Shown here: positions 1 to 64,000 of the stretch, piece after piece
How positions within the stretch are numbered: position 1 is the stretch's first letter
Layout of the letters: each line of letters starts with the position of its first letter
Assembly: GCF_000724545.1 (NCBI RefSeq)
Contig: NZ_JHBV01000041.1
Location: 248,001 to 312,000 of the forward strand
DNA length: 64,000 bases
Direction: 5' to 3'
Source of the DNA: Aureispira sp. CCB-QB1
Lineage (GTDB): Bacteria > Bacteroidota > Bacteroidia > Chitinophagales > Saprospiraceae
The notes under the pieces: generated by a model
What the model saw: the letters and a program-made list of their open reading frames with translations, nothing else
What the model was told of the DNA's origin: nothing
Database searches by the model: none
Position numbers and translations under genes: made by a program

Positions 1-1
1 T

Positions 2-739
2 TCTAGTATGGAAGGGAGTACCATGCTGTCTGAAAGTTTTGCAGAGTACTCTTCCTTGATGGTTATGAAAAATGACCTAAAGGACGACTTGCGAATGAAA
101 CAGTTTTTAAAATATAATTTTGATCGTTATCTCGGGGGGCGTAGTTCTGAAACACGAAAAGAAACACCCTTGTACAAAGTACAAAATCAAGGGTATATTC
201 ATTATGGGAAAGGTGCTTTGATTTTATATGCTTTGCAAGATTATATCGGGGAAGATAGCCTCAATCAAGCTCTAAAAGAGTTCTTGGAATTGTATCGTTA
301 TCAAGATCCTCCCTATCCAACTTCTTTGGACTTTTTAAGACTTTTGGAACCCAAAGTGCCTGATTCTCTGAATTATTTAATGACAGATTGGTTTAAAGAG
401 ATTACGTTGTACGACTATCGTTTGAAAGAAGCCAGCTATCAAAAATTGGACAATGGTAACTATCAAGTTGATTTTAATATCGAAGCATATAAATTACGTG
501 TGGACTCTATTGGTACTGAAACTAAAATTGATTTTGAAGATTGGGTAGATATTGGAATTTATACCGATGACGAGGAAAAAGAGCTTGTCAAAGTAGAACG
601 TGTTTTGTTTGATGGCAATGATTTACATTTTAGCTTGGTCGTAGACAAAATGCCTGTTAAAGCAGCTATAGATCCCAAACGATTATTAATAGAACGAACC
701 ATTTCAGACAATGTAAAATCCGTTGTTCTAAAGGAATAG
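2..739 (+). CDS. M1-family-like aminopeptidase, C-terminal part (gene starts before window)
   Basis: The frame is open to the left edge, so the N-terminus lies outside the window and the first internal ATG at 8 is not the real start. The visible part begins with a GSTMLSESFAEY segment, which resembles the helix after the HExxH zinc motif of gluzincin (M1) peptidases, where a glutamate of an E-x-x-A/S type helix is the third zinc ligand. A helical stretch with YGKGALILYALQDYIG follows, which is also typical of M1 proteins, and then a beta-rich tail. In Bacteroidota such tails are common in fusions of ABC-2 permease membrane segments with an M1 domain, but the part that would show this is absent. 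The family is fairly sure; the full architecture is unknown. Confidence 0.7.
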   Translation, partial: SSMEGSTMLSESFAEYSSLMVMKNDLKDDLRMKQFLKYNFDRYLGGRSSETRKETPLYKVQNQGYIHYGKGALILYALQDYIGEDSLNQALKEFLELYRYQDPPYPTSLDFLRLLEPKVPDSLNYLMTDWFKEITLYDYRLKEASYQKLDNGNYQVDFNIEAYKLRVDSIGTETKIDFEDWVDIGIYTDDEEKELVKVERVLFDGNDLHFSLVVDKMPVKAAIDPKRLLIERTISDNVKSVVLKE

Positions 740-979
740 AAGCTGGCTGTTGATGAATTTTTGTCTTTAAAAATGATTGTTCGCAGATAAAAAATAGACA
801 TTAGTCTAAGGAAACTTATAAATTGGAACAAAAAACTAATATTTATGGTAATTCAATGGAACAATAGATTTACTAGGTTCTGCAAATAATTGATCAAAAA
901 GACAAAAATTCTTATCAAAAACAGTAATTTAGTAACTTACTTTTTACACAAAAAATTATTAAAAAAAACAATATAAAAT

Positions 980-2827
980 ATGAGTTCTGAGAAACCTCAA
1001 GTTATAAAAGCAAAAGTTGGCTTTTTTAAACTTTTTTTCACTTCCTGTCTAGGCACGTTGCTGGCATTGGGAGTAATTGTTGGAGGTTTTATTTTTGTTG
1101 GATACCAAGCATCACAAGGTGGTCTCCCTGTAATAAAACCCAATACTGTTTTAAAACTACAATTCAATCAGCCTATTCCTGAATTGTCGAACAACTCGGC
1201 ACAAGACCCTTATGATTTTCAAGATATGTTAAACGAGAATCTTGGTTTAACAGACATTTGCAAATTGATTGATATTGCCGTAAACGATGACAACATCAAA
1301 GGTATTTACTTGGACTTGAACTCGGTACCATTGGGATGGGCGTCTTCAAAAGTTTTGCACGATAAATTATTAGAATTTAAAGAAAGTGGCAAGTTTGTAA
1401 TGGCTTACAGCAATTATTACGATCAAAAAAGCTATTACTTTGCTTCTGTTGCTTCTCCTGTATACATTCATCCTCAAGGAGGCTTCTCTTTCTATGGTTT
1501 TGCTGGTGAGATGACTTATTTCAAAGGCTTAATGGATAAACTTGGTGTTACATTTCAAATCTTTTATGCTGGTAAATTCAAATCTGCTACAGAGCCGTTT
1601 CGTCTTACAGAAATGTCTCCCGAAAATCGCAAGCAAGTAACGGAATACATGGGTGGTATGTATGATATGTATTTAGAAGATTTGGCAGCGGCACGCAATA
1701 TTGATGCTGCAGAATTGGCACGCATTGCCAACAATGCACTTGTTAGAGAACCTCAAGATGCTGTTACGCACAAGTTAGTTGATGCAACTAAATACAAAGA
1801 CGAAGTATTGGACGAATTACGCAGTAAATTAGGGACTGCTGAAGATGACAAAATAGAAGTTGCTACGCTCAAAAAATATGTATCTGTTCATAAAAATGAA
1901 CTAAAATCTAACAATGGTTCAGATAAGATTGCTGTTGTGTATGCCGAAGGAAGTATCGTTGATGGCGAAGGAGAAAAAGGGTCTATTGGAGGTGATAAAT
2001 ACGCAAGCATTATCCGAAAATTGCGTAAAGATGAAGATGTAAAAGCAATTGTAATGCGTGTTAATTCTGGTGGTGGTAGTGCTTTGGCTTCTGATATAAT
2101 TTGGAGAGAATTAGAAAAGGCAAAAGAACAAGGTATCAAAGTGATGACTTCTATGGGAGACGTTGCGGCTTCTGGTGGCTACTATATTGCTTCTAACTCA
2201 GAGCGCATCTTTGCAGAAGATCGTACGATCACAGGGTCTATTGGTGTTTTTGGTATGATTCCTAACATGAGAGGTTTGTTAGAAAATCACTTGGGAGTAA
2301 CAATGGATACGGTTAAGATTGGTCGATACTCTATGATGTCTAGAGGTAGTGCTTATTACAAATTCAGCGAAGAAGAAGGACAAATCATTCAAGAAAGTGT
2401 TGATCAAGTATACAAAACCTTTAAAACACGTGTTAGTGAAGGTCGTGGCATGAGTATGGCAGCTGTTGATAGTGTTGCACAAGGACGTGTCTGGTTAGGT
2501 AAAAAAGCCCTTGAAATCGGCTTGGTTGACGAATTGGGTGGTTTGGATGATGCTATTAATGCAATTGCTAAATCAGCTAACTTGACGGAAGACAATTATA
2601 GTGTTGTAGGCTATCCAAAAACAAAATCATTTGAAGAACGCCTAGCAGCTGTTTTAGGTGGAGAAGACGATGAAGATGAAATCAAAACTCAGTTGCTGCA
2701 AGAGTTAAAATCTTCGTTGACGAGTAGCCAATACAACGAATACATTGAGTATATCAAAGCAGTGGAAACCGTTAAGTCTATGAAAGGAGTTCAAATGCGC
2801 CTTCCTTATCATATAGATATCAAGTAG
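980..2827 (+). CDS. sppA: Signal peptide peptidase SppA, 67K type
   Basis: This is a membrane-anchored serine protease of the S49 family that degrades signal peptides left in the membrane after secretion. At 615 residues it matches the long, duplicated 67K form of enterobacteria rather than the short form. One membrane helix spans about residues 18-42. The catalytic lysine is expected at K201 in AGKFKSA in the N-terminal half. The nucleophile is expected at S398 in DVAASGGYY in the C-terminal half, so both halves are needed for one active site, as in Escherichia coli SppA. The tail is rich in acidic residues (GGEDDEDE). The gene stands alone, with a hairpin terminator about 50 bases downstream. 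Confidence 0.95.
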   Translation: MSSEKPQVIKAKVGFFKLFFTSCLGTLLALGVIVGGFIFVGYQASQGGLPVIKPNTVLKLQFNQPIPELSNNSAQDPYDFQDMLNENLGLTDICKLIDIAVNDDNIKGIYLDLNSVPLGWASSKVLHDKLLEFKESGKFVMAYSNYYDQKSYYFASVASPVYIHPQGGFSFYGFAGEMTYFKGLMDKLGVTFQIFYAGKFKSATEPFRLTEMSPENRKQVTEYMGGMYDMYLEDLAAARNIDAAELARIANNALVREPQDAVTHKLVDATKYKDEVLDELRSKLGTAEDDKIEVATLKKYVSVHKNELKSNNGSDKIAVVYAEGSIVDGEGEKGSIGGDKYASIIRKLRKDEDVKAIVMRVNSGGGSALASDIIWRELEKAKEQGIKVMTSMGDVAASGGYYIASNSERIFAEDRTITGSIGVFGMIPNMRGLLENHLGVTMDTVKIGRYSMMSRGSAYYKFSEEEGQIIQESVDQVYKTFKTRVSEGRGMSMAAVDSVAQGRVWLGKKALEIGLVDELGGLDDAINAIAKSANLTEDNYSVVGYPKTKSFEERLAAVLGGEDDEDEIKTQLLQELKSSLTSSQYNEYIEYIKAVETVKSMKGVQMRLPYHIDIK

Positions 2828-2877
2828 TAAGCCGTCTTATAGTATAAACAAAAGAAGCTTTAATATATTTTAGAAAG

Positions 2878-2910
2878 GTCATTTTCTCTTTTGGGAAAAT
2901 GGCTTTTTTT
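2878..2910 (+). terminator. Rho-independent terminator after sppA
   Basis: A stem formed by 2878-2886 and 2895-2903 (one G-U pair) is followed directly by seven T residues. It lies about 50 bases after the sppA stop. Confidence 0.75.
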
Positions 2911-3096
2911 ATACATTTATTTCAAGGCAAAATTTTCCTAACTTTGCTCAACAACTATTTCTCCTACTAAACAGAATAGAATAACTTCTGTCACAAGCTG
3001 CTTTTTGTCTTAATTACGTAATCGTTCAGAAAAAATAGCTATCTTTTATTTTATACGACATCCTTTATTCAATTGCTTATAAAACACTAAAACATC

Positions 3097-3609
3097 ATGG
3101 AAATATTAGACAACCATATTTTTGAAGAGGAACTATCTGAAAAAGAAGCCGATTGGAAATTATTTATTGGCGACAAATTTGATTATTACTTACCCGTTTG
3201 GCAAAAGATGGAACAAGGGCAAAAAATTCACTTCAATCTATCTGCTTTTATTTTTTGGGTTGGCTGGGCAGCTTTTAGAAAAATGTATCTAATTTATTTT
3301 TTGCTCTTTGCTGCCCGCCAAGTAACCAATTACCTTCCATTCTTATTCAATGCTTCCCCTGAACTTACCCTATTTATAGAAACCATGTTCTTCTTTGTTT
3401 ATTTGGCGTGGGGATTTTATGCCAATTGGGTGTATTATAATCATGCTCAAAAAAAGATAGCAAGCATTAAAGCCGCAGGTCTTTCTAAAGTCTTGGAAGA
3501 AAAGTCCATTCGAGATGCAGGGCAAACCGATATTCAGTTTCCCATATTTATGGGTATTGTCCTCTTTGTATTAACTAGATTTATAGAAACTTTTTTGGGA
3601 ATAATTTAA
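3097..3609 (+). CDS. DUF2628 membrane protein, first tandem copy
   Basis: This is a 170-residue integral membrane protein of the DUF2628 type. The visible family pattern is W-x-x-FIG near residue 22, then YYLPVW, then a phenylalanine-rich segment ending in WAAFRKMY, and later NWVYYNHAQKKI. Membrane helices lie at about residues 50-75, 90-113 and 148-168. The C-terminus after the YYNHAQ motif carries a GQTDIQFP segment that is repeated in the next gene. The biochemical function of the family is not established. The next gene, a paralogue, starts three bases after this stop, so they are almost certainly co-transcribed. Confidence 0.75.
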   Translation: MEILDNHIFEEELSEKEADWKLFIGDKFDYYLPVWQKMEQGQKIHFNLSAFIFWVGWAAFRKMYLIYFLLFAARQVTNYLPFLFNASPELTLFIETMFFFVYLAWGFYANWVYYNHAQKKIASIKAAGLSKVLEEKSIRDAGQTDIQFPIFMGIVLFVLTRFIETFLGII

Positions 3610-3612
3610 ATT

Positions 3613-4125
3613 ATGGAAATACTAGACAACGAAATAGACATCTACCTTAGTCCCGATGAACACGAATGGGAAGTTTTTATTGGTGCCAATGCCTCTTATT
3701 ACATCCCTATTTGGCGCAAATTTCAAAAACAAGATACCAAAGTCCACTTTCACTTCCCAGCCTTGTTTTTACACATATACTGGCTCAGTTACCGCAAAAT
3801 GTATAAATATGCCCTCATTGGGGTTTTATTCCCTCATTTTGTCAATTTTATTATTATTATTTTACTAGGCATTGACAGCTATTGGGAAACTGTCTTGATC
3901 AGCTATTCCTTCTATCCTTTTTTTGGTTTGTTCAGCAACTGGATTTATTACAATCATGCTCAAAAAACAATCACTCAAATCAAACGAACGCACCCAACAG
4001 AAGCTAGTAGATTTTCTACCCTTGTAGAAGTTGGGCAAACGAATATTGCTGCGCCATTTATTTTACTCTTTGTTTCTACTTTTACTGGAATTTTAATGTC
4101 TTCCATGTTGCTTTTTTTCTACTAG
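3613..4125 (+). CDS. DUF2628 membrane protein, second tandem copy
   Basis: This 170-residue protein has exactly the length of its upstream neighbour and aligns with it from end to end. Both begin MEILDN. Both have W-x-x-FIG, YY-x-P-x-W, YRKMY (FRKMY in the first copy), NW-x-YYNHAQK and GQT-[ND]-I. The pair therefore arose by tandem duplication and has diverged, mostly in the membrane segments. The function is unknown. The start ATG is three bases after the stop of the first copy. The two products could form a heteromer, which is inference only. Confidence 0.75.
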   Translation: MEILDNEIDIYLSPDEHEWEVFIGANASYYIPIWRKFQKQDTKVHFHFPALFLHIYWLSYRKMYKYALIGVLFPHFVNFIIIILLGIDSYWETVLISYSFYPFFGLFSNWIYYNHAQKTITQIKRTHPTEASRFSTLVEVGQTNIAAPFILLFVSTFTGILMSSMLLFFY

Positions 4126-4261
4126 AAAACATCCTGTCAAGAATTGGGCACAGCAATCGAAGATTATTTGCTATATTGCGAAAGTTTGGGGGTTGGTAGG
4201 TGATCACCTTCTTCACATCCACACTATAAATTTATATTTTGAGTTAAATTATTTGTCATCA

Positions 4262-4981
4262 ATGTCCATTACCAACTATAGAGATGAGCAGGAAATTGCT
4301 ACCGCAGAACGCTACAAACAAGTTGTTCCGCTTCCTCTTAGAATATTAGCAACAATCATTTCCATTATTTTTCATCCCTTGTTTGTGTTGAGTTACGCCT
4401 ATGTATTGCTAGCTTATTTCAATCCATTTCTTTTTGGAGAGGCTAGTACAGAACGCATCTTTGCTTTTGGAAAAGTAACCTCCAAAGGGCTCTGGTTCGT
4501 TCACTTACTCTCTTTTAGCTGTATTATACCAATGGTTGGCGTGTTGTTGATGCGAGCCCTAGGAATGGTGCAAACACTTTCTTTAACCACACAAGATGAG
4601 CGCAAAATTCCTTATATTTTGACAGGTGTTTTTTATATGGCAATGGTGGCACAAAACAGCACAACAGGGCTTCCTTTGGAAATTAAGATATTTACTCTTG
4701 GGGCAACCATCGCTTTATTTATTGCTTTTTTTATCAATTTATTTACTAAAATAAGCATGCATACGGTTGGAATGGGAGGTTTTTTAGCTATGATTATCAT
4801 TATCATAGCAAGAAGTTATGGTGGCGCAGAATTCTTGTTCATCTTTGGGATTTTGAGCTGTGGACTAGTAGGGACAGCTCGTTTATTATTAGGTTCTCAT
4901 CAAGTTTCAGACATCTACGGAGGATACTTTGTGGGCTTCTTAGCTCAATTTGTCGCCTTAAATTATATGTTCAGCACTTAA
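4262..4981 (+). CDS. PAP2-like membrane protein
   Basis: The protein of about 239 residues has six or so membrane helices. Near its C-terminus lies ARLLLGSHQVSDIYGGY, which matches the third motif of type 2 phosphatidic acid phosphatases (SR-x5-H-x3-D) apart from A for S. The first and second motifs (K-x6-RP and PSGH) are only weakly echoed by DERKIP and by HTVGMGG, so activity on lipid phosphates is uncertain. The ATG at 4262 is preferred over an upstream in-frame TTG at 4193, because the extra 23 residues look like untranslated leader. A PAP2-superfamily relative with degenerate motifs is the best description. Confidence 0.7.
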   Translation: MSITNYRDEQEIATAERYKQVVPLPLRILATIISIIFHPLFVLSYAYVLLAYFNPFLFGEASTERIFAFGKVTSKGLWFVHLLSFSCIIPMVGVLLMRALGMVQTLSLTTQDERKIPYILTGVFYMAMVAQNSTTGLPLEIKIFTLGATIALFIAFFINLFTKISMHTVGMGGFLAMIIIIIARSYGGAEFLFIFGILSCGLVGTARLLLGSHQVSDIYGGYFVGFLAQFVALNYMFST

Positions 4982-4994
4982 CATTCTAAAAGCA

Positions 4995-5029
4995 GCATCC
5001 ATGATGGCAATAAGTACATCATGGATGGC
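4995..5029. terminator. Hairpin between convergent genes
   Basis: A perfect 11-bp stem (4996-5006 with 5017-5027) with a 10-base loop fills the 55-base gap between the PAP2-like gene and coaD. There is no long T run, so it may end transcription from both sides only weakly, or stabilise both 3' ends. Confidence 0.5.
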
Positions 5030-5036
5030 ACTCTGT

Positions 5037-5498
5037 TTACATCAAAGCAAGCACTTGCTTTGGCAAGAAAATACTGGCATCTCCCCCTCCTTTGATAATC
5101 TCCCGCACTACCGTTGAACTATAACAAGAATATTCCGCTGCTGCTATCAGAAAAACCGTTTCTAAGTTTTCGCCAATGGTTGCGTTCAAATTAGCAATCG
5201 TATTTTCATAATTAAAATCCGTCGAGTTACGCAAGCCTCTCAGCAAAAAATTAGCTCCTTTCTCTTGACAATAAAATGCGGTTAACTGCTCGTAGGTATC
5301 TACCTCTACCTTAGGTTCATCTTCAAAAGCTGCTTCCAAAAAAGCAATTCTTTGTTCCGTATCAAAAAAATATTTTTTAGCGGAATTGATTCCCATAGCA
5401 ACAATAATCTTATCAAACATCGGTAGTGCTCGCTTAACAATATTGATATGACCTTTGGTAATTGGATCAAACGACCCTGCAAAAACAGCTGTTCTCAT
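5037..5498 (-). CDS. coaD: Phosphopantetheine adenylyltransferase
   Basis: This is the fourth enzyme of coenzyme A synthesis from pantothenate; it joins ATP and 4'-phosphopantetheine to give dephospho-CoA. The 153-residue length is usual for the family. The nucleotidyl-transferase motif is seen as GSFDPITKGH (residues 8-17) with the T-x-G-H core at 14-17. The RGLR segment is at 87-90 and the SSTVVRE nucleotide-binding segment at 127-133. It is cytoplasmic and essential in most bacteria. The gene is convergent with the PAP2-like gene and is followed on the same strand (upstream side) by no close partner. Confidence 0.95.
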   Translation of the reverse strand: MRTAVFAGSFDPITKGHINIVKRALPMFDKIIVAMGINSAKKYFFDTEQRIAFLEAAFEDEPKVEVDTYEQLTAFYCQEKGANFLLRGLRNSTDFNYENTIANLNATIGENLETVFLIAAAEYSCYSSTVVREIIKGGGDASIFLPKQVLALM

Positions 5499-5590
5499 TT
5501 CTTTTTATTAAGGTTATTCTTTCATTAAAGTGGAGTGACACGCGCATCCATCCGCCCATCTACCACTTACATAATATGTGAATATACAAC

Positions 5591-7387
5591 TTAATTTGTT
5601 TTTGTCACACCTCTATCTTTAGGATATTTAACCTCGTATTCAAACTTTAATTTTAGGGTCTCGTTTTTTTGAACATCCCTTCTCCATCTCAAAGAGCCAT
5701 AAGGTTCATAAAAAATAGCACTCGTACTTTCCAGTAGTTTTATTTCTAATTCCTTATTCTTAGAAACAGGTACTTGATCCAATACCGTCACCTTAATCGT
5801 TTCGTTTTTGTTGTTTCGAACACTAATCTCAAACCCAAGATGTTCCTTTACAAAGTTCCCTTGTTCTTTCTGGACACTTTTAAGTTTTTCTCTACGCACA
5901 CTAATTTTTTCATCTCTCCCCAACGATAACAACAAAGTATCGGTTGTTACTTTAGAATTCAGATACGATTGCCCCAGATAAACACCTTCAAAAAAGATAT
6001 TCGCCTTACCACTCAACAGATTATACTGTCCATAATTTGTTATTTTAGCCAACAAAAAAGCCCCTTTATCCAATTTAGGAACAATGTGATACTCATAGTC
6101 CACTTCCATTTCATGACGTTTAACTTCTACAATATGCTGTTCTCCATCACTTGGAATATCCTGTAACAATTCTAAGTTAAAGTCCATCGTATGATTCTCA
6201 TTCGCTAAGAGGTCGGTAAAAGCTTCGGTAGTTATAATTTCAGATTCAGGAATACTAACGTTACCAATGACACGTACTCCATCTACATAAACATCGTTAC
6301 TGGACGACCGAGAACCGTTGGAGTTAATTGCTTCGCCCTCATCCAATGCATTAACAGTGGCTGTTGTAACTACAACACTAGAAATAGAGCGTTGAGGATT
6401 ATGTCTAATAAAATCTATATCTCTCTTTTGAATTTGAGACTCTAACACCACGTTTCCAGAACCTTGGTACTGAATATATGTATTCCCTTTTTTCTTTTTG
6501 GTAGTAACATTTGTTGTCGCCAATAAATTTAATTGCATAGGGTTCAAAATAGGGCGATCGTGGCTCAAAGAAGGATCACTAGAAGAAAGTGTTAGCTTTA
6601 CCTGTTGCCAATCAAAACCCGTTTGCTGAAAAACATGTGCCTTATACACCAACTCCAGAGGCTTGCCAACTCCTTCTGATTTCAGATCATACAAAGGACG
6701 CCATCCCGCATCTGTTACGACATAAACTACTTCAATATCCGTCGCTACATTAGATGTCGACTGTAACTTTAAAACAATTTCTCCAGAAGGTTTGCTTCTA
6801 GCACCATACAAGGCGTTTTGTTGTTGACGAAGTATTTGCTCTTGCTCTTGCAAAGCCTTTTTTTGATAATCCAATGCCAATAACTCTTTCTCTAGCGCTG
6901 CCAACTCTTTGCGTTTAAATTCCATGACTTCCTTGACTTCTTTCACCGTAAAGCCCTCTTTGTAACCTGAGCCCAAAGGATTGTTCTCCAATAAAGTTTT
7001 CTTAGCCACTCGAACAACACCTTCATCTAAGGTCAAGGTTTTAATTGCACGAGCAATTAATTCTAAAGAATCGTTAATTGTTTGAAAGCGCTCTGAGGCT
7101 TCTGTTTGTTTCAAGTAATTAATCCTCGGCACAGCAGAAACTAAAACCACATTGCTGTTACTTATTTTAACTTGAATGCTATTAATCAGTATCTTTTGGC
7201 TCAGCTGTTCTAAAATTAATTCACTACTCCCTGCGGGAATATTTGCCTTTGCTTTCCGAAGAATTCGAGCATTATTTTTGTAAACAGTAACGGATTCAAT
7301 TGTGGATTTGGTAGACGTTGTTTTTTCTTGTCCCCATACCCCAAAATGAATACATAAAAAGAGCGTTAGTATGCTTAGTTTTTGCAT
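5591..7387 (-). CDS. MuiA-like DUF4139 secreted protein with TonB-plug-like insertion
   Basis: The 598-residue protein has a signal peptide ending near residue 20 (VWGQ). The N-terminal DUF4140-type domain starts at about residue 28 with the ESVTVYKNNARI pattern, a coiled coil follows at about 145-195, and a DUF4139 beta domain fills the rest (for example DAGWRPLYDL at 226-235 and EPYGSLRWRR at 561-570). This is the mucoidy inhibitor A family; its molecular role is unclear. Residues 333-376 interrupt the DUF4139 part with a segment containing GSRSSSNDVYVDGVRV, which looks like the plug-domain loop of TonB-dependent receptors. The neighbouring gene upstream on this strand encodes another secreted protein 72 bases away, so they may share a transcript. 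Confidence 0.85.
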   Translation of the reverse strand: MQKLSILTLFLCIHFGVWGQEKTTSTKSTIESVTVYKNNARILRKAKANIPAGSSELILEQLSQKILINSIQVKISNSNVVLVSAVPRINYLKQTEASERFQTINDSLELIARAIKTLTLDEGVVRVAKKTLLENNPLGSGYKEGFTVKEVKEVMEFKRKELAALEKELLALDYQKKALQEQEQILRQQQNALYGARSKPSGEIVLKLQSTSNVATDIEVVYVVTDAGWRPLYDLKSEGVGKPLELVYKAHVFQQTGFDWQQVKLTLSSSDPSLSHDRPILNPMQLNLLATTNVTTKKKKGNTYIQYQGSGNVVLESQIQKRDIDFIRHNPQRSISSVVVTTATVNALDEGEAINSNGSRSSSNDVYVDGVRVIGNVSIPESEIITTEAFTDLLANENHTMDFNLELLQDIPSDGEQHIVEVKRHEMEVDYEYHIVPKLDKGAFLLAKITNYGQYNLLSGKANIFFEGVYLGQSYLNSKVTTDTLLLSLGRDEKISVRREKLKSVQKEQGNFVKEHLGFEISVRNNKNETIKVTVLDQVPVSKNKELEIKLLESTSAIFYEPYGSLRWRRDVQKNETLKLKFEYEVKYPKDRGVTKTN

Positions 7388-7459
7388 AATATCAATTTAA
7401 TTATAAATAATAATAATAGAGATTTTTTTCATCTTAACAACTAACGACACCCCCCAAAA

Positions 7460-8032
7460 TCAACGCTTAATATCTTCCAAATAAACCTTCTCTCTTCTGT
7501 CACAATCCCATCCTACATTTAATGTTTTTTGTGCCTTTCGTTTTGGACAAACCTGAAGCAAACAACATGGATTTGCTTTTGCAAAATCCTTTTCGTCCTT
7601 TCTAACCAAAGATAATTTTAATTCTGCATCTATATAGAGTGGCAATACTCTTGTGTTTATTCTTATTGTTTGAACAAAACGTACATCTTCATAATAAAAG
7701 CCATGTATTCCAGGTTTCCGATCTGCCTTCAAGCGTTGTGCTATTTGATAGTCTGTATTAGGTCTAAATTTCAGTGCCATATCTACAGTATCAATATCCC
7801 CTTGCCACATCGATTCGTATCCATCTTCTACCTTAAGTTTCCAACCATCAGGAAGATCAATATCAATTACCATGATTAATTTGTTCGCAGATAGCAATTT
7901 GCCTGTCGTTTTTACTTTTAATTTAATATCTTCGTTATAAATACTTCTTTGTCCTAATAAACTAGAAGTGTTCCATAACAATAAAAAACAGATACTTAAA
8001 ACGATTGAATAAAAAGAAAAAAGATGCTTCAT
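7460..8032 (-). CDS. Secreted protein of unknown function
   Basis: I do not recognise this 190-residue protein. It begins with a signal peptide (residues 1-28, ending SLLGQ). The mature part is beta-rich, with repeated short hydrophobic strands and a PDGWKLKVEDG segment. Its C-terminal third has a CCLLQVC cluster and one more cysteine near the end (WDCDRREK), so disulfide bonds or metal binding are possible. It lies 72 bases upstream of the MuiA-like gene on the same strand and could be the first gene of that transcript. No catalytic motif is visible. Confidence 0.65.
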   Translation of the reverse strand: MKHLFSFYSIVLSICFLLLWNTSSLLGQRSIYNEDIKLKVKTTGKLLSANKLIMVIDIDLPDGWKLKVEDGYESMWQGDIDTVDMALKFRPNTDYQIAQRLKADRKPGIHGFYYEDVRFVQTIRINTRVLPLYIDAELKLSLVRKDEKDFAKANPCCLLQVCPKRKAQKTLNVGWDCDRREKVYLEDIKR

Positions 8033-8208
8033 GTTGTCGTTATTTGGTGTAGATGACGCATCTATATGAAGGTAGATGCCAATCGAATGAATTTTGGTGT
8101 ATCAGCACTTCATAGGAATCACGTCGTAACAGCGTAACTAAGTGCTCACGTATACGACCTTTCCTATTGTTGGGTCTATCTGCTTTTTAAATAGAGGTTG
8201 TATTTTTC

Positions 8209-8371
8209 ATTACTCCGTTAAAAATCGCATCAGCCTAATTACCAGCAAGATACCCCTCACTTGCCTTAACTCTAAAAAACTGATAATCAAACTTAAAAAC
8301 TAAGCTTGCGCTCTCACGACCGCAGGGAGCTACCACGAAGTAGCACCGTAGGTAATCAACGGAGTACTAAT
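8209..8371. repeat. Dispersed palindromic element, CTCCGTT subtype, with GC-rich module
   Basis: The ends ATTACTCCGTT and AACGGAGTACTAAT are inverted copies. The inside has a GATAATCAAAC core remnant and a GC-richer module (CCACGAAGTAGC type) at about 8301-8355. It belongs to the same family as the 145-bp copies at 37621, 57834 and 60819 but is diverged. It lies in the 396-base gap before the DUF1853 gene. Confidence 0.7.
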
Positions 8372-8428
8372 TTTTATATCATTATTCTAATTCACTTTTT
8401 CCTTTTTGTTACATCAAAAACTATTCTT

Positions 8429-9283
8429 GTGCACACTATTCCCATACATCAACGCTTAATACAGCAATACCAAGGCTTTCTACAGGGACAAGATGTTAGA
8501 ACATCCCATCAACGTCAAAACTTTTCTATTTTTGAAACCAGTGCTCCATCCATTCCGACAACATCCATCTTACAACATTGGGAGCAGGCCATTTCTCCCA
8601 ATTTAGTACTGGGCAAACGAGTAGAACATTTTATGAGCTATTATCTACAAAATGATACCCCTTACAGAATTTTAGCTCAAAATATTCAAGTTTTTGATAA
8701 CAAAATCACCCTTGGAGAAATAGACTTTTTGATACAACACTGCCACAGTAGACAAGTAATTCATTTGGAACAAGTTTATAAATTTTACTTGTATGTCCCT
8801 AAAGCAAGTTTATACCACAACGATCCTTGGATTGGTCCCAATTACAAAGATAGTTTGCAACAAAAAATGGATAAGCTTTCCCAAAAGCAGTTTCCATTAT
8901 TACAACGCCCCAAAACCCAAGATTTGCTCCACGAGTTAGGCATCAATTCTTCTACCATAGAACAACATCTAAGTTTTAAAGCTGCCCTTTTCGTACCCTA
9001 TTATGCTCCTTTTTGTGAAGACCACTCTATCAACAAAGCCTGCATACAAGGTTATTGGATGCGTTTAGATGAATTTGAGACCAACAAGTTTTTTCAAGAT
9101 CAACAATTTTTTCTACCCCAAAAACAAGATTGGGGCAGCGCTCCTATACATCATACAAATTGGAAGTCTTATTCTATCATTCTGGAACAAATTAAAATTA
9201 GTCTCGCCAATAAAAGGGCTCCTATGTGCTGGGTAAAACAAAAAGGAGGCAGCTACTCAAAACTCTTTATTGTTTGGTGGTAA
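8429..9283 (+). CDS. DUF1853 family protein
   Basis: The family is recognised from consecutive segments in the usual order: LGKRVEHFM, YRILAQNIQV, LGEIDFLIQ, HLEQVYKFYLYV, WIGPNYKDSL and FKAALFVPY. In the family these form a restriction-endonuclease-like core in which E and D of G-E-x-DF and the later E with K are plausible catalytic residues; that role is inference and no activity is established. There is no ATG in this frame before residue 110 of the open frame. An upstream TTG at 8306 would put the start inside the repeat element, so the GTG at 8429 is chosen, giving 284 residues, close to the family's usual length. It is alone on this strand with no clear operon partner. Confidence 0.75.
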   Translation: MHTIPIHQRLIQQYQGFLQGQDVRTSHQRQNFSIFETSAPSIPTTSILQHWEQAISPNLVLGKRVEHFMSYYLQNDTPYRILAQNIQVFDNKITLGEIDFLIQHCHSRQVIHLEQVYKFYLYVPKASLYHNDPWIGPNYKDSLQQKMDKLSQKQFPLLQRPKTQDLLHELGINSSTIEQHLSFKAALFVPYYAPFCEDHSINKACIQGYWMRLDEFETNKFFQDQQFFLPQKQDWGSAPIHHTNWKSYSIILEQIKISLANKRAPMCWVKQKGGSYSKLFIVWW

Positions 9284-9417
9284 ATTTTCAACTATTAATC
9301 ACAAACTTTAACATAAAAGTTCAATCTAAAATAAGGTTTTAAACAATTTTGGTTCTTTTTTTGCTCGATTTTCATTCAATTCAAATCATCTTTTATATCC
9401 TTCATAGTTTACCTAAC

Positions 9418-9446
9418 TAAGCTTGCAATCTCATGATTGCCTAGCG
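9418..9446. repeat. Small repeat-family fragment with hairpin
   Basis: The sequence CTAAGCTTGC followed by a hairpin (GCAATC, loop TCAT, GATTGC at 9425-9440) resembles the module inside the element at 8301-8325. It sits just before the lipoprotein start at 9465. Confidence 0.4.
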
Positions 9447-9464
9447 AATTTAAAAATACAACTT

Positions 9465-10025
9465 ATGAAAACAAGACTATTTATTCTTTTTATTATTTCT
9501 AGCTTATTCGGTCTAGCATTGAGTTGTTGTGACCGTCCCGACTACTGGAATTTAACCACTTTACAGATCACACCAATTAGCTTTGATGGTCGTGTTATAC
9601 CTATTCAAGATACGATTGTAACAGATACACTTGTACTAAGAGTAGAATACGAATACGAGTTTTTGAGCGACCATATCCAACTAGGTCCAAATCCCTTTAT
9701 CAGTAGTGCCTATGCAATATCTTGCCCTATTCCTGGTGAGTTGGGCATGAAGGACGGCTTGGTTGATATTACGATTACTAGCAGCGCCCCATTCAACAAT
9801 TATTTGCCTGGGCATTCTTTGCTTCCAATGCTGCTTATTAATGGTATATCTGCTCAAGAATGGATCGACAATAAGTATTTTGATAGCTACTATATAGACA
9901 ATTGGAACATTACCTTTCCCCAAAAACCAACAGCGAGCAGCAATACACATGATTTTAAAATTCGTCTAACCTTTAATTCTGGTCGAACAGAAGAGGTTCA
10001 GTTAGGGGCACTTACTTGGCTTTGA
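9465..10025 (+). CDS. Lipoprotein of unknown function
   Basis: The 186-residue product begins with a lipoprotein signal (hydrophobic residues 5-18, then LALSCC), so it should be anchored to a membrane after secretion. The rest is beta-rich, with aromatic and acidic residues and a DTLVLRVEYEYEF strand. I do not recognise a domain. The start is the ATG at 9465, because the longer frame from a TTG at 9423 begins in repeat sequence and would lie before the signal peptide. It resembles other small Bacteroidota lipoproteins of about this length, but no role can be given. Confidence 0.65.
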   Translation: MKTRLFILFIISSLFGLALSCCDRPDYWNLTTLQITPISFDGRVIPIQDTIVTDTLVLRVEYEYEFLSDHIQLGPNPFISSAYAISCPIPGELGMKDGLVDITITSSAPFNNYLPGHSLLPMLLINGISAQEWIDNKYFDSYYIDNWNITFPQKPTASSNTHDFKIRLTFNSGRTEEVQLGALTWL

Positions 10026-10138
10026 TTTGTCAAACCCAGCGCTCCAAACTTATCAATAATAAGCAATGAAGCTCCTATATCGGAAGAATTCTCCTTTAGA
10101 ATATTAGACCATTTATAGACAAATCAATTTATTCTTAG

Positions 10139-10146
10139 TAAATTTG
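10139..10146 (+). promoter_or_regulatory. Possible Bacteroidota -7 promoter element before the acyl-CoA dehydrogenase gene
   Basis: TAAATTTG matches the TAnnTTTG consensus for the -7 region of the main sigma factor in this phylum. It lies 80 bases before the start codon. No convincing -33 TTTG is seen, so this is weak. A small GCAACA/TGTTGC hairpin (10149-10162) follows in the leader. Confidence 0.3.
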
Positions 10147-10226
10147 CGGCAACATTTGTTGCAGCGTTTGATCAGTGATTACAAGCCTGCCCCAAAACAA
10201 CTATTTAACCGTTGAAAATTTATTTT

Positions 10227-11447
10227 ATGCAAAATCTAACTGTTGATAGCACAACATTCAAAAGAGCAGCAAAAACAGATCGTTATGCTGGTCATGATTA
10301 TTATGATTTAGATGGTTTACTAACAGAAGAGCAAAAAATTGCTCAAATGGCTACTCGTGAATGGGTAAAAAAAGAAGTTAGTCCAATTATAGAAGATGCT
10401 TACGAGCGTGCCATTTATCCTAGACACTTGCTCAAAGGTCTTGGCGAGTTGGGTGCTTTGGGCCCAAGTCTACCTGAAAAATATGGCTGTGCAGGTGCTG
10501 ATGAGGTAACATACGGCTTGATGATGATGGAATTGGAACGTGGTGATTCTGGAATTCGTTCTGCGGCTTCTGTTCAAGGTTCTTTGGTCATGTATCCAAT
10601 CTACAAATATGGTAGCGAGGAACATCGTGAAAAATACTTACCCAAATTAGCTAGTGGTGAAATGATTGGTTGTTTTGGTTTGACTGAGCCTAACTCTGGT
10701 TCAGATCCAGGATCAATGACCACAAACATCAAAAAAGATGGTGATTACTATATCTTGAATGGTGCAAAAATGTGGATCACCAACTCTCCTATCGCTGACA
10801 TTGCGGTTGTATGGGCAAAAGATGAAGAAGGTGTCATTCGTGGTTTAATTGTTGAAATGGATACACCGGGCTGCTCTGCTCCTAAGATTGAAGGCAAATT
10901 ATCCTTGCGTGCGTCTGTCACTGGTGAATTGGTTTTTGAAGATGCTCGTATTCACAAATCTCAATTATTACCAAACATCAAAGGTTTAAGAGGTCCATTA
11001 TCTTGCTTAACCAAAGCGCGTTATGGAATTGCTTGGGGAGCAATTGGTGCTGGTTTGGATTGTTACGATTCTGCTCTGCGTTACTCTTTAGAGCGTGAGC
11101 AATTTGGTAAACCAATCGCTGGTTTCCAATTGACACAAAAGAAATTGGCTGAAATGATCACTGAAATCACAAAAGCTCAATTGTTAGCTTGGAGATTAGG
11201 AACCTTGTTTGATGCTGGAAAAGTAACTCCTGCTCAAGTATCTATGGCCAAACGTAATAATGTTCACATGGCATTGGAAATTGCCCGTGAAGCACGTCAA
11301 ATCCACGGTGGTATGGGGATTACAAACGAATATCCTTGTATGCGTCACATGATGAATCTGGAAACAGTATTGACTTACGAAGGTACTCATGATATTCACT
11401 TGTTAATTACAGGAATGGATGTGACTGGGCTTAATGCTTTTAAATAA
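10227..11447 (+). CDS. gcdH: Glutaryl-CoA dehydrogenase-type acyl-CoA dehydrogenase
   Basis: This FAD flavoprotein of 406 residues belongs to the acyl-CoA dehydrogenase family. The catalytic base is expected at E385 in TYEGTHDIH, and the flavin-binding signature GCFGLTEPNSGSDP lies at 148-161. Conserved RSAASVQGSLVMYP (111-124) includes the arginine (R111) that in glutaryl-CoA dehydrogenases binds the carboxylate of the substrate; this supports conversion of glutaryl-CoA to crotonyl-CoA and CO2 in lysine and tryptophan breakdown. The ATG at 10227 is chosen over a TTG five codons upstream. The gene has its own strong terminator and appears to be transcribed alone. Electrons would pass to electron-transfer flavoprotein, which is not encoded here. 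Confidence 0.9.
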   Translation: MQNLTVDSTTFKRAAKTDRYAGHDYYDLDGLLTEEQKIAQMATREWVKKEVSPIIEDAYERAIYPRHLLKGLGELGALGPSLPEKYGCAGADEVTYGLMMMELERGDSGIRSAASVQGSLVMYPIYKYGSEEHREKYLPKLASGEMIGCFGLTEPNSGSDPGSMTTNIKKDGDYYILNGAKMWITNSPIADIAVVWAKDEEGVIRGLIVEMDTPGCSAPKIEGKLSLRASVTGELVFEDARIHKSQLLPNIKGLRGPLSCLTKARYGIAWGAIGAGLDCYDSALRYSLEREQFGKPIAGFQLTQKKLAEMITEITKAQLLAWRLGTLFDAGKVTPAQVSMAKRNNVHMALEIAREARQIHGGMGITNEYPCMRHMMNLETVLTYEGTHDIHLLITGMDVTGLNAFK

Positions 11448-11472
11448 GCTTATAGATATCTTTGTATATATG

Positions 11473-11509
11473 AAGTCCTCTCGGTAAGCAATACCGAGAG
11501 GACTTTTTT
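11473..11509 (+). terminator. Strong Rho-independent terminator after gcdH
   Basis: A perfect 14-bp stem (11473-11486 with 11492-11505) encloses a five-base loop and runs into six T residues, 25 bases after the stop codon. Confidence 0.9.
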
Positions 11510-11536
11510 CTTTCAATAGATGGATTGAGATTGACT

Positions 11537-11875
11537 CTAAGCGTTATAATTTGCACAATAATTATTCAATCCTTGCTTTAAAGCATCAACAGCAAGTGCT
11601 GCAAGAGCTTCCCATACCTTATCTTTCGTATCAACTGTCTTATTCAAATGACTTGCAAGTGTTTCAACAAGTTGATCTATATTTTCTTTGGTAATCTTTC
11701 CTGAAATAGAACTCTGATGACCACAAATTGCTTTCTTAATTTCCTTTTCGTGTTTGGTATAAAACGCTTCTCCCGCTTCTACTACATCTTTTGCTCCTGC
11801 TTCTATTTTTCCCACAATTGCCATTAACTCTTTATGCGTTTTGTTTTCTAAATCTTTCCAATTTAACTTACTCAT
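11537..11875 (-). CDS. Small helical protein, partner of the upstream cytolysin-like gene
   Basis: The 112-residue product has no signal peptide or membrane segment and looks entirely helical and charged. It contains one C at the centre (AICGHQSS) and one near the end. I do not recognise a family. It is the second gene of a two-gene unit, 61 bases after the 186-residue gene on the same strand, so a shared transcript is likely. By position it might be a chaperone, immunity or accessory protein for the first gene product; that is inference from neighbourhood only. Confidence 0.6.
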   Translation of the reverse strand: MSKLNWKDLENKTHKELMAIVGKIEAGAKDVVEAGEAFYTKHEKEIKKAICGHQSSISGKITKENIDQLVETLASHLNKTVDTKDKVWEALAALAVDALKQGLNNYCANYNA

Positions 11876-11936
11876 GATATATATATTTTAAATTATTGTT
11901 GTTGTTTTAATACTATTTTTTGGGGAGAATAAACGA

Positions 11937-12497
11937 TCAATCTACCAATAACTGGGTGATAATAATATTGGTATTCTCTTGAGCTGGAACAGAAGCAATT
12001 CTAAATTGTATCGTGACATCTTCGCCTTTTACATTCTTACCTTTATAAGTTTTGGAAAGTGCAGAATGCCCATCTTTTTTGACATCGTCAGCTGCTTTTT
12101 TAGGGCTATCTGAAAAAATAACACAAGTTTTTTCCGAACCAATTTCTGGATTGTCAAAGCCTATAGCAATGTCTAACGTTTCTGTTTCCCCTCCTTCTTC
12201 AGGCATTTCCAATCGAAACGCAGCACCGCCTTGAAGCCCTGTTAAAATAGTCCCATCTGAGTCTGCCGCAGAAAATGTCATGGCGCTAAATTCATCAATA
12301 TTGGTGGGAGCCTTCCATAATTTTCCCCAATCTTCATGAGAAGCAGTAAAAATTAATTTGAATTGTGTTTTGTTGTAGACCTTAATCACCATTGATCGGT
12401 TTCTACCTTCTAAGGTTTTAGAACTTTCTGATAATGAAATTACAACATCACCAATTTCTTTAGCAAGTTCTAATGCATCTAAAATACCTTCGATCAT
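11937..12497 (-). CDS. Possible actinoporin-like beta-sandwich protein
   Basis: The 186-residue protein starts with an amphipathic helix (residues 1-28, IEGILDALELAKEIGDVV) without a cleavable signal. A beta-rich domain follows, with SMVIKVYNKTQ, then FSAADSDGTILTGLQGGAAF, then LDIAIGFDNPEIGSEK. This order recalls actinoporin-type cytolysins, which have an amphipathic N-terminal helix, a strand ending in a [ND]-N-x-[ST] turn, a G-x-x-G-x-x-x-F/Y strand and a conserved L-x-[VI]-x-[FV]-x-x-P turn before the lipid-headgroup site. The similarity is judged by eye and is weak, and aromatic residues of the phosphocholine site are few. It leads a two-gene unit with the helical protein downstream. An aegerolysin or another lectin-like sandwich is the main alternative. 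Confidence 0.45.
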   Translation of the reverse strand: MIEGILDALELAKEIGDVVISLSESSKTLEGRNRSMVIKVYNKTQFKLIFTASHEDWGKLWKAPTNIDEFSAMTFSAADSDGTILTGLQGGAAFRLEMPEEGGETETLDIAIGFDNPEIGSEKTCVIFSDSPKKAADDVKKDGHSALSKTYKGKNVKGEDVTIQFRIASVPAQENTNIIITQLLVD

Positions 12498-12826
12498 ATT
12501 TGCTTGTTTTAAGTGGAGTTTTTAAGGAATTCTTCACCACAAATAACCGCAAAATCAAGTAGTAATTTTATTGGTCATTCACTATGAAACTTACCTCTAA
12601 AAGCATCTCCTTTCTCTGTCAAGATTGACATTAAAACAAAGCTATTATTATTATATTTAAAATATTACTTTTTGTTATAGACAGGCTTGGTATTGTTCTA
12701 AAATGTTGATTTTTTGTTATAACTATTTTTCAGATAGATAAAGAAGAAGCATAAGAATCAATATGATTCTAAACACTTGCGAAATGTTTAAGGTAGGGTT
12801 TCTTAATAAAGTTCGTTTATTTGCTC
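12498..12826. other. Intergenic gap, 329 bases
   Basis: This AT-rich stretch must hold the promoter of the leftward two-gene unit and the 3' end of the fusion gene. A short direct repeat with TTTTTGTTATA occurs twice, at about 12666 and 12710. I see no open frame, RNA gene or convincing terminator. Confidence 0.4.
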
Positions 12827-14665
12827 TTAATAAGAAGACTTCTTACGCTGTTCCTCCACCCGTTCTACAAAATCCACTATAATATGAGTTGCTTTTTCTG
12901 GATTGACCATATGGTAAAGATGTTCTCTAAACAAATCCGTTTCTTTTTCGTCCGTTACATCAACGACCGTTACATTAGGTGTTTGGTGTAATTTAGGCGA
13001 AAATTTGGCGATAGCATCCTTTTCACTTTTAAGAATTAAAACAGGCACATTGTATTTGGCCATATTTTCCATTGATGTTTGCTTATCGTGTGATTTAGAT
13101 TCTAACAAAGCCGCATGGACTTGTATGGCAAACACTTTGGCAGGCAAACGACTCAACGCTCGCTCAATTGGTATTCTATCCAAGTGAGGAACAGAATCTA
13201 GATTGGTCATAATATATAAAATCCGCTCTTTTACGGCTTGCCAAATTCGCTCTCGTGTGACCGAATCTTTTCGAATCAGCCAATCAGTCAATCGGATGCC
13301 TCTTTTTCGCACCCCTTTGCGCGTATCCAAAGGAACCAAGCGACGCAAGGTCATCAACATTGTTTTCCACCCTGTATTTTTTCTAAAACTAACAGCAGGC
13401 AATAAAACATTATCTAGGAAACCTATAAAGGCATGTTTGGCGTGTTCGCAGAAAAACGGGTTTGCTCCAATTCTACCACACAAGTATTTTTGGATTCCAG
13501 ATAGGCTTTTGTAATCTCGATCCATTAGCATAAAATAGGTATTCCCCATAGAGTGATCGAAGATGTATACAGAATGCCCTCGCTCTCCAAAATAAGTCAC
13601 AACCTCATTGATGTTCTTAACCACGTGATTTGAATACAGCTTCGGGGGGAGATCATGAGGAATAGAACCATAGTGCATCGCTGCTCCAATACACTGATGT
13701 GTTGGCAATTCTGCCAAAATTCCATCAAAGGAATTCAAGCCCAAAAATCCATGAATTAGTAAAACAACAGGCAATTTTTCTGTCGCATGCTCATCATAAG
13801 GCTTGGCAAAGTCTAAACGAATGGTACTAGGACCATAAGGCGTTTGGCGCACAATCTCTATCTGAGGCCAAGTCAATGCCTGATCGTCTATAAATACCGT
13901 CATTCGATCTTGGACCTTGTCTATGTGGCGTAAAAAACTTGGACTTTCATTGGCTTTTCCCCAACGATAATACAACCATGCCAATGGACGGCGCTTGTCT
14001 GACTTGGTAGCCAAAAATGCAATGCGCTTTGATTTTGCCAAAAAACTAGGAGTCCCTGTTATTTCCTTCTCTCCTACGTCATCAACAATAATCACAAGTT
14101 CATCAGATGCAAAAGCCTCAGAGTTTCTAGAAACAGCGGCCACTTTTCCTGTTGGGTCAAAACTCAGAAAAACATAATCAAACCCGACCTTGTTATTTTC
14201 TTTTAAATAGTTCTTGAGACGATTATTAAACCCTTCTGCATATTGATCTATATCATCTCTATTTAGACTTCTTCCTAAGATTTGATCTTTGGTTATAAGC
14301 CCTTTACGAAGCATTTTAGTCAAAAATGCCCGTGCATCCATAACACCTTCTAAACCTCGTTGGCGTTTTAATCTAGAATTGGTGAATGTAAAACGAATAA
14401 GCGAAGGATTGCTTATTTCATGGTAATGTTCCAAAATATACTCGTAAGCACCAGCGGGAGATTGCCCATGTGCCAGTCCAACCAGAAATTTTTGTCCCTG
14501 CCCTATTATTTTATTGGCATACTCAATAAAGTCCTGCCCTACAGCTCGATCAAACTCTTCTTTAGTTCTGAAATAAAGTGTTTCTGGAACTTCAAGATCG
14601 GAAGTGTTGCTAATCTTTTGGGAATGAGGAAATGGGGTAAACTCAAAAGATTTATTTTTCGTCAT
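12827..14665 (-). CDS. 6-phosphogluconolactonase/NagB-like domain fused to alpha/beta hydrolase
   Basis: The 612-residue protein has two recognisable parts. Residues about 30-245 resemble the sugar-phosphate isomerase/6-phosphogluconolactonase fold: an AHGQSPAGAYEYI loop (65-77) replaces the usual G-G-S/T-x-x-x phosphate loop, FTFTNSRL follows, and FDYVFLSFDPTGKVAAV (162-178) stands where G-x-G-x-D-G-H-x-A-S is found in active enzymes. The C-terminal part, from about 297, is an alpha/beta hydrolase with an oxyanion-type LIHGFLGL (303-310), a nucleophile elbow DHSMGN with S372, and a possible acid D550 and base H585. It has no signal peptide. The first domain lacks the canonical catalytic histidine, so it may only bind a ligand. 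A lone gene; substrate unknown. Confidence 0.6.
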   Translation of the reverse strand: MTKNKSFEFTPFPHSQKISNTSDLEVPETLYFRTKEEFDRAVGQDFIEYANKIIGQGQKFLVGLAHGQSPAGAYEYILEHYHEISNPSLIRFTFTNSRLKRQRGLEGVMDARAFLTKMLRKGLITKDQILGRSLNRDDIDQYAEGFNNRLKNYLKENNKVGFDYVFLSFDPTGKVAAVSRNSEAFASDELVIIVDDVGEKEITGTPSFLAKSKRIAFLATKSDKRRPLAWLYYRWGKANESPSFLRHIDKVQDRMTVFIDDQALTWPQIEIVRQTPYGPSTIRLDFAKPYDEHATEKLPVVLLIHGFLGLNSFDGILAELPTHQCIGAAMHYGSIPHDLPPKLYSNHVVKNINEVVTYFGERGHSVYIFDHSMGNTYFMLMDRDYKSLSGIQKYLCGRIGANPFFCEHAKHAFIGFLDNVLLPAVSFRKNTGWKTMLMTLRRLVPLDTRKGVRKRGIRLTDWLIRKDSVTRERIWQAVKERILYIMTNLDSVPHLDRIPIERALSRLPAKVFAIQVHAALLESKSHDKQTSMENMAKYNVPVLILKSEKDAIAKFSPKLHQTPNVTVVDVTDEKETDLFREHLYHMVNPEKATHIIVDFVERVEEQRKKSSY

Positions 14666-14876
14666 TATATTTTATAATTGATTTTCGTATGAACGTTGTC
14701 AATAGTTTGTTATAATCGTCTAATACAAACTACCAAACTGCTATAATAAGCTTTTTTTCTGCAAAATGACAAACATTTTTAAACATTTCTATTCGTCTTA
14801 AAGTAAGTCTTTAAACTACTTTTCTTCCAAAAACATGGTTATAGACATTACAAACACACCAGCTACCAACAATCAC

Positions 14877-15119
14877 TTATTGATTAGGAAATTTTTCGAA
14901 TAGTGCAATTTTGCCTGTAATAGTTTGTTGCTGGGCAGGACTAAGGGCTCTAAATATACCATACAAGTCATCCTCCAACTGATAAGTCTCTCCTGTCTCT
15001 TCTTCTATAAACTCTTTTATTTTTGTGCGAAGTAATCGGCGAGATACTTTTATTTTTTCCAACTGTTCTTCTGGTGTTAGATATCTTTTTTCTTCCGTTT
15101 CGTTATTATTCTCTTCCAT
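14877..15119 (-). CDS. Small charged protein of unknown function
   Basis: This 80-residue product is acidic at its N-terminus (MEENNNETEE) and helical in the middle (EEQLEKIKVSRRLLRTKIKEFIEEE). It has no signal peptide, membrane segment or cysteine. I do not recognise it. It lies 45 bases downstream of the secreted nuclease gene on the same strand, which makes co-transcription plausible, but the composition does not say whether the two products work together. The regular codon use and a clean ATG support a real gene. Confidence 0.55.
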   Translation of the reverse strand: MEENNNETEEKRYLTPEEQLEKIKVSRRLLRTKIKEFIEEETGETYQLEDDLYGIFRALSPAQQQTITGKIALFEKFPNQ

Positions 15120-15164
15120 AAATTATATGATTTAATCACCTCTCCAACATTAAAGGGCTCTTCT

Positions 15165-16418
15165 TTATCGGGGTAAAGCTTTTCCTTTATCATCTAAAAA
15201 AGTAACTTTTTTTTCATTTTCAACTGTCATCGTTGGCTTTCCCTTATAATCTGTTATTTTTCCTGTAATGCATATTTTTTTTCCTAAAAATTCAATTTCA
15301 GGGTCATAGCTAAAATTCTTAATATTACTAGCCCAAACCGAGCCAGAAAAAGTGTGATTAGGGAATTTGGCATCAAAGTTAAAGAAAACCGAACCTCCAT
15401 TCGTTTTGCGTGTCGAAACAACCATGCCACAAACACATGCTTTTTTATTCATAAACAAATCTGCTTCAACAGAGTTCAAGGTATTTTTAGGTCGTTCGCT
15501 TAATTTCAAAGGTTCTTGTGTAGGAATTTCGCCCTCTTTGAGTTCTTCCCATTTCGCATAATCAAAATTAGCTTCTAACTCGCTTTCCAATGTCTCATCC
15601 AAATTGGGAAAAAAGTCCAAGCCTGTTATTTTTTCTACTTCGTCAACAGAAACAGCGTAAGAGACCAAAGGTTGTGTACACAGTTCGTTGGGCATTACAA
15701 AAGCAATTGCCTTTTTCTCTTCGCCAGTTACATCTAAAATCACTTTATAAAATCGCTTGGGAATAGATACAACATTAGGTCCTTGCGTGATCGTTTCCAT
15801 TTCGTTATCAAAAACAGGTCCTGTAATTACATAGAGTTGTTCATTTTTAACCCATACATGCTTTCGAATAAAACTTTCTAAATCTGCCCACCCCTCTCGA
15901 TTTAACTCTGGACGTTGTGGAGCCATATTCGAATAAACATATGATTCACTAATTGCTCTGCTCGACCATCTAAAATCTGCCGATGGAGCTAGATGCCCTC
16001 TATCATAACCACTATACCAATAATCTGCTTTGACAGCGGATCCAGTAGAGACCAAAGAATCTCGCCGAAAGTCGTTGGTTCTAGACAAATTACCTTTGTT
16101 GACAGCTGGTATAATAATATGAGCTACCCAATTGGCTTGTTCATGGGTTTCGTTATAACCTAATATCATAGCACCATGTTCTACCACTTCATTTTTCACA
16201 GTTTCAGGCACTTCAGGAAGCCCAACAGAACGAATATCTTCTTTAATTTTTTTTAAGCGCAAAATTTCCAAATCATCTGCCAATGCTGCTTGACGTGCTT
16301 CTAAATTAAGTGCTTCTTTTTCTAAATTGGCAATTAAATCTGCTGTTTTTACTTGAGCTAACATAGGGTAATTTCCCAATAAAAAAAGAACAGCAAACCA
16401 ATTAATATGCTTTAACAT
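15165..16418 (-). CDS. Secreted DNA/RNA non-specific endonuclease with C-terminal OB-fold-like domain
   Basis: The start at 16418 gives a clear signal peptide (MLKHINWFAV to PMLAQ, residues 1-22) and 417 residues; a longer frame begins 33 codons upstream without a sensible N-terminus. Residues 80-280 form the beta-beta-alpha-metal nuclease domain of the Serratia NucA/EndoG type. The active site motif DRGH is at 139-142 with H142 as general base, and N173 in NMAPQRPELNREGW is the expected magnesium ligand. Residues about 320-410 hold a second domain (ACVCGMVVSTR to KICITGKITDYKGKPTM) that resembles an OB fold and could bind nucleic acid. The enzyme should degrade extracellular nucleic acid for nutrients or defence. 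Confidence 0.85.
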   Translation of the reverse strand: MLKHINWFAVLFLLGNYPMLAQVKTADLIANLEKEALNLEARQAALADDLEILRLKKIKEDIRSVGLPEVPETVKNEVVEHGAMILGYNETHEQANWVAHIIIPAVNKGNLSRTNDFRRDSLVSTGSAVKADYWYSGYDRGHLAPSADFRWSSRAISESYVYSNMAPQRPELNREGWADLESFIRKHVWVKNEQLYVITGPVFDNEMETITQGPNVVSIPKRFYKVILDVTGEEKKAIAFVMPNELCTQPLVSYAVSVDEVEKITGLDFFPNLDETLESELEANFDYAKWEELKEGEIPTQEPLKLSERPKNTLNSVEADLFMNKKACVCGMVVSTRKTNGGSVFFNFDAKFPNHTFSGSVWASNIKNFSYDPEIEFLGKKICITGKITDYKGKPTMTVENEKKVTFLDDKGKALPR

Positions 16419-16973
16419 TTGGTCAAAGTTTTTTGAGAGTATGCTTAAAAAAAATTGGTTTTCACAGCTAAAATTTCCAAGCCTATCCCTGATATAAAAA
16501 GTGCATTCAACCTTCATTCAAAAGAATAAAGAATTTTTAAAGATACAACTATTATCAACAATATTTTAGTAGAAATTAAAGGAATCCATTCCTTAACATA
16601 GAATTCAGTTTTACTTAAAGCAAGAGTGCAACAATGTTTTAGGACAATTTTCTAGATAAAAAGTAGCATTCTATTCTCTAAATTACTAGCAAATAAACGG
16701 GTATATATTTAGGTGTTTTGTACCTAAATATCTTTTTTCCTCTCTTTTTATTACAACTAAGATTTAACACTTTTAGCTTATAATAAAAAGATTCTACAAA
16801 AATAAACACCATCTCTTAAACATCGTATCTTGACAATCTAATTACAGATTAGAATCGTTCATTCGTTGTTTTTTTATTCAAAATATATCTTATCAAATTA
16901 ATAAAAAATCCTATTTTAATAACAAAAATAACCACTTTAATAAAACTTTATTTCAAAAATCAATCCATCTTTC
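16419..16973. other. Intergenic gap, 555 bases, with an orphan terminator
   Basis: No protein-coding frame is convincing here. The gap lies between divergent genes, so promoters for both should be inside. A short hairpin (7-bp stem) occurs at 16579-16594, and a full terminator-like hairpin occurs at 16705-16738 although no rightward gene precedes it. A short rightward RNA between about 16430 and 16738 would explain it. Confidence 0.4.
16705..16738 (+). terminator. Orphan Rho-independent terminator in a divergent intergenic region
   Basis: A perfect 10-bp stem (16705-16714 with 16722-16731), a seven-base loop and a six-T tail face rightward. The nearest upstream gene runs the other way, so the transcript it ends is not an annotated gene. 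Confidence 0.6.
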
Positions 16974-17480
16974 ATGTTCTTAAAGTTAATTCATATTCTC
17001 AATATTTGGACGGTTCTATTCTCTACCATAGGGATTGCAACCTATAGTCATTATTGTCAAGATGAATTAAAAGCCATTGCTTTTTTTGTTAATACCATAC
17101 AACCTTGTTGTAAAAAACAAAAAGCAAAAGAACAAAATGCATTCCCAAAGGTACTAGCTAAAACTTGTTGCTCAAACTCCAAAAACTTATACCTAAGTTG
17201 CTTTGATCAAGCTCTCTTGCAGCAACAAAACTCTTTTAAGAAGAAGCCTTGTTGTTTAGATGAACAGTCATTGGCAAAATCTGACTTAAACGCTGTTTCT
17301 TCAGAATTAGATTTAGAAACAACCGCCCAATACCTTCATCAACTCCCTTTTTATGCACCTATATTTCCAAAGCAACATACTATACTAGGGTTTAGCTCAT
17401 TTGCTCAGCATCCTATTGCTTATTTTTTCCCTCCGCCAGATGTTCCTTTATACATTTTGCATCAATCATTTTTATGTTAG
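16974..17480 (+). CDS. HYC_CC_PP family protein
   Basis: The three short motifs that name this Bacteroidota family are present in order: HYC in YSHYCQDE (residues 26-28), CC pairs (PCCKKQ, TCCSNS and PCCLDE), and PPP in YFFPPPDVP near the C-terminus. The first 24 residues are a hydrophobic signal or anchor. The protein has many cysteines for 168 residues, which fits binding of a soft metal such as copper; this is inference. It stands upstream of the MbnP/MbnH-like genes on the same strand but is separated by 389 bases that include a repeat element, so a separate transcript is likely. Confidence 0.8.
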   Translation: MFLKLIHILNIWTVLFSTIGIATYSHYCQDELKAIAFFVNTIQPCCKKQKAKEQNAFPKVLAKTCCSNSKNLYLSCFDQALLQQQNSFKKKPCCLDEQSLAKSDLNAVSSELDLETTAQYLHQLPFYAPIFPKQHTILGFSSFAQHPIAYFFPPPDVPLYILHQSFLC

Positions 17481-17667
17481 AGAGCAACTATTTATAGCTA
17501 CTTTATAGCTACAATAGAGACACCAGACCTATTGTGTTATAAGCTTATTTAGCCCTGCTTGTTGATTTTTTATGCCATAACCAATGGTATAAAGTAGGTC
17601 TTTAGTGTACTAAATGACAAATCAATCAATGAACAAGCATAACAATAACTTTTTAAAGTCTATTAAC

Positions 17668-17834
17668 AATAGTTCGTTGAAACCACGCAGTAGCAGCGCA
17701 GCTAAACTTTATTAGCTTGATAATCAATAAGTTGTAAATTTATTGCGTTTTGTGTTAAAAATTTGATTATCAAACTAATATAAATGTGCTTTTTTATCTT
17801 TTTGGTAAAAAAGTAAAGAATCAACGAACTACTA
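17668..17834. repeat. Dispersed palindromic element, GTTCGTTG subtype, reversed, with GC-rich module
   Basis: The ends CAATAGTTCGTTGA and TCAACGAACTACTA are inverted copies. A module of the type CCACGCAGTAGCAGCGCAGC lies just inside the left end. The rest matches the 145-bp copies read in the opposite direction, including the GATAATCAA...TTGATTATCAAACTA inner repeat. It fills most of the 389-base gap before the MbnP-like gene. Confidence 0.8.
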
Positions 17835-17869
17835 TATTAAAATAGTTAATCACAATAATATACATAATA

Positions 17870-18826
17870 ATGAAAAATATAATTTTATTCCTCTGTGCTA
17901 CCTTAGCATTACAGACATCCTATGCTCAAAAAGACGTCTACTTCAAAATTAATCATCTCCTTGGAAGCAGCAATTTTGCTTTTAACCAGACAACACCCAA
18001 TAATGTTGGTAGTGATTTTCAAGTAACTCGTTTACAATACTACATTAGCAATATTACGCTTTACCATGATGGTACTCAAACAGCTGTCAACAATACCTTT
18101 ATTTTGGTTAATGCCAATACCTCTACTAATCAATTACTAGGTAATTTTAATATTAACAACTTAGATAGTGTTTCTTTTGGCATTGGGGTAGGTAATGCAG
18201 AAAATCATTTAGACCCAACGACTTATCCTGCCAATCATCCTCTAGCGCCACAATCACCTTCTATGCATTGGGGGTGGACAGCTGGCTATCGTTTCGTTGC
18301 ATTCGAGGGCGTTTCAGGTTCCTCTATGTCTGATGTTTTTCAAATGCACGGCTTAGGCGACAGCAACTACAAAGTTAAAACGATTGTGACCAATGGTTAT
18401 ATCAATAATAATGATTTAGAAGTAATTATTGATGCAGATTATGCCAAAGCATTGCACTCTATAGATGTCAGTTCGGGAGTTGTTAGTCATGGAGAAACAG
18501 GTGCTGCTAGGACTGTTCTCAACAATTTTAACACCCTAGTATTTTCGGATGGTTCTATGTCTGTGCCTGTTGTCAAGTTGGCTTCTAGCACGATTTCTAT
18601 ATATCCCAATCCCGTAAGAGTAGGGCAAACATTAACGATTGATGCTGATGAATCGTTGGATACTAGTGTTGAGATTTATGATATGACGGGCAAAGTATAT
18701 TCCAATATTATTGCCTCTCCTGACAAGAAGAACATCCAATTTTTAGATGCTGGTTGGTATATTTTGAACCTAAAAAAAGAAGGACAAGTTATTACTTCAC
18801 AAAAAATATCCGTGACTCATGAATAA
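17870..18826 (+). CDS. MbnP-like copper-binding protein with T9SS sorting domain
   Basis: The 318-residue product has a signal peptide (residues 1-19, ending SYAQ) and an MbnP-type domain at about 20-235. Family hallmarks are RLQYYISNI (54-62), HLDPTTYPANHPLAPQSP (113-130) and SMHWGWTAGYRFVAFEG (131-147). In the studied methanotroph protein MbnP, a partner di-haem enzyme MbnH changes a tryptophan to kynurenine, which then takes part in copper binding; the tryptophans W134 and W136 are candidates here. Residues about 240-318 form a type A T9SS sorting domain (SISIYPNPVRVG), so the protein should be exported and kept at the cell surface. It overlaps the MbnH-like gene by eight bases, so the two are translationally coupled. 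Confidence 0.85.
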   Translation: MKNIILFLCATLALQTSYAQKDVYFKINHLLGSSNFAFNQTTPNNVGSDFQVTRLQYYISNITLYHDGTQTAVNNTFILVNANTSTNQLLGNFNINNLDSVSFGIGVGNAENHLDPTTYPANHPLAPQSPSMHWGWTAGYRFVAFEGVSGSSMSDVFQMHGLGDSNYKVKTIVTNGYINNNDLEVIIDADYAKALHSIDVSSGVVSHGETGAARTVLNNFNTLVFSDGSMSVPVVKLASSTISIYPNPVRVGQTLTIDADESLDTSVEIYDMTGKVYSNIIASPDKKNIQFLDAGWYILNLKKEGQVITSQKISVTHE

Positions 18827-19910
18827 CAGTAATAACACAAAACTTCTTCCTGTTTGCCTCTTACTCTCAATTATATTGTTGGGATACGGGTGCCACACCA
18901 AAGAAGAACCACTAGTTTATAAACCTATTGCTTATCAATTAGAAACTGGAGACTTGCCACCACCAAATCTGCCAATGGACAATCCACTTACAACCGATGG
19001 TGTGCAATTGGGGCGGATGTTATTTCACGAAAAAAAGCTGTCTTTAGATGCTTCTATTAGCTGCTCTTCTTGCCATTTGCAAGAGTATGGTTTTTCTGAT
19101 ACCGCTACTTTCTCAAAAGGTGTTAATGACCTTCGAGGGCATCGACAAGCAATGTCTGTCTTTAATTTAGCATGGAATACCAATGGATTTTTTTGGGATG
19201 GACGTGCCGAATTGCTTAGGCATCAGGCATTGTTACCAATACAAGATGCGCTGGAAATGCAAGAAACGATGCCCAGTGTAGTCGCTAAACTACAGGCGGA
19301 ACAACAATACCGCAATCAATTCTTTTTGGCTTTTGGCGATGAGACTATTACAGAAGAACGCATAGCGTTAGCACTAGAACAGTTTATGTTTTCTATTGTG
19401 TCCGTAGATAGCAAATATGACCGACATTTGCGAGGTGAAGTCGCTCTAACAACCGCTGAACAAAGAGGAAAAGATTTATTTTTCAACGAATACAATCCAT
19501 CTTTTCCTGCTATATCTGGTGCCGATTGTGCGCATTGCCACTCAGGAAAAAACTTCGAGAATGATGATTATATGAATAATGGCTTGGACTCTATTTTTAC
19601 AGATAATGGAAGAGAAAAGGCAACTCTTAATAGTTCTGACAAAGCTAAATTTAAGGTTCCTTCGTTGAGAAATATAGCATTGACAGCTCCTTATATGCAC
19701 GATGGTCGCTTCAAGACCTTAGAGGAAGTTGTTCAACATTATAATACAGGTTTGATCAACTCTCCTACTATAGATCCAGCATTATTATACCCTTATCACA
19801 ATGGAGGGTTAATGCTCTCAAACCAAGACATTCAAGATTTAATTGCTTTTCTGAAAACATTAACAGACGATAAGCTAGCAACCAAGGAGGAATATAGCTC
19901 TCCTTTTTAG
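18819..19910 (+). CDS. MbnH-like di-haem cytochrome c peroxidase lipoprotein
   Basis: This 363-residue protein is a di-haem member of the cytochrome c peroxidase/MauG superfamily. The two haem c sites are CSSCH (82-86) and CAHCH (237-241). It begins with a lipoprotein signal ending LLGYGC at C25. The pairing with an MbnP-type gene through an eight-base overlap suggests the MbnH subgroup, whose enzymes oxidise a tryptophan of MbnP rather than simply reduce peroxide. Later conserved segments, FKVPSLRNIALTAPYMHDG and GGLMLSNQDIQDLIAFLKTL, are typical of the superfamily. Haem attachment needs cytochrome c maturation genes, which are not in the window. Confidence 0.85.
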   Translation: MNNSNNTKLLPVCLLLSIILLGYGCHTKEEPLVYKPIAYQLETGDLPPPNLPMDNPLTTDGVQLGRMLFHEKKLSLDASISCSSCHLQEYGFSDTATFSKGVNDLRGHRQAMSVFNLAWNTNGFFWDGRAELLRHQALLPIQDALEMQETMPSVVAKLQAEQQYRNQFFLAFGDETITEERIALALEQFMFSIVSVDSKYDRHLRGEVALTTAEQRGKDLFFNEYNPSFPAISGADCAHCHSGKNFENDDYMNNGLDSIFTDNGREKATLNSSDKAKFKVPSLRNIALTAPYMHDGRFKTLEEVVQHYNTGLINSPTIDPALLYPYHNGGLMLSNQDIQDLIAFLKTLTDDKLATKEEYSSPF

Positions 19911-19921
19911 TTGATTACTAA

Positions 19922-19951
19922 TAGAGGCGTAGTTTTAAGGCTACGCCTCTA
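19922..19951. terminator. Hairpin between the two di-haem peroxidase genes
   Basis: A perfect 11-bp stem (19922-19932 with 19941-19951) with an eight-base loop lies 12 bases after the MbnH-like stop. There is no T run, so it may protect the 3' end or reduce read-through into the next gene. Confidence 0.5.
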
Positions 19952-19972
19952 CAATCATATCAAATATAACTT

Positions 19973-21010
19973 ATGCTAAAAGTGGTTACTCTATCTTTGT
20001 GGGTTTTTATTTTTTGCTATGGCACAATAGGATGCCATACAGCTAGTTCTTCCATGGGTTTTTATGATAATTTACCTCATAATTTCCCAAGTATCCAACA
20101 CCCTGAAGATAACTTACCAACAGAACTCCGTGTTCAGTTAGGGCGAATGCTTTTCTACGACCCTATTCTATCTAAAGACAGCACCGTATCTTGTGCCAGT
20201 TGTCACAAACAGCAATTTGCTTTTGCCGACAGTGTGCCCCTTAGTTTGGGTGTAGAACAACGTCTCGGGACTCAAAATGCGCCCTCTCTAGTTAATGTTG
20301 CCTATGCCCCCTATTTTACAAGAGCAGGAGGTGTCCCTACTTTAGAAATGCAAATCTTAGTTCCTATTCAAGAAACACATGAGCTCGATTTTAATATAGT
20401 ATTGGCCGCCCAACGAATCGCCAAAGACAGCCTCTATAGTACCATGAGCCTAGCAGCTTATAATCGCCCTCCTGACCCTTATGTTGTCACCCGTTCTATT
20501 GCTGCTTTTGAACGCAGTTTGGTTGCTGCCCATTCTCCTTACGACAAGTATACTTACTATCGTAAAAAAAAGGCGCTTAGTTCTAGTGCTCAAAGAGGGC
20601 TACAACTATTTATGAGTCATAAAACAGATTGTTCTTCGTGTCATACCCCGCCTCATTTTTCTAATTTTTCGTTTCAAAACAATGGTCTATACGAACACTA
20701 TGCTGATTCTGGTAGAATTCGGCTGACTTATCAAGAACAAGATCGGGCTCTTTTTAAGGTGCCTTCCTTAAGAAACATTAGCATGAGTGCTCCATATATG
20801 CACGATGGCAGCCTTCAAACCTTAGAAGAGGTCATCCAACATTACAACAGAGGAGGACAACCACACAAACACAAAAGTCCTCTTATTCGTCCACTTCATT
20901 TGAATACTCAAGAACAAAAGGATTTGGTGGCATTTTTAGAATCACTGACAGATAAGTATATTCTAACTCATCCTTCTTTTAGCAATCCCCATCATTCCAT
21001 AAAACATTAA
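19973..21010 (+). CDS. Second di-haem cytochrome c peroxidase lipoprotein
   Basis: This 345-residue protein has the same plan as the gene before it. Haem sites are CASCH (74-78) and CSSCH (220-224), and the lipoprotein signal ends GTIGC at C21. The segment FKVPSLRNISMSAPYMHDG is almost the same as in the MbnH-like neighbour, so the two are paralogues, though the rest differs clearly. It starts 62 bases after its neighbour with a hairpin between. It may act on the same MbnP-like substrate, reduce hydrogen peroxide, or serve another protein; the sequence does not decide. Confidence 0.85.
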   Translation: MLKVVTLSLWVFIFCYGTIGCHTASSSMGFYDNLPHNFPSIQHPEDNLPTELRVQLGRMLFYDPILSKDSTVSCASCHKQQFAFADSVPLSLGVEQRLGTQNAPSLVNVAYAPYFTRAGGVPTLEMQILVPIQETHELDFNIVLAAQRIAKDSLYSTMSLAAYNRPPDPYVVTRSIAAFERSLVAAHSPYDKYTYYRKKKALSSSAQRGLQLFMSHKTDCSSCHTPPHFSNFSFQNNGLYEHYADSGRIRLTYQEQDRALFKVPSLRNISMSAPYMHDGSLQTLEEVIQHYNRGGQPHKHKSPLIRPLHLNTQEQKDLVAFLESLTDKYILTHPSFSNPHHSIKH

Positions 21011-21027
21011 AAATGTATCGAATCTTT

Positions 21028-22248
21028 TTACTCCAATGGTTCTACTCTAGTCATCCCACATCTAAAACCAATCAAACGCTCTTGTTGCCCTCCAGCTTTT
21101 GCGCCTTTTCGGTTTCCTGGGCTTTTTTCATTAACAGATTTAGCGCCCTTAAGTACACGTAAGCTATTGGCATCTACCTTTAAATGAGACTGAGCAGCCT
21201 TCCCTTTTGCGACCACTTCTTCCCATGGTGTTTCTATGACACTCATTTGATCTTCAGGAATTGTTTTTTGAGTATCCTTGGATTGAGGTGCCGTTATTGG
21301 TTTTGGAATGTTTTCCACTACTTTGGAAATAGGTTGATAAACATCGTACACCCATTCTGCTACATTCCCATTCATATTAAAAATCCCATAAGCATTAATA
21401 TCTCCTTCAAAGACACATTTAGGCAAGTTGTGTTTCTCAGCATTATAATAATTAGGAACAGGATATTTTCGAGCGTGGCGCAAGGCTTTTTTTCTTTCTT
21501 GGTTTATCTCTTTTTTATAATGCTTTTCTTTCCCGTCCGTAGGTGTCGATACTAATTGTTGGTTAGCCACATAACCATCCTCATTTTGAAGGCGCTTGCC
21601 AATTAATGCCCAAGCTGCATACTCCCATTCTGCTTCGGTTAGTAATCGATGATTGGGCAAGAATAGATTGTGACCATTAGGAAAATCTATCCCTTCTTTT
21701 TTATGATAAGTTCCCGAAAGGAATTCAGCCGTAGAAAAAGCATATTTCTCTTGCATCTCTGAAGACCACAATCCGCTTGTTTTAGCGAGCTGTTCGTTAT
21801 AACGGTCCGATTTCCATTTTGTAAATGCAGTAGCTTGCAACCAAGATACCCCAACAACAGGATAATAATCAAATGCTGGAAGTCTAAAATAATCGTTAAC
21901 AAGTTGCTCACCGACCTCTTTAGAGACACAACGTTGCCATATACTTGTATCAGGTAACATTGCTACTACCTGTGATTTATTGTGCTTATTTAGCCAATTG
22001 ATGAATGCCCTATATTCCTTATTCGTTACTTCCGTTGGTGCTATATAAAAGGCACTAACCGTTACTCTACGAACAATATCCTCCTCTGCATCTTGCCCCA
22101 TGTTATACGTACCTCCTTCTATAAATAATAAGTTGTCTTTCTCTATTTGTTTACTCGACATCCAATTCCCAGATTGAGCCATTCCTAACATAGGAAATAA
22201 CAACCATAATAAAACCAACTTAAGTTCTTTGTTTAATAGTGTGTTCAT
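21028..22248 (-). CDS. SUMF1/formylglycine-generating-enzyme-like protein, GldJ/GldK-related
   Basis: The 406-residue protein has a signal peptide (to about LGMAQ, residue 25) and a SUMF1 fold. Visible segments are LFIEGGTYNMG (41-51), TEVTNKEYRAFINWL (72-86), LLTEAEWEYAAWA (202-214), YGIFNMNGNVAEWVYDVYQP (287-306) and IGFRCGM near the end. The EWVYDVYQPIS wording is like GldJ and GldK of the gliding/T9SS machinery, but it has no lipobox cysteine and the usual R-V-x-K-G-G-S-W segment is changed to RVLKGAKSV. It may therefore be a divergent GldK-type structural protein rather than a sulfatase-activating enzyme. It converges with the second peroxidase gene, 17 bases apart. Confidence 0.75.
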   Translation of the reverse strand: MNTLLNKELKLVLLWLLFPMLGMAQSGNWMSSKQIEKDNLLFIEGGTYNMGQDAEEDIVRRVTVSAFYIAPTEVTNKEYRAFINWLNKHNKSQVVAMLPDTSIWQRCVSKEVGEQLVNDYFRLPAFDYYPVVGVSWLQATAFTKWKSDRYNEQLAKTSGLWSSEMQEKYAFSTAEFLSGTYHKKEGIDFPNGHNLFLPNHRLLTEAEWEYAAWALIGKRLQNEDGYVANQQLVSTPTDGKEKHYKKEINQERKKALRHARKYPVPNYYNAEKHNLPKCVFEGDINAYGIFNMNGNVAEWVYDVYQPISKVVENIPKPITAPQSKDTQKTIPEDQMSVIETPWEEVVAKGKAAQSHLKVDANSLRVLKGAKSVNEKSPGNRKGAKAGGQQERLIGFRCGMTRVEPLE

Positions 22249-22320
22249 GGTAATTATTCTTTTATTTTTTTAAAATCTATCAATACGTCCTTTTAGCAGA
22301 CTTTTGTTAATCTAGCAACT

Positions 22321-22354
22321 CATTGAAACCGCACGGTAACAATACAACTAAATC
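22321..22354. repeat. Fragment of the GC-rich repeat module
   Basis: CATTGAAACCGCACGGTAAC is a degenerate copy of the TTGAAACCACG[AC]AGTAGC module that occurs inside several of the larger elements. No partner arm is seen nearby. Confidence 0.4.
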
Positions 22355-22485
22355 ATCTTGTTTTTAGATCTATTCTTTTTCTACTAAAAAGGAATCACGC
22401 AAAGCAAATTATTTTTATCGTTAAAAACTCCTTTAAAATCATTATATTAAAGTGATCAAACTTTTTACAATCAAAACCAAATCGA

Positions 22486-24174
22486 ATGAAAAAACTTATT
22501 TTACTCTGTGTTTTCTCTTTTTCTCTGCTTCAAACTAGCCTAGGACAACAACATTTAGTTTCCTATCAACTCGTACAACATTACGACATTCAAGATGTCC
22601 AAGCGATTTTAAATGGCTTTGGGATTCCGCCTACTGTTGTAGCCCCTGAATTTGAATTAGATTATTACAAAGTAAGTTATACAACATCTAATGCAAGAGG
22701 GAATGGAACGACAATTGCCACAGGAGCACTTGTAGTGCCAACGGGTGTTACCTGTCCTGTTCCTTTGGTCAGTTACCAACACGGAACAACAACTACCAAA
22801 ACAAGTGTTCCTTCTTATCAAGGTGGCTCCGAGTATCAAATTGGGGTATTGGCATCTGCTATTGCTGGCGTCGTTTGTGCCATGCCCGATTACTTAGGCT
22901 TAGGAGACGAACCTGGATTTCATCCCTATATAAATTCTAGAACTGAGGCTTCTGCCACTATTGACATGATGCGAGCTGCTCGTGAGCTGAAAGATAGTTT
23001 AGGTTTTAATTTAAACGACCAAGTTTTTTTGTTTGGCTATTCTCAAGGTGGTCATTCTACAATGGCAGCATTCAAAGAAATTGAAACCAATCTTTCCAAC
23101 GAATTTACAGTAACTGCTTGCGCTCCTATGTCGGGACCTTACGATGTATCAGGTGTACAAGCTGCGACCATTACGAACCCTCAACCTTATGCAACTCCAG
23201 CTTATTTACCTTATGTTATTTTGGGTGCGCAAGAGGCATATGGGAATGTCTACAACAATCTTTCTGAGATTTTCCGTTCTCCTTACGATACATTACTACC
23301 AAGTTATTTTGATGGCGTTCATTCTACAGGTTGGATTAACAATCAATTACCAGATACCCCAAGTCATATGCTGGATTCTACTTTTTTTAGTAATTATATA
23401 AACGACCCCAACCATTTTGGTAGGGTATTATTAAGAGAGCAAGATGTTTATAGTTGGGTTCCTCAAGCTCCTTTGGCTATGTATTATTGTGAAGGAGACG
23501 AACAGGTATTTTATGGCAATTCTGTTGTAGCACTGGACACAATGACTGCTTTGGGCGCTCTAAATGTCTCTGCAACAGAACTAGGACCTACCTTAGATCA
23601 TACGGCTTGTGCTCCATTAGCCATTCTTTCTGCTTTTGCATTTTTTGAACTATACATGGATTTAAGTGGTGGAATGACATTGAACAACACTGTTGTAGAT
23701 GCTTCCTCTGGCACTAGTAACGACGGCTCGATTACACTTTTAGCCAACAATGGTACAGGACCCTATGTTTATGATTGGCAAGGCAGCTTAGCTGGTCAAA
23801 CTACAGATAGCGTATCGGGGCTTGCACCCGATGTGTATGAAGTTAGGGTATCCGATGCACGTGGTTGTTATATCAAGCAAGATATTACCGTTAGTGTCGC
23901 ATCTTCTATCACCTCTATTGATCCTGCCAGCAACTACTTTAAAATAATGCCTAATCCTAGTCAAAATACATTCTATCTAAAAGTTGTCCGACCACTCAAC
24001 AGCTCTTATAACGTTAGCATTATAGATATGTTGGGACGCACTGTTCATCAGACATTTAATGCAGATAGCCCCTTTATTAGTTATGACGTAAGTCAAATTC
24101 CGAATGGAACATATTGGGTTCGTCTAGAACATGAGGCAGATATTTACACTCAAAAGTTAGTCATCCAACGATGA
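22486..24174 (+). CDS. Secreted lipase-like alpha/beta hydrolase with SprB repeat and T9SS domain
   Basis: The 562-residue protein has a signal peptide (residues 1-20, ending SLGQ). The hydrolase domain (about 30-395) resembles secretory lipases: YQHGTTT (98-104) is the oxyanion region, GYSQGG (184-189) holds the nucleophile S186, D338 in CEGDEQ is the probable acid and H372 in LDHTACAP the base. Residues 398-470 form one SprB-type repeat (YEVRVSDARGCYIKQDITV is its core, GC at 460-461). Residues about 483-562 are a type A T9SS sorting domain (YFKIMPNPSQNTFYLKV). The enzyme should act on esters or lipids outside the cell and stay at the surface. It is transcribed alone and ended by a strong hairpin. 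Confidence 0.88.
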   Translation: MKKLILLCVFSFSLLQTSLGQQHLVSYQLVQHYDIQDVQAILNGFGIPPTVVAPEFELDYYKVSYTTSNARGNGTTIATGALVVPTGVTCPVPLVSYQHGTTTTKTSVPSYQGGSEYQIGVLASAIAGVVCAMPDYLGLGDEPGFHPYINSRTEASATIDMMRAARELKDSLGFNLNDQVFLFGYSQGGHSTMAAFKEIETNLSNEFTVTACAPMSGPYDVSGVQAATITNPQPYATPAYLPYVILGAQEAYGNVYNNLSEIFRSPYDTLLPSYFDGVHSTGWINNQLPDTPSHMLDSTFFSNYINDPNHFGRVLLREQDVYSWVPQAPLAMYYCEGDEQVFYGNSVVALDTMTALGALNVSATELGPTLDHTACAPLAILSAFAFFELYMDLSGGMTLNNTVVDASSGTSNDGSITLLANNGTGPYVYDWQGSLAGQTTDSVSGLAPDVYEVRVSDARGCYIKQDITVSVASSITSIDPASNYFKIMPNPSQNTFYLKVVRPLNSSYNVSIIDMLGRTVHQTFNADSPFISYDVSQIPNGTYWVRLEHEADIYTQKLVIQR

Positions 24175-24213
24175 CCTGGAATTCAAGCATTGTAAACGTT
24201 ATCAAAACACTAG

Positions 24214-24249
24214 ATAATCTTCTATCCTAAGCGATAGAAGATTATTTTT
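24214..24249. terminator. Terminator between convergent genes
   Basis: A 13-bp perfect stem (24214-24226 with 24233-24245) is followed by five T residues on the plus strand. It includes the stop codon of the leftward gene that ends at 24242, so both transcripts probably use it. Confidence 0.8.
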
Positions 24250-24634
24250 CAGTTTCCTTTTTATGAGGGGTTGCTCGATGAGTATATGTGAATAAATCGC
24301 CTTTATTTCGATGCAATAATTGTATTGCGACAAGACATTCAAAATTATCAGGGAGTTCTGTCAACGTAGTTTCTATTTCATAGCCATCTCTTAACTCAAT
24401 TCCATATAACCAACCTGTTTCTGCAACCAACGCATCGTTAATAAAAATTTTCATTTGTGGATAATCGTTCCTTGAATAAGTTCCTTTTGCTTCAAAAACA
24501 AGGCAATACCCCTCGTATGCTTTGCATTTTTCTAAGTGAATTCCTTTCAATTCCAAGTCATTGATTACTTTTTGTGCTTGTAAAGGTATGCAAGCGACAA
24601 TTCCTAAAATCAAACTAAGCATAAGTCTTTTCAT
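24242..24634 (-). CDS. Small secreted protein of unknown function
   Basis: The 130-residue product begins with a signal peptide (residues 1-20, ending PLQAQ). The mature part is beta-rich and has three cysteines, two of them close together (KCKAYEGYC, residues 37-44). I recognise no domain. A lysine-rich tail ends the protein, and the stop codon lies within the terminator hairpin shared with the lipase-like gene. It is the only gene of its transcript; the next gene upstream runs the other way. Confidence 0.6.
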   Translation of the reverse strand: MKRLMLSLILGIVACIPLQAQKVINDLELKGIHLEKCKAYEGYCLVFEAKGTYSRNDYPQMKIFINDALVAETGWLYGIELRDGYEIETTLTELPDNFECLVAIQLLHRNKGDLFTYTHRATPHKKETEK

Positions 24635-24735
24635 ATCTCGATTTTAATAGGTGATTCCATCTTTCAATAATTCTTTTCAAAGATAATACCAAGATTATAT
24701 ACACTTCATAAGCAAACATCATATCTTAAACTTCT

Positions 24736-25476
24736 ATGAAAAAACGCTTATTAAAAACACTCTGCTCATTAATTATAATTGGTAGTATTGGAATCCTAAT
24801 TTCTTTTTCAGCAATCAGAGATAAGGTAGAAATGGTCTGCTATGATCTTTTTAACAAAAATGATTATATAGATAATAAAGCAGCAATACAAAACCTTCTT
24901 GCTTCTTTTAAAACTGTTTCGTTGGATGATTTGCCTAAAGAATATTTATCAGAATCGCAACTGAATCATTCTTCTTATTTATCTTTAACTAAAGGAATTC
25001 GTTTTTATGTTCTAAAGAAAAAAGATTGTTATAAAAAGATAATTGGTAATAATCGAATCAAAGATTTAATTTCTAAAGACAATCGGTATAAAAACTTGTG
25101 GTATTTTTCTGATCAAGAGCTTTACTGGGGAATAGACCAAAGAGTTTTGTTCAAAGCACTCGAATTACAAGAAGCATTAAAACAACTCAAATTAAACCAA
25201 GATGCCATACAAATCACCTCAGGGCATCGCACCCCACAGCAAAATAAATTGGTAAACGGTGCCTCCAAAAGTAGACATATCAAAGGACAAGCTTTGGATT
25301 TTTGGATTGGAGATGTTAACAAGGATGGCAAATATACATCCGAAGATAAAGCAATTGTCTTAGAACTTTGCGATAAAAAAATTATTGGCAATAAAGGAGG
25401 CATAGGACTTTATCCTGGCACCCAAGTCGTCCATATTGATGTGCGTGGACGTCGAGCAAGATGGAATAGTTACTAG
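24736..25476 (+). CDS. M15-type peptidase with calcium-loop-like insertion
   Basis: The 246-residue protein has one N-terminal membrane segment (residues 9-28) and a C-terminal peptidase M15/YcbK-type domain from about 135. Zinc ligands are expected at H181 and D188 (SRHIKGQALDFW) and H233 (VVHIDVRGR), as in D,D- or L,D-carboxypeptidases that trim peptidoglycan. Just after the second ligand, residues 193-205 read DVNKDGKYTSEDK, which follows the D-x-N-x-D-G-x-x-x-x-x-D/E pattern of EF-hand and dockerin calcium loops. That loop is not part of the usual family fold. It is convergent with the YdcF gene, seven bases apart. Confidence 0.8.
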   Translation: MKKRLLKTLCSLIIIGSIGILISFSAIRDKVEMVCYDLFNKNDYIDNKAAIQNLLASFKTVSLDDLPKEYLSESQLNHSSYLSLTKGIRFYVLKKKDCYKKIIGNNRIKDLISKDNRYKNLWYFSDQELYWGIDQRVLFKALELQEALKQLKLNQDAIQITSGHRTPQQNKLVNGASKSRHIKGQALDFWIGDVNKDGKYTSEDKAIVLELCDKKIIGNKGGIGLYPGTQVVHIDVRGRRARWNSY

Positions 25477-25483
25477 CCAACAT

Positions 25484-26149
25484 TTATTTATTTTTTTTGC
25501 TCTTAGGATCATCCCCTTCTTCATACTCTATAAATTTCCCCATTGTTCCTTGAAAACGAATAAAGCCATTTTCACGTTCGGTAATTGATTTAAAATCATC
25601 TACATAAGCTGTACTAGGATCTATTGCTGGTGTAATCAAATCTATTTTGCTTAGCGTATCAAATACAATTGGTAGAAAACCAATATCATGTAATTTGATT
25701 TTATTAGCAAACCCTCTCAAAAAAGAACCTTGGAAAGGATCTGTTGCCAAAGCTACCTTTTTTAAGTTGTTATCTTTGGCAATTCGATAAGAGTAGTAAA
25801 GGTTTTCTGAACTATGCTCTGCCCTTTCTTCTGTATAAATATGCGCTGTATCTACGCCCAATTGTTCGGCATACAAAGCCATAATTTTGGCTTCTACGTA
25901 AGGGGAATAAACCGCACTCCCAGAGAAAATAATATTTTTAGTTGTTCCCTGATTATACAAGTAAACAGCCCAATGCACTCTCATTTTCATAATCTCACTC
26001 CACTCGTCATTTTCAAAAGGTACTCCTGGAACAATAATCGCATCGTAAGGACCGTATACACCATACCGTTCAAAACTACGCCTTGCACTCCTATTAATAC
26101 AAGAACTTACTATTATAGCTAAGACACCCAGTATCGCTATTTTTTTCAT
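25484..26149 (-). CDS. YdcF/ElyC/SanA family lipoprotein (DUF218)
   Basis: From the ATG at 26149 the product has 221 residues; a longer frame seven codons upstream would put extra residues before the signal. The N-terminus is a lipoprotein signal (MKKIAILGVLAIIVSSC, C17). The DUF218 fold is seen in YDAIIVPGVPF, AVYLYNQGTTKNIIFSGSAVYSPYVEA (split here between strand and loop), a glutamate-rich ERAEHSSENLYYS and ATDPFQGSF. Relatives act in envelope maintenance, including peptidoglycan or enterobacterial common antigen, but no reaction is proved for most. It faces the M15 peptidase gene, so a cell wall context is possible. Confidence 0.8.
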   Translation of the reverse strand: MKKIAILGVLAIIVSSCINRSARRSFERYGVYGPYDAIIVPGVPFENDEWSEIMKMRVHWAVYLYNQGTTKNIIFSGSAVYSPYVEAKIMALYAEQLGVDTAHIYTEERAEHSSENLYYSYRIAKDNNLKKVALATDPFQGSFLRGFANKIKLHDIGFLPIVFDTLSKIDLITPAIDPSTAYVDDFKSITERENGFIRFQGTMGKFIEYEEGDDPKSKKNK

Positions 26150-26405
26150 TATATTTGTTAACTGATTCATTATTTTCTAATTTTAAAAAACGGACAATTT
26201 ACTTTGGCTAATATGCCTTTAAAAATGGCGTATATTGTTGCTTCATTTTGTTACATACAAACGGATAAATAACTCACAGACAACATACTCTACGATCCAG
26301 ATAAAGCATTGTTTAGTATATAGAAGAGAAAAAGCCGAAAAAAGTTTGATGAAATTTAGAAAAATTTAAAAATTCTTCCGTTTACCCTATTATAAATCAA
26401 CACCA

Positions 26406-27935
26406 ATGCACTTAAAAGCTACCTATACCTTAAATATTTTCATTGCTTATCACCCCAAAGATCAAGTACAATTTGAGGAATTGCTCCATAACCTAGAAGG
26501 CCTAGACAAAAAAAATGCAGGTTATGTAGTCAATAAGGTTTGGTATGATGGAACAGATTTATCAGAGTCTGGTCGAGCAAGTATCCGTGAATTGACAGAA
26601 GCCGCTGATTTGGTCTTGTTACTTATGAGTGACAATTCTATTTTATCTCCCTTTTTTATCTCCCAAGAACTACGAGAAACACTACAACAACACGATAATG
26701 AACAAAGTATTGTTGTTCCTATTATATTAAATACTTGTTGGTGGGAAGATACAGTATTCAGAAATTTGGATGTCCTACCTAGAGCAGGGCTCCCCATTTA
26801 TGATAGTTCTAATATCAAAAATGAATTATTTGATCAAGTCGTTCAAGAACTAGATCGAAAGTTAGAAAAAGTACGCCAACGCAAAGAAGAATTAGAAGAA
26901 ACATTTAAATCAAAAATTACAGAAGCCGAAGCTATTTTTAACAATTGGCAAAAGCGCCCAGGGCGCTTGCGTGCCGCTTTACCGCTTTACAAAGAAGCCG
27001 TTAAATTATGGAGAGAAGGGTTTGCCCCTGATATAAAAATCATTGAGGCTCATGTAGATATTTGCCATCGAGAAATAGATTTTCGTCATTACTCCAAAGC
27101 CGCTCACGAAGCCTACAAAAATCAAGATTATCAAACTTGCTTTTTTAATTGTAAAGATGCTTTAGATTTAAGAGATGATGCCGTCATTCGTCGTTTGTAC
27201 AATAAGGTTAAAAACTATTTGGATGAAATTGAATTAAAGGAAAAGCGAGCGCCTTTTGAAGCACACTTAACACAAGGACACGAATATTTTTTGGCGCTTA
27301 TGTGGAAAAAGGCAAAAGAGCAGTATACTTTGGCCTTAGAGCATTACCAACCTAATTTTATGCCTGAACGAAAAATCATTGAGCGCAAAATTAAGATTTG
27401 TGAACGAGAAGCGATACTAGAATTCGCACTGTCAGAAGCTACTAGGCTTTACAGTATTCAAAATTATCAACGAATGGCGCATGTCTTAATCGATAGCATT
27501 CAAACCATTAATCACGAAGCACTTTATCGCATTGAGCATGCAACCAAACTTATTGGCTACTTGCAACATGTAGAGCCTTTTTTGGATAAAAAAACAGATA
27601 AATGGGGATTTGTCAATAACAAAACGCACAATATTATTATCGCTCCTAAATATACTGCTGCCTATAACTTTAGTGAGAATTTGGCTGGTGTAAAAAAATG
27701 GGAACGATGGGGTTTTATTGATATTGAAGGAAATGAAGTCATTCCTTTCTTATACAACTACGTTAGTCATTTCCAAAATGGTATTGCCCAAGTTATTAAA
27801 AATGGTGAGACCTATTGCATCAATCACAAAGGAGAACGAGTAGAGGCAGATGTTTATCAAGTAGAAGTTCCCATTGATACGCCTGATGATGAAATTCCTA
27901 AGCTACTTCCTCCTGATTTGGATGGGATTTTATAA
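26406..27935 (+). CDS. TIR-TPR-WG repeat protein
   Basis: The 509-residue protein begins with a TIR domain: strand TLNIFIAYHPKDQ (8-20), KVWYDGTDLSES (44-55), VLLLMSDNSILSPFFISQEL (70-89) and VVPIILNTCWW. E88 in SQEL is where the catalytic glutamate of NAD-cleaving TIR domains sits. Residues about 150-390 are helical with TPR-like pairs (for example SKAAHEAYKNQDYQTCFFNCKD, split over two helices, and KKAKEQYTLALEHY). The C-terminus has WG repeats at 400-401 and 435-436 and a third degenerate unit near 466-480. It has no signal peptide or membrane segment. TIR-led proteins in bacteria often act in anti-phage NAD depletion or signalling; which applies here is not shown. Confidence 0.8.
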   Translation: MHLKATYTLNIFIAYHPKDQVQFEELLHNLEGLDKKNAGYVVNKVWYDGTDLSESGRASIRELTEAADLVLLLMSDNSILSPFFISQELRETLQQHDNEQSIVVPIILNTCWWEDTVFRNLDVLPRAGLPIYDSSNIKNELFDQVVQELDRKLEKVRQRKEELEETFKSKITEAEAIFNNWQKRPGRLRAALPLYKEAVKLWREGFAPDIKIIEAHVDICHREIDFRHYSKAAHEAYKNQDYQTCFFNCKDALDLRDDAVIRRLYNKVKNYLDEIELKEKRAPFEAHLTQGHEYFLALMWKKAKEQYTLALEHYQPNFMPERKIIERKIKICEREAILEFALSEATRLYSIQNYQRMAHVLIDSIQTINHEALYRIEHATKLIGYLQHVEPFLDKKTDKWGFVNNKTHNIIIAPKYTAAYNFSENLAGVKKWERWGFIDIEGNEVIPFLYNYVSHFQNGIAQVIKNGETYCINHKGERVEADVYQVEVPIDTPDDEIPKLLPPDLDGIL

Positions 27936-28127
27936 CTCAACTTTAAAGTCCTTTGTTGCTATCCTTGCCATTGTTATATTTCACAACTTTTTGGGTACAA
28001 CACACCTATTATTAACCAAAAAAATAAACTGTTCGCTTGAACAAGTGATTTAAATTTATTATTTTATTTTTTGTTAGGTAAATAGGCGGCGCTAACTCAA
28101 CATTATTAATAGCACTAATAAAAAACA

Positions 28128-29144
28128 ATGGCATCAAAAGAACGTGTTTTACCTCCATTTCCCAATGGCTGGTATGTAGTTGAAATATCAAAAAAATTAA
28201 AAAAGGGACAGATACACACTAAAAAATTCATGGGGCAAGATGTTGTTGTCTTTCGCACTCAAAGTGGCGAGGCTTGCATAATGGACGCATATTGTCCACA
28301 CATGGGGGCGCACTTTGGTTTTGGGGGCGATGTTCAAGGGGAATGCATTCGTTGCCCTTTCCATAGTTTTGAGTTTGACACCAAAGGAAATTGTACCAAA
28401 ACAGGCTATGGCACCAAACCTCCCTCTAAAGCAAAAGCGAATATTTTCCCAATCAATGAAATCAATGGAGTCATTTTGGCATACTATGACTCTGAAGGAA
28501 AACCTCCTCATTGGCAGGTTCCTCAAATTGACCTAGAAGGCTGGATGCCTTTTGAGTGGGTAGAATGGGAATTGCGCAGCCATCCACAAGAAACAAGTGA
28601 AAATAGTGTTGATGTGGGGCATTTTTCTGAAATCCACGGTTACAACAAAGTATCTATTCTTGAGGAGCCTTTTGCCGAAGGTCCTTATCTATCCGCGAAG
28701 TATGGCATGGAGCGACATAGTTTCTTGGGCAAACACTTCAAGCCTATTCAAATAGAATTTACTCCTCATGTTCATGGTTTAGGTTTCTCTTTTGTAGAAG
28801 CCAAAACAAGTCCTTATGGACTAGAAACAAGGCATTTTGTCTTGCCAACACCTACCGATGGGGATCGTATCATTCTTAGAATTGCTTCTTCTCTAAAAAA
28901 AATCACACAGCCTGGTCGCATCAATCCATTGCTCAATCTTGTCCCCAAATCCTTGCTTAGCTATATCATTTCCAAACAAGTCATTCGAGAATACAAAAAT
29001 GATGTTTATCAGGATTTCAAAATTTGGGAAAATAAGAAGTATATTATTCGTACGCCTTTAGCTCCTGGTGATGGTCCTATTGGATTTTATCGCCTTTGGG
29101 CTAGACAATTTTATAATGAGCCAACCGCAGATGTATTAAGTTAG
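28128..29144 (+). CDS. Rieske [2Fe-2S] oxygenase, cholesterol 7-desaturase/KshA-like
   Basis: The 338-residue enzyme has an N-terminal Rieske domain with ligands C56 and H58 (YCPHMGAHFG) and C76 and H79 (CIRCPFHSFEF). The C-terminal catalytic domain shows ENSVDVGHFSEIHGY (158-172), where H165 and H170 fit the two histidines that bind the mononuclear iron; in the steroid-acting group the motif is E-N-x-x-D-x-x-H-x-x-x-x-H. This resembles Neverland/DAF-36 cholesterol 7-desaturases and the KshA 3-ketosteroid 9-alpha-hydroxylase. The substrate is probably a sterol or related hydrophobic ring compound, but this is inferred. It needs a separate reductase, not seen in the window. Confidence 0.8.
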   Translation: MASKERVLPPFPNGWYVVEISKKLKKGQIHTKKFMGQDVVVFRTQSGEACIMDAYCPHMGAHFGFGGDVQGECIRCPFHSFEFDTKGNCTKTGYGTKPPSKAKANIFPINEINGVILAYYDSEGKPPHWQVPQIDLEGWMPFEWVEWELRSHPQETSENSVDVGHFSEIHGYNKVSILEEPFAEGPYLSAKYGMERHSFLGKHFKPIQIEFTPHVHGLGFSFVEAKTSPYGLETRHFVLPTPTDGDRIILRIASSLKKITQPGRINPLLNLVPKSLLSYIISKQVIREYKNDVYQDFKIWENKKYIIRTPLAPGDGPIGFYRLWARQFYNEPTADVLS

Positions 29145-29316
29145 CTTCAACTATTTTATCCACTTAACAATCAAAATATCAATTTAAAACCAAACTAAAA
29201 TCAAAAGATGTAGGTTAGTGAGCAAAGAAAGCAACTAGGTTAAAGAAATAACAGAACTTATTACCTTGTATATTCGTTGTATCAAATATTCATAACGACT
29301 TTGCCAACTCAAACAC

Positions 29317-29928
29317 ATGTACAATCTTTTATTAGACGAACATCATCCGCCCTCACAAGGCAAGGTGTATAGATTCATAGAACGATCCTTACTCTCCACT
29401 AGATGTAAAAAGGTTTTAATTTATACACATGCTATCGTCTATCTATTGCTATTATACTTACTTTTAAAAATAGAGCTATTGCTGTTGTTGTTTCCTACTA
29501 TCTATGTCAACATACTCTTTTTATCCCTATTAGATACTCTAACCAATAACAACAGAAATGGCAAAACAACACTCATTAATTTAAAACGCAGAACAATTGA
29601 ATTCTATCGTTATCAATATCCTCAATCATTCGATTATGCCAAATTAAAGGTATTTATCAAGCACAAACATCTAAAAATAGTAGCCCAACAGAACTTCTTT
29701 GTTTCTTCCTATTATTACGGTTCCTTGAATAAAATTTTTCCATCACCGGATAGCTTTCTTGAACAGTTAGAAAAAAATGGCGCTACAATAATAAATGCCT
29801 CTTTAGTTCGCTTTTCGTTCCTCCAATCCTTTTACAATCAACCAAATACTCAAAACTATTTCTTGAAAAACCAAAGGAAGACTCAACATAGCAAACGAAG
29901 TGGAGATGACATCTATTTGAGAAAATAG
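29317..29928 (+). CDS. Two-helix membrane protein of unknown function
   Basis: The 203-residue protein has a very hydrophobic stretch (residues about 35-75, with runs of leucine and isoleucine) that forms two membrane helices, and a soluble C-terminal half with a PH-like mix of strands (TTLINLKRRTIEFYRY, KIVAQQNFFVS). I do not recognise it. Its last 42 codons lie antisense to the end of the DUF4386 gene (126 bases overlap at 29803-29928). Either the overlap is real, or a change near the 3' end has lost an earlier stop. The first 160 residues look like a genuine gene. Confidence 0.6.
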   Translation: MYNLLLDEHHPPSQGKVYRFIERSLLSTRCKKVLIYTHAIVYLLLLYLLLKIELLLLLFPTIYVNILFLSLLDTLTNNNRNGKTTLINLKRRTIEFYRYQYPQSFDYAKLKVFIKHKHLKIVAQQNFFVSSYYYGSLNKIFPSPDSFLEQLEKNGATIINASLVRFSFLQSFYNQPNTQNYFLKNQRKTQHSKRSGDDIYLRK

Positions 29929-30483
29929 AATTAGAAAGCTAGCTAACATGGCCAATAAATTGCCAACCAGCCCCCATATAGACAACCATTTGGGAACTAA
30001 ATGCGCTTTGTAGAAAATAAAATACATCAACAAGTTCCCTAAACCAGTTGCTAACATAACGCCTAAATGATTGGTCAAATCTCGCCCTAACTTCAGCATA
30101 CCTCCAAGTTGATCAAAAGATAAGCCATTGGTTACTTCTGTTTTTATAAACTCTTGGCTTAACAGGACAAACACAGGCAACAATATAATGCCTATTAATT
30201 GAAATACGCCTGCTACAAATCGAAACCCTACAAATCCCAATGCTAAATTCTCTTTGTAATTCTTTAAAATGGGATACAGCAACAAAGCGAACCCTATGTA
30301 TATTGGCACCAAAAAGAATTGAAATAAAGCTCCCCAAAGTACTTGGTTTTTGTGTAGATAAGCTTGCCGAAGGTAGTCTTCGCCCTCTACAGCAGGTACA
30401 ACACTTAAAATACCTGATACAATTCCCAAAAGAATCAAGCTACCTGCTATGATGGATACTTTTCTGTCTGATTTTATTAACAT
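29803..30483 (-). CDS. DUF4386 membrane protein
   Basis: The 226-residue protein has six or seven membrane helices and the DUF4386 pattern: SDRKVSIIAGSLILLGIVSG at the N-terminus, a short periplasmic loop, then GFRFVAGVFQLIGII, and LVPKWLSIWGLVGNLLAM near the end. Its function is not established. The gene follows the AraC-type regulator gene on the same strand by 182 bases that contain a fragment of the dispersed repeat. Its 3' end overlaps the rightward membrane protein gene by 126 bases. Confidence 0.8.
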   Translation of the reverse strand: MLIKSDRKVSIIAGSLILLGIVSGILSVVPAVEGEDYLRQAYLHKNQVLWGALFQFFLVPIYIGFALLLYPILKNYKENLALGFVGFRFVAGVFQLIGIILLPVFVLLSQEFIKTEVTNGLSFDQLGGMLKLGRDLTNHLGVMLATGLGNLLMYFIFYKAHLVPKWLSIWGLVGNLLAMLASFLILFSQIDVISTSFAMLSLPLVFQEIVLSIWLIVKGLEERKAN

Positions 30484-30517
30484 ACCTTTTTTTGAATTGA
30501 AGTTTAGTTGTATTACG

Positions 30518-30570
30518 CCTCTCTCGTTACTCCGTTAAAAATCGCGTTAAATTAATTATCAACAGATTAC
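30518..30570. repeat. Degenerate end of the CTCCGTT repeat subtype
   Basis: GTTACTCCGTTAAAAATCGC matches the left end of the element at 8209. An AATTATCAAC core remnant follows. No right end is seen. Confidence 0.4.
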
Positions 30571-30665
30571 TTCATGAGCTTTATAACACAACATAAAATT
30601 GTTTTTTAAATACAATTCAAAGGTAGGTGGAATAAAAAATCCTTAATTGTAAAAAATGGACATTC

Positions 30666-31439
30666 TTATTTATGCTCCTCTCCTATTTTCCAAAATGCAG
30701 TTGGGTTATATCCTGTAAATGTTTTAAAATCATGTATAAAATGTGCTTGATCATAATACCCATTGGCATAGGCGACATCGGTTAGATTGGAGGTATTGGA
30801 GTAGCTTTGTAAAACCGATTCGAAGCGTATAATTCTTGAATACATTTTAGGGCTGAACCCTGCAAATGCTCTAAAGCGTCTTGCAAATTGTTTTTGCGAC
30901 AAACAAAAGTCATTGGCGAGCTCATTAACTTTAATAATTCCGTTTGATGCTTTTATTTTTTTTATGGCTCCTATAATTATTTTGTCCTCCATTTGCTGTT
31001 TTCTTACCGCAGCAATAAAATAATCTGATAGTATTTTAATACGGTGTTCGGTGGTTAGAGCAGTGGCTATTTTTTCATTTAAAACCCTTCCTTCATATCC
31101 CAAAAATGTATCTAAAGCAATAAATTCCTCATTTAATTCTGACGACGGCATCTTAAAAACAGTAGGTATTGCATAAGAATAAAAGGCAACGCCTAATAAA
31201 TGATAAAATCCTTGTACAGGCAATTTATTCGGCAAACTAGTATGTCCTTGTACCACTGAAAACAATAAGTTGGAGTGTTGACGATGAGAACTAAAGGCAA
31301 AAGTTATTTCCGTCAAACTATTCGCAACAATATAGTAGGTCTCATTAGGTGGCTGTTCTAGAACATTCCAAGTTCCAACCCAAAAATGACTAATGACATT
31401 CCTAAGTTCTTGAGGAGGTAATATGATCCGATAGTCCAT
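30666..31439 (-). CDS. AraC family transcriptional regulator
   Basis: The 257-residue protein has an N-terminal DUF6597-type ligand-sensing domain (about 1-125; PPQELRNVISHFWVG and the GHTSLPNKL region) and a C-terminal AraC DNA-binding domain with two helix-turn-helix units (about 165-255). The first unit is seen in INVNELANDFCLSQKQFARRF-like spacing, here with VNELANDFCLSQKQFARRF, and the second in LTDVAYANGYYDQAHFIHDF followed by FTGYNPTAFW. It probably controls the downstream DUF4386 gene, its own gene, or both. The inducer is unknown. Confidence 0.88.
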   Translation of the reverse strand: MDYRIILPPQELRNVISHFWVGTWNVLEQPPNETYYIVANSLTEITFAFSSHRQHSNLLFSVVQGHTSLPNKLPVQGFYHLLGVAFYSYAIPTVFKMPSSELNEEFIALDTFLGYEGRVLNEKIATALTTEHRIKILSDYFIAAVRKQQMEDKIIIGAIKKIKASNGIIKVNELANDFCLSQKQFARRFRAFAGFSPKMYSRIIRFESVLQSYSNTSNLTDVAYANGYYDQAHFIHDFKTFTGYNPTAFWKIGEEHK

Positions 31440-31470
31440 TTTTTACTGTATTTGATACTAATTACAATAA

Positions 31471-31555
31471 TTAGTAGTTAGCTACGCTGCTACTTCGTGG
31501 TCGTTGATTAGTTCGTGAGCGCTGCGCTTTTAGTTAGCAGCACAGCTAACTATTA
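31471..31555. repeat. Repeat element built of GC-rich modules
   Basis: Two inverted copies of the GTTAGC...GCTAAC module (TTAGTAGTTAGCTACGCTGC and AGCAGCACAGCTAACTATTA) flank a centre with TCGTTGATTAGTTCGTGAGC. The TTCGTGAGCGCTGCGCTTTT piece also occurs in the element at 44288. Confidence 0.6.
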
Positions 31556-31628
31556 AATAATCAAAATGGCTATAAAGCTATCAATGAGTTGTCACATAAT
31601 TGTCTAACTTAACTTATACACTCAACCA

Positions 31629-32741
31629 CTACAATTCCAAGTCATTAAAAGTCTGTTTACCTTTTACAAAATGCTGCCAAACAATGCTCTTGGGATACAC
31701 ACCTGTTTTTCGGTAAGTAGCTTGTTGTTCATAAGCATATTTTTTTACCGTTTCAGCAGTCCTTTTTCGCTTTTGTTTGTTCTTTCCATACTGAGCAAAA
31801 AACGACCAATGGGCTCGAATAATAGCCTTGATATTGGCAAATTCGCCATTCATCAAAAAACGACAGCCAGCAATAGCATCCAATAATAATCGAATGAAAA
31901 CAATTTTATACGCTTGGTTGCCTGTTTCATTTTTAAAAATAGTCGATAAACTATTCCTAAAGTTCAAAAATGCTTTTTGAGGGCTATGTTGTGGCAATGT
32001 CCCTCCGCCTACATGCCAAACAACAGACTGAGGACAAACCATGACTTTGTAATTGGCACGTTTTAATCGCCAACACAAATCAATCTCTTCCATGTGCGCT
32101 TTGTAATCCGCATCAAATCCACCCAAGTTGTGAAACAATTCTTTTCGAATAAACAAGGCGGCACCTGTCGCCCAAAACACTTCTTGTATATCATCGTATT
32201 GTCCTCTATCCTCTTCCACTTTGGTAAAAATTCTTCCTCGACAAAATGGATAACCCCACTTATCAATATAGCCTCCAGAAGCTCCTGCATGTTCAAATAA
32301 ATAAGGTTCTGCAACCATACGAACTTTGGGTTGACAAGCCCCTATTTGCGCATCATTTTCCATTAGGTTAATAATGGGCTGAATCCAATCTGAAGCAACT
32401 TTTACATCTGAGTTCAAGAGAATATAATAATCGGCATCGACATACGGCAAAGCTTTGTTGTATCCTCCTGCAAACCAATAATTTTCCTCCAATTCAATTA
32501 AATATCTTGGAAAATCATGGTCTTGTTGGCTTTTATCGGTGTGTGGCTGAAAGCCTTCACTTTTCAAGTAAGCAACAGAATCATCGGTAGAATGATTATC
32601 AACAACATACAATTCTAAGTTGGCATAATCAGAGGCATAAACAGAAGGCAAAAATTGAGCTAAATAATCATCTTTCATGCCATTGTAATTCAAAATCACA
32701 ATAGCTACTTTAGGGAGCTCTGTTAAGGGACTTAACGTCAT
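31629..32741 (-). CDS. Family 2 glycosyltransferase
   Basis: The 370-residue enzyme has the GT-A fold of GT2 enzymes. The nucleotide-binding start is VAIVILNYNG (12-21) with ELYVVDNHSTDDS following, the metal-binding motif is LLNSDVKVASDW (about 117-128), and HMEEIDLCWRL (about 215-225) supplies the acceptor-side ED-x-D-like motif. It resembles rhamnosyl- or similar transferases of surface polysaccharide synthesis. Its start overlaps the end of ribF by four bases, so the two are translated from one transcript although their roles are unrelated. Confidence 0.85.
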   Translation of the reverse strand: MTLSPLTELPKVAIVILNYNGMKDDYLAQFLPSVYASDYANLELYVVDNHSTDDSVAYLKSEGFQPHTDKSQQDHDFPRYLIELEENYWFAGGYNKALPYVDADYYILLNSDVKVASDWIQPIINLMENDAQIGACQPKVRMVAEPYLFEHAGASGGYIDKWGYPFCRGRIFTKVEEDRGQYDDIQEVFWATGAALFIRKELFHNLGGFDADYKAHMEEIDLCWRLKRANYKVMVCPQSVVWHVGGGTLPQHSPQKAFLNFRNSLSTIFKNETGNQAYKIVFIRLLLDAIAGCRFLMNGEFANIKAIIRAHWSFFAQYGKNKQKRKRTAETVKKYAYEQQATYRKTGVYPKSIVWQHFVKGKQTFNDLEL

Positions 32742-33685
32742 AGTTTTATTTTTTTTCTAGCTTCAAATACCTTCAAAGCAGCTTTTTTATCTTCTGTTAA
32801 TTGATTTTTTAATGCTTCCAATGTCGAAAACTTAACATCCCCACGCAGATATTCAATAAAATCTATCTTTAATTCCTCTCCATAAATATCCTGATTAAAA
32901 TCAAAGATGTTTACTTCTATGGTTTGCTTCAAATTATTGTCAATAGTTGGTCTATTCCCTATATACAACATTCCTTCGTAACGGCGGTCATAATCTACTT
33001 CAACAGCATAAATCCCTTCTGGAGGAATCAATTTAAATGGGTTCGCAACTTCTATGTTGGCCGTAGGATAACCAATTGTATTTCCTATTTGCAATCCTTT
33101 TACAACCGTTCCTCTAAGCCCATAGGGATGTCCTAATAAACATTCCGCTTGATGCACGTTTCCTTCTAACAAGGCTTTTCTTACTTTAGTAGAACTAACT
33201 GCTATATCAGCAACCTCTTGTTTAGATATTTCAACGACTCGAAAGTTGTATTTGCTTTCAAACTTTTTTAAATAAGAAATGTCTCCAACACGATTTTGAC
33301 CAAACTTATGATCATAACCAATCGCTATAATTTGGGGATTAAAGTGTTTCACCAAAAAATCTTGAATATAGGCATCAGGGCTTTGACTCGCAAACTCCTT
33401 AGAAAAAGGCACAACGACCAATACATCAACGGCACACTGTTCCAACAAATTGGCTTTCTCTTCGAGCGTATTCAAGAGTTTTAAGTTATCTTGCCGCTTT
33501 CCAACTACAAATCTAGGATGTGGATCAAAGGTAATTAGAATAGACTCACCATCAATTGACCTTGCCAAATCATTAATTTGTTGAATAATTTGTTGATGCC
33601 CAACGTGTACACCATCAAAAGAACCTATTGTTAAAACTGCATTTTTGAATGCTGGTAAATTATTTAAATCTTTATATATTCTCAT
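32738..33685 (-). CDS. ribF: Bifunctional riboflavin kinase/FMN adenylyltransferase
   Basis: The 315-residue enzyme turns riboflavin into FMN and then FAD. The N-terminal adenylyltransferase half shows GSFDGVHVGH (21-30) and later SSTKVR (164-169). The C-terminal kinase half shows GNTIGYPTAN (201-210) with the PTAN motif that binds metal and ATP, then a catalytic glutamate region near EVNIFDFNQDIYG. It is cytoplasmic and essential in most bacteria. It overlaps the glycosyltransferase gene downstream by four bases. No FMN riboswitch is evident before it. Confidence 0.95.
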   Translation of the reverse strand: MRIYKDLNNLPAFKNAVLTIGSFDGVHVGHQQIIQQINDLARSIDGESILITFDPHPRFVVGKRQDNLKLLNTLEEKANLLEQCAVDVLVVVPFSKEFASQSPDAYIQDFLVKHFNPQIIAIGYDHKFGQNRVGDISYLKKFESKYNFRVVEISKQEVADIAVSSTKVRKALLEGNVHQAECLLGHPYGLRGTVVKGLQIGNTIGYPTANIEVANPFKLIPPEGIYAVEVDYDRRYEGMLYIGNRPTIDNNLKQTIEVNIFDFNQDIYGEELKIDFIEYLRGDVKFSTLEALKNQLTEDKKAALKVFEARKKIKL

Positions 33686-33759
33686 TCTTATTTCCCATTA
33701 CTTCGTAAAAACACCTTTAACAATTGTATGAGTAATAATTACGAAGCAAGCGTTTTAAT

Positions 33760-34233
33760 TTATAATAACAACTCATAAGCTTGGTCACAACGAGCCACCA
33801 TATGATCTGATTCAAATCGTTGAAATCCATTTTTCTTATACAAACCAATTGCCTCTTTTAAGACACTAGCCGTATCCAATTCGACTCGTTGAAATCCTAA
33901 TACTTTTGCTTTTTCTAATAATAATGTCAACATCCATTGTCCCAATCCTTTGCCTCTGTGCTCCGAACGCAAATACATTTTTCGCAATTCCAAGCTTTGA
34001 TCATCCAAAGGATAGATTCCTCCTGTTCCAACAACAACACCATTTTGATCTAAAATAACGACAAAATACCCACCTCGCTCAAAATAATGCTTTTCTACAT
34101 CGTCCAAACAAAAATCAATAGCTCCTGGCTTTAGTCCATACTCTTCCAACACATCAAATACCAATTGCTTCATCTCTTTGGTATAATGATTTGTTGCTGG
34201 TATTAATCGATATGTTCCTCGTTTTTTTTCCAC
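33760..34233 (-). CDS. GNAT family N-acetyltransferase
   Basis: The 157-residue protein has the GNAT fold. The acetyl-CoA pyrophosphate loop is RGKGLG (93-98), preceded by strand LELRKMYL and followed by helix MLTLLLEKAKV; the last part has ELDTASVLKEAIGLYKKNGF, as in many acetyltransferases. Substrate is unknown. The gene lies 74 bases before ribF on the same strand, and these could be in one transcript. There is no signal peptide. Confidence 0.85.
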   Translation of the reverse strand: MEKKRGTYRLIPATNHYTKEMKQLVFDVLEEYGLKPGAIDFCLDDVEKHYFERGGYFVVILDQNGVVVGTGGIYPLDDQSLELRKMYLRSEHRGKGLGQWMLTLLLEKAKVLGFQRVELDTASVLKEAIGLYKKNGFQRFESDHMVARCDQAYELLL

Positions 34234-34393
34234 TTGCGTTTAATAGAAGATCATTAGTTTGTTTTAAGTAAAAGGTCCGAAAAAATAAGAACAAAAAATG
34301 AGATTATTGTTTTGCTAATCAAAGAAGAAAAAGGAAGGCTTAGCGAGCTAAGACAAGTTTTTCTGATGAAGAGTAGCGCAAAAAAAGGCTGCT

Positions 34394-34417
34394 TTAGTTG
34401 CGCTGTTACTGCGTGGT
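34394..34417. repeat. Fragment of the GC-rich repeat module
   Basis: TTTAGTTGCGCTGTTACTGC plus CGTGGT is a reversed copy of the CCACG-AGTAGCAGCGCAGCTAA type module. It lies between the GNAT and SH3b genes. Confidence 0.45.
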
Positions 34418-34442
34418 ATTTGTTATTTTTTTGAACGATTAC

Positions 34443-35042
34443 TTAATTTCCTGATGTGTTGGTACTCGTTGGCACAGGATAAAATTGAAGATAAGCTCCA
34501 AATGCCCATCCAACTTGCCCTGCTTTATTTTTAACCTTAATCCAAGGAGCTGTCCTTACCTCGTCTGGAGATACACGCAGTTTTTCTAATACCGTACGCT
34601 CCCCCAAATCAATCACTTCCTCACCATACATTAAATAAGTGACCAATTCGCCCCCCAAATTTGGCGCTTGTCGCACTCTCAAACTATCTGTAATAACATA
34701 TAATTTTCGACCACCTCCATTGTTGGCAACAACATTGGTCGTTGTTGTTGCAGCCCCATTATTATCGTTATCAGATCCTGAAAATGAACTTCCATTGTCA
34801 TCTCTTGGCTCTGGTTCTGATCTATGATTTTCTGTTGTAGAATCGACCACTTCTTCTGTTACAACAGGACCTTGAGGCGTTTCTACAGCAGGCTCTTTGC
34901 CACATTTAGATATTCCATACAACAAAAATGCGACACAAAACAAACCTATCCCTAATAGTTCCATGTTATTTAGTTTACCTTTAGAACTTTTTTGCGGTTG
35001 TGTTTCTTCTTCTTTGCGTCTACGTGGTCTATTTGATGCCAT
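34443..35042 (-). CDS. Membrane-anchored SH3b-domain protein
   Basis: The 199-residue protein has a basic cytoplasmic start (MASNRPRRRKEEE), one membrane helix at about residues 28-44, a low-complexity acidic and asparagine-rich linker (about 50-108), and a C-terminal bacterial SH3 domain at about 112-190 (DSLRVRQAPNLGGELVTYL and WIKVKNKAGQVGWAFGAYL). Such domains bind cell wall peptides or other ligands. It is likely exposed to the periplasm. No catalytic domain is attached, so a scaffolding or sensing role is more probable than hydrolysis. Confidence 0.75.
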   Translation of the reverse strand: MASNRPRRRKEEETQPQKSSKGKLNNMELLGIGLFCVAFLLYGISKCGKEPAVETPQGPVVTEEVVDSTTENHRSEPEPRDDNGSSFSGSDNDNNGAATTTTNVVANNGGGRKLYVITDSLRVRQAPNLGGELVTYLMYGEEVIDLGERTVLEKLRVSPDEVRTAPWIKVKNKAGQVGWAFGAYLQFYPVPTSTNTSGN

Positions 35043-35369
35043 AATTTGCTATTTTCTACAAACAATAATGATTATCACGAATAGATATTCTGTTTTTTCT
35101 TTACATCACTTCGTAAAAAATCGTATCAATTTGATAAATTTTCACCATTTAACTCCTTAAAGAATTAATAATCAAACTCTCGTAGAGGTTATACGTCTTT
35201 CGATGATACAGGTAAAACAAAAAATGCTATATCGAACCCCACAACTCCATTCGTGATAATCGTTAATAGTATTATAAATTTCAATGTGCGAATATACTGA
35301 AAATTCAACGCATGTTAGAATCACGTGTCAATTTTATTTTGCTCAACAATATATAGAAAATAAGAAAGC
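35043..35369. other. Intergenic gap with a degenerate repeat
   Basis: The gap holds a degenerate element at about 35106-35190 (CTTCGTAAAAAATCGTATCA, a TATCAATTTGATA palindrome, then AATAATCAAACTC), related to the dispersed family. No gene or RNA is evident in the rest. Confidence 0.4.
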
Positions 35370-35391
35370 CATCTTAGAAAAATCTAAGATG
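35370..35391 (-). terminator. Terminator hairpin after the VWA gene
   Basis: A 9-bp stem (35370-35378 with 35383-35391) with a four-base loop lies 35 bases beyond the stop of the leftward VWA gene. On the minus strand the stem is followed by GGCTTTCTTATTTT. Confidence 0.65.
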
Positions 35392-35425
35392 ACTTCATAA
35401 CGAACCATAACCAATAAAACGCTTT

Positions 35426-37570
35426 TTATTTTTGTTTGTTAGCTTGTGCTGACATAGACGATACATTTTTGACCATACGGATAAACTCCTGGCGATAACC
35501 TTCCTTATCGGCTCCTTTCGCTCCTTGAGCTAAGGACAACACGTTCTCATAAGTCAAATCATTCGAAAACTTAGATGCTCTCAACAACATACCAAACCCC
35601 GCTACTGAAGTTGCAAATCTAAAGTTTTCGGAAGCTTCGGCAATAGGCTTGATGTCTTTTGGGACAGGCAACGCCATTAAAACACTTTTTGTTCCTTTTG
35701 GTTCTTTATAACGCAATTTAATAGTCATTAAATCTTTGCTGCTATGCGCTAAACTCGTCGCTTTATTTTTTTGATAAATCAATGCATCTACTTTTTTCTC
35801 TCTTTTGCTCTCCTTATAATTATCTGCCAAAACAATTTCGTACAAAGCCGTCACTGTATGACCTGCTCCTAACTCACCAGCATCTTTGGCATCATTATTA
35901 AAATCCTCTTTATTCAACAAACGATTTTCATACCCAACCAGTCGATAAGATTTAACTTCTACAGGATTAAATTCGATTTGAAGTTTGACATCTTTTGCAA
36001 TCGTATAGAGTGTTCCTCCCATTTCTTTGACTAACGTTTTTTTAGCCTCCTTTATATTATCAATATATGCATAATTACCATTTCCTTTGTCTGCCAATAC
36101 CTCCATTCTATTGTCTTTGTAATTTCCCATGCCATATCCTAACACGGTCAAAAAGATATCGTCTTTTCTCTTTTCTACGATGAGCTTTTCCAAATCAGTT
36201 GTAGAAGAAGCCCCTACGTTAAAATCGCCGTCTGTTGCAATGATTACGCGATTATTGCCATCGGCTACTAAGTTTTTCTTAGCAATTTTATAAGCCAATT
36301 CGATTCCTGCGCCTCCTGCGGTAGAACCCCCTGCTTCTAATTTATCCAAAGCCTCTAATAATTTATTTTTGTCACTAGTAGATGCCTGAATCAGCCCCGC
36401 AGCTCCTGCATACACCACCAAAGCCATTTTATCTTTAGCTCTCATATTGTTAATGAGCAGTTTCAGAGACTCTTTTAGCAACGGTAATTTATTGGCATAA
36501 GACATAGATCCAGAAACATCTATCAAAAACACCAAATTACTAATAGGCGCTTTTTCCAAATCAATTTTCTTTCCTTGCAGACCAATCTGCACCAATTTTG
36601 CCTCTTTGTTCCAAGGGCAATCCGATACTTCTGTATGAACACGAAAAGGATGCTCGTCTTTAGGTTGTTCATAATCATAATTAAAATAATTAATCATTTC
36701 TTCTATCCTAATCGCATCTTTAGGTGGTGGTTGCATCTGATTTAAATGGCGGCGAATATTGGCATAAGAAGCTCGATCCACATCAATGGAAAAAGTTGAC
36801 AGCGCTTCATCACGTACCGCTATGTACTCATTTTCTACAAAAGAACCATACTCCTCGTTACTTGGTTTTTCTACAGAAGCAATGCCTTTGGATGACGTCG
36901 TTTGATCTTCTTTTGCGGTTGCCATTGAACCCGCAGCTCCAAATGTAGGGCATCCCAACTTTCTATTCCTTGCTCTTTTTCCTCTTCGTTTTCCACCTTT
37001 TCGGGCTTTAGGGGCTGGTGAGCCATTCACAAAAATCAGGTTACTATGCGCTCTTGAACCAGCTCTTGAAATCCCCTTTCCTTTGCTTTTCTGATGTACG
37101 CCTGCTGTTGTTGATATAATATTTGATATATTTCTTGTGGGCATATTTTTAATATCTTCTGCCCCCAATACCTGACCACCAGAAGTAGCACTCTGCTCAA
37201 TCAATGGAATTCGATAAGCTCTTACAACCACTTCTTCTACATTAACCCTTTCTTCCATTTCTACATCAAAAGTAACGACCTGTCCTAATTTGATAACAAT
37301 ATTTTCTATTTTCACTGATGGATACCCCACATAGGATACTGTCAAATCATACGTATCTGCTTCAATATTCGAGAAGTTATAATTGCCATCAAAATCTGTC
37401 TGCCGACCTGCAATTAAACTATCGTCCTTTTCTAAAAGCACAGAAGCAAAAGGCAAACCTTCATCATTGGTTACGTCAATTACTTTCCCTTGCAATGTTC
37501 CTGTTGTTTGCCCATAACTCGTTATTACAATAACAAAAAACAAGATGCTAAAAATAAAATATTTACTCAT
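35426..37570 (-). CDS. VWA-domain protein with CarboxypepD_reg and TonB-plug-like segments
   Basis: The 714-residue protein has a signal peptide (to about residue 20, SYGQ), then a CarboxypepD_reg-like domain (22-105; LQGKVIDVTNDEGLPFASV). A segment at 113-185 has EEVVVRAYRIPL, a plug-like VLGAEDIKNMPTRNISNIIS and GSRAHSNLIFVNGSP, as in TonB-dependent receptors, but no barrel follows. A basic stretch (186-206) leads to the YfbK-type region (about 240-340), a von Willebrand A domain with the metal site DVSGSMS (351-357), and a DUF3520-like end. Such proteins are thought to mediate surface adhesion or assembly in this phylum; the ligand is unknown. It is transcribed alone. Confidence 0.85.
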   Translation of the reverse strand: MSKYFIFSILFFVIVITSYGQTTGTLQGKVIDVTNDEGLPFASVLLEKDDSLIAGRQTDFDGNYNFSNIEADTYDLTVSYVGYPSVKIENIVIKLGQVVTFDVEMEERVNVEEVVVRAYRIPLIEQSATSGGQVLGAEDIKNMPTRNISNIISTTAGVHQKSKGKGISRAGSRAHSNLIFVNGSPAPKARKGGKRRGKRARNRKLGCPTFGAAGSMATAKEDQTTSSKGIASVEKPSNEEYGSFVENEYIAVRDEALSTFSIDVDRASYANIRRHLNQMQPPPKDAIRIEEMINYFNYDYEQPKDEHPFRVHTEVSDCPWNKEAKLVQIGLQGKKIDLEKAPISNLVFLIDVSGSMSYANKLPLLKESLKLLINNMRAKDKMALVVYAGAAGLIQASTSDKNKLLEALDKLEAGGSTAGGAGIELAYKIAKKNLVADGNNRVIIATDGDFNVGASSTTDLEKLIVEKRKDDIFLTVLGYGMGNYKDNRMEVLADKGNGNYAYIDNIKEAKKTLVKEMGGTLYTIAKDVKLQIEFNPVEVKSYRLVGYENRLLNKEDFNNDAKDAGELGAGHTVTALYEIVLADNYKESKREKKVDALIYQKNKATSLAHSSKDLMTIKLRYKEPKGTKSVLMALPVPKDIKPIAEASENFRFATSVAGFGMLLRASKFSNDLTYENVLSLAQGAKGADKEGYRQEFIRMVKNVSSMSAQANKQK

Positions 37571-37620
37571 GGTTTATTCTGTTTAAAGGTGTGAAGGAAT
37601 TCATTTAGTTATTAGTACAT

Positions 37621-37765
37621 AGTAGTTCGTTGATTTTTTACTTTTTTACCAAAAAGATAAAAAAGCACATTTATATTAGTTTGATAATCAAAATTTTAAC
37701 ACAAAACACAACAAAGACATAACTTGTTGACTATCAAACTAATAAAGTTTTTCAACGAACTATTG
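37621..37765. repeat. 145-bp palindromic element, intact copy 1
   Basis: The ends AGTAGTTCGTTGA and TCAACGAACTATTG are inverted copies. A second inverted pair lies inside (ATTAGTTTGATAATCAA and TTGACTATCAAACTAAT). The left arm has its own near-palindrome (CTTTTTTACC, AAAAA, GATAAAAAAG). It has no reading frame of its own. It is nearly the same as the copies at 57834 and 60819. Confidence 0.9.
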
Positions 37766-37849
37766 AGCACAAACGCAATCACTCAAAAAATGATCAAATT
37801 TGTCTATACAGATAGGATAAGTTGGTAAGAAGCTCAGTTTATTGATTGT

Positions 37850-37894
37850 CAATAGTTCGTTGAAACCACGAAGTAGCAACCTAGCTAACTACTA
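37850..37894. repeat. Partial element with GC-rich module
   Basis: CAATAGTTCGTTGAAACCAC begins this piece, which goes on with the AAGTAGCAACCTAGCTAACT module. It matches the left end of the element at 17668 but has no right end. It lies 85 bases from intact copy 1. Confidence 0.6.
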
Positions 37895-38057
37895 ATTGTG
37901 CAAAGTGGTGTATTATAATTGTGCATGAAAATTGTTATCACTTCAAATTATTATGGGGAATCTAAGCTTATAAATTATTAGATGCAGGTAGATTTATTTT
38001 TGGTGGGTTTGTTGAATAATTTTTATCGAAAGTCCCTTAGATTTTATATTTTTAGTT

Positions 38058-38909
38058 ATGAAACTACTTTTACAACATCTTATTTTATGGAGTTTGGGGT
38101 TAAGCATTCTATTGGCTTGCACTACCAAAAGCAAAGAACCCAACCACGTTCCAATCAATTCCACACATTCTCCCCTTCTTAACGTTCGTTCTCAAACCAT
38201 TCAACAGGCAATTCCTATTGGTTTACAAAAATTAATTGCAGCATATCCAGAACAAAATTTCAAAGCTAGCTCTACCGCCTTGATTTGGATGGACGGTGAC
38301 ACGATGCCTTATCGAGACAGTACTCCCAATAAAGATTTTGAGATGTTGCTCAACCATCCTGATTTAGAAGACCAGTTTATAATGCCTTATCCTAAAGGAA
38401 TTGATTTTCCTATCCCCAGTCGAAACAGTGACCCAGGACGAGTTCGAGTGGAAGCATTTTTTTTAAAAATGTATGGTCAGACGAAAGAAGCTGTTCGAAA
38501 AAATTTGGTTGAAATCGATTTTTTAGGAACGTCACTGCTTGTTACTAAAATCAATTCTATTGACAAAAAATTAATTCATATCGCCAAAAAATTAGCACAA
38601 TATCCTGAATTAAAAAAATACGTAGAAAACGTAGGAGGTACTTTTAATTGGCGCAAAATAGCAGGAACCAATCGTTTGAGTACCCATAGCTTTGGAATGA
38701 CCATAGATATCAATGTCAAGTATTCAAATTATTGGCGTTGGGCGGTTCAAGATAAAACAGAAGATGGAAAACGTCCGATTGTTTATAAAAATAGAATTCC
38801 TCTAAAAATTGTACAAATATTTGAAGAGAATGGTTTTATTTGGGGAGGCAAATGGTATCATTACGATACGATGCATTTTGAATATCGTCCAGAATTATTA
38901 ATTGAATAG
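38058..38909 (+). CDS. M15 family D-Ala-D-Ala carboxypeptidase-like lipoprotein
   Basis: The 283-residue protein begins with a lipoprotein signal (WSLGLSILLAC, C21). The C-terminal half is the VanY-type peptidase M15 domain with zinc ligands H210 and D217 (RLSTHSFGMTIDINV) and H273 (WYHYDTMHFEYRPEL); the preceding acidic residue E275 region and E256 near EENGFIWGG complete the usual site. It should cut the terminal D-alanine or other peptide bonds of peptidoglycan in the periplasm. The N-terminal half (45-170) is a family extension of unknown role. The gene is surrounded by repeat elements on both sides and seems to be transcribed alone. Confidence 0.85.
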   Translation: MKLLLQHLILWSLGLSILLACTTKSKEPNHVPINSTHSPLLNVRSQTIQQAIPIGLQKLIAAYPEQNFKASSTALIWMDGDTMPYRDSTPNKDFEMLLNHPDLEDQFIMPYPKGIDFPIPSRNSDPGRVRVEAFFLKMYGQTKEAVRKNLVEIDFLGTSLLVTKINSIDKKLIHIAKKLAQYPELKKYVENVGGTFNWRKIAGTNRLSTHSFGMTIDINVKYSNYWRWAVQDKTEDGKRPIVYKNRIPLKIVQIFEENGFIWGGKWYHYDTMHFEYRPELLIE

Positions 38910-38921
38910 TTGCTATAATTT

Positions 38922-39066
38922 AATACTCCGTTGATTTTTTAGTTTTCCTACGAAAAACGTAAAAAAGCATCTTGCATTAGTTTGATTACCAGCCTTTTAG
39001 CACAAAGGTTAACAAAAGCACATCTTACTGATAATCAAACTAATACGATTTTTCAACGGAGTAATG
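38922..39066. repeat. 145-bp palindromic element, CTCCGTTG subtype
   Basis: The length is the same as in the intact GTTCGTTG copies, but the ends read AATACTCCGTTGA and TCAACGGAGTAATG. The change at one end is matched at the other, so pairing is kept. The inner inverted repeat (ATTAGTTTGAT and ATCAAACTAAT) is present too. Confidence 0.88.
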
Positions 39067-39070
39067 ATAA

Positions 39071-39105
39071 TTAATACTCCATTGATTTTTCAACGGAATG
39101 GTATA
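39071..39105. repeat. Shortened remnant of the CTCCGTTG element
   Basis: TTAATACTCCATTGATTTTT joins directly to TCAACGGAATGG, that is, left and right ends with the whole centre missing. It lies five bases after the full copy, so a deletion derivative or a second hit at the same site are both possible. Confidence 0.6.
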
Positions 39106-39207
39106 TAATGTAAGTAGTTAGCTACGCTACTGATATGCAGTTGAATAATATTGATAATACCGAAGCTAGTTAAAAATCAAGTACAGCCATACAAATTATA
39201 ATTTACA

Positions 39208-40257
39208 ATGTTAAAAAACACAAACTTACTGCTCTTATTAGTCTTTTGGGGAACATTGCTTTTTGCGCAAAATGCAACAGAAGAAAGTTACCAACACTGG
39301 TATCCTTTTGATGGAAAAATTCTAGATTTAAAGACGTTGCAATACACCTCTACCAATCATGAATTGCCAGCGTCATTTAAGACAAATAGTCCATATGCGG
39401 TTCGTTACAAAGGCTTAGCGGTTGATAAATTAGCCTACCAAGGTGTGCTCTTTGAAATAATAGAAGACAATAGTATTTTGCTAAAAAACCTAGAAACTAA
39501 GGCGGTTACTCCTCTACCAAACAAAGAAAAAGGCTTACCCATGCAAGGTCGGAGTTTACTACTTGAGGCAATTGATGGCGTTATCTGTATCAAACCACTA
39601 AAAGCTGATAATGGGTATATCGTTTACAAATACGATAAAACGGGCAAAGAATTATTTGGTGTCCAAATAACGCATAGCGAATTTGTTCAACACAACGAAT
39701 TGACTTATCACCTACCGTATTTGGGTTACGTCACCCATACGGCTAGTAATGTTGTTTTTGCTTCTTACGTCAACCGCATTCCCAAAACAGTGGTTTTAAA
39801 TACTATTGACGGTAGTCTTTCTCAGTTTGACTTTTCTGCTGTAGGCATCATTCGAGATGCTGAAATGGATATGGATGTACATGGATTTGTCCAATTGGAC
39901 AAAACGAATGGCAGTATTCAAGTAACCTACATTAGTGATAATTTTGAATTCAAAAACCCTTCTTTTAAAAACATTACACATATAGAAACGTTAATAATAG
40001 AAAATACACTCGTTTTAGCAGTTTATAATGGTCGGTCGCCTGAAGTTCATTTAATGGCAATTGACCTATCCACCCAATCCTTGAAATGGGAAGCCGATGT
40101 CGCTCCATTTGGTACCAATGCAACGAGTGCTTATTTTAATGCTGTTTGGTTGAGTGCTTATGAGGGAAAAATTATCTTAGAAGGCTACGAATCGAAGGGC
40201 AAGCATTTGCAAATTTTTGATGGTTCCAATGGAAAGCGACTTTGGAAATCATTTTAA
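39208..40257 (+). CDS. Secreted PQQ-like beta-propeller protein
   Basis: The 349-residue protein has a signal peptide (residues 1-20, ending LLFAQ). The rest is made of repeated beta strands with blade-like segments such as VYKYDKTGKELFGVQ, VLNTIDGSLSQFDF, AIDLSTQSLKWEADV and IFDGSNGKRLWKSF; the last two follow the A-x-D-x-x-T/S-G-x-x-x-W style of PQQ-type propeller repeats. No catalytic motif or cofactor site is clear. The following DUF2254 gene starts 28 bases after the stop, so co-transcription is likely. Confidence 0.65.
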   Translation: MLKNTNLLLLLVFWGTLLFAQNATEESYQHWYPFDGKILDLKTLQYTSTNHELPASFKTNSPYAVRYKGLAVDKLAYQGVLFEIIEDNSILLKNLETKAVTPLPNKEKGLPMQGRSLLLEAIDGVICIKPLKADNGYIVYKYDKTGKELFGVQITHSEFVQHNELTYHLPYLGYVTHTASNVVFASYVNRIPKTVVLNTIDGSLSQFDFSAVGIIRDAEMDMDVHGFVQLDKTNGSIQVTYISDNFEFKNPSFKNITHIETLIIENTLVLAVYNGRSPEVHLMAIDLSTQSLKWEADVAPFGTNATSAYFNAVWLSAYEGKIILEGYESKGKHLQIFDGSNGKRLWKSF

Positions 40258-40284
40258 TCTCCTATTTTCCCCTTAACGAATCAT

Positions 40285-41568
40285 ATGAAAGCCACTTTAA
40301 AATTTATCAATAAATTAAAAAGTGCTATAATTCATAGCATTGCCTTTTACCCTATTTTAATTAGCACGTCTTTCGTCTTCTTGGCAGTTATTTTATTGTT
40401 TGCCGAAAATTTAGAAGCTATTGCTACCCTCAAAGAAGTAGTTCCTTACTTAATTGTCAAGGAGCACGATACCGCCAGTTCGATTTTATCTACTATTTTT
40501 AGTGGCATTCTCTCTTTGACGGTATTTAGTTTTACGATGGTAATGGTAGTTCTGAATCAAGCTTCTTCCAATTTTTCGCCAAGATTACTACCAGGGCTCG
40601 TCTCCGACAAAAAACACCAAATCATTTTAGGGTTTTATATTGGCACCTTGTTGTATAGTATTATTGTGTTAATGTCTTTGGGCACCTACGGTTCTTCGAC
40701 CAATGCCATTGGATTTTCGGTGATGATGTCGGCTGTTTTTGGGGTAACTTGTGTCGTTTTATTCGTCTATTTCATCCATAGTATTTCTCAGTCCATACAG
40801 ATTCACAACATTATCAATCAGATTTACTATGCTAGCAATCGTCTCCTAGAACAAGAAATTGAAGAACAACAAGAAGCTCCTAACGCAATTCAAAATGTTT
40901 CTGGTGATTATACGATTATCAAATGTGACCGCACAGGATATTACCATTCTTTTGATGGTACTTTGCTGCCCGATTCCTTTAAGAAACGCTCGACTACTAT
41001 TGAAATCTTGCCTTATGCCGATCAACATATTTGGATGGGTACTCCAATTATTCGAATCAAAGGAACAATTTCAGAAGAAGATGAAAAAGCAATTTGTTTG
41101 TGTCTTTATATACTAGGCAATCAGCACGAGGACGATAGCAGCACTGGGGGCATGATAAAGCTTTCCGAGGTTGCGGTCAAAGCGCTTTCTCCTGGTATTA
41201 ATGATCCTGGAACAGCGATTAATGCGATTTCTAAACTAGGTCAATTGCTGCACCGTGCTCTACAAATTAAGCCTACGACTCAACTTGAAATTCCAGAGAG
41301 CAATATCAAGACCATTCACAATAAAATTGCTCCTGACGAAATGATGCGCATTATTGTACAACCTATTCGTCAATATGGAAAAGGAGATGCGAGTGTAGCA
41401 CATACTCTAATGCGTACTTTAATCTATATCTGCCAAAGCGAGGCTATTCTACCCGATTACAAATGGGCGATCCAAGCGGAAATTGATGCCTTGGCTTATG
41501 ATGTAAAACAGACCATTAGTAATAAAAACGATGCTAAGAAGATATTAAGTTTGTTAGAGTCCGTTTAA
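40285..41568 (+). CDS. DUF2254 membrane protein
   Basis: The 427-residue protein has four membrane helices in the first 175 residues, with the family segment TIFSGILSLTVFSFTMVMVVLNQASSNFSPRLL (here in two parts, about residues 71-90 and 91-104). The soluble C-terminal part contains LSEVAVKALSPGINDPGTA, a strongly conserved family motif, and a final helical part. It is predicted in the inner membrane, and its function is not established. It starts 28 bases after the propeller gene and its stop overlaps the convergent glycosyltransferase gene by four bases (41565-41568). Confidence 0.85.
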   Translation: MKATLKFINKLKSAIIHSIAFYPILISTSFVFLAVILLFAENLEAIATLKEVVPYLIVKEHDTASSILSTIFSGILSLTVFSFTMVMVVLNQASSNFSPRLLPGLVSDKKHQIILGFYIGTLLYSIIVLMSLGTYGSSTNAIGFSVMMSAVFGVTCVVLFVYFIHSISQSIQIHNIINQIYYASNRLLEQEIEEQQEAPNAIQNVSGDYTIIKCDRTGYYHSFDGTLLPDSFKKRSTTIEILPYADQHIWMGTPIIRIKGTISEEDEKAICLCLYILGNQHEDDSSTGGMIKLSEVAVKALSPGINDPGTAINAISKLGQLLHRALQIKPTTQLEIPESNIKTIHNKIAPDEMMRIIVQPIRQYGKGDASVAHTLMRTLIYICQSEAILPDYKWAIQAEIDALAYDVKQTISNKNDAKKILSLLESV

Positions 41569-42950
41569 GTTAAAGTATTCTTCTTTTTTTGTCTTAATTC
41601 GCCTACTAATACGACGAATACCAACGCGTATTCTAGCCCAATTACCCAAGAGTTTTCAGCGAATATTTCATGTTGATAACTGATATATGTCAAGCCGATC
41701 AAGGCTGTCCATATCAATACATACATTCTATAAGAACTTAATACAGCCAACATTACCAAAGGCGTAATGTACCACGGATGAACGGTTGTTGCCAAAAAGA
41801 AATGCACAGAATAGATAATCAAAAAGGCTGTCCAAAATGTTTGAATTGACGCTCGGATATTTTTTCTCAAAGAAATATATAGAATCAAGATCAAATCTAT
41901 AATTGGTAATAGTTTACGCAGGAGAACATACAAATCCATCTTCAAAAAATCCTCCAAAGGAGAAAATCCCATGAAATATTCATGATAATCCCACAGCCAC
42001 CAATATTCGTTAATTAACCAATATCTTGTTAGATAATAAATGCTTGCATTAAACTCAAAATGACCAAAATACAACCCCATACTCTCTTTTATCTTCTGTA
42101 TCATTTCTAAATCAAAAAAGAGCACTAATAAGGCTAGATTTACGATCCCAACAAGCATACAATAATACACCCCTCTTTTGAACCACAATCGATGCAAAAT
42201 AAGGGGCATAAACATCAATGGTAGCAATTTAGCTCCTACCGCCATTGAAAATGCCAAGGCAGATTTTGCATACCCCTTTTTTGCAAAAAGATACAGCGCT
42301 AGAGTCATAAAGAAAATCAAAATACTTTCGGTGTGTAAATTGCCAGATAATTCAAGAATTATCAATGGATTAAAAGCATAAAAGAAAGCCAAGTAGAGTG
42401 GCTTATTCAAGCATTTTAGCAACCGAACCAGCAATATTATCGTGCCTATTTCTAAACATAAAACCAAGGCATGAAAGACAACAATACTAGCGAGTACATT
42501 ATCTGTAAAAAAATAGGTTGCTGCTGTAAAGAAAAATTGTGTTATAGGCGGATAGACAGAATAAAACTTAGGAGAATTAAGTTGTGCATACAATTGCTCT
42601 AAATGTGCCTCTGCATACAGCTCTGTTCCTAATAATTCTACTGGTGTAAACTCATAAGGATTAACGCCAAAACTCAACAATCTACCATCCCACAAATAAC
42701 GCCAAAAGTCGTCTGAAAGCTCGGGAATCGCACCTAAGAATACTGCTCTTAAAAGAATTGCTCCCAATAAAAACATCTTCCATTTGGATGAGTCGAACTT
42801 CTTTTCTGCATAGTAACACCAATAGAAATACAACGCAAATAAAAAGGCATATAAAATCGCAAACAGCTCAAAGGAAGTTCTTGGAACTGCATAACCTAAT
42901 AACACGTAGGCAATGATAGAGCCTATTAATAATAGATAATTTGTCTTCAT
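41565..42950 (-). CDS. GT-C type polytopic glycosyltransferase (GT87/mannosyltransferase-like)
   Basis: From the ATG at 42950 the product has 461 residues and about ten membrane helices. The first periplasmic loop holds ELSDDFWRYLWDGRLL, where the DD or D-x-W pattern is the GT-C catalytic motif, then FGVNPYEFTP and FYSVYPPITQFFF, as in DUF2029/GT87 and PIG-M-like polyprenyl-phosphate sugar transferases. A conserved HTESILIFFM lies in a later helix. The sugar is probably mannose or arabinose from a polyprenyl-phosphate donor, transferred to a surface lipid or polysaccharide; this is inference. A longer frame starts six codons upstream. Confidence 0.8.
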   Translation of the reverse strand: MKTNYLLLIGSIIAYVLLGYAVPRTSFELFAILYAFLFALYFYWCYYAEKKFDSSKWKMFLLGAILLRAVFLGAIPELSDDFWRYLWDGRLLSFGVNPYEFTPVELLGTELYAEAHLEQLYAQLNSPKFYSVYPPITQFFFTAATYFFTDNVLASIVVFHALVLCLEIGTIILLVRLLKCLNKPLYLAFFYAFNPLIILELSGNLHTESILIFFMTLALYLFAKKGYAKSALAFSMAVGAKLLPLMFMPLILHRLWFKRGVYYCMLVGIVNLALLVLFFDLEMIQKIKESMGLYFGHFEFNASIYYLTRYWLINEYWWLWDYHEYFMGFSPLEDFLKMDLYVLLRKLLPIIDLILILYISLRKNIRASIQTFWTAFLIIYSVHFFLATTVHPWYITPLVMLAVLSSYRMYVLIWTALIGLTYISYQHEIFAENSWVIGLEYALVFVVLVGELRQKKKNTLT

Positions 42951-43031
42951 AAAAAATGGTTTACACAAGGGTTCAAGTCTACCATTTTTTTAATACAACA
43001 ATTAGTGAAAATATTTGTCTGCTAAAAGCAA

Positions 43032-44264
43032 CTAGCTAGGCACTCTTGGGGCAAAGTACATTTCAAAAAAAGCATGCACACAAGCAGAAGACAGGTCATT
43101 TTTAGACGCATTCGTCAAAAATACAATTCCAATATCTTCTGTTGGGCAAAATCCCATTTCGGGACGATAACCTCGCACAAAACCACCATGATAAACAATT
43201 TTATGCTTCTTATAATTAAAAATACGCCACCCCATTCCATAGTATGCATCTGTCAAACCAGGTGACCATGTTTCATAATATTTAGAATCTTCGTTGATTG
43301 GAATATGAGGTTTAAAAATTTCCCCTAATACAGATTCAGGAATAATATCTGGATGGTGTCCAAGCATTGCTTGAAGCCAAATTGCCATGTCCGAAATACT
43401 TGCATTGACGCCCGCTGCTGGTCCCACATTGTACCACTTCTTGCGGATGTTCACACTACTCCAGCCCTTTCTATTACTAAAAACATGAGGAATTGCCTTG
43501 TTTTCATTGCTCATCATTGCCTTATAACTAGAAGAAGCGTCTGTCATCTCTAAAGGATTAAAAATCATAGAATCTAACAAACGACCATAACTTAAGTCTG
43601 TAGTTGCTTTTCCAATTTCGCTAATCGCACTAAAAATAGCATTTTGATACGCAAATACTTTGGCAGGTTTTTCTTCTATTTTGGCATTCCTTAATCCTCG
43701 CAAGATACTACCACAAGACCAATCCTTATAAATCAAACTAGCTCCAGAATATTCTTTTAGACCAGTAGTATGGCTGAGTGTATGTCGAATCGTTAGCGCC
43801 TCTGTTTGAGCTGTGCTACGCAATTTAAACGTAGGCAAATGAGTCGTCAATTTATCGTTCCAATCAATATATCCTTGATCGACCAACAAGCCTGCCAACA
43901 CAGCTGCAAAGCCTTTGGAAATAGATGCTAAACGAAAAGTAGTATGTTCATCAATTAACTCCTCTTCGCCTTTTTCTCGGACACCATGCGTACGCATCAA
44001 CACTACTTCTCCATCTTTTACAATCGCATACGCCAATCCTGGTAAATCCAATTGTTCAAACTTATTGGTAATAAATGTATCGTATTGCTCTAGAAAGTCT
44101 CTCATGCGAACTTCCTCTGGGTCGGGTTTATTGATCAATCGAGCTGTCTGTCCTTCCTTTTTCAATCGTAATTCTTCTTCCGCTGTCGCTTGATTATTAT
44201 TACAATTGCTAAATATGAGAAATAAGCTGATCAAAAAAATCCACTTCAAAACTAGCTTCACCAC
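43032..44264 (-). CDS. Class C beta-lactamase-like serine hydrolase lipoprotein
   Basis: The 410-residue protein starts with a lipoprotein signal (LFLIFSNC, C21). The penicillin-binding fold motifs are S-x-x-K as SISK (114-117, in FRLASISKGFA), Y-x-N as YQN (206-208) and HGG (359-361) in place of K-T-G. This set is usual for esterase, peptidase or carboxypeptidase relatives of AmpC rather than for antibiotic resistance enzymes. It may act on peptidoglycan peptides or esters in the periplasm. It is transcribed alone; a nested repeat element lies upstream. Confidence 0.85.
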   Translation of the reverse strand: MVKLVLKWIFLISLFLIFSNCNNNQATAEEELRLKKEGQTARLINKPDPEEVRMRDFLEQYDTFITNKFEQLDLPGLAYAIVKDGEVVLMRTHGVREKGEEELIDEHTTFRLASISKGFAAVLAGLLVDQGYIDWNDKLTTHLPTFKLRSTAQTEALTIRHTLSHTTGLKEYSGASLIYKDWSCGSILRGLRNAKIEEKPAKVFAYQNAIFSAISEIGKATTDLSYGRLLDSMIFNPLEMTDASSSYKAMMSNENKAIPHVFSNRKGWSSVNIRKKWYNVGPAAGVNASISDMAIWLQAMLGHHPDIIPESVLGEIFKPHIPINEDSKYYETWSPGLTDAYYGMGWRIFNYKKHKIVYHGGFVRGYRPEMGFCPTEDIGIVFLTNASKNDLSSACVHAFFEMYFAPRVPS

Positions 44265-44287
44265 TATATCTTTTTTTTTATTTAAGT

Positions 44288-44452
44288 AATAGTTCGTTGC
44301 TTTTTTACTTTTTTAGCTCGCTGCGCTCGTGAGCTCGCAAGCTTAGTTACCCAAAAGATAAAAAAGCACATTTATATTTATATTAGTTTACTTCGTGAGC
44401 GCTGCGCTTTTAGTTAGCTTCGCTGCTACTGCGTGGTTTCAACGAACTATTG
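44288..44452. repeat. Palindromic element carrying nested GC-rich modules
   Basis: The ends AATAGTTCGTTG and CAACGAACTATTG are as in the intact copies. The left arm is interrupted by about 34 bases (GCTCGCTGCGCTCGTGAGCT and on) inside the CTTTTTTA-CC motif, and the right half is replaced by TTCGTGAGCGCTGCGCTTTT plus TAGTTAGCTTCGCTGCTACT. The copy is thus a composite of several repeat units. Confidence 0.8.
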
Positions 44453-44526
44453 ATTTAAGAACACTAACCTGTTTATTGCTTTTTTTACAAATAGCATTCT
44501 GACTGTCTTTTAATTAATAACGCTAC

Positions 44527-45591
44527 TTACGTATGTATATGATTTTCATCATCGTTTAATTTTTCACCACAATAAGGACAATATACAAAAGCCTTTCCAA
44601 AGTGCTGACTACAATCTTTATGACGATTGGTTTCTATGGTTTCATTGGTCGCCCAACTACTATCGTCACTTTTTTTGGTATTGACTTTCTGAAATTGCGC
44701 TTGTGGCAAATTCCCTTTGGGAACATAATTGTCTATTTCTTCCTCTTTGATGGTGCCATCTTCTAGCTTTTCGATAAAAGCGGAACTCAAAATACCTGCT
44801 GGCAACGCAACCAAACCAATTCCTAACAAGGCAATCAATCCCGATAGAAACTTTCCTAAAGGTGTAATCGGAAATACATCTCCGTAACCGACGGTCGTTA
44901 AGGTAGCAATTGCCCACCAAAAAGAAGCGACAATATTAGGAAACAATTCTGGTTGTTCTTGCCCTTCTACATACCACATTAAGGTAGAAGATACTAATAA
45001 TAATACGAATGTTACAAACAAAGTAATCCCTAAATCGTGTCGTTTTTCTGTAAAGACTTCTGCAACGACTGTAATCGAATTGGTAAAAGAGTTCATTTTG
45101 AAAATTCTCAACAATCGAGTAATCTTCAAAATCCGAATGAATCGAAAATCATTTTGAGCAAACTCTCTCAAACCAAAGAAAGAAGCAAAATGGAAGAAGA
45201 TTGGAGCGATTGCTATTAAATCTACAATTCCTGAACCAGAGGTGATAAATCGCCAGGCAGCCGTAGGCCAAGATACCGCATCTTTATATTTGTAATCTGC
45301 TGTAGAAACACGCAAAATGTATTCTATGGTAAAAATACCTAAAGTAATATTTTCAAACAAATTAAAATAGTAACCATATTGCTCTCTTAAATTATCAAAC
45401 GACTCCAATACAATGGCCACAATGCTTAATAGAATGAGCCCAGTAATAAACAATTCAAATGATTGGCTTCCAAAACTTTGCTCTTCTTCATTATCTATAA
45501 AGTGGTAAATATGTTCTCTTAGTCCTCGTTTTGTTGGCATAGGATCGGCGCTTTGTTGGTTATGACGAACGAACAAGTTACAAAGCTTCAC
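44527..45591 (-). CDS. Voltage-gated-type potassium channel with C-terminal zinc-ribbon-like tail
   Basis: The 354-residue protein has six membrane helices. S4 is seen as RFIRILKITRLLRIFKM (150-166) with arginine or lysine at nearly every third place, the pore helix and filter as FWWAIATLTTVGYGD (224-238), and the S6 helix follows with LVALPAGILSS. The filter TVGYGD marks potassium selectivity. After S6 the cytoplasmic tail ends with C327, H330, C338 and C341 (CSQHFGKAFVYCPYCGEKL), which looks like a small zinc ribbon and is not part of the usual channel. The ATG at residue 18 (45540) is an alternative start. Regulation by metal or redox is a possible role of the tail. Confidence 0.85.
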   Translation of the reverse strand: MKLCNLFVRHNQQSADPMPTKRGLREHIYHFIDNEEEQSFGSQSFELFITGLILLSIVAIVLESFDNLREQYGYYFNLFENITLGIFTIEYILRVSTADYKYKDAVSWPTAAWRFITSGSGIVDLIAIAPIFFHFASFFGLREFAQNDFRFIRILKITRLLRIFKMNSFTNSITVVAEVFTEKRHDLGITLFVTFVLLLVSSTLMWYVEGQEQPELFPNIVASFWWAIATLTTVGYGDVFPITPLGKFLSGLIALLGIGLVALPAGILSSAFIEKLEDGTIKEEEIDNYVPKGNLPQAQFQKVNTKKSDDSSWATNETIETNRHKDCSQHFGKAFVYCPYCGEKLNDDENHIHT

Positions 45592-46065
45592 ACAAAAAAC
45601 AAAAGGCTACTCACTTATTTTAGGATTAAAGATGCGATGGGCAAACCTCACTTTTGTTGGGCAAGATTTTTGAACTAATCGGAAAACATTTGTTAAGCAA
45701 TTGATTAGTGCATACTTTGATAGTGCCATTACTTGCTCAAATCTTGTTCTTAAGTAATCGTTCAAAAAAATAATCCCATTTTTTGTTCTTATTTTTTCTG
45801 ACCTCTTACTTAGAATCTTCATAAGATTTCTTTATATGCTTTTGGGTTGCCTGAAAACGATATTTTTTTTAGATTTATCAAATGCTTTTCTCATTATTAC
45901 AATTATGAACCACACAATGACTCCCCCTTCTTGCCCTTTTAGAACAAGTGTTCCTTAAGTTTAGTACCTACCTCTAACAGTATATACCGACAGTTAATGC
46001 TCTTACTAAGCTAAAGTGTCATACAATAAACCATTCTACACCATACTCGAATCGATTCACAAACA
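45592..46065. other. Intergenic gap, 474 bases
   Basis: The gap separates divergent genes and should contain both promoters. A 71-codon leftward frame at 45607-45822 has no recognisable feature and is not called. No hairpin terminator or repeat copy is visible, and no RNA gene is recognised. Confidence 0.4.
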
Positions 46066-48468
46066 ATGCATTCATTTTTTACATTTATTTTTCTATTTTT
46101 TTGTCTTTCTACCCATGCCCAATTCATTGTGGAAGGTAGCATTATAGATGCCGAAACCAAAGAAGCTTTACCCTTTGTTAATATTACATTTAACCACAAT
46201 ATTCAACTAGGCACAACTTCTGATATTGACGGTCAATTTAAGTTAGAACATCACGAAATCATTACTAGTGCACAACTCAGCTATGTTGGTTATCAAAATA
46301 AAAATATTGCCCTAAAAATATCTGAGACACCGTTCTTGCTTGAAATGGAAAGAACAGATGTTGCTTTAGAAGAAATTGTTGTCATAGCAGGAGAAAATCC
46401 AGCGTACCGCATTATAAGAAAAGCGGCTAAAAATAGAAACGTACATGACCCTAAAAAAGTGCCCACCTATACCTATGATAGTTATAATAAAATGCGCGTT
46501 TTTGACCAACACAATCACCCTAGAAAGGTAGCTCCCAAAGACTCTGTTGATCATAATTCGATTGATTTCTATTATACTATGATGGAAATTATTTCGAAGG
46601 TTCAATACATTGCTCCTGACAAAATCCAAGAAACAATTATTGCCAGCAAACTTTCAGGCTTTAAAGACCCTACCTTTGTTACAGCGATTGCTGAAATACA
46701 GCCTACTAGTTTTCACAAAGATAATTTCTTGATTTTAGACAAAGAATACCTTAATCCGATTAGCAGTGGCTGTATCAAAAAGTACGAATACCGTTTAGAA
46801 GATACGCTTTATCAAGAGCAAGATACGGTGTATATGATTCGCTTTTTTCCTAGAAAAAATAAAACCTTTGATGCTTTAAAAGGCGTTTTGTACATCAACA
46901 CCAATGGGTATGCCATACAAAATGTATTGGCGGAACCTGCTCAGAAGCAAAAAATACATCTCAAAATTGAACAGCAATATACTTTAATTGATCATCAGAA
47001 GTGGTTTCCTTCTCAATTAAACTTTGAAGTTGAGCTTGCCCCTAGAAAAGTAGATACCTTTACTATTCAAGGAAAAAGGTATATTACCAATGTCAACTTA
47101 CATCCTCATCTTCATCCCAAAGATTTTGGATTAAACAAAGTTACGATCAATGATGATGCGCACAACAAAGACAGTACCTTTTGGATTGAAAATAGAACGC
47201 ATCAACTCACTGTCAAAGAAGCAAAAACGTACCAAGTCTTAGACAAAATTGGACGACAACTTCCCTTAGATTTGCTAATGGCATCCATCAATGAATTAGA
47301 AGATGAGCGCATTCAGTTGGATTGGCTATCGGTCAATTACACGCAAATTTTAGAATTTAATTTGCACGAACAGTTTCGCTTAGGGCTCGGATTGTACAGC
47401 AGTTACAAATGGAATCCTTATTTTTCTGTAGGCGGTTATTTTGCCTACGGTTTTAAAGATAAAGAGTGGAAATACGGTGGAAGTATTACGTTTCGACCTG
47501 CTCCCAAAAAAGACTTTGGCTTTCAAATTAGCTATGTAAACGACATTTTGGAACCTGCTGCAATCATTCAAAATACCCATTCTCTATCCAAAAAAGTATT
47601 GCCTAGTCAAAGCTTTACTCGCAGAAACGTTTTAGACCAAATGGACCGTACCTATGAATTTGAAATATCTGGCTATTTCCGTTCTTTTCGTTATTTACGA
47701 ACACGCATATTGGGCAATTGGAGTTATAAAATACCTTTGTATGACTACCGTTTTGTTGCTGATAATGAAATCCTACAAAAATTCAAATTTGCGCGGATAG
47801 GTATTCAATTTCGCTTTGCTTACAAGGAAGATTTTGTAAAAATGGGCAGCAGTAATATGAGTTTACGCAATCGTTATCCCGTCGTTTATTTGAGCTACAC
47901 CAAAGGTTTAAAAGGCATTATGGATGGAGGTTTTGATTACCACAAAATTGTTGGAGGTTTAGAAAGCAGCTTTTTTGTGAAAGGATTGGGAAGAACCTCT
48001 TGGTTTGCGCAAGCAGGTTGGGTTGGTGGCGAAACACCCTATTCTATTTTATTTAATGGTCGAGGGAGTTACGACCGTTGGCGTATGTTTCTAATCAAAA
48101 ACACCTTTCAAACCATGCGCCCCAATGAATTTTTGGTCAATTCATTTGCCTACCTATTTATAGAACATAATTTTGGAAGTTTGCTCTTCAACACCCCTAC
48201 GTTTAAACCTGAAGTAAAGCTATATCAAGCCATTGGTTTTGGCTGGCTTGATCACCCAGAACATCACGAGGGAATTGCTGTCCAAGATTTGAGAAAAGGC
48301 TATTTTGAAAGTGGCATTATGTTAGCTAATTTAATACGGTTGCCGATGTTTAACTTTGGCTATTTCGGGCTTGGCGTAGGCGCTTTTGTTCGTTATGGTT
48401 CTTATCATTTGCCCCAAAACTTATTGGATAACTTTGCCTTTAAAATTGACATGACAGCTACTTTTTAA
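46066..48468 (+). CDS. DUF5686 outer membrane protein with CarboxypepD_reg-like domain
   Basis: The 800-residue protein has a signal peptide (residues 1-18, ending THAQ), a CarboxypepD_reg-like beta domain at about 20-105 (VEGSIIDAETKEALPFVNI and LSYVGYQNKNI), then a short EEIVVIAGENPAYRIIRKAA link, and a DUF5686 region from about 120 to the end. The last 400 residues have alternating strands with aromatic ends and finish in a final MTATF strand, as in outer membrane barrels. The family is common in Bacteroidota and its cargo is unknown. The lipoprotein gene downstream begins 65 bases later. Confidence 0.85.
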   Translation: MHSFFTFIFLFFCLSTHAQFIVEGSIIDAETKEALPFVNITFNHNIQLGTTSDIDGQFKLEHHEIITSAQLSYVGYQNKNIALKISETPFLLEMERTDVALEEIVVIAGENPAYRIIRKAAKNRNVHDPKKVPTYTYDSYNKMRVFDQHNHPRKVAPKDSVDHNSIDFYYTMMEIISKVQYIAPDKIQETIIASKLSGFKDPTFVTAIAEIQPTSFHKDNFLILDKEYLNPISSGCIKKYEYRLEDTLYQEQDTVYMIRFFPRKNKTFDALKGVLYINTNGYAIQNVLAEPAQKQKIHLKIEQQYTLIDHQKWFPSQLNFEVELAPRKVDTFTIQGKRYITNVNLHPHLHPKDFGLNKVTINDDAHNKDSTFWIENRTHQLTVKEAKTYQVLDKIGRQLPLDLLMASINELEDERIQLDWLSVNYTQILEFNLHEQFRLGLGLYSSYKWNPYFSVGGYFAYGFKDKEWKYGGSITFRPAPKKDFGFQISYVNDILEPAAIIQNTHSLSKKVLPSQSFTRRNVLDQMDRTYEFEISGYFRSFRYLRTRILGNWSYKIPLYDYRFVADNEILQKFKFARIGIQFRFAYKEDFVKMGSSNMSLRNRYPVVYLSYTKGLKGIMDGGFDYHKIVGGLESSFFVKGLGRTSWFAQAGWVGGETPYSILFNGRGSYDRWRMFLIKNTFQTMRPNEFLVNSFAYLFIEHNFGSLLFNTPTFKPEVKLYQAIGFGWLDHPEHHEGIAVQDLRKGYFESGIMLANLIRLPMFNFGYFGLGVGAFVRYGSYHLPQNLLDNFAFKIDMTATF

Positions 48469-48533
48469 GGAGCTTTGCTTTGTTAAGCACTAAAATCGAC
48501 TTATGCTCTTACAACAACTAAAATAACCAGATT

Positions 48534-49572
48534 ATGAGATTCTTCTTTTTACTATCAATACTTTCTATTTTTTTGGGTGCTTGTGGTACGAATATTATGA
48601 CCTTAAGTGTAACAGAACCCGCCCCCGTTACCATTCCAGCAGATGTACGAAAAGCAGCTATCATTGCTCGGACGAAAGTAACCAAGGACAATGATGTGTT
48701 AAACAAAATCGATCAAGTACTCTCCATTGAAGGCAAGGTCTTAGATAGTTTGGGCGCACAAGCCTGTTTAGTGGGACTTTACGACGATTTGATACAAAAC
48801 CAACGCTTCGATTCTGTTGTACTCCTAGATAGTTTCGAATTAGAAAATCCAAATTTGAGGCAAGCAGCAGCCCCCTTGAATTGGAATAAAGTAGCAGCAA
48901 TTTGTCAAGCTCAACAAGTTGATTTACTTTTTTGTTTTAGAACATTACGACACAGACACAAAGATTGCCTATAGTACGGCTCCTGTTACCATTACGACTC
49001 CCATTGGGCTAGAAGTCCCTGGCTTAGAGCATCAAGCTCAAGTTACTACCTTTATCAATACTACTTGGCGAATTTACGATCCACTTACTAAAACCATTTA
49101 TGACGAGTTTCCAGGAACGAGACGTTTTGTTTCAGTTGGTAAAGGCATTAATCCTACCGTTGCCATTCAAGCCATCAAAAACCGAAAAAACTTGGTAGAA
49201 CAAAACAGCCGTGAAATTGGCAGTCTGTATGCTAGACGATTACTTCCTTATCGAATTCGAGTCTCTAGAGATTACTTTGTAGGTGGAAGTCCCAATTTTA
49301 AAATTGCCAAACGTAGAGCACAAACGGGCAATTGGGATGGCGCCGCAGAACTTTGGCTACAAGAGTCTAAAAGCGATAAACGAATTCCTGCTGGCAGAGG
49401 TGCTTATAATATGGCTATTAGTAATGAAATCAATGGCAATCTAGAAGAAGCTATTCGCTGGGCACAGAAAGCCTATGAAGACTACAATATTCGTGAAGCT
49501 TTGGATTATGTTAAGATTCTACACAATCGCCAAGCAAAACGCCGCTTGTTGGAAGTGCAAGACAGGCAATAA
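48534..49572 (+). pseudogene. DUF6340 family lipoprotein, split by a one-base frameshift
   Basis: The 5' frame (48534-48974) begins with a lipoprotein signal (FLGACGTN, C17) and the family start SVTEPAPVTIPADVRK. Its reading is good up to QVDLLF, after which the same frame gives an arginine-rich tail and soon stops. The +1 frame carries on at once with VLEHYDTDTKIAY and reads through to 49572 with helical TPR-like segments (ARRAQTGNWDGAAELWL-type and NEINGNLEEAIRWAQKAY). The switch falls in a run of six T residues at 48928-48933; five T residues would restore one frame of about 345 codons. A sequencing error, a true mutation or slippage at the T run are all possible. It lies downstream of DUF5686. 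Confidence 0.8.
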
Positions 49573-49593
49573 TAATTAACTTTTTTACTAAAA

Positions 49594-49629
49594 AACAGGA
49601 GCGATGCCCATTGAGGTATCGCTCCTGTT
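49594..49629. terminator. Strong hairpin between convergent genes
   Basis: A 15-bp stem (49594-49608 with 49615-49629, one G-U pair) lies 22 bases after the DUF6340 stop and 40 bases from the stop of the leftward gene. The T tracts on either side are short, so it may serve both directions. Confidence 0.7.
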
Positions 49630-49668
49630 CATTAAATAATTTATTATTAGCCAATAGACGTATGTGCT

Positions 49669-51387
49669 CTAAACGACCGTAGACATAATGCCTCCACCTA
49701 TGGCAGCAGCAGCAGACATTAATATAGTGGCAACAAGCCACCATGATGCGGATACCGCTGCTTGACGCAAATGCTCTGCATGAATCACTAATTTGCGCTC
49801 TGTGTTATTTACGGTGCTTGTTATTTTATCATTTACCTTGTTCAATTTCAATGTCAAATCGTTTTTAGCACTTTCTACCATATCAGCTAAATTATTGATA
49901 TCCTTTTTATCAATCCATGGTGTGTTCGTTAATAAAGCCACCAATGTATTTCTATCAAAAGTATTTAAACGATGTTTTAAGATATCCAAACTATCATTAG
50001 GATTATTCAATACATTTTTGACATCTGCTTTCAGTAAATGATATTGCAATTCAGGCGCATCCGTTGTATCTATAAATGCTCGAACCTTATTTTCAAAAGA
50101 TGCCAATAGATTCTCAATTTCTGGATCTTCATTCGTAATTCCCAAACGCTCTCTAGTGGTAACGATACTTGATTCAATCCGAGTAGCATATTCTTCAATC
50201 TTGCTGCGCTCCAAAGATGTATTTTCATCCAGTAGATTGATAATATCTTTTCGTTTCCATGTCCCCATTTTATCAAACAAGCGATTTATTTTTCCTTGTG
50301 GATTATTCATAAAATCGCTCCACAATTCTTGTATTCTCTCTGGACTCATGTCCCTATCCGTATTCGTTCGGATTTTATGTTTGATTTCATCAATTTTTTG
50401 ATCAACATTCTCTTCGTCTACAGGTGATAATTCAAGCACATTGAGCAAACTCTCTTGCCAATCATTTCCATCATTATAGGCATCTTTAATTTCTGCCAAT
50501 AAGCGTTTTAATTCGTCTACTTTCTTCTGCCCTTCTTCTGTATCGGTATTTCCAGCAGTTTGTATAGCTCCATTAATAATTGTCTGAACCGCCATCCATT
50601 TTGCAGCACTAGATTTTGAATTGGCATCTTTTCCCACACTAGCAGCGATTTTTTTCAAATCTTTCTTTAGTGTTTTATAACTCGGCATATTTTTATTTTG
50701 CTGATCAACAAAGTTTTTAATGCTATTCATCACCCCCTTCATATCAAACTCACTAGAAAATTCCTTTCTCGCTTTCTCGATTGTTCTATCTACCAATTTT
50801 TGAGCTTTTTTTTCTGGTGATGTACTAAACATAGAAGCTATTTTGCTCCCAGATGCTTTTATTCCAGCTATAGCCGTGCCGATCAAGCCACCTAATGCAG
50901 TCCCAACCATTTTGCTTTCCAAGTAAAATAGGAGCATAAAAAAAGTAGCCCAAATTACCAACGATAAACTAATGCTTGTTACACTACTTGCCATAGGCAC
51001 CAATTTTAAAGCAAAAAACGTTGCTCCAAGTAAGGATAAAGCAACCGTCAACATATTCCAAACACCAATTCCAGATGTCACTTTCACGCCCATAGGAATA
51101 GATTTCTCTAATCGGTCGTCGTCATCATCCTCTTCAGTATCTCCAAGATGATCGTACTTATATTCTGCATAACTTTTTTTTAGATTTCCAACAGTAGTCA
51201 CCCCTGCTGCAACAGAAAGAACCGTTAAAAAAAATTGAAAACCAAGTGCCAATAATACTCCTGACAAGATGACCATTAAATACCTTGGATAGCCTGTTTG
51301 TACAGGTACAGTCACGTCAACATCTTGTGCCCATACCGTTTGTGTCAATAAGATGATAATAAATAACAGATTAAATAGTTTTTTCAT
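49669..51387 (-). CDS. Membrane protein with repeated helical units, unknown function
   Basis: The 572-residue protein has a signal peptide (residues 1-20, ending TVWAQ), membrane helices at about 35-60, 108-130, 138-157 and 548-568, and a long helical region between. An acidic patch EEDDDDD lies at 85-91. Two related units of about 48 residues start at NNP (361 and 461): the first has WKRKDIINLLDENTSLERSK, the second FDRNTLVALLTNTPWIDKKD. Each ends in a helix of the A-x-x-[IV]-E-S style. I know of similar repeats in large membrane proteins but no assigned function. It is transcribed leftward, and the next upstream gene, of 959 residues, is on the same strand with 163 bases between. Confidence 0.6.
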   Translation of the reverse strand: MKKLFNLLFIIILLTQTVWAQDVDVTVPVQTGYPRYLMVILSGVLLALGFQFFLTVLSVAAGVTTVGNLKKSYAEYKYDHLGDTEEDDDDDRLEKSIPMGVKVTSGIGVWNMLTVALSLLGATFFALKLVPMASSVTSISLSLVIWATFFMLLFYLESKMVGTALGGLIGTAIAGIKASGSKIASMFSTSPEKKAQKLVDRTIEKARKEFSSEFDMKGVMNSIKNFVDQQNKNMPSYKTLKKDLKKIAASVGKDANSKSSAAKWMAVQTIINGAIQTAGNTDTEEGQKKVDELKRLLAEIKDAYNDGNDWQESLLNVLELSPVDEENVDQKIDEIKHKIRTNTDRDMSPERIQELWSDFMNNPQGKINRLFDKMGTWKRKDIINLLDENTSLERSKIEEYATRIESSIVTTRERLGITNEDPEIENLLASFENKVRAFIDTTDAPELQYHLLKADVKNVLNNPNDSLDILKHRLNTFDRNTLVALLTNTPWIDKKDINNLADMVESAKNDLTLKLNKVNDKITSTVNNTERKLVIHAEHLRQAAVSASWWLVATILMSAAAAIGGGIMSTVV

Positions 51388-51550
51388 TTTTTATATTGAT
51401 TTTTGATTAGCTAATATTTTTAATATCAACAAATTAAACACAAAATAATGTGCTTTAAATTTAAATGTGTGTTATAATAACTAAAACACATATTCATCAA
51501 AAATGTTTAAAAAATGTTAAAATATTTTGTTTTCTAAAATTTTATACTTA

Positions 51551-54430
51551 TCACAACCAATGTGCTTTAAATTGTTTCCATTTTGATTTATCAACCCCCT
51601 TTAAATTTCCTATTTTTCCTTCCTTAGCAGTAGCTTTTAAGATACCATTCTGCCATTCAAAAATAATCCAATCTGCATTTTTCAAAAGCCACCCATAGGT
51701 TAGTATTAATCCTTTTTCATGCACTTCGACTACCACTTTTCCTTTTGCCCGATACCCCTTTTCCCCTTTACTTTTTATCTTTAAATAACTACCTTGACTA
51801 GTCCAAGCATTCTCATCATTATTCCAAATCAATGTCATTGAGTCTAAGCTGTAATTAAAAGTATCATGTATAACAAAGGTTCCCGTCAGATCTTCGATAT
51901 AAGCATCGGATTCTATCGTCAGTACGGAGTCGTGCAAGTGCAAAAAAGCATTTCCTATTCTAATAGGCGTTATGTGAATCAAATGTAGTAAGCCGTGATT
52001 CAAATCGTATCTTCCTTTAGAAGCATAAAAAGGAAAGCTGAGCTTGCTCCCTTCCCTTTTAATAACAACTTTCCCTCCTTCTTGTTCTGGCTCTAAGTAA
52101 AGTAAATTGCTTTGCCAATCCCAATCAAGTTCCTTGCAATTTGCGACATAGCCATTATAAGGAAAAGCAACAATCGTATTTTTATCTTGGCAAACAAACC
52201 TTGCCTTTTCTCTTTCAAAATCCAATTCCATCCGAATACGCTCGCATTCAATACCAAATTGATCCACCCCTTTTATTTTTAGTAACAAATCGACCGAATT
52301 AGACGTCAATCTGCTTGCTCCTATCTTATAATCTCCATCAGGATTCGATACAATGACCGCTTGTTCCCAATCCAAGGTTCCTTTGCCTACAGTCTCTTTG
52401 GCTCCTATTTGCAACTGCCCATCTAACTTATAAATTTGATTGTTATAATAAAAATGAAATGGAAAGCCCTCTGTAAAAAGAGAGTTTAAATACATACAAT
52501 TCTCATAAGGCTTCCACAACATTCGAAGATGTGTTGCCTTTATTTTAGGACAAATCATGGTCTTCCTTACGATCAAACTATCTACCTGTTTTGCAATAAC
52601 TTGTTCAGGCTGAAAATTAAAAACATCACAACCCAATGTAGCGTTTAGATAAGTCAACCGACCATTCCCCTCTAAGCCTTTGTTAGAAAGTTTAATTTGT
52701 CCTGAAAACATTCCTTTTCCGCCAATATTTCCCTTCCAATAAATTGGAATTCTCTTACCTATAATCGTTGTATCAAAGCCTAAAGATAAATCGGATAATT
52801 GTATTGTTAAATGATTATTTAAAACAGGTAAAATTTTGGATGAGTAAAATTTTCCTTTAAAAATAAAATCTTTTAAATTAAGGTCATTCAGTTGTTTTAA
52901 ATAAAAAGGCTCCAACTCAAAATAAAAATTCTTGCGAGGATAAATTACGTTTTGATTGTTTGTAGTAGGTTCATAATATGCTTTCGTTTTAGAAGTTAGC
53001 ACCAAAACAGGGGCATCAACAGTTGTTGTCTGCTCTTTAGGTTGATGGTAAAAAGAATCCATCAACAAATAACCACTCCCTTCTTCTATTGCAGTTGGAA
53101 TGTACTCTAATTTATGGGTAGGTTTTCCTTTTTCATCCAAAGCCCTTTTTAGGGTAATAACAGGCGGCTCTATCCTCCATTCATTTTGAATTCTAGCTCG
53201 CTTGTAAATCGCCAACTGTAAACGATTTATTTTCGGCAAATTGACTTGATAACCTTGATAATTAAACTGGATATTACGACCACTAAAACAGGTCTTACCA
53301 ACATAAAGCTGCCCGTCAAACTTAAGATTTCGATAAGGTAATAAAGACAGATTACCCCTTGGCACTGCTACTACTTGCTGAGGCATACTCAAAATGACAT
53401 TTTTCACATTAGGAACAAGCAACTCTTGCGTTTCCATATTTAAAACGACACGCCCTTCTTCGGTACAAAATTTCAAATGATCATAATCTGATATTGACTC
53501 TTGATTTATTGCTGCCACATAATGAAATAATTTTTGTTGCAACTGTACCTGTTTCGTTGATTCCTCATAAATTAAAAACCCATCCTTGACCATTCTCCAA
53601 TAAAGTGGCAGTACTACATTTTCTTCCAATACAGTATTGGAAAACAATTGCTTCAGGTCTTGCACATTGATGCCTGCAAATTTAAAAACTAAGGGATAAC
53701 CTTTTTGGAAAACTCTAAAATCTTCTTGTTCTCTTATTATTTTAAATGTTGGATTTTTCTCGGCTTTTTTTACCTCATCTTCATCCATCAAAACAACTCC
53801 TTCTAAGCGTTTGTCTAATAGTAAAGCAAGTTCTTGTACATCAAACCAAACCTTTTCTTTTTTCATTTTTTGAGCATACAAAGCCATTTTCACTAAAGGA
53901 TTGGTCGTTCCCAACCCTTGATAAGCTTCCATTAAAGCTGCATTAAAATAATTAAAAGATGTAATGCATATAGCACTTTTTTCATTCACCAAATACAGTT
54001 TCTTTCGTTTTATTTGCCACTCTATAATTGGAACTTCTAGCTCTACTTGGTGTAGTGTACTGATGTAATAAGGTGGGTAATTTCCTGTTGCAGGAATTTC
54101 TGTTCTAAGAGTATAGTTTTCCCTACTGTATTGAAAAAACACATTTGAATGAACAATAGAGTCTATCTGTCCTTCGGAGTGATGCAAATAGAGTGTAATT
54201 TTTCCTTCTTCCGCTCGAATGTATTGATCTTGAACATCAAATTTCTGACTTCTACAAACTGCTAGCACATTTCCCCTCCCATCTTTCAGCACAACTTCCC
54301 ATAAAAGATTAGAAGGCTGTTCGTTTCTTATCAGCTCATAATGAACCATTGTATCCAACTGCTGTGCAGTTGCCATTCCCCCGACAGCAAGCCAATACAC
54401 AAAACACCATAAAAACGGAAACTTCTTCAT
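51551..54430 (-). CDS. Large secreted beta-rich protein of unknown function
   Basis: The 959-residue protein has a signal peptide (residues 1-22, ending MATAQ) and no other membrane segment. It is built of alternating short strands, with repeated segments such as GKFYSSKILPVLNNHLTIQL, KATHLRMLWKPYENCMYLNS and LDWDWQSNLLYLEPE; these LxW-x-x-x-x-x-LYL/MYL units occur several times. The style suggests a long beta-solenoid or stacked-sheet protein with a role at the cell surface or in the periplasm. I recognise no family. It lies 163 bases upstream of the 572-residue membrane protein gene on the same strand and could be its partner. Confidence 0.6.
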   Translation of the reverse strand: MKKFPFLWCFVYWLAVGGMATAQQLDTMVHYELIRNEQPSNLLWEVVLKDGRGNVLAVCRSQKFDVQDQYIRAEEGKITLYLHHSEGQIDSIVHSNVFFQYSRENYTLRTEIPATGNYPPYYISTLHQVELEVPIIEWQIKRKKLYLVNEKSAICITSFNYFNAALMEAYQGLGTTNPLVKMALYAQKMKKEKVWFDVQELALLLDKRLEGVVLMDEDEVKKAEKNPTFKIIREQEDFRVFQKGYPLVFKFAGINVQDLKQLFSNTVLEENVVLPLYWRMVKDGFLIYEESTKQVQLQQKLFHYVAAINQESISDYDHLKFCTEEGRVVLNMETQELLVPNVKNVILSMPQQVVAVPRGNLSLLPYRNLKFDGQLYVGKTCFSGRNIQFNYQGYQVNLPKINRLQLAIYKRARIQNEWRIEPPVITLKRALDEKGKPTHKLEYIPTAIEEGSGYLLMDSFYHQPKEQTTTVDAPVLVLTSKTKAYYEPTTNNQNVIYPRKNFYFELEPFYLKQLNDLNLKDFIFKGKFYSSKILPVLNNHLTIQLSDLSLGFDTTIIGKRIPIYWKGNIGGKGMFSGQIKLSNKGLEGNGRLTYLNATLGCDVFNFQPEQVIAKQVDSLIVRKTMICPKIKATHLRMLWKPYENCMYLNSLFTEGFPFHFYYNNQIYKLDGQLQIGAKETVGKGTLDWEQAVIVSNPDGDYKIGASRLTSNSVDLLLKIKGVDQFGIECERIRMELDFEREKARFVCQDKNTIVAFPYNGYVANCKELDWDWQSNLLYLEPEQEGGKVVIKREGSKLSFPFYASKGRYDLNHGLLHLIHITPIRIGNAFLHLHDSVLTIESDAYIEDLTGTFVIHDTFNYSLDSMTLIWNNDENAWTSQGSYLKIKSKGEKGYRAKGKVVVEVHEKGLILTYGWLLKNADWIIFEWQNGILKATAKEGKIGNLKGVDKSKWKQFKAHWL

Positions 54431-54558
54431 AGACTTGTATTTAATCCCTCTCGCTCAAAATTAAAGCCATAAGGTATTATCAATATACAAATTTACGTTT
54501 AAAGTTATCAGGTTATACGCCTCTACTATTTATGAAAAGAACAACCACACATCCCCTA

Positions 54559-55785
54559 TTAATTCCCAACACTAGACACTGATGGAGAACTAATTAATTC
54601 GCTGTAAAAATCCAACAAACGTTTTCCTATCGACAAATTATCATAATACTCATGAATAAAATCAGAAGCAGCGGTTCCAATTGCTTGAATCATGTTAGGT
54701 TGTTGGCTACAAATTATAATTTCATTGACAAAATCTGCAACCGTGTTAGCAATCAAAACTTGCTCCCCGTGTTTGGCATGAATTCCTTCAAGTCCTAAAT
54801 CGGTACTTAACACCACCTTTCCCAAAGCCATTCCTTCCAAAATTTTCACACGCATTCCACTTCCTGAAAAAAGTGGCACCAACATCACATCATGAGAGTT
54901 GATAAAATCGGCAGCATCAGGAACTTCGCCATGGATAACCACATTTTTCCATTCTTTTGCTAACAAATTTTCTGGTGTATTTCTACCAGCAATATGAAAA
55001 ACAGCTTGTGGAGCTTTTTCCAATACCTTAGGCCAGACTTTCTCCAAAATCCATTCAATTCCTTCCGTATTGGGCATCCAATCCAATGAGCCTATAAAAC
55101 AAAATGTAGGTACTTTGTGTTCGGTTGCTTCTATTGTATAATCTTTTAATTCCAAGCCAATTGGCGCGACATGAGCAGGAATAGTGCAACCTAATTGTTT
55201 AAAAAAGTTTAAATCCCTCTCGGTGATGGCAACCATCATATCATACTTATTTAGATACTCTAACTCAAAGTTTTCTAAACGCCGAGTCAATAAGCTTAGA
55301 TACATTTTCTTTGCTCCCAACGAAGTGTTTTCTGTAATCCGCTTCCAAATTTCATGCTCTACATTGTGTGAACGCATGACAATTTTCGCTTTAGAATAAC
55401 TGCGAATCAAGTCTACATATGGCGCCAAGTAAAGTGTTTCTAGTTGAATTATATCATACTCTTTGGCTTTTAGCAATTCAATTAATTTTAACTGAAATTT
55501 GGGAGAAACAAATCTAGAGATATGGTAAGATTGACTACTAAACAAATTTAGAAAAGCATCCTTTGCCTTTACTCGATTATCGACATCTACCAAATGAATG
55601 GATTCGTAGTGATTAAAATCTTTCGGCAAGGTACTTTTGTCAAAAAAATGCTTGGTTGTGTTCATACTCAATAAGGTTATTTCACAATCCAATTGATGCA
55701 GTGCTTGTGCCAAATAAGTGACCGCAATAGCTTCTCCATCCTTCAAGGGAAAAGGAAATTTTTTACACAACTGAAGTATTCTCAT
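54559..55785 (-). CDS. Family 4 glycosyltransferase
   Basis: The 408-residue enzyme has the GT-B fold. The N-terminal domain starts MRILQLCKKFPFPLKDGEAI with the acceptor-side glycine loop; the C-terminal, nucleotide-sugar domain starts near FCFIGSLDWMPNTEG and has FSGSGMRVKILEGMALGKVV, in which E-x7-E-like residues contact the donor. Similar enzymes build surface polysaccharides. The ATG at 55785 is chosen over a TTG six codons upstream. It is 51 bases downstream of yaaA on the same strand. Confidence 0.88.
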   Translation of the reverse strand: MRILQLCKKFPFPLKDGEAIAVTYLAQALHQLDCEITLLSMNTTKHFFDKSTLPKDFNHYESIHLVDVDNRVKAKDAFLNLFSSQSYHISRFVSPKFQLKLIELLKAKEYDIIQLETLYLAPYVDLIRSYSKAKIVMRSHNVEHEIWKRITENTSLGAKKMYLSLLTRRLENFELEYLNKYDMMVAITERDLNFFKQLGCTIPAHVAPIGLELKDYTIEATEHKVPTFCFIGSLDWMPNTEGIEWILEKVWPKVLEKAPQAVFHIAGRNTPENLLAKEWKNVVIHGEVPDAADFINSHDVMLVPLFSGSGMRVKILEGMALGKVVLSTDLGLEGIHAKHGEQVLIANTVADFVNEIIICSQQPNMIQAIGTAASDFIHEYYDNLSIGKRLLDFYSELISSPSVSSVGN

Positions 55786-55836
55786 CTTTTTCTGTTTTCT
55801 CAATAACGATTAAAAGCCCAGCAAATTGGTTTCACT

Positions 55837-56586
55837 CTATCGAGTAAATACATAATGACGTTCACTTGACAATGCTTCATTAAACTGGTAGTCTTCCATG
55901 TCAAATCCTTTCATTTCTTCGGGCTTTTCTAGGCGATTTTTAACGACATAATTACACATCATGCCTCTTGCTTTTTTAGCATAAAAAGCAACCACCTTAT
56001 ATTTTCCATTTTTGTTTTCTTTAAAATCTACTGTCCACAAATTTCCTTCCAAAGCTTCTTTTTTCACAGACTTAAAATATTCGTTGGAAGCTAGGTTAAT
56101 AATGTCTTTGGCACCAGACGCATTTATTTGCTGGGTAATTCTATCTCCCCAAAATTCATACAAGTTATTTTTGCGTCTGATTTTCAATTTTGTTCCCATC
56201 TCTAAGCGGTAAGCTTGCATCAAATCCAATGGACGCAAAAAACCATATAAACCCGACAAAATACCAATGTGCTCCTGAGCAAAATCTAAATCGGCTTCGT
56301 TAAACTCTTCTACCGACAATCCTTGATAGACATCGCCTTTAAAAGCCAAAATTGCCTGTTTGGCATTGGAACGATCAAATGGCAATGAAAAATCTTGATA
56401 ACGCGTAACATTCAAGTCTGCTATCTTTTCACTTACTCCCATCAAGTCCTGTACTTTTTTAGAGTTGAGCTTTTTCAATTTGTCCACTAGCGTTTGACTT
56501 TGCTCCAAGAGTTGTGGTTGAGTATGTTTTTCAATATTAGTTGCATCGAAATCCAATGTTTTGGCTGGAGATATTAATAGTAACAT
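55837..56586 (-). CDS. yaaA: Peroxide stress protein YaaA
   Basis: The 249-residue protein matches the DUF328/YaaA family over its whole length. Hallmarks are the start LLLISPAKTLDF, then RYQDFSLPF, LAFKGDVYQGL, LSGLYGFLRPLDLMQAYRLEMG and the end AKKARGMMCNYVV. In Escherichia coli the protein lowers free iron during hydrogen peroxide stress and binds DNA; the same role here is inferred. It is cytoplasmic. The downstream glycosyltransferase gene follows by 51 bases and may be co-transcribed. Confidence 0.93.
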   Translation of the reverse strand: MLLLISPAKTLDFDATNIEKHTQPQLLEQSQTLVDKLKKLNSKKVQDLMGVSEKIADLNVTRYQDFSLPFDRSNAKQAILAFKGDVYQGLSVEEFNEADLDFAQEHIGILSGLYGFLRPLDLMQAYRLEMGTKLKIRRKNNLYEFWGDRITQQINASGAKDIINLASNEYFKSVKKEALEGNLWTVDFKENKNGKYKVVAFYAKKARGMMCNYVVKNRLEKPEEMKGFDMEDYQFNEALSSERHYVFTR

Positions 56587-56656
56587 AAGTTTATTCTATG
56601 AATATTTGTTTTAATAGGCAACGAATTGCCTTTGATTCAAAAGCTGTGTCACAGAA

Positions 56657-56678
56657 TAGTAGCAGCGCAGCTAACTAT
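56657..56678. repeat. Fragment of the GC-rich repeat module
   Basis: TAGTAGCAGCGCAGCTAACT plus A matches the module inside the elements at 17668 and 44288 closely, with no inverted partner nearby. Confidence 0.5.
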
Positions 56679-56912
56679 TGAGAACACAACAGTACAAAAT
56701 TAATACTAAAAAGAGAAATGAAGTAATAAATAACCCATGTTGTCTAAAAACAATTTTAAAATCATTTATTTTAGGGTAGATTGCATTTATTTTTTAATTT
56801 TGGGTTCTTCTTCATATCATAAATAGAAATCAGTACCTACAAAAAATCTAAATTTTAACTAATTTAATACACTGTCGATTTTTTGGGGTTACTTACTACC
56901 ATTTTAATCTTT

Positions 56913-57662
56913 ATGTACAAAAATAAAAAAGTTGTTGTTGTTTTGCCTGCTTATAATGCTGCTGAAACACTTGAAATGACCTACAATGAAATTCCTTTTG
57001 ATTTAGTTGACGAGGTTATTCTATGTGATGATGCTAGTAAAGATCATACCGCAGAGGTAGGAAAACAATTAGGTATCCAACATATTATTATCCACAAAAA
57101 TAACAAAGGGTATGGTGGCAATCAAAAATCACTGTACAATAAAGCGTTAGAAATTGGGGCAGACATTGTTATCATGTTGCACCCTGATTATCAATATACT
57201 CCTAAACTAATTCCGTCAATGGTCAATATTATTGGCGAAGACTTATATCCTGTTGTTTTAGGTTCTAGAATTTTAGGGAAAGGTGCTTTAAAAGGAGGTA
57301 TGCCTCTTTATAAATATATTGCCAATCGCTTTTTGACCTTCTCTCAAAATCTTTTAATTCGCTACAAATTATCAGAATACCATACTGGATACCGTTCTTT
57401 CAGCAAAGAAGTGTTAGAGACAATTAACTTCAATGCCAACGACGACGATTTTGTATTTGATAATGAAATGCTTTCTCAGATTATTTATGCAGGTTTTGAT
57501 ATTGGTGAAGTGACTTGTCCAACCAAGTATTTTGACGAAGCATCATCAATCAATTTGCAACGTTCTATCAAATATGGTTTGGGGGTATTAGGGGTCTCCT
57601 TCAAACACTTTTTTAATAAATTAGGAATTCTCAAATCACCGATTTACAAGCGCTTAAAGTAA
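56913..57662 (+). CDS. Family 2 glycosyltransferase, dolichyl-phosphate-mannose-synthase-like
   Basis: From the ATG at 56913 the enzyme has 249 residues. Motifs in order are VVVLPAYNAAETL (8-20), LCDDASKDHTAEV with the donor-binding DD, and HPDYQYTP with the metal-binding D, as in GT2 enzymes of the DPM1 type. The typical helix HTGYRSFSKEVL and a final NLQRSIKYGL region follow. It lacks C-terminal membrane helices. The sugar and acceptor are unknown; a polyprenyl-phosphate acceptor would fit. It is not close to other glycosyltransferases, being separated from yaaA by a divergent gap. Confidence 0.85.
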   Translation: MYKNKKVVVVLPAYNAAETLEMTYNEIPFDLVDEVILCDDASKDHTAEVGKQLGIQHIIIHKNNKGYGGNQKSLYNKALEIGADIVIMLHPDYQYTPKLIPSMVNIIGEDLYPVVLGSRILGKGALKGGMPLYKYIANRFLTFSQNLLIRYKLSEYHTGYRSFSKEVLETINFNANDDDFVFDNEMLSQIIYAGFDIGEVTCPTKYFDEASSINLQRSIKYGLGVLGVSFKHFFNKLGILKSPIYKRLK

Positions 57663-57833
57663 CAACATTTTCTATTTCAGAAGTGCATAGTATTGGTCGT
57701 TAGAAATCAAATCTATCTTTCGGCTAATGACAAACCTATGTCTATATTTTATGCATAAAAGGCATCTCAATAGGGATTTTATCCTACGTTCACCTATAAC
57801 ATTACTCCGTTAAAAAATCGTATTACTATAACT

Positions 57834-57978
57834 AGTAGTTCGTTGATTTTTTACTTTTTTACCAAAAAGATAAAAAAGCACATTTATATTAGTTTGATAA
57901 TCAAAATTTTAACACAAAATACGATAAAATCATAACTTATTAATTATCAAACTAATAAAGTTTTTCAACGAACTATTG
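57834..57978. repeat. 145-bp palindromic element, intact copy 2
   Basis: This copy has the same length as copies at 37621 and 60819 and differs from the first mostly in the spacer of the inner repeat. The ends are AGTAGTTCGTTGA and TCAACGAACTATTG. An extra end of the CTCCGTT subtype (ATTACTCCGTTAAAAAATCG) lies just before it at about 57810. Confidence 0.9.
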
Positions 57979-58010
57979 TATAACATAACAACGACTATTA
58001 GTTTAACAAA

Positions 58011-58046
58011 AATAGGAGCCACTGAAAACAAACAGTGACTCCTATT
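58011..58046 (-). terminator. Terminator after the aldolase gene
   Basis: A 14-bp stem (58011-58024 with 58033-58046, with one wobble pair in the minus-strand RNA) lies 35 bases after the aldolase stop and is followed on the minus strand by TTTTG. A T run on the plus side also allows some activity rightward. Confidence 0.75.
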
Positions 58047-58080
58047 TTTTTGTTTTTATATCCGTTGGGATTTACTTGGA

Positions 58081-59139
58081 CTAAGCCAGATCAATTGCAT
58101 CGCAAAGATAAACATCTTGTACAGCGTTGATAATTTCAACTCCTTCTTGAACTGGTTTTTGGAATGCTTTTCTTCCTAATATCAATCCCATTCCTCCAGC
58201 ACGTTTGTTGATAACTGCTGTTTCAACAGCATCTTGCAAATCGTTTCCTCCTGAAGCACCTCCTGAGTTGATCAACCCAATACGCCCCATATATCCATTC
58301 GCTACTTGGTAGCGACACAGATCAATTGGATGATCAGTAGATAATTCGCTATACATTTTATCGTGTGTCTTTCCAAAACCAATATTGGTAAATCCACCAT
58401 TATTAACAGGCAATTTTTGCTTCACAATATCCGCTTGAATAGTTGCTCCAATGTGATTTGCTTGTCCTGTCAAGTCTGTTGCCGCATGATAATCTACACC
58501 ATCTTTTTTAAAGGCATTATTACGAGTATAACACCATAAAATAGTTGCCATTCCCAATTCGTGTGCGTAATCAAAAGCTTCTGCTACTTCTATAATTTGA
58601 CGGTTAGATGTTTCTGCGCCAAAATAAATTGTTGCACCAACAGCCACAGCTCCCATATCCCAAGCATTTTTGATACTACCAAACATAATTTGATCGTATT
58701 TGTTAGGATAAGTCATCAATTCATTGTGATTAATCTTAACGACAAAAGGAATTTTGTGTGCGTACTTACGAGCGACAGAAGCTAATACGCCATAACTACT
58801 AGCCACAGCATTACACCCCGCTTCCATTGCCAATTTAACAATATTCTCTGAGTCAAAATATCTAGGATTGGGCGCAAAAGAAGCTCCTGCGGTATGTTCT
58901 AATCCTTGATCTACTGGCAAAATAGACACATAACCTGTTCCGCTCAATCGACCATTGTTATACAAAGCATCTAAGCTTCTAAGTGTTTGAATATTACGGT
59001 TAGATCCGCTCCATACGTCATCAATAAAATTGGGACTTGGTGTGTACAATGTACTCTTATCAAATGTTTTACATTCGTGCTCCAAGTGAAGCTTGGATTT
59101 CTCTTCTCCCAATATGCCAGTAATCTTATCCAAGGACAT
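58081..59139 (-). CDS. fbaB: Class I fructose-bisphosphate aldolase, DhnA/FbaB type
   Basis: The 352-residue enzyme splits fructose 1,6-bisphosphate into two triose phosphates, or does the reverse. It belongs to the archaeal-type class I aldolases. The Schiff-base lysine is expected at K240 in [12 protein letters not shown], and the phosphate-binding end is INSGGASGG (about 287-295) with [13 protein letters not shown] after it. The [11 protein letters not shown] segment (73-83) is also typical. It is cytoplasmic and serves glycolysis or gluconeogenesis. The gene is alone, with a terminator downstream. Confidence 0.93.
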
Positions 59140-59472
59140 AATTTGCTATTTTTTTTGTTCTTATGATCTAAAAACAAGTACCTACGCAACGGTTATTTAT
59201 CAATAATAAAATTTAGGTTTGTTGTTATTTTAGCTATTTTAAGATAACCACACTCCTATCTTATAATGAAAAATCGTCTTGTAAAAGAAAAAATAAGTTA
59301 TTGATTTAGACCAGTATATTTATAATTATAGATTTCGCCGTAAAAATAGTATTTTTTGAGACACTAGGCATAAAATTTTACAATTATATTAGCAGACCTT
59401 TAATTACTTTACAAACTCACTCGTCTGATCCTCCAATTCATAAAAAATATTGTCCGCACGATTTCATGTTTT
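59140..59472. other. Intergenic gap, 333 bases
   Basis: This AT-rich gap holds the aldolase promoter region and the 3' side of the WG-repeat gene, which is on the same strand. I see no repeat copy, hairpin terminator or RNA gene. Confidence 0.35.
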
Positions 59473-60654
59473 TTAATCAACCCACCAGACAACTTGACCT
59501 TTTGAATTTAAATATCCCTGTTTACCTTCTTGTTCTATTTTGGCTAAGCCATGCAAAAAGGGTTCTGCTTTGGTGTATTGAAAATCAGCAACAACAGTCC
59601 CTTTTTTATCTATATATCCCCAAGCTCCTTGTTTGCAAACGGCAACAAAACCCTCCGAAAAATTAGGGGCACCACATACATCATAAACAAGTGGAATCAC
59701 CAAAACACCTTGCCGATTAATAAACCCAATTTTACCATCTTTGTGTACTTGAGCCAAGCCATCTGAAAACACTCCTAATAAATCATAGTCATCTTGTAAT
59801 AATGATTGTCCATTTTTATCAATCAAATCCCATTCATTATCAACGAACACACGAGCTACTCCCTCTACAAAAGGCTCTACTTTGTCATACTGATAATCGA
59901 TCACTTCTTTACCTTCTTTATTAATATAACCCCACTTTTTGTTCATTTGCACCCCAGCTAGCCCCTCAGAAAAAGGACTTGTACTATGGTAAATCATTTG
60001 AATTTTTAACTTTCCATCCACATTCATATATCCCCCTTGTTCGTTTCTTGCTACAGCAATTAGACCTTCAGAAAAGACTCCTACTCGATCGCAAAAAGCA
60101 GGCATCACCATTTTGCCTTCTTGATTCACTAGCCCAATTTTGCTATGCTTACCTACTCCTGCCAAAGGACCAGTATATCCTTGTACAAAGTCGTATTCCA
60201 GAGGTACAACAACAACTCCTTTTTTATTAATGAACCCCCATTTTCCATTTTTTTGCACATAGGCCATACCATTAGACAAAAAATGCCACCCGTATTCATA
60301 GATTAGAGGAATAACAACCTTTCCTTTCATATTAATATACCCATACTTCCCTCCTTTTTTCACCAATGCCAGCCCATCGTAAAAAGGAAACGCCTTGTCG
60401 TATTCAATAGGAATAACAACCGTTCCATCTTCGCTTATATACCCCCATTTATCATCCAATTGTACCACAGCCAAGGTGTTCTGAAAGTCAAATACCTTGT
60501 CATAAATTGCAGGCACTTTCCAAGTCCCCTCTGTATCTAAAAAACCCCATTTATTAGCTACTTTTATTTTTCGTAAATTAAAGTTTATATCAACCTCCGC
60601 TATTTGTGCCGATAAGGTGTTTGCAATTAAGCAAAATAGGAATAAAAAACGCAT
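59473..60654 (-). CDS. Secreted WG-repeat protein
   Basis: From the ATG at 60654 the product has 393 residues and a signal peptide (MRFLFLFCLIANTLSAQ). Nearly all of the rest is made of about eleven WG (KWG) repeats of some 35 residues, each with a core like NKWGFLDTEG, DKWGYISEDG or GKYGYINMKG. A few cores have lost W or G (for example SKIGLVNQEG and NEWDLIDKNG). Such repeats form a beta propeller- or solenoid-like surface and often bind other proteins; no enzymatic role is known. A longer frame 26 codons upstream would put a second hydrophobic stretch before the signal. It is transcribed alone. Confidence 0.85.
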   Translation of the reverse strand: MRFLFLFCLIANTLSAQIAEVDINFNLRKIKVANKWGFLDTEGTWKVPAIYDKVFDFQNTLAVVQLDDKWGYISEDGTVVIPIEYDKAFPFYDGLALVKKGGKYGYINMKGKVVIPLIYEYGWHFLSNGMAYVQKNGKWGFINKKGVVVVPLEYDFVQGYTGPLAGVGKHSKIGLVNQEGKMVMPAFCDRVGVFSEGLIAVARNEQGGYMNVDGKLKIQMIYHSTSPFSEGLAGVQMNKKWGYINKEGKEVIDYQYDKVEPFVEGVARVFVDNEWDLIDKNGQSLLQDDYDLLGVFSDGLAQVHKDGKIGFINRQGVLVIPLVYDVCGAPNFSEGFVAVCKQGAWGYIDKKGTVVADFQYTKAEPFLHGLAKIEQEGKQGYLNSKGQVVWWVD

Positions 60655-60818
60655 TGGAATATAATTTTCGGTAAGGGTTACCTTGGTAAAAAATGATTTT
60701 AACAAGGTGCAAAAAAACAAAAACAACGCCACAAAATGAACATTTTAGCCTTTTCCTTGTTGTATTTATAGTTTTAAGCATTCTAAAACAGAATAAATTA
60801 TTCAATCTTCTTAGTAAT

Positions 60819-60963
60819 AGTAGTTCGTTGATTTTTTACTTTTTTACCAAAAAAATAAAAAAGCACATTTATATTAGTTTGATAATCAAAATTTTAACAG
60901 AAAACACAGTAAATCTACAACTTGCTGATTATCAAACTAATAAAGTTTTTCAACGAACTATTG
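60819..60963. repeat. 145-bp palindromic element, intact copy 3
   Basis: The ends AGTAGTTCGTTGA and TCAACGAACTATTG and the inner inverted repeat ATTAGTTTGATAATCAA with TGATTATCAAACTAAT are complete. It lies in the 663-base gap between the WG gene and the first barrel gene; the rest of the gap has a short CCTATTTCAAAATAGG palindrome near 61219 and nothing else that I can call. Confidence 0.9.
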
Positions 60964-61317
60964 TAGTAAGTTATTTGTAACTTATACCCAGAAGACTCAA
61001 TCAAGGTTTTGCGTTGATTAATATTAAAATTATTAAGAGAAATAAAGTAATGTTCTAAATAGAATTTCAACCAACAAGAGCTCGTTTTGTTGATATATTA
61101 ATTTGATTAATAAACCATTGTTACAAGATATTATAAAAGTCTACAACTTTCAAAAATTCAAAATTAGGCATGCCCAGTTGTAGGTAATTAATTATAAAAT
61201 TTGCTTCCAGTAGTAACACCTATTTCAAAATAGGTTTGGCGAAGCATACCACAATTTAATCATTCCAACTTTTGGTAGCCTCGCTTCTAGATGTTGGTAA
61301 CCATAAAACAAAAAATC

Positions 61318-61905
61318 ATGCATTTACATAAATATTTCACAGGAGTAGTCATTGGGCTATTATTATTTTTAGGAATAGAACAAAGTCAAGCACAAATATT
61401 TAGACCGGGTTTAAAAGTAGGTTTGACAACATCTAACTTAGTAACAGAAGGGATTCCAACAACAGGCTTGACAACCGGTTTTATCGCAGAACACAAATTG
61501 ACAAACTGGTTTTTGATCCGACACGAATACAATTTGTTATGGCATGGAACCGACAAGCACGCTTGGGAACGTGATGACATTGATTACTTCGCATTTGGCT
61601 TACCAGTAATGGTCGAATTTATGCCAATTCAAAATCTTTATTTGGGCACAGGTATGGAACTAGATTTCTTAACCCATACAAGAGGTGCTGCTATGCCCAA
61701 CAACCGATTTAATTTAGGACTATTGGCTCATATAGAATATCGCATTGCGAATCAACTAGGCTTAGGACTACGTTATGTCCACAACTTAGGAAACTTTAGC
61801 GATATTAGACAGATTGGTGAGGTTGCTTACGACCCTAATGAGCCAAGCCTTGCTTTTCCAGGGTCTTCTTTTCAAGCAACCCTTTCATACCATTTTTGTC
61901 GATAA
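61318..61905 (+). CDS. PorT-like small outer membrane barrel, copy 1
   Basis: From the ATG at 61318 the product has 195 residues and a signal peptide ending QSQAQ (residue 26). The mature part alternates strands and loops in the way of eight-stranded beta barrels (PF13568-like), with FRPGLKVGLTTSNL at the start and ATLSYHFCR as the final outer membrane strand. It shares long identical segments (LWHGTDKH, AMPNNRFN, RYVHNLGNF) with the gene at 63139, so they are paralogues. The ligand or role is unknown. A strong terminator follows directly. Confidence 0.8.
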   Translation: MHLHKYFTGVVIGLLLFLGIEQSQAQIFRPGLKVGLTTSNLVTEGIPTTGLTTGFIAEHKLTNWFLIRHEYNLLWHGTDKHAWERDDIDYFAFGLPVMVEFMPIQNLYLGTGMELDFLTHTRGAAMPNNRFNLGLLAHIEYRIANQLGLGLRYVHNLGNFSDIRQIGEVAYDPNEPSLAFPGSSFQATLSYHFCR

Positions 61906-61923
61906 TTAAATCACATCTAAAAA

Positions 61924-61958
61924 AGTCATTCTAATTCCTTAGGATGGCTTTTTTTTTA
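61924..61958 (+). terminator. Terminator after the first barrel gene
   Basis: A 10-bp stem (61924-61933 with 61940-61949, with G-U pairs) is followed by nine T residues, 19 bases after the stop. Confidence 0.8.
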
Positions 61959-61970
61959 TCAACTTCTATT

Positions 61971-62243
61971 TTAGCCCTTTGGAATATTGCAACTTGTTTT
62001 GGGCAATAAAACACCATCCACGCTATAAATATGGTCTAAGCGAACAATAGTTTCACTTTTCAACAGCATAAATTCCTCCCCATTTTTGGTGTAAACATCT
62101 TTTATGATGTCCTTGCAAGTTTCTTTTTCTCCATCTTTTGTATAATAAACAATTTCTACTTGCTTTCTAAACGTCGCTTTTTCTAGTAAAACATCGTGAA
62201 AAGAACAGTTAATTGGTTCGTATTTTTTTTTATAATCTGACAT
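61971..62243 (-). CDS. Rof/YaeO-like protein (possible Rho-binding antiterminator)
   Basis: The 90-residue protein follows the pattern of the Rof family: YEPINCSFHDVL (residues 8-19), a strand with VEIVYYTKDGEK, DVYTKNGEEFMLL and the end IVRLDHIYSV. In Escherichia coli Rof binds termination factor Rho and blocks its RNA site. The same fold is likely here, but whether this protein acts on Rho in Bacteroidota is not known. It is the second gene of a pair, 12 bases after the 115-residue gene on the same strand, and is convergent with the first barrel gene. Confidence 0.6.
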   Translation of the reverse strand: MSDYKKKYEPINCSFHDVLLEKATFRKQVEIVYYTKDGEKETCKDIIKDVYTKNGEEFMLLKSETIVRLDHIYSVDGVLLPKTSCNIPKG

Positions 62244-62255
62244 ATTGATACTTTA

Positions 62256-62603
62256 TTAATTTATTGCATGAGTGCTGCGCAGTTGATAATCAACAAATTG
62301 AAAACTCATTGCGTTTTGCGTTAAAATTTTGATTATCAACTGCGCAGCACTCACAGCTGATTTGTTGTGTCTACTTTCTAATAACAACTCTTTCTGCTCT
62401 TTGTTGTAAATAAAATTATGGACTCCTTTGGTATACACTTTAGCACCTTTGTTAGCAATTCGGAGATGATTGGGACTAACTACTTTTTCTAAATAAAATT
62501 CTTCCGACCAAACATCTCCTCGTTCAGTATAGTTTGCACATACACACAAGTTATTTGATTTCAAATCAATATCTAGCCTTACTACTCGATCAAATAATTT
62601 CAT
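62256..62603 (-). CDS. Small protein of unknown function whose 3' end is made of repeat DNA
   Basis: The 115-residue frame begins with a plausible compact domain (KLFDRVVRLDIDLKSNN to YNKEQKELLLESR, residues 2-78). From about residue 84 the codons lie within the inverted repeat at 62270-62352, so the last 30 residues (AAQLIIKILTQ and on) come from the dispersed element and the stop codon lies just beyond it. The original C-terminus has probably been replaced by insertion. I recognise no family. It is followed after 12 bases by the Rof-like gene. Confidence 0.55.
   Translation of the reverse strand: MKLFDRVVRLDIDLKSNNLCVCANYTERGDVWSEEFYLEKVVSPNHLRIANKGAKVYTKGVHNFIYNKEQKELLLESRHNKSAVSAAQLIIKILTQNAMSFQFVDYQLRSTHAIN
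62270..62352. repeat. Inverted repeat with perfect 23-bp arms inside a coding region
   Basis: The arms 62270-62292 and 62330-62352 are exact inverted copies, each joining GTGCTGCGCAG to a TTGATAATCA core. The 37-base spacer (with TTGCGTTTTGCGTTAAAA) matches the spacer of the element at 17668. It forms the end of the 115-codon frame. Confidence 0.85.
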
Positions 62604-63138
62604 AAAAATTTATAGGCAAAATAGAATTCTTTTTACACTATTCTTCATCAAAAAATCTCGTTTTAACCCACTACCACGAAGTAACACCACAGGTAAAACT
62701 TCAATTCTTTTCTTTGAACAGCACTAAAAACAATTGCATTTTTAGTGATACTTTTTTTCTGTCCACTTACTTAAGTTTTATTTTTTACCATTAAATACAA
62801 GCACTTTGGCATAAAAAATGTTTTATTAGAATTAAAGCGACTCAATAAAAAACGATTTTGTTCGTTTGATTAAAAAGAAAGATTCCAAACAACTAAATAT
62901 TAATAGGGCAACTAAGCATTTTTTGAAGATACTAATGATTTCATGAAAATAGTTGCGCTTCATATCTACATCCCAACTTTATGGCATAGTTTTTACATTT
63001 TTTATACAACCACACTTCTAGACAACAGGATTCCACCTAACGAGGGATACTGTCTTAAGTCAGTTATTTATAAGCCTAGAATATTTTTACAATTAGACTC
63101 TTTCTAAAAGTAGGTAATATTCTCCAAAACGAAGTATT
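62604..63138. other. Intergenic gap, 535 bases, with an orphan hairpin
   Basis: The gap contains a degenerate GC-rich repeat module (CTACCACGAAGTAACACCAC, about 62672) and a terminator-like hairpin at 62722-62757. No gene is visible. The promoter of the second barrel gene must lie in its right part. Confidence 0.4.
62722..62757 (+). terminator. Orphan terminator-like hairpin
   Basis: A 9-bp stem (62722-62730 with 62739-62747), an eight-base loop and a seven-T tract face rightward, but no rightward gene lies before it after the terminator at 61924. Confidence 0.45.
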
Positions 63139-63720
63139 ATGGGTATTCAAAAATTGTTTGTAAGCGTTGCTGTATGTGCTTTATTATTGATAGGAACAAA
63201 CCAAAGTCAAGCACAGTTTTTTAAAATGGGGATTAAAGGTGGACTGACCACTTCCAATTTATTCACACAAGGTACTCCTACCATGGGTATGACAGGAGGT
63301 TTGATGGGCGAATTTAAATTCGTCAACTGGCTGCGTTTACGAACAGAAGCCAATGTTTTGTGGCACGGAACCGACAAGCATTTTTGGGAGCAAGATGACG
63401 TTGATTATTTTGCAGTTGGATTGCCCGCTATGTTAGAATTTATGCCTGTTAAAAACTTTTTTATTGGTGCGGGTGCTGAACTAGATTACCTAGTCCATGC
63501 ACAAGGTGCGGATATGCCCAACAATCGATTCAACTTTGGCTTGGTAGGTCATATTGAGTATCGTTTTTTCAGCAAATTGGGCTTAGGAATTCGCTATGTA
63601 CACAATCTTGGCAACTTTAATAAAATTGGACAAATTGGCGATTCTGTTAGCAATCCAAACCAACCTACAGCTGCTTTTCCTAGCTCTTCTGTACAAGTAT
63701 CTTTATCTTATCTTTTTTAA
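63139..63720 (+). CDS. PorT-like small outer membrane barrel, copy 2
   Basis: The 193-residue protein has a signal peptide ending QSQAQ and the same barrel plan as the gene at 61318. Shared stretches are LWHGTDKH, MPNNRFNFGL (with one change), HIEYR and RYVHNLGNF, spread over the whole length. The last strand is VQVSLSYLF, ending in phenylalanine as usual for outer membrane barrels. The copies are 1.2 kb apart with two leftward small genes between, so the duplication is not a simple tandem. The ligand is unknown. Confidence 0.8.
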   Translation: MGIQKLFVSVAVCALLLIGTNQSQAQFFKMGIKGGLTTSNLFTQGTPTMGMTGGLMGEFKFVNWLRLRTEANVLWHGTDKHFWEQDDVDYFAVGLPAMLEFMPVKNFFIGAGAELDYLVHAQGADMPNNRFNFGLVGHIEYRFFSKLGLGIRYVHNLGNFNKIGQIGDSVSNPNQPTAAFPSSSVQVSLSYLF

Positions 63721-63913
63721 TAGAAATTAGCATTCCTTCAAACCAAATAGGAGCCATTTTCATCTCAAGAACAGGAATTAAATAGACGACTAAAAGAATC
63801 TTTTCTTAAAACAACGTTGTGGGTAAGGCTTTTTTTAGGAACCATTATTTAAACAGTAAGTAAGTAGACTAATTCTGTTCTTAGTTGTTTATACATAGTA
63901 AGTAAGTTTTGTA

Positions 63914-63944
63914 AATGCTTAGCACTTGTTGCTAAGCATTTTTT
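63914..63944 (+). terminator. Rho-independent terminator near the right edge
   Basis: A perfect 11-bp stem (63914-63924 with 63930-63940) with a five-base loop runs into a T tract. It lies 190 bases after the second barrel gene. The sequence between has the direct repeat AGTAAGTAAGT twice (about 63857 and 63899) and no open frame. Confidence 0.75.
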
Positions 63945-64000
63945 ATTTAAATTTAGAAATGAAACGCTGCTATAGCCTTACTTTTACACGTTTAAATTAG

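Follow-up and report, generated by a model that had tools for sequence, protein, structure and literature searches.

Tryptophan-bearing and tryptophan-less di-haem enzymes were found as a recurring pair at loci that encode MbnP-like proteins with an MHWGW motif, and this pairing is new here. The window, a stretch of 64,000 nucleotides from Aureispira sp. CCB-QB1, holds one such locus (Table 1). The same gene set occurred in 36 of the 61 loci with an MHWGW-type MbnP, the window included, indicating more than chance; related sets are found in further bacteria of its group. In these 36 loci, one enzyme carried the inter-haem Trp and the other lacked it, with Arg in 34, Lys in one, and Phe in one of the Trp-less enzymes. 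The four ORFs, their families, and the eight-base overlap between the end of the MbnP gene and the start of DH1 were confirmed, the overlap by the ORF coordinates. Computation established which genes make up the set, the folds and residues, the separation of the enzymes into clades, the recurrence, and the leader architecture. The locus probably encodes a surface-bound copper-binding-type protein and two related, unequal haem enzymes that finish it. The overall reading slightly favored was that of an MbnP/MbnH system with two enzymes, finally located at the cell surface and preceded by a CutF/CruR-like HYC_CC_PP leader. The promoter pattern TTTG-N17-21-TANNTTTG had eight matches in the window against 4.7 expected and none before these genes on their own strand; an Rfam scan of 14000-24500 returned no match at gathering score.

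Table 1. Coordinates of the locus features in the window.
Feature	Position	Strand	Basis
HYC_CC_PP family member of 168 aa; candidate leader ORF for copper sensing	16974..17480	+	NF047658
Last CC pair of HYC protein	17250..17255	+	
Last Pro-Pro of HYC protein, starting 16 residues before end	17430..17435	+	
HYC-MbnP gap, part outside repeat	17481..17659	+	Folding vs shuffles
Stretch matching dispersed MITE-like repeat; widens gap to MbnP	17660..17860	.	Own-genome matches
MbnP-like protein, 318 aa, predicted copper-binding type, with T9SS C-terminal domain	17870..18826	+	
MHWGW motif, M132 to W136; W134 likely kynurenine site	18263..18277	+	Alignment with WNW of canonical MbnP
T9SS type A sorting domain, MbnP residues 244-314	18599..18811	+	
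DH1, 363 aa, di-haem lipoprotein with inter-haem Trp	18819..19910	+	
DH1 Trp126, inter-haem position	19194..19196	+	W in 28/28 DH1 rows
DH1 Tyr308, axial-ligand column	19740..19742	+	Alignment
DH2, 345 aa, di-haem lipoprotein, inter-haem Trp replaced	19973..21010	+	
DH2 Arg117 at inter-haem Trp position	20321..20323	+	R in 96% of 27 DH2 rows
DH2 Tyr291, axial-ligand column	20843..20845	+	Tyr in 27/27 DH2 rows

MbnP-Like Protein

The MbnP-like protein scored 102.8 bits on PF20243 (cut-off 27) and matched the fold of 7l6g. It also scored 38.1 bits on Por_Secre_tail and 49.1 bits on TIGR04183 (cut-off 23), which bears out the T9SS sorting domain of the preliminary description, and with SprA encoded in the same genome (2416 bits) it has the features of T9SS type A cargo. 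On TIGR04052, only 41 bits were reached, under the equivalog cut-off of 140. The kinship with MbnP and MbnH claimed earlier was upheld by fold and tree, but the MbnP-like protein, DH1, and DH2 were all below the NCBIfam cut-offs and thus represent a separate branch. No paper on a T9SS MbnP was found in the openly licensed literature.

W134 and W136 are the tryptophans of the WxW motif, the first of which is the residue turned to kynurenine in the studied MbnP. Both were invariant in 33 of 33 aligned sequences, window included; the relatives were retrieved with six window-protein peptides, MHWGWTAG among them, so this invariance is partly selected. The window shares the MbnP fold, WxW, a Tyr di-haem enzyme, and gene adjacency with the MbnP/MbnH pair (7l6g and 6e1c; M. 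parvus and Ideonella), whose genes overlap in M. parvus too. It differs in the T9SS domain, the lack of conserved cysteines, and the number of enzymes, which is two, with the inter-haem Trp missing from one. Five canonical MbnPs have an invariant Cys, and a four-Cys motif is named in the 7l6g record; no Cys followed the signal peptide of the window MbnP, and none was among the conserved columns of alignment A2. Hence, the copper site of the T9SS-type MbnP must differ at least partly, a point against the surface two-enzyme reading. Bacteroidota sets of a lipoprotein MbnP and a single di-haem enzyme (for example, L087, L110, and C42 of the same genome) have the same families and order, but their MbnP is lipid-anchored, and the Trp is kept in 24 of 30 single enzymes.

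Family and Tree Position of the Di-Haem Enzymes

DH1 and DH2 scored 181 and 151 bits on CCP_MauG, the latter bearing out the second di-haem gene claimed downstream. On TIGR04039 (MbnH family), the values were 230 and 284 bits, both under the curated cut-off of 362.85, and on TIGR03791 (MauG) 182 and 177 bits, short of the cut-off of 443.85. In comparison with the sequence of MbnH itself, DH1 scored higher than DH2 (184 against 155 bits). A branch with support 100/99 set three CcpAs apart from both window enzymes on the tree. In the axial-ligand column, two MbnH sequences and a MauG had Tyr, and two CcpAs had Met. CcpA-like peroxidases were ruled out by the tree position and the axial Tyr in place of Met; the grouping of both di-haem proteins with CcpA, named earlier as counter-evidence, did not occur. 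The peroxide-pocket columns were retained (Gln, Pro, and Glu in DH2, besides the axial Tyr), and the superfamily is the same, as expected for ordinary peroxide-reducing peroxidases beside an unmodified surface MbnP. The axial Tyr, the distance from CcpA on the tree, and the tight linkage to MbnP make that explanation highly improbable.

Recurrence of the Trp-Bearing and Trp-Less Enzymes

DH1 and DH2 fell into separate clades that recur together, so the second enzyme as a local duplicate was ruled out. The known pair offers no role for the second enzyme, as had been stated correctly, and the result extends this point: that enzyme is neither spare nor local, and the Trp-bearing and Trp-less enzymes form a recurring set. 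A search of the openly licensed literature found no paper on paired Trp-bearing and Trp-less enzymes for MbnP.

Single-enzyme sets also exist. Of the 54 uncut loci, 13 had a DH2-class enzyme as the sole partner, compared with three that had a sole DH1-class one. Outside the DH2 clade, the Trp has been lost from six pair-type enzymes (L089, L108, L116, L117, L119, and L126), and no other di-haem gene lay in the stretch fetched for any of them. The solitary DH2-class loci and these six enzymes are observations against the two-enzyme reading. Trp loss amounted to six changes on the tree, and its relation to an adjacent Trp-bearing enzyme gave a median p of 1 from four independent pairs, which are too few. 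A strict dependence of Trp-less enzymes on a Trp-bearing neighbour was unsupported, with 18 of 43 Trp-less rows having none in the stretch.

Among genomes whose locus has no Trp-less enzyme alongside, six were searched (loci L018, L043, L051, L062, L104, and L106; L051 and L062 have neither enzyme at the locus, and L104 ends at a contig end). According to the best class HMM, five of the six had a DH2-class gene elsewhere; in the other, G149 (L018), no DH2-class gene was among its two loci fetched, the only matches read. The search of twelve Trp-less-only genomes covered 11 of the 13 uncut loci and the cut L020, with L060 and L067 left out. All twelve had other di-haem genes, the best of each bearing the Trp, and a clear DH1-class gene was present only in G155 and in G116 and G156, whose matches were identical.

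Proposed Roles of the Two Enzymes

The chemistry, step order, surface location, copper binding, and copper regulation are proposed as follows. MbnP would be exported by Sec and folded, then transported by T9SS and anchored via its C-terminal domain. DH1, with its Tyr-ligated haem and inter-haem Trp, would take electrons from W134 via a peroxide-made high-valent di-haem state. This oxidation would start kynurenine formation, and the copper site would be completed. In DH2, whose peroxide-pocket residues and axial Tyr match those of DH1, the inter-haem wire may be cut or re-routed by the change of Trp to Arg. DH2 would most likely perform another step on the same MbnP, either a later oxidation or rearrangement or the holding of MbnP for DH1. 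Expression would most likely be tuned to copper by the HYC_CC_PP ORF. That all parts hold at once, with two di-haem enzymes acting in series on the MbnP Trp at the Bacteroidota surface, one through a Trp wire and the Arg-replaced one in a step of its own, under a copper-switched CutF/CruR-like HYC_CC_PP leader, is offered as speculation.

Alternatively, DH2 could be the true MbnH counterpart, making kynurenine without the inter-haem Trp as in BthA, with DH1 supplying or removing peroxide or electrons. DH2 is the commoner sole partner, has the higher TIGR04039 score, and retains the pocket columns and Tyr; moreover, the bis-Fe(IV) state is attained by BthA in the absence of the Trp, according to the available text of PMC6405878. 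The Trp-bearing enzymes closest to DH2 (L124 and L125) are each the sole di-haem gene beside their MbnP, a pattern that fits a changed DH2 role once the second enzyme arrived, and DH1 is the closer of the two to MbnH itself. The exchange of roles was considered quite doubtful. BthA resembles DH2 in its Tyr ligand and missing Trp, but it has Ser, is longer, and has no MbnP partner described in the available part of its report (PMC6405878).

For the two-enzyme reading, a parallel in layout is the oleate-diol synthase PA2077/PA2078, likewise adjacent di-haem paralogues with the Trp kept and lost, although the substrates are fatty acids and the Trp-less partner has Ser instead of Arg (PMC4496055, available text). 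Haem-motif mutants of PA2078 retained activity (same text), so the haems of a Trp-less partner may go entirely unused; this precedent cuts both ways. MauG had been considered to require the inter-haem Trp, but BthA manages without this residue (PMC6405878, available text). The presence of both enzyme types beside one protein substrate at many loci makes the role of this Trp directly testable.

Site of Maturation

Among the enzymes of this type in which a lipid Cys was recognised, approximately half had export-signal-like acidic residues after it. In residue counts that ignored kinship, the DH groups as well as lipoprotein MbnP showed enrichment of acidic residues relative to background. Bacteroidota lipoproteins can be exposed on the cell surface. 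The preliminary description had set a surface product against lipoprotein enzymes; the enzymes are lipoproteins, but the conflict is smaller because of this possible exposure and the export-like N-termini of about half of them, which make surface maturation plausible. If true, this would show maturation of a copper protein outside the cell.

T9SS exports folded proteins, a point for the alternative that maturation is periplasmic and precedes T9SS export, with both enzymes facing the periplasm and the acidic residues meaningless. The surface lipoprotein signal of Bacteroidota (LES), C-X-K-(D/E)2-X, was matched by neither enzyme: DH1 has CHTKEEP, in which KEE is displaced by one position towards the C-terminus relative to the optimum C-X-K-(D/E)2, and DH2 has CHTASSS, with no acidic export signal. 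Together with the mainly periplasmic CorB (PMC3912023, available text), these N-termini are observations against the surface reading. The M. alcaliphilum counterpart of CorB is also mainly periplasmic, whereas SACCP co-localised with MopE at the cell surface (same text). The latter and the acidic enrichment, from kinship-uncorrected counts, argue against periplasmic maturation, which was considered rather unlikely. MopE/SACCP and CorA/CorB likewise combine a surface-associated, kynurenine-containing copper protein with a di-haem gene, but have one enzyme and no T9SS in the available text; they are likened by description, not by sequence (PMC3912023).

HYC_CC_PP ORF and the Intergenic Gap

The Cys-rich protein noted upstream scored 46.7 bits on NF047658 (cut-off 28). 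Its family assignment stood, but by analogy it is more likely a candidate leader or sensor ORF of the CutF/CruR kind. In 23 of 25 HYC ORFs, the CC-to-PP spacing was 56.2 ± 2.1 and the PP-to-end spacing 16.9 ± 1.4; the HYC-to-CC spacing varied by 10.4, unlike the near-constant CC-to-PP spacing. The next gene was co-directional for 25 of 25 HYC ORFs (736 of 1062 for comparison), with a gap below 20 nt in 1 of 25 (304 of 736). These ORFs precede CusA, TonB-receptor, or MbnP genes. As an analogue of CutF/CruR, the first gene before copper genes carries a metal motif and a Pro-Pro separated by a constant distance. The HYC_CC_PP protein differs from CutF/CruR (DUF2946) in its HYC and CC motifs, and a Pfam scan gave no DUF2946 and no family at E 0.1. 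In the available text of PMC9973294, CutF-like proteins were filtered by length (< 150 aa), PP in the last 15 residues, a signal peptide, and a same-strand gene within 1000 nt. The window protein agrees in strand and gap but is longer (168 aa), with PP 16 residues from the end; PP usually lies ~17 residues from the end in this family, and 14 in L178-L185.

CutF-like leaders have been reported in Bacteroidota, which account for 19% of them (40% normalised; PMC9973294), and they stand ahead of genes for CusA/CzcA, outer-membrane efflux, and TonB proteins (PMC9426467, PMC9973294, available text). The idea that HYC_CC_PP leaders are new to Bacteroidota was dropped on this account, and the novelty of HYC_CC_PP lies in its setting rather than its class. 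Its name was not found in the openly licensed literature. If true, the leader link would tie this family to CutF/CruR-type copper control in a phylum with CutF-like proteins (PMC9973294) where the available text of PMC12992588 found no copper-related RAPP-type leaders. A secreted copper buffer or chaperone with a C-terminal docking motif would accord with the signal-peptide-like N-terminus, the many Cys and His, the lack of DUF2946, and the absence of PP from 5 of 55 ORFs viewed (L062, L104, L188, L190, and L206). The near-constant spacings, the co-directional and rarely close next gene, and the CutF-like precedents (PMC9973294) render it unlikely.

The MITE-like repeat in the gap had 48 matches in the same genome, itself included, with 40 of 620 candidates scored; most full matches span ~130-185 nt of it, and it is missing from L015. 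The whole gap folded with z -4.1, partly from the repeat; for this reason, the analysis relied on 17480-17625 and on the L015 leader alone. These folded better than shuffles, with z -3.3 and z -3.5, respectively, and 17560-17650 gave z -2.4.

Gene Set and Genomic Background

The genes considered here (see the table) formed a real and recurrent set. The MbnP-like protein is of the copper-binding type and carries a T9SS C-terminal domain (tail), and its gene shared 8 bases with that of the di-haem lipoprotein DH1. The genome (GCF_000724545.1, 7.37 Mb) contained the T9SS protein SprA (2416 bits), six MbnP matches, one of them under the cut-off, and nine CCP_MauG matches across eight ORFs, counting those of the window. 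The nearest named MbnP relative found, from an uncultured Aureispira (locus L015), was 74% identical to the window protein. Adjoining the set, 21028-22248 encodes an FGE-sulfatase-domain protein with a sub-cut-off resemblance to GldJ/GldK, and 22486-24174 a lipase-like protein that bears a T9SS tail and, in one stretch, is weakly similar to SprB. A large protein at 12827-14665 resembles glucosamine-6-phosphate isomerase in its N-terminal part; no Pfam family covered its C-terminal part above the cut-off.

Positions of the HYC_CC_PP, MbnP-like and di-haem genes in the window
Feature	Position	Strand
HYC_CC_PP protein	16974-17480	+
MbnP-like protein	17870-18826	+
DH1	18819-19910	+
DH2	19973-21010	+

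Unequal Di-haem Pair

The two enzymes differ between the haems, where DH1 has Trp126 and DH2 has Arg117, and this unequal pair stands out beyond what the preliminary description had seen. Loci whose MbnP has the WxW-containing motif MHWGW were compared (61, window included, 7 of them truncated by contig or locus ends; non-independent, as L058 and L097 are identical and L031, L032, L037, L039 and L042 are close). Both enzyme kinds occurred in 36/61 and neither in 2/61. Either enzyme may be the kynurenine maker: the Trp is kept in DH1, and the Trp-less kind was commoner as sole partner (13/61 vs 3/61 loci). The Trp-less enzyme of the 36 two-enzyme loci had Arg in 34, Lys in L016 and Phe in L025. 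MHWGW-type MbnPs formed one clade (47 rows, support 100), which also held L130 of the same genome, and the tailed and untailed states required 3 changes, one of them a split ORF (L053). Three loci (L045, L047 and L048) had the order MbnP–DH2–DH1–MbnP, with a second T9SS MbnP at the end of the set. Tailed MbnP-like proteins with no di-haem gene within the fetched stretch were seen in L096, L099, L102 and L130.

The MbnP family PF20243 was common across the order, in at least 129/149 genomes among the matches listed. Forty stretches around such places were picked by hand (20 with ORFs of at least 300 aa, 20 shorter); 26/40 MbnPs were lipoproteins by our own lipid-Cys rule, and 33/40 stretches had no T9SS tail. 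A single di-haem gene was present in 30 of these 33 (one gene in pieces), with the Trp in 24/30, and two were present in L115 (W, W), L122 (R, W) and L123 (F, W). An untailed MbnP together with two enzymes was also present in L146, L151 and L161. Six changes in total accounted for Trp loss on the tree. Trp loss was also seen in single-enzyme pairs (L089, L108, L116, L117, L119 and L126) and so by itself is no proof of divided labour. The fixed W + R pairing in the MHWGW clade suggests such a division between the enzymes.

In the parts of the literature consulted, the inter-haem Trp of MauG is required to stabilise the high-valent bis-Fe(IV) state and to form product; BthA, with Ser at this position, nevertheless reaches bis-Fe(IV) and depends on its axial Tyr to do so (PMC6405878, in part). 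PA2077 and PA2078 are adjacent di-haem proteins that act successively on a single substrate; the first has Trp and the second Ser, and the second retains activity in haem-motif mutants (PMC4496055, in part). By analogy, DH1 and DH2 look like another case of this kind, acting on a protein.

Several other arrangements were observed. L123 had three lipoprotein MbnP genes in an array, then two di-haem genes, and L115 two such MbnP genes, then two. In L085 (Azonexus, 746-3014), two neighbouring di-haem genes lay directly 5' of genes named as small and large subunits of arsenate reductase (azurin). In the plasmid records L080, L081, L141 and L142, the di-haem MbnH gene adjoining MbnP is labelled 'methanobactin export MATE transporter MbnM', an apparent naming error; the di-haem genes of L080 and L081 score as MbnH.

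Predicted Location

The surface-lipoprotein signal of Bacteroidota is the position-sensitive C-X-K-(D/E)2 in Capnocytophaga, and other genera use other acidic versions (PMC5080379, in part). At least two acidic residues at +2 to +6 were counted among proteins with a lipid Cys by our rule, which admits some signal-peptidase-I proteins to the background. Against 13/67 other ORFs of the same loci (of 810 proteins), such acidic residues were found in 18/31 Trp-bearing (of 40; Fisher p 0.0003) and 17/38 Trp-less (of 47; p 0.007) enzymes with a T9SS MbnP, 12/27 enzymes without one (of 40; p 0.02) and 13/30 lipoprotein MbnPs (of 43; p 0.02), all p values being uncorrected for kinship. Given this enrichment in the enzymes and in lipoprotein MbnP, the MbnP anchor may have changed from lipid to T9SS, the system staying outside. 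In the window, DH1 reads CHTKEEP and DH2 CHTASSS; the rule picks the wrong Cys in DH2, and with either Cys no acidic residue is counted.

HYC_CC_PP as a Candidate Leader

HYC_CC_PP lay within 500 bp in 19/61 MHWGW loci vs 1/39 untailed-MbnP loci and 0/4 others. Its ORFs in MbnP loci had both CC and PP motifs in 23/25, with 56.2 ± 2.1 residues from CC to PP, 16.9 ± 1.4 from PP to the end and 45.0 ± 10.4 from HYC to CC (24 ORFs). The next gene, either strand considered, was on the same strand for 25/25 HYC vs 736/1062 other genes, and the gap was below 20 nt for 1/25 vs 304/736. Across the phylum, the family matched in 59/198 genomes (over the cut-off in 56). In the 30 fetched loci returned by the search, both motifs occurred in 27, with 52-61 residues from CC to PP in 26 (L184 has an extra CC near the end); PP was missing in 5/55 HYC ORFs of the two samples together. 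A same-strand ORF, the only kind sought, began 35-138 nt downstream in 30/30. The 3' gene encoded CusA/CzcA in 19 and a TonB plug protein in 8, the remainder including HMA, MauE, an AraC-type HTH and a T9SS tail. The second HYC gene of the Aureispira genome lies 5' of CusA/CzcA and an outer-membrane factor. The HYC gene was 3' of the set in L021, L028 and L029 and pointed away in L043, each heading another gene.

In CruR, CXXC and RAPP are separated by a distance that is constant to one or two residues; CruR heads copper operons, across long gaps, and MbnPH-like genes can be among the members of these operons (PMC9426467, in part). An Ideonella record reads DUF2946–MbnP–MbnH, the DUF2946 gene occupying the slot of HYC_CC_PP; the window HYC protein had no DUF2946 match by Pfam. 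Widely listed CutF-like proteins are defined by fewer than 150 aa, PP within the last 15 residues and a same-strand gene downstream; Bacteroidota contribute 19% (40% normalised), and outer-membrane efflux, CusA/CzcA and TonB genes follow (PMC9973294, in part), a paper whose main text lacks the terms HYC and Mbn. TonB-related RAPP leaders are described as a general feature of Gram-negatives, and no copper-related ones were found in Bacteroidota (PMC12992588, in part). Because of these parallels in architecture and gene context, HYC_CC_PP is most readily taken for either a divergent relative of the known leader class or an analogue of it, the fit being architectural. It is plausible that this putative leader ORF adds a copper switch of known kind to the set.

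The putative copper link of the set comes only from family and neighbourhood; the 141 locus neighbours scanned (of 197 picked) included 5 HMA/CopZ-like and 15 HYC_CC_PP. Between HYC and MbnP, 17660-17860 is a dispersed MITE-like repeat (48 matches in its genome, itself included), which is absent in L015. The segment 17480-17625 folds better than shuffles (z -3.3), and the L015 leader does likewise (z -3.5).
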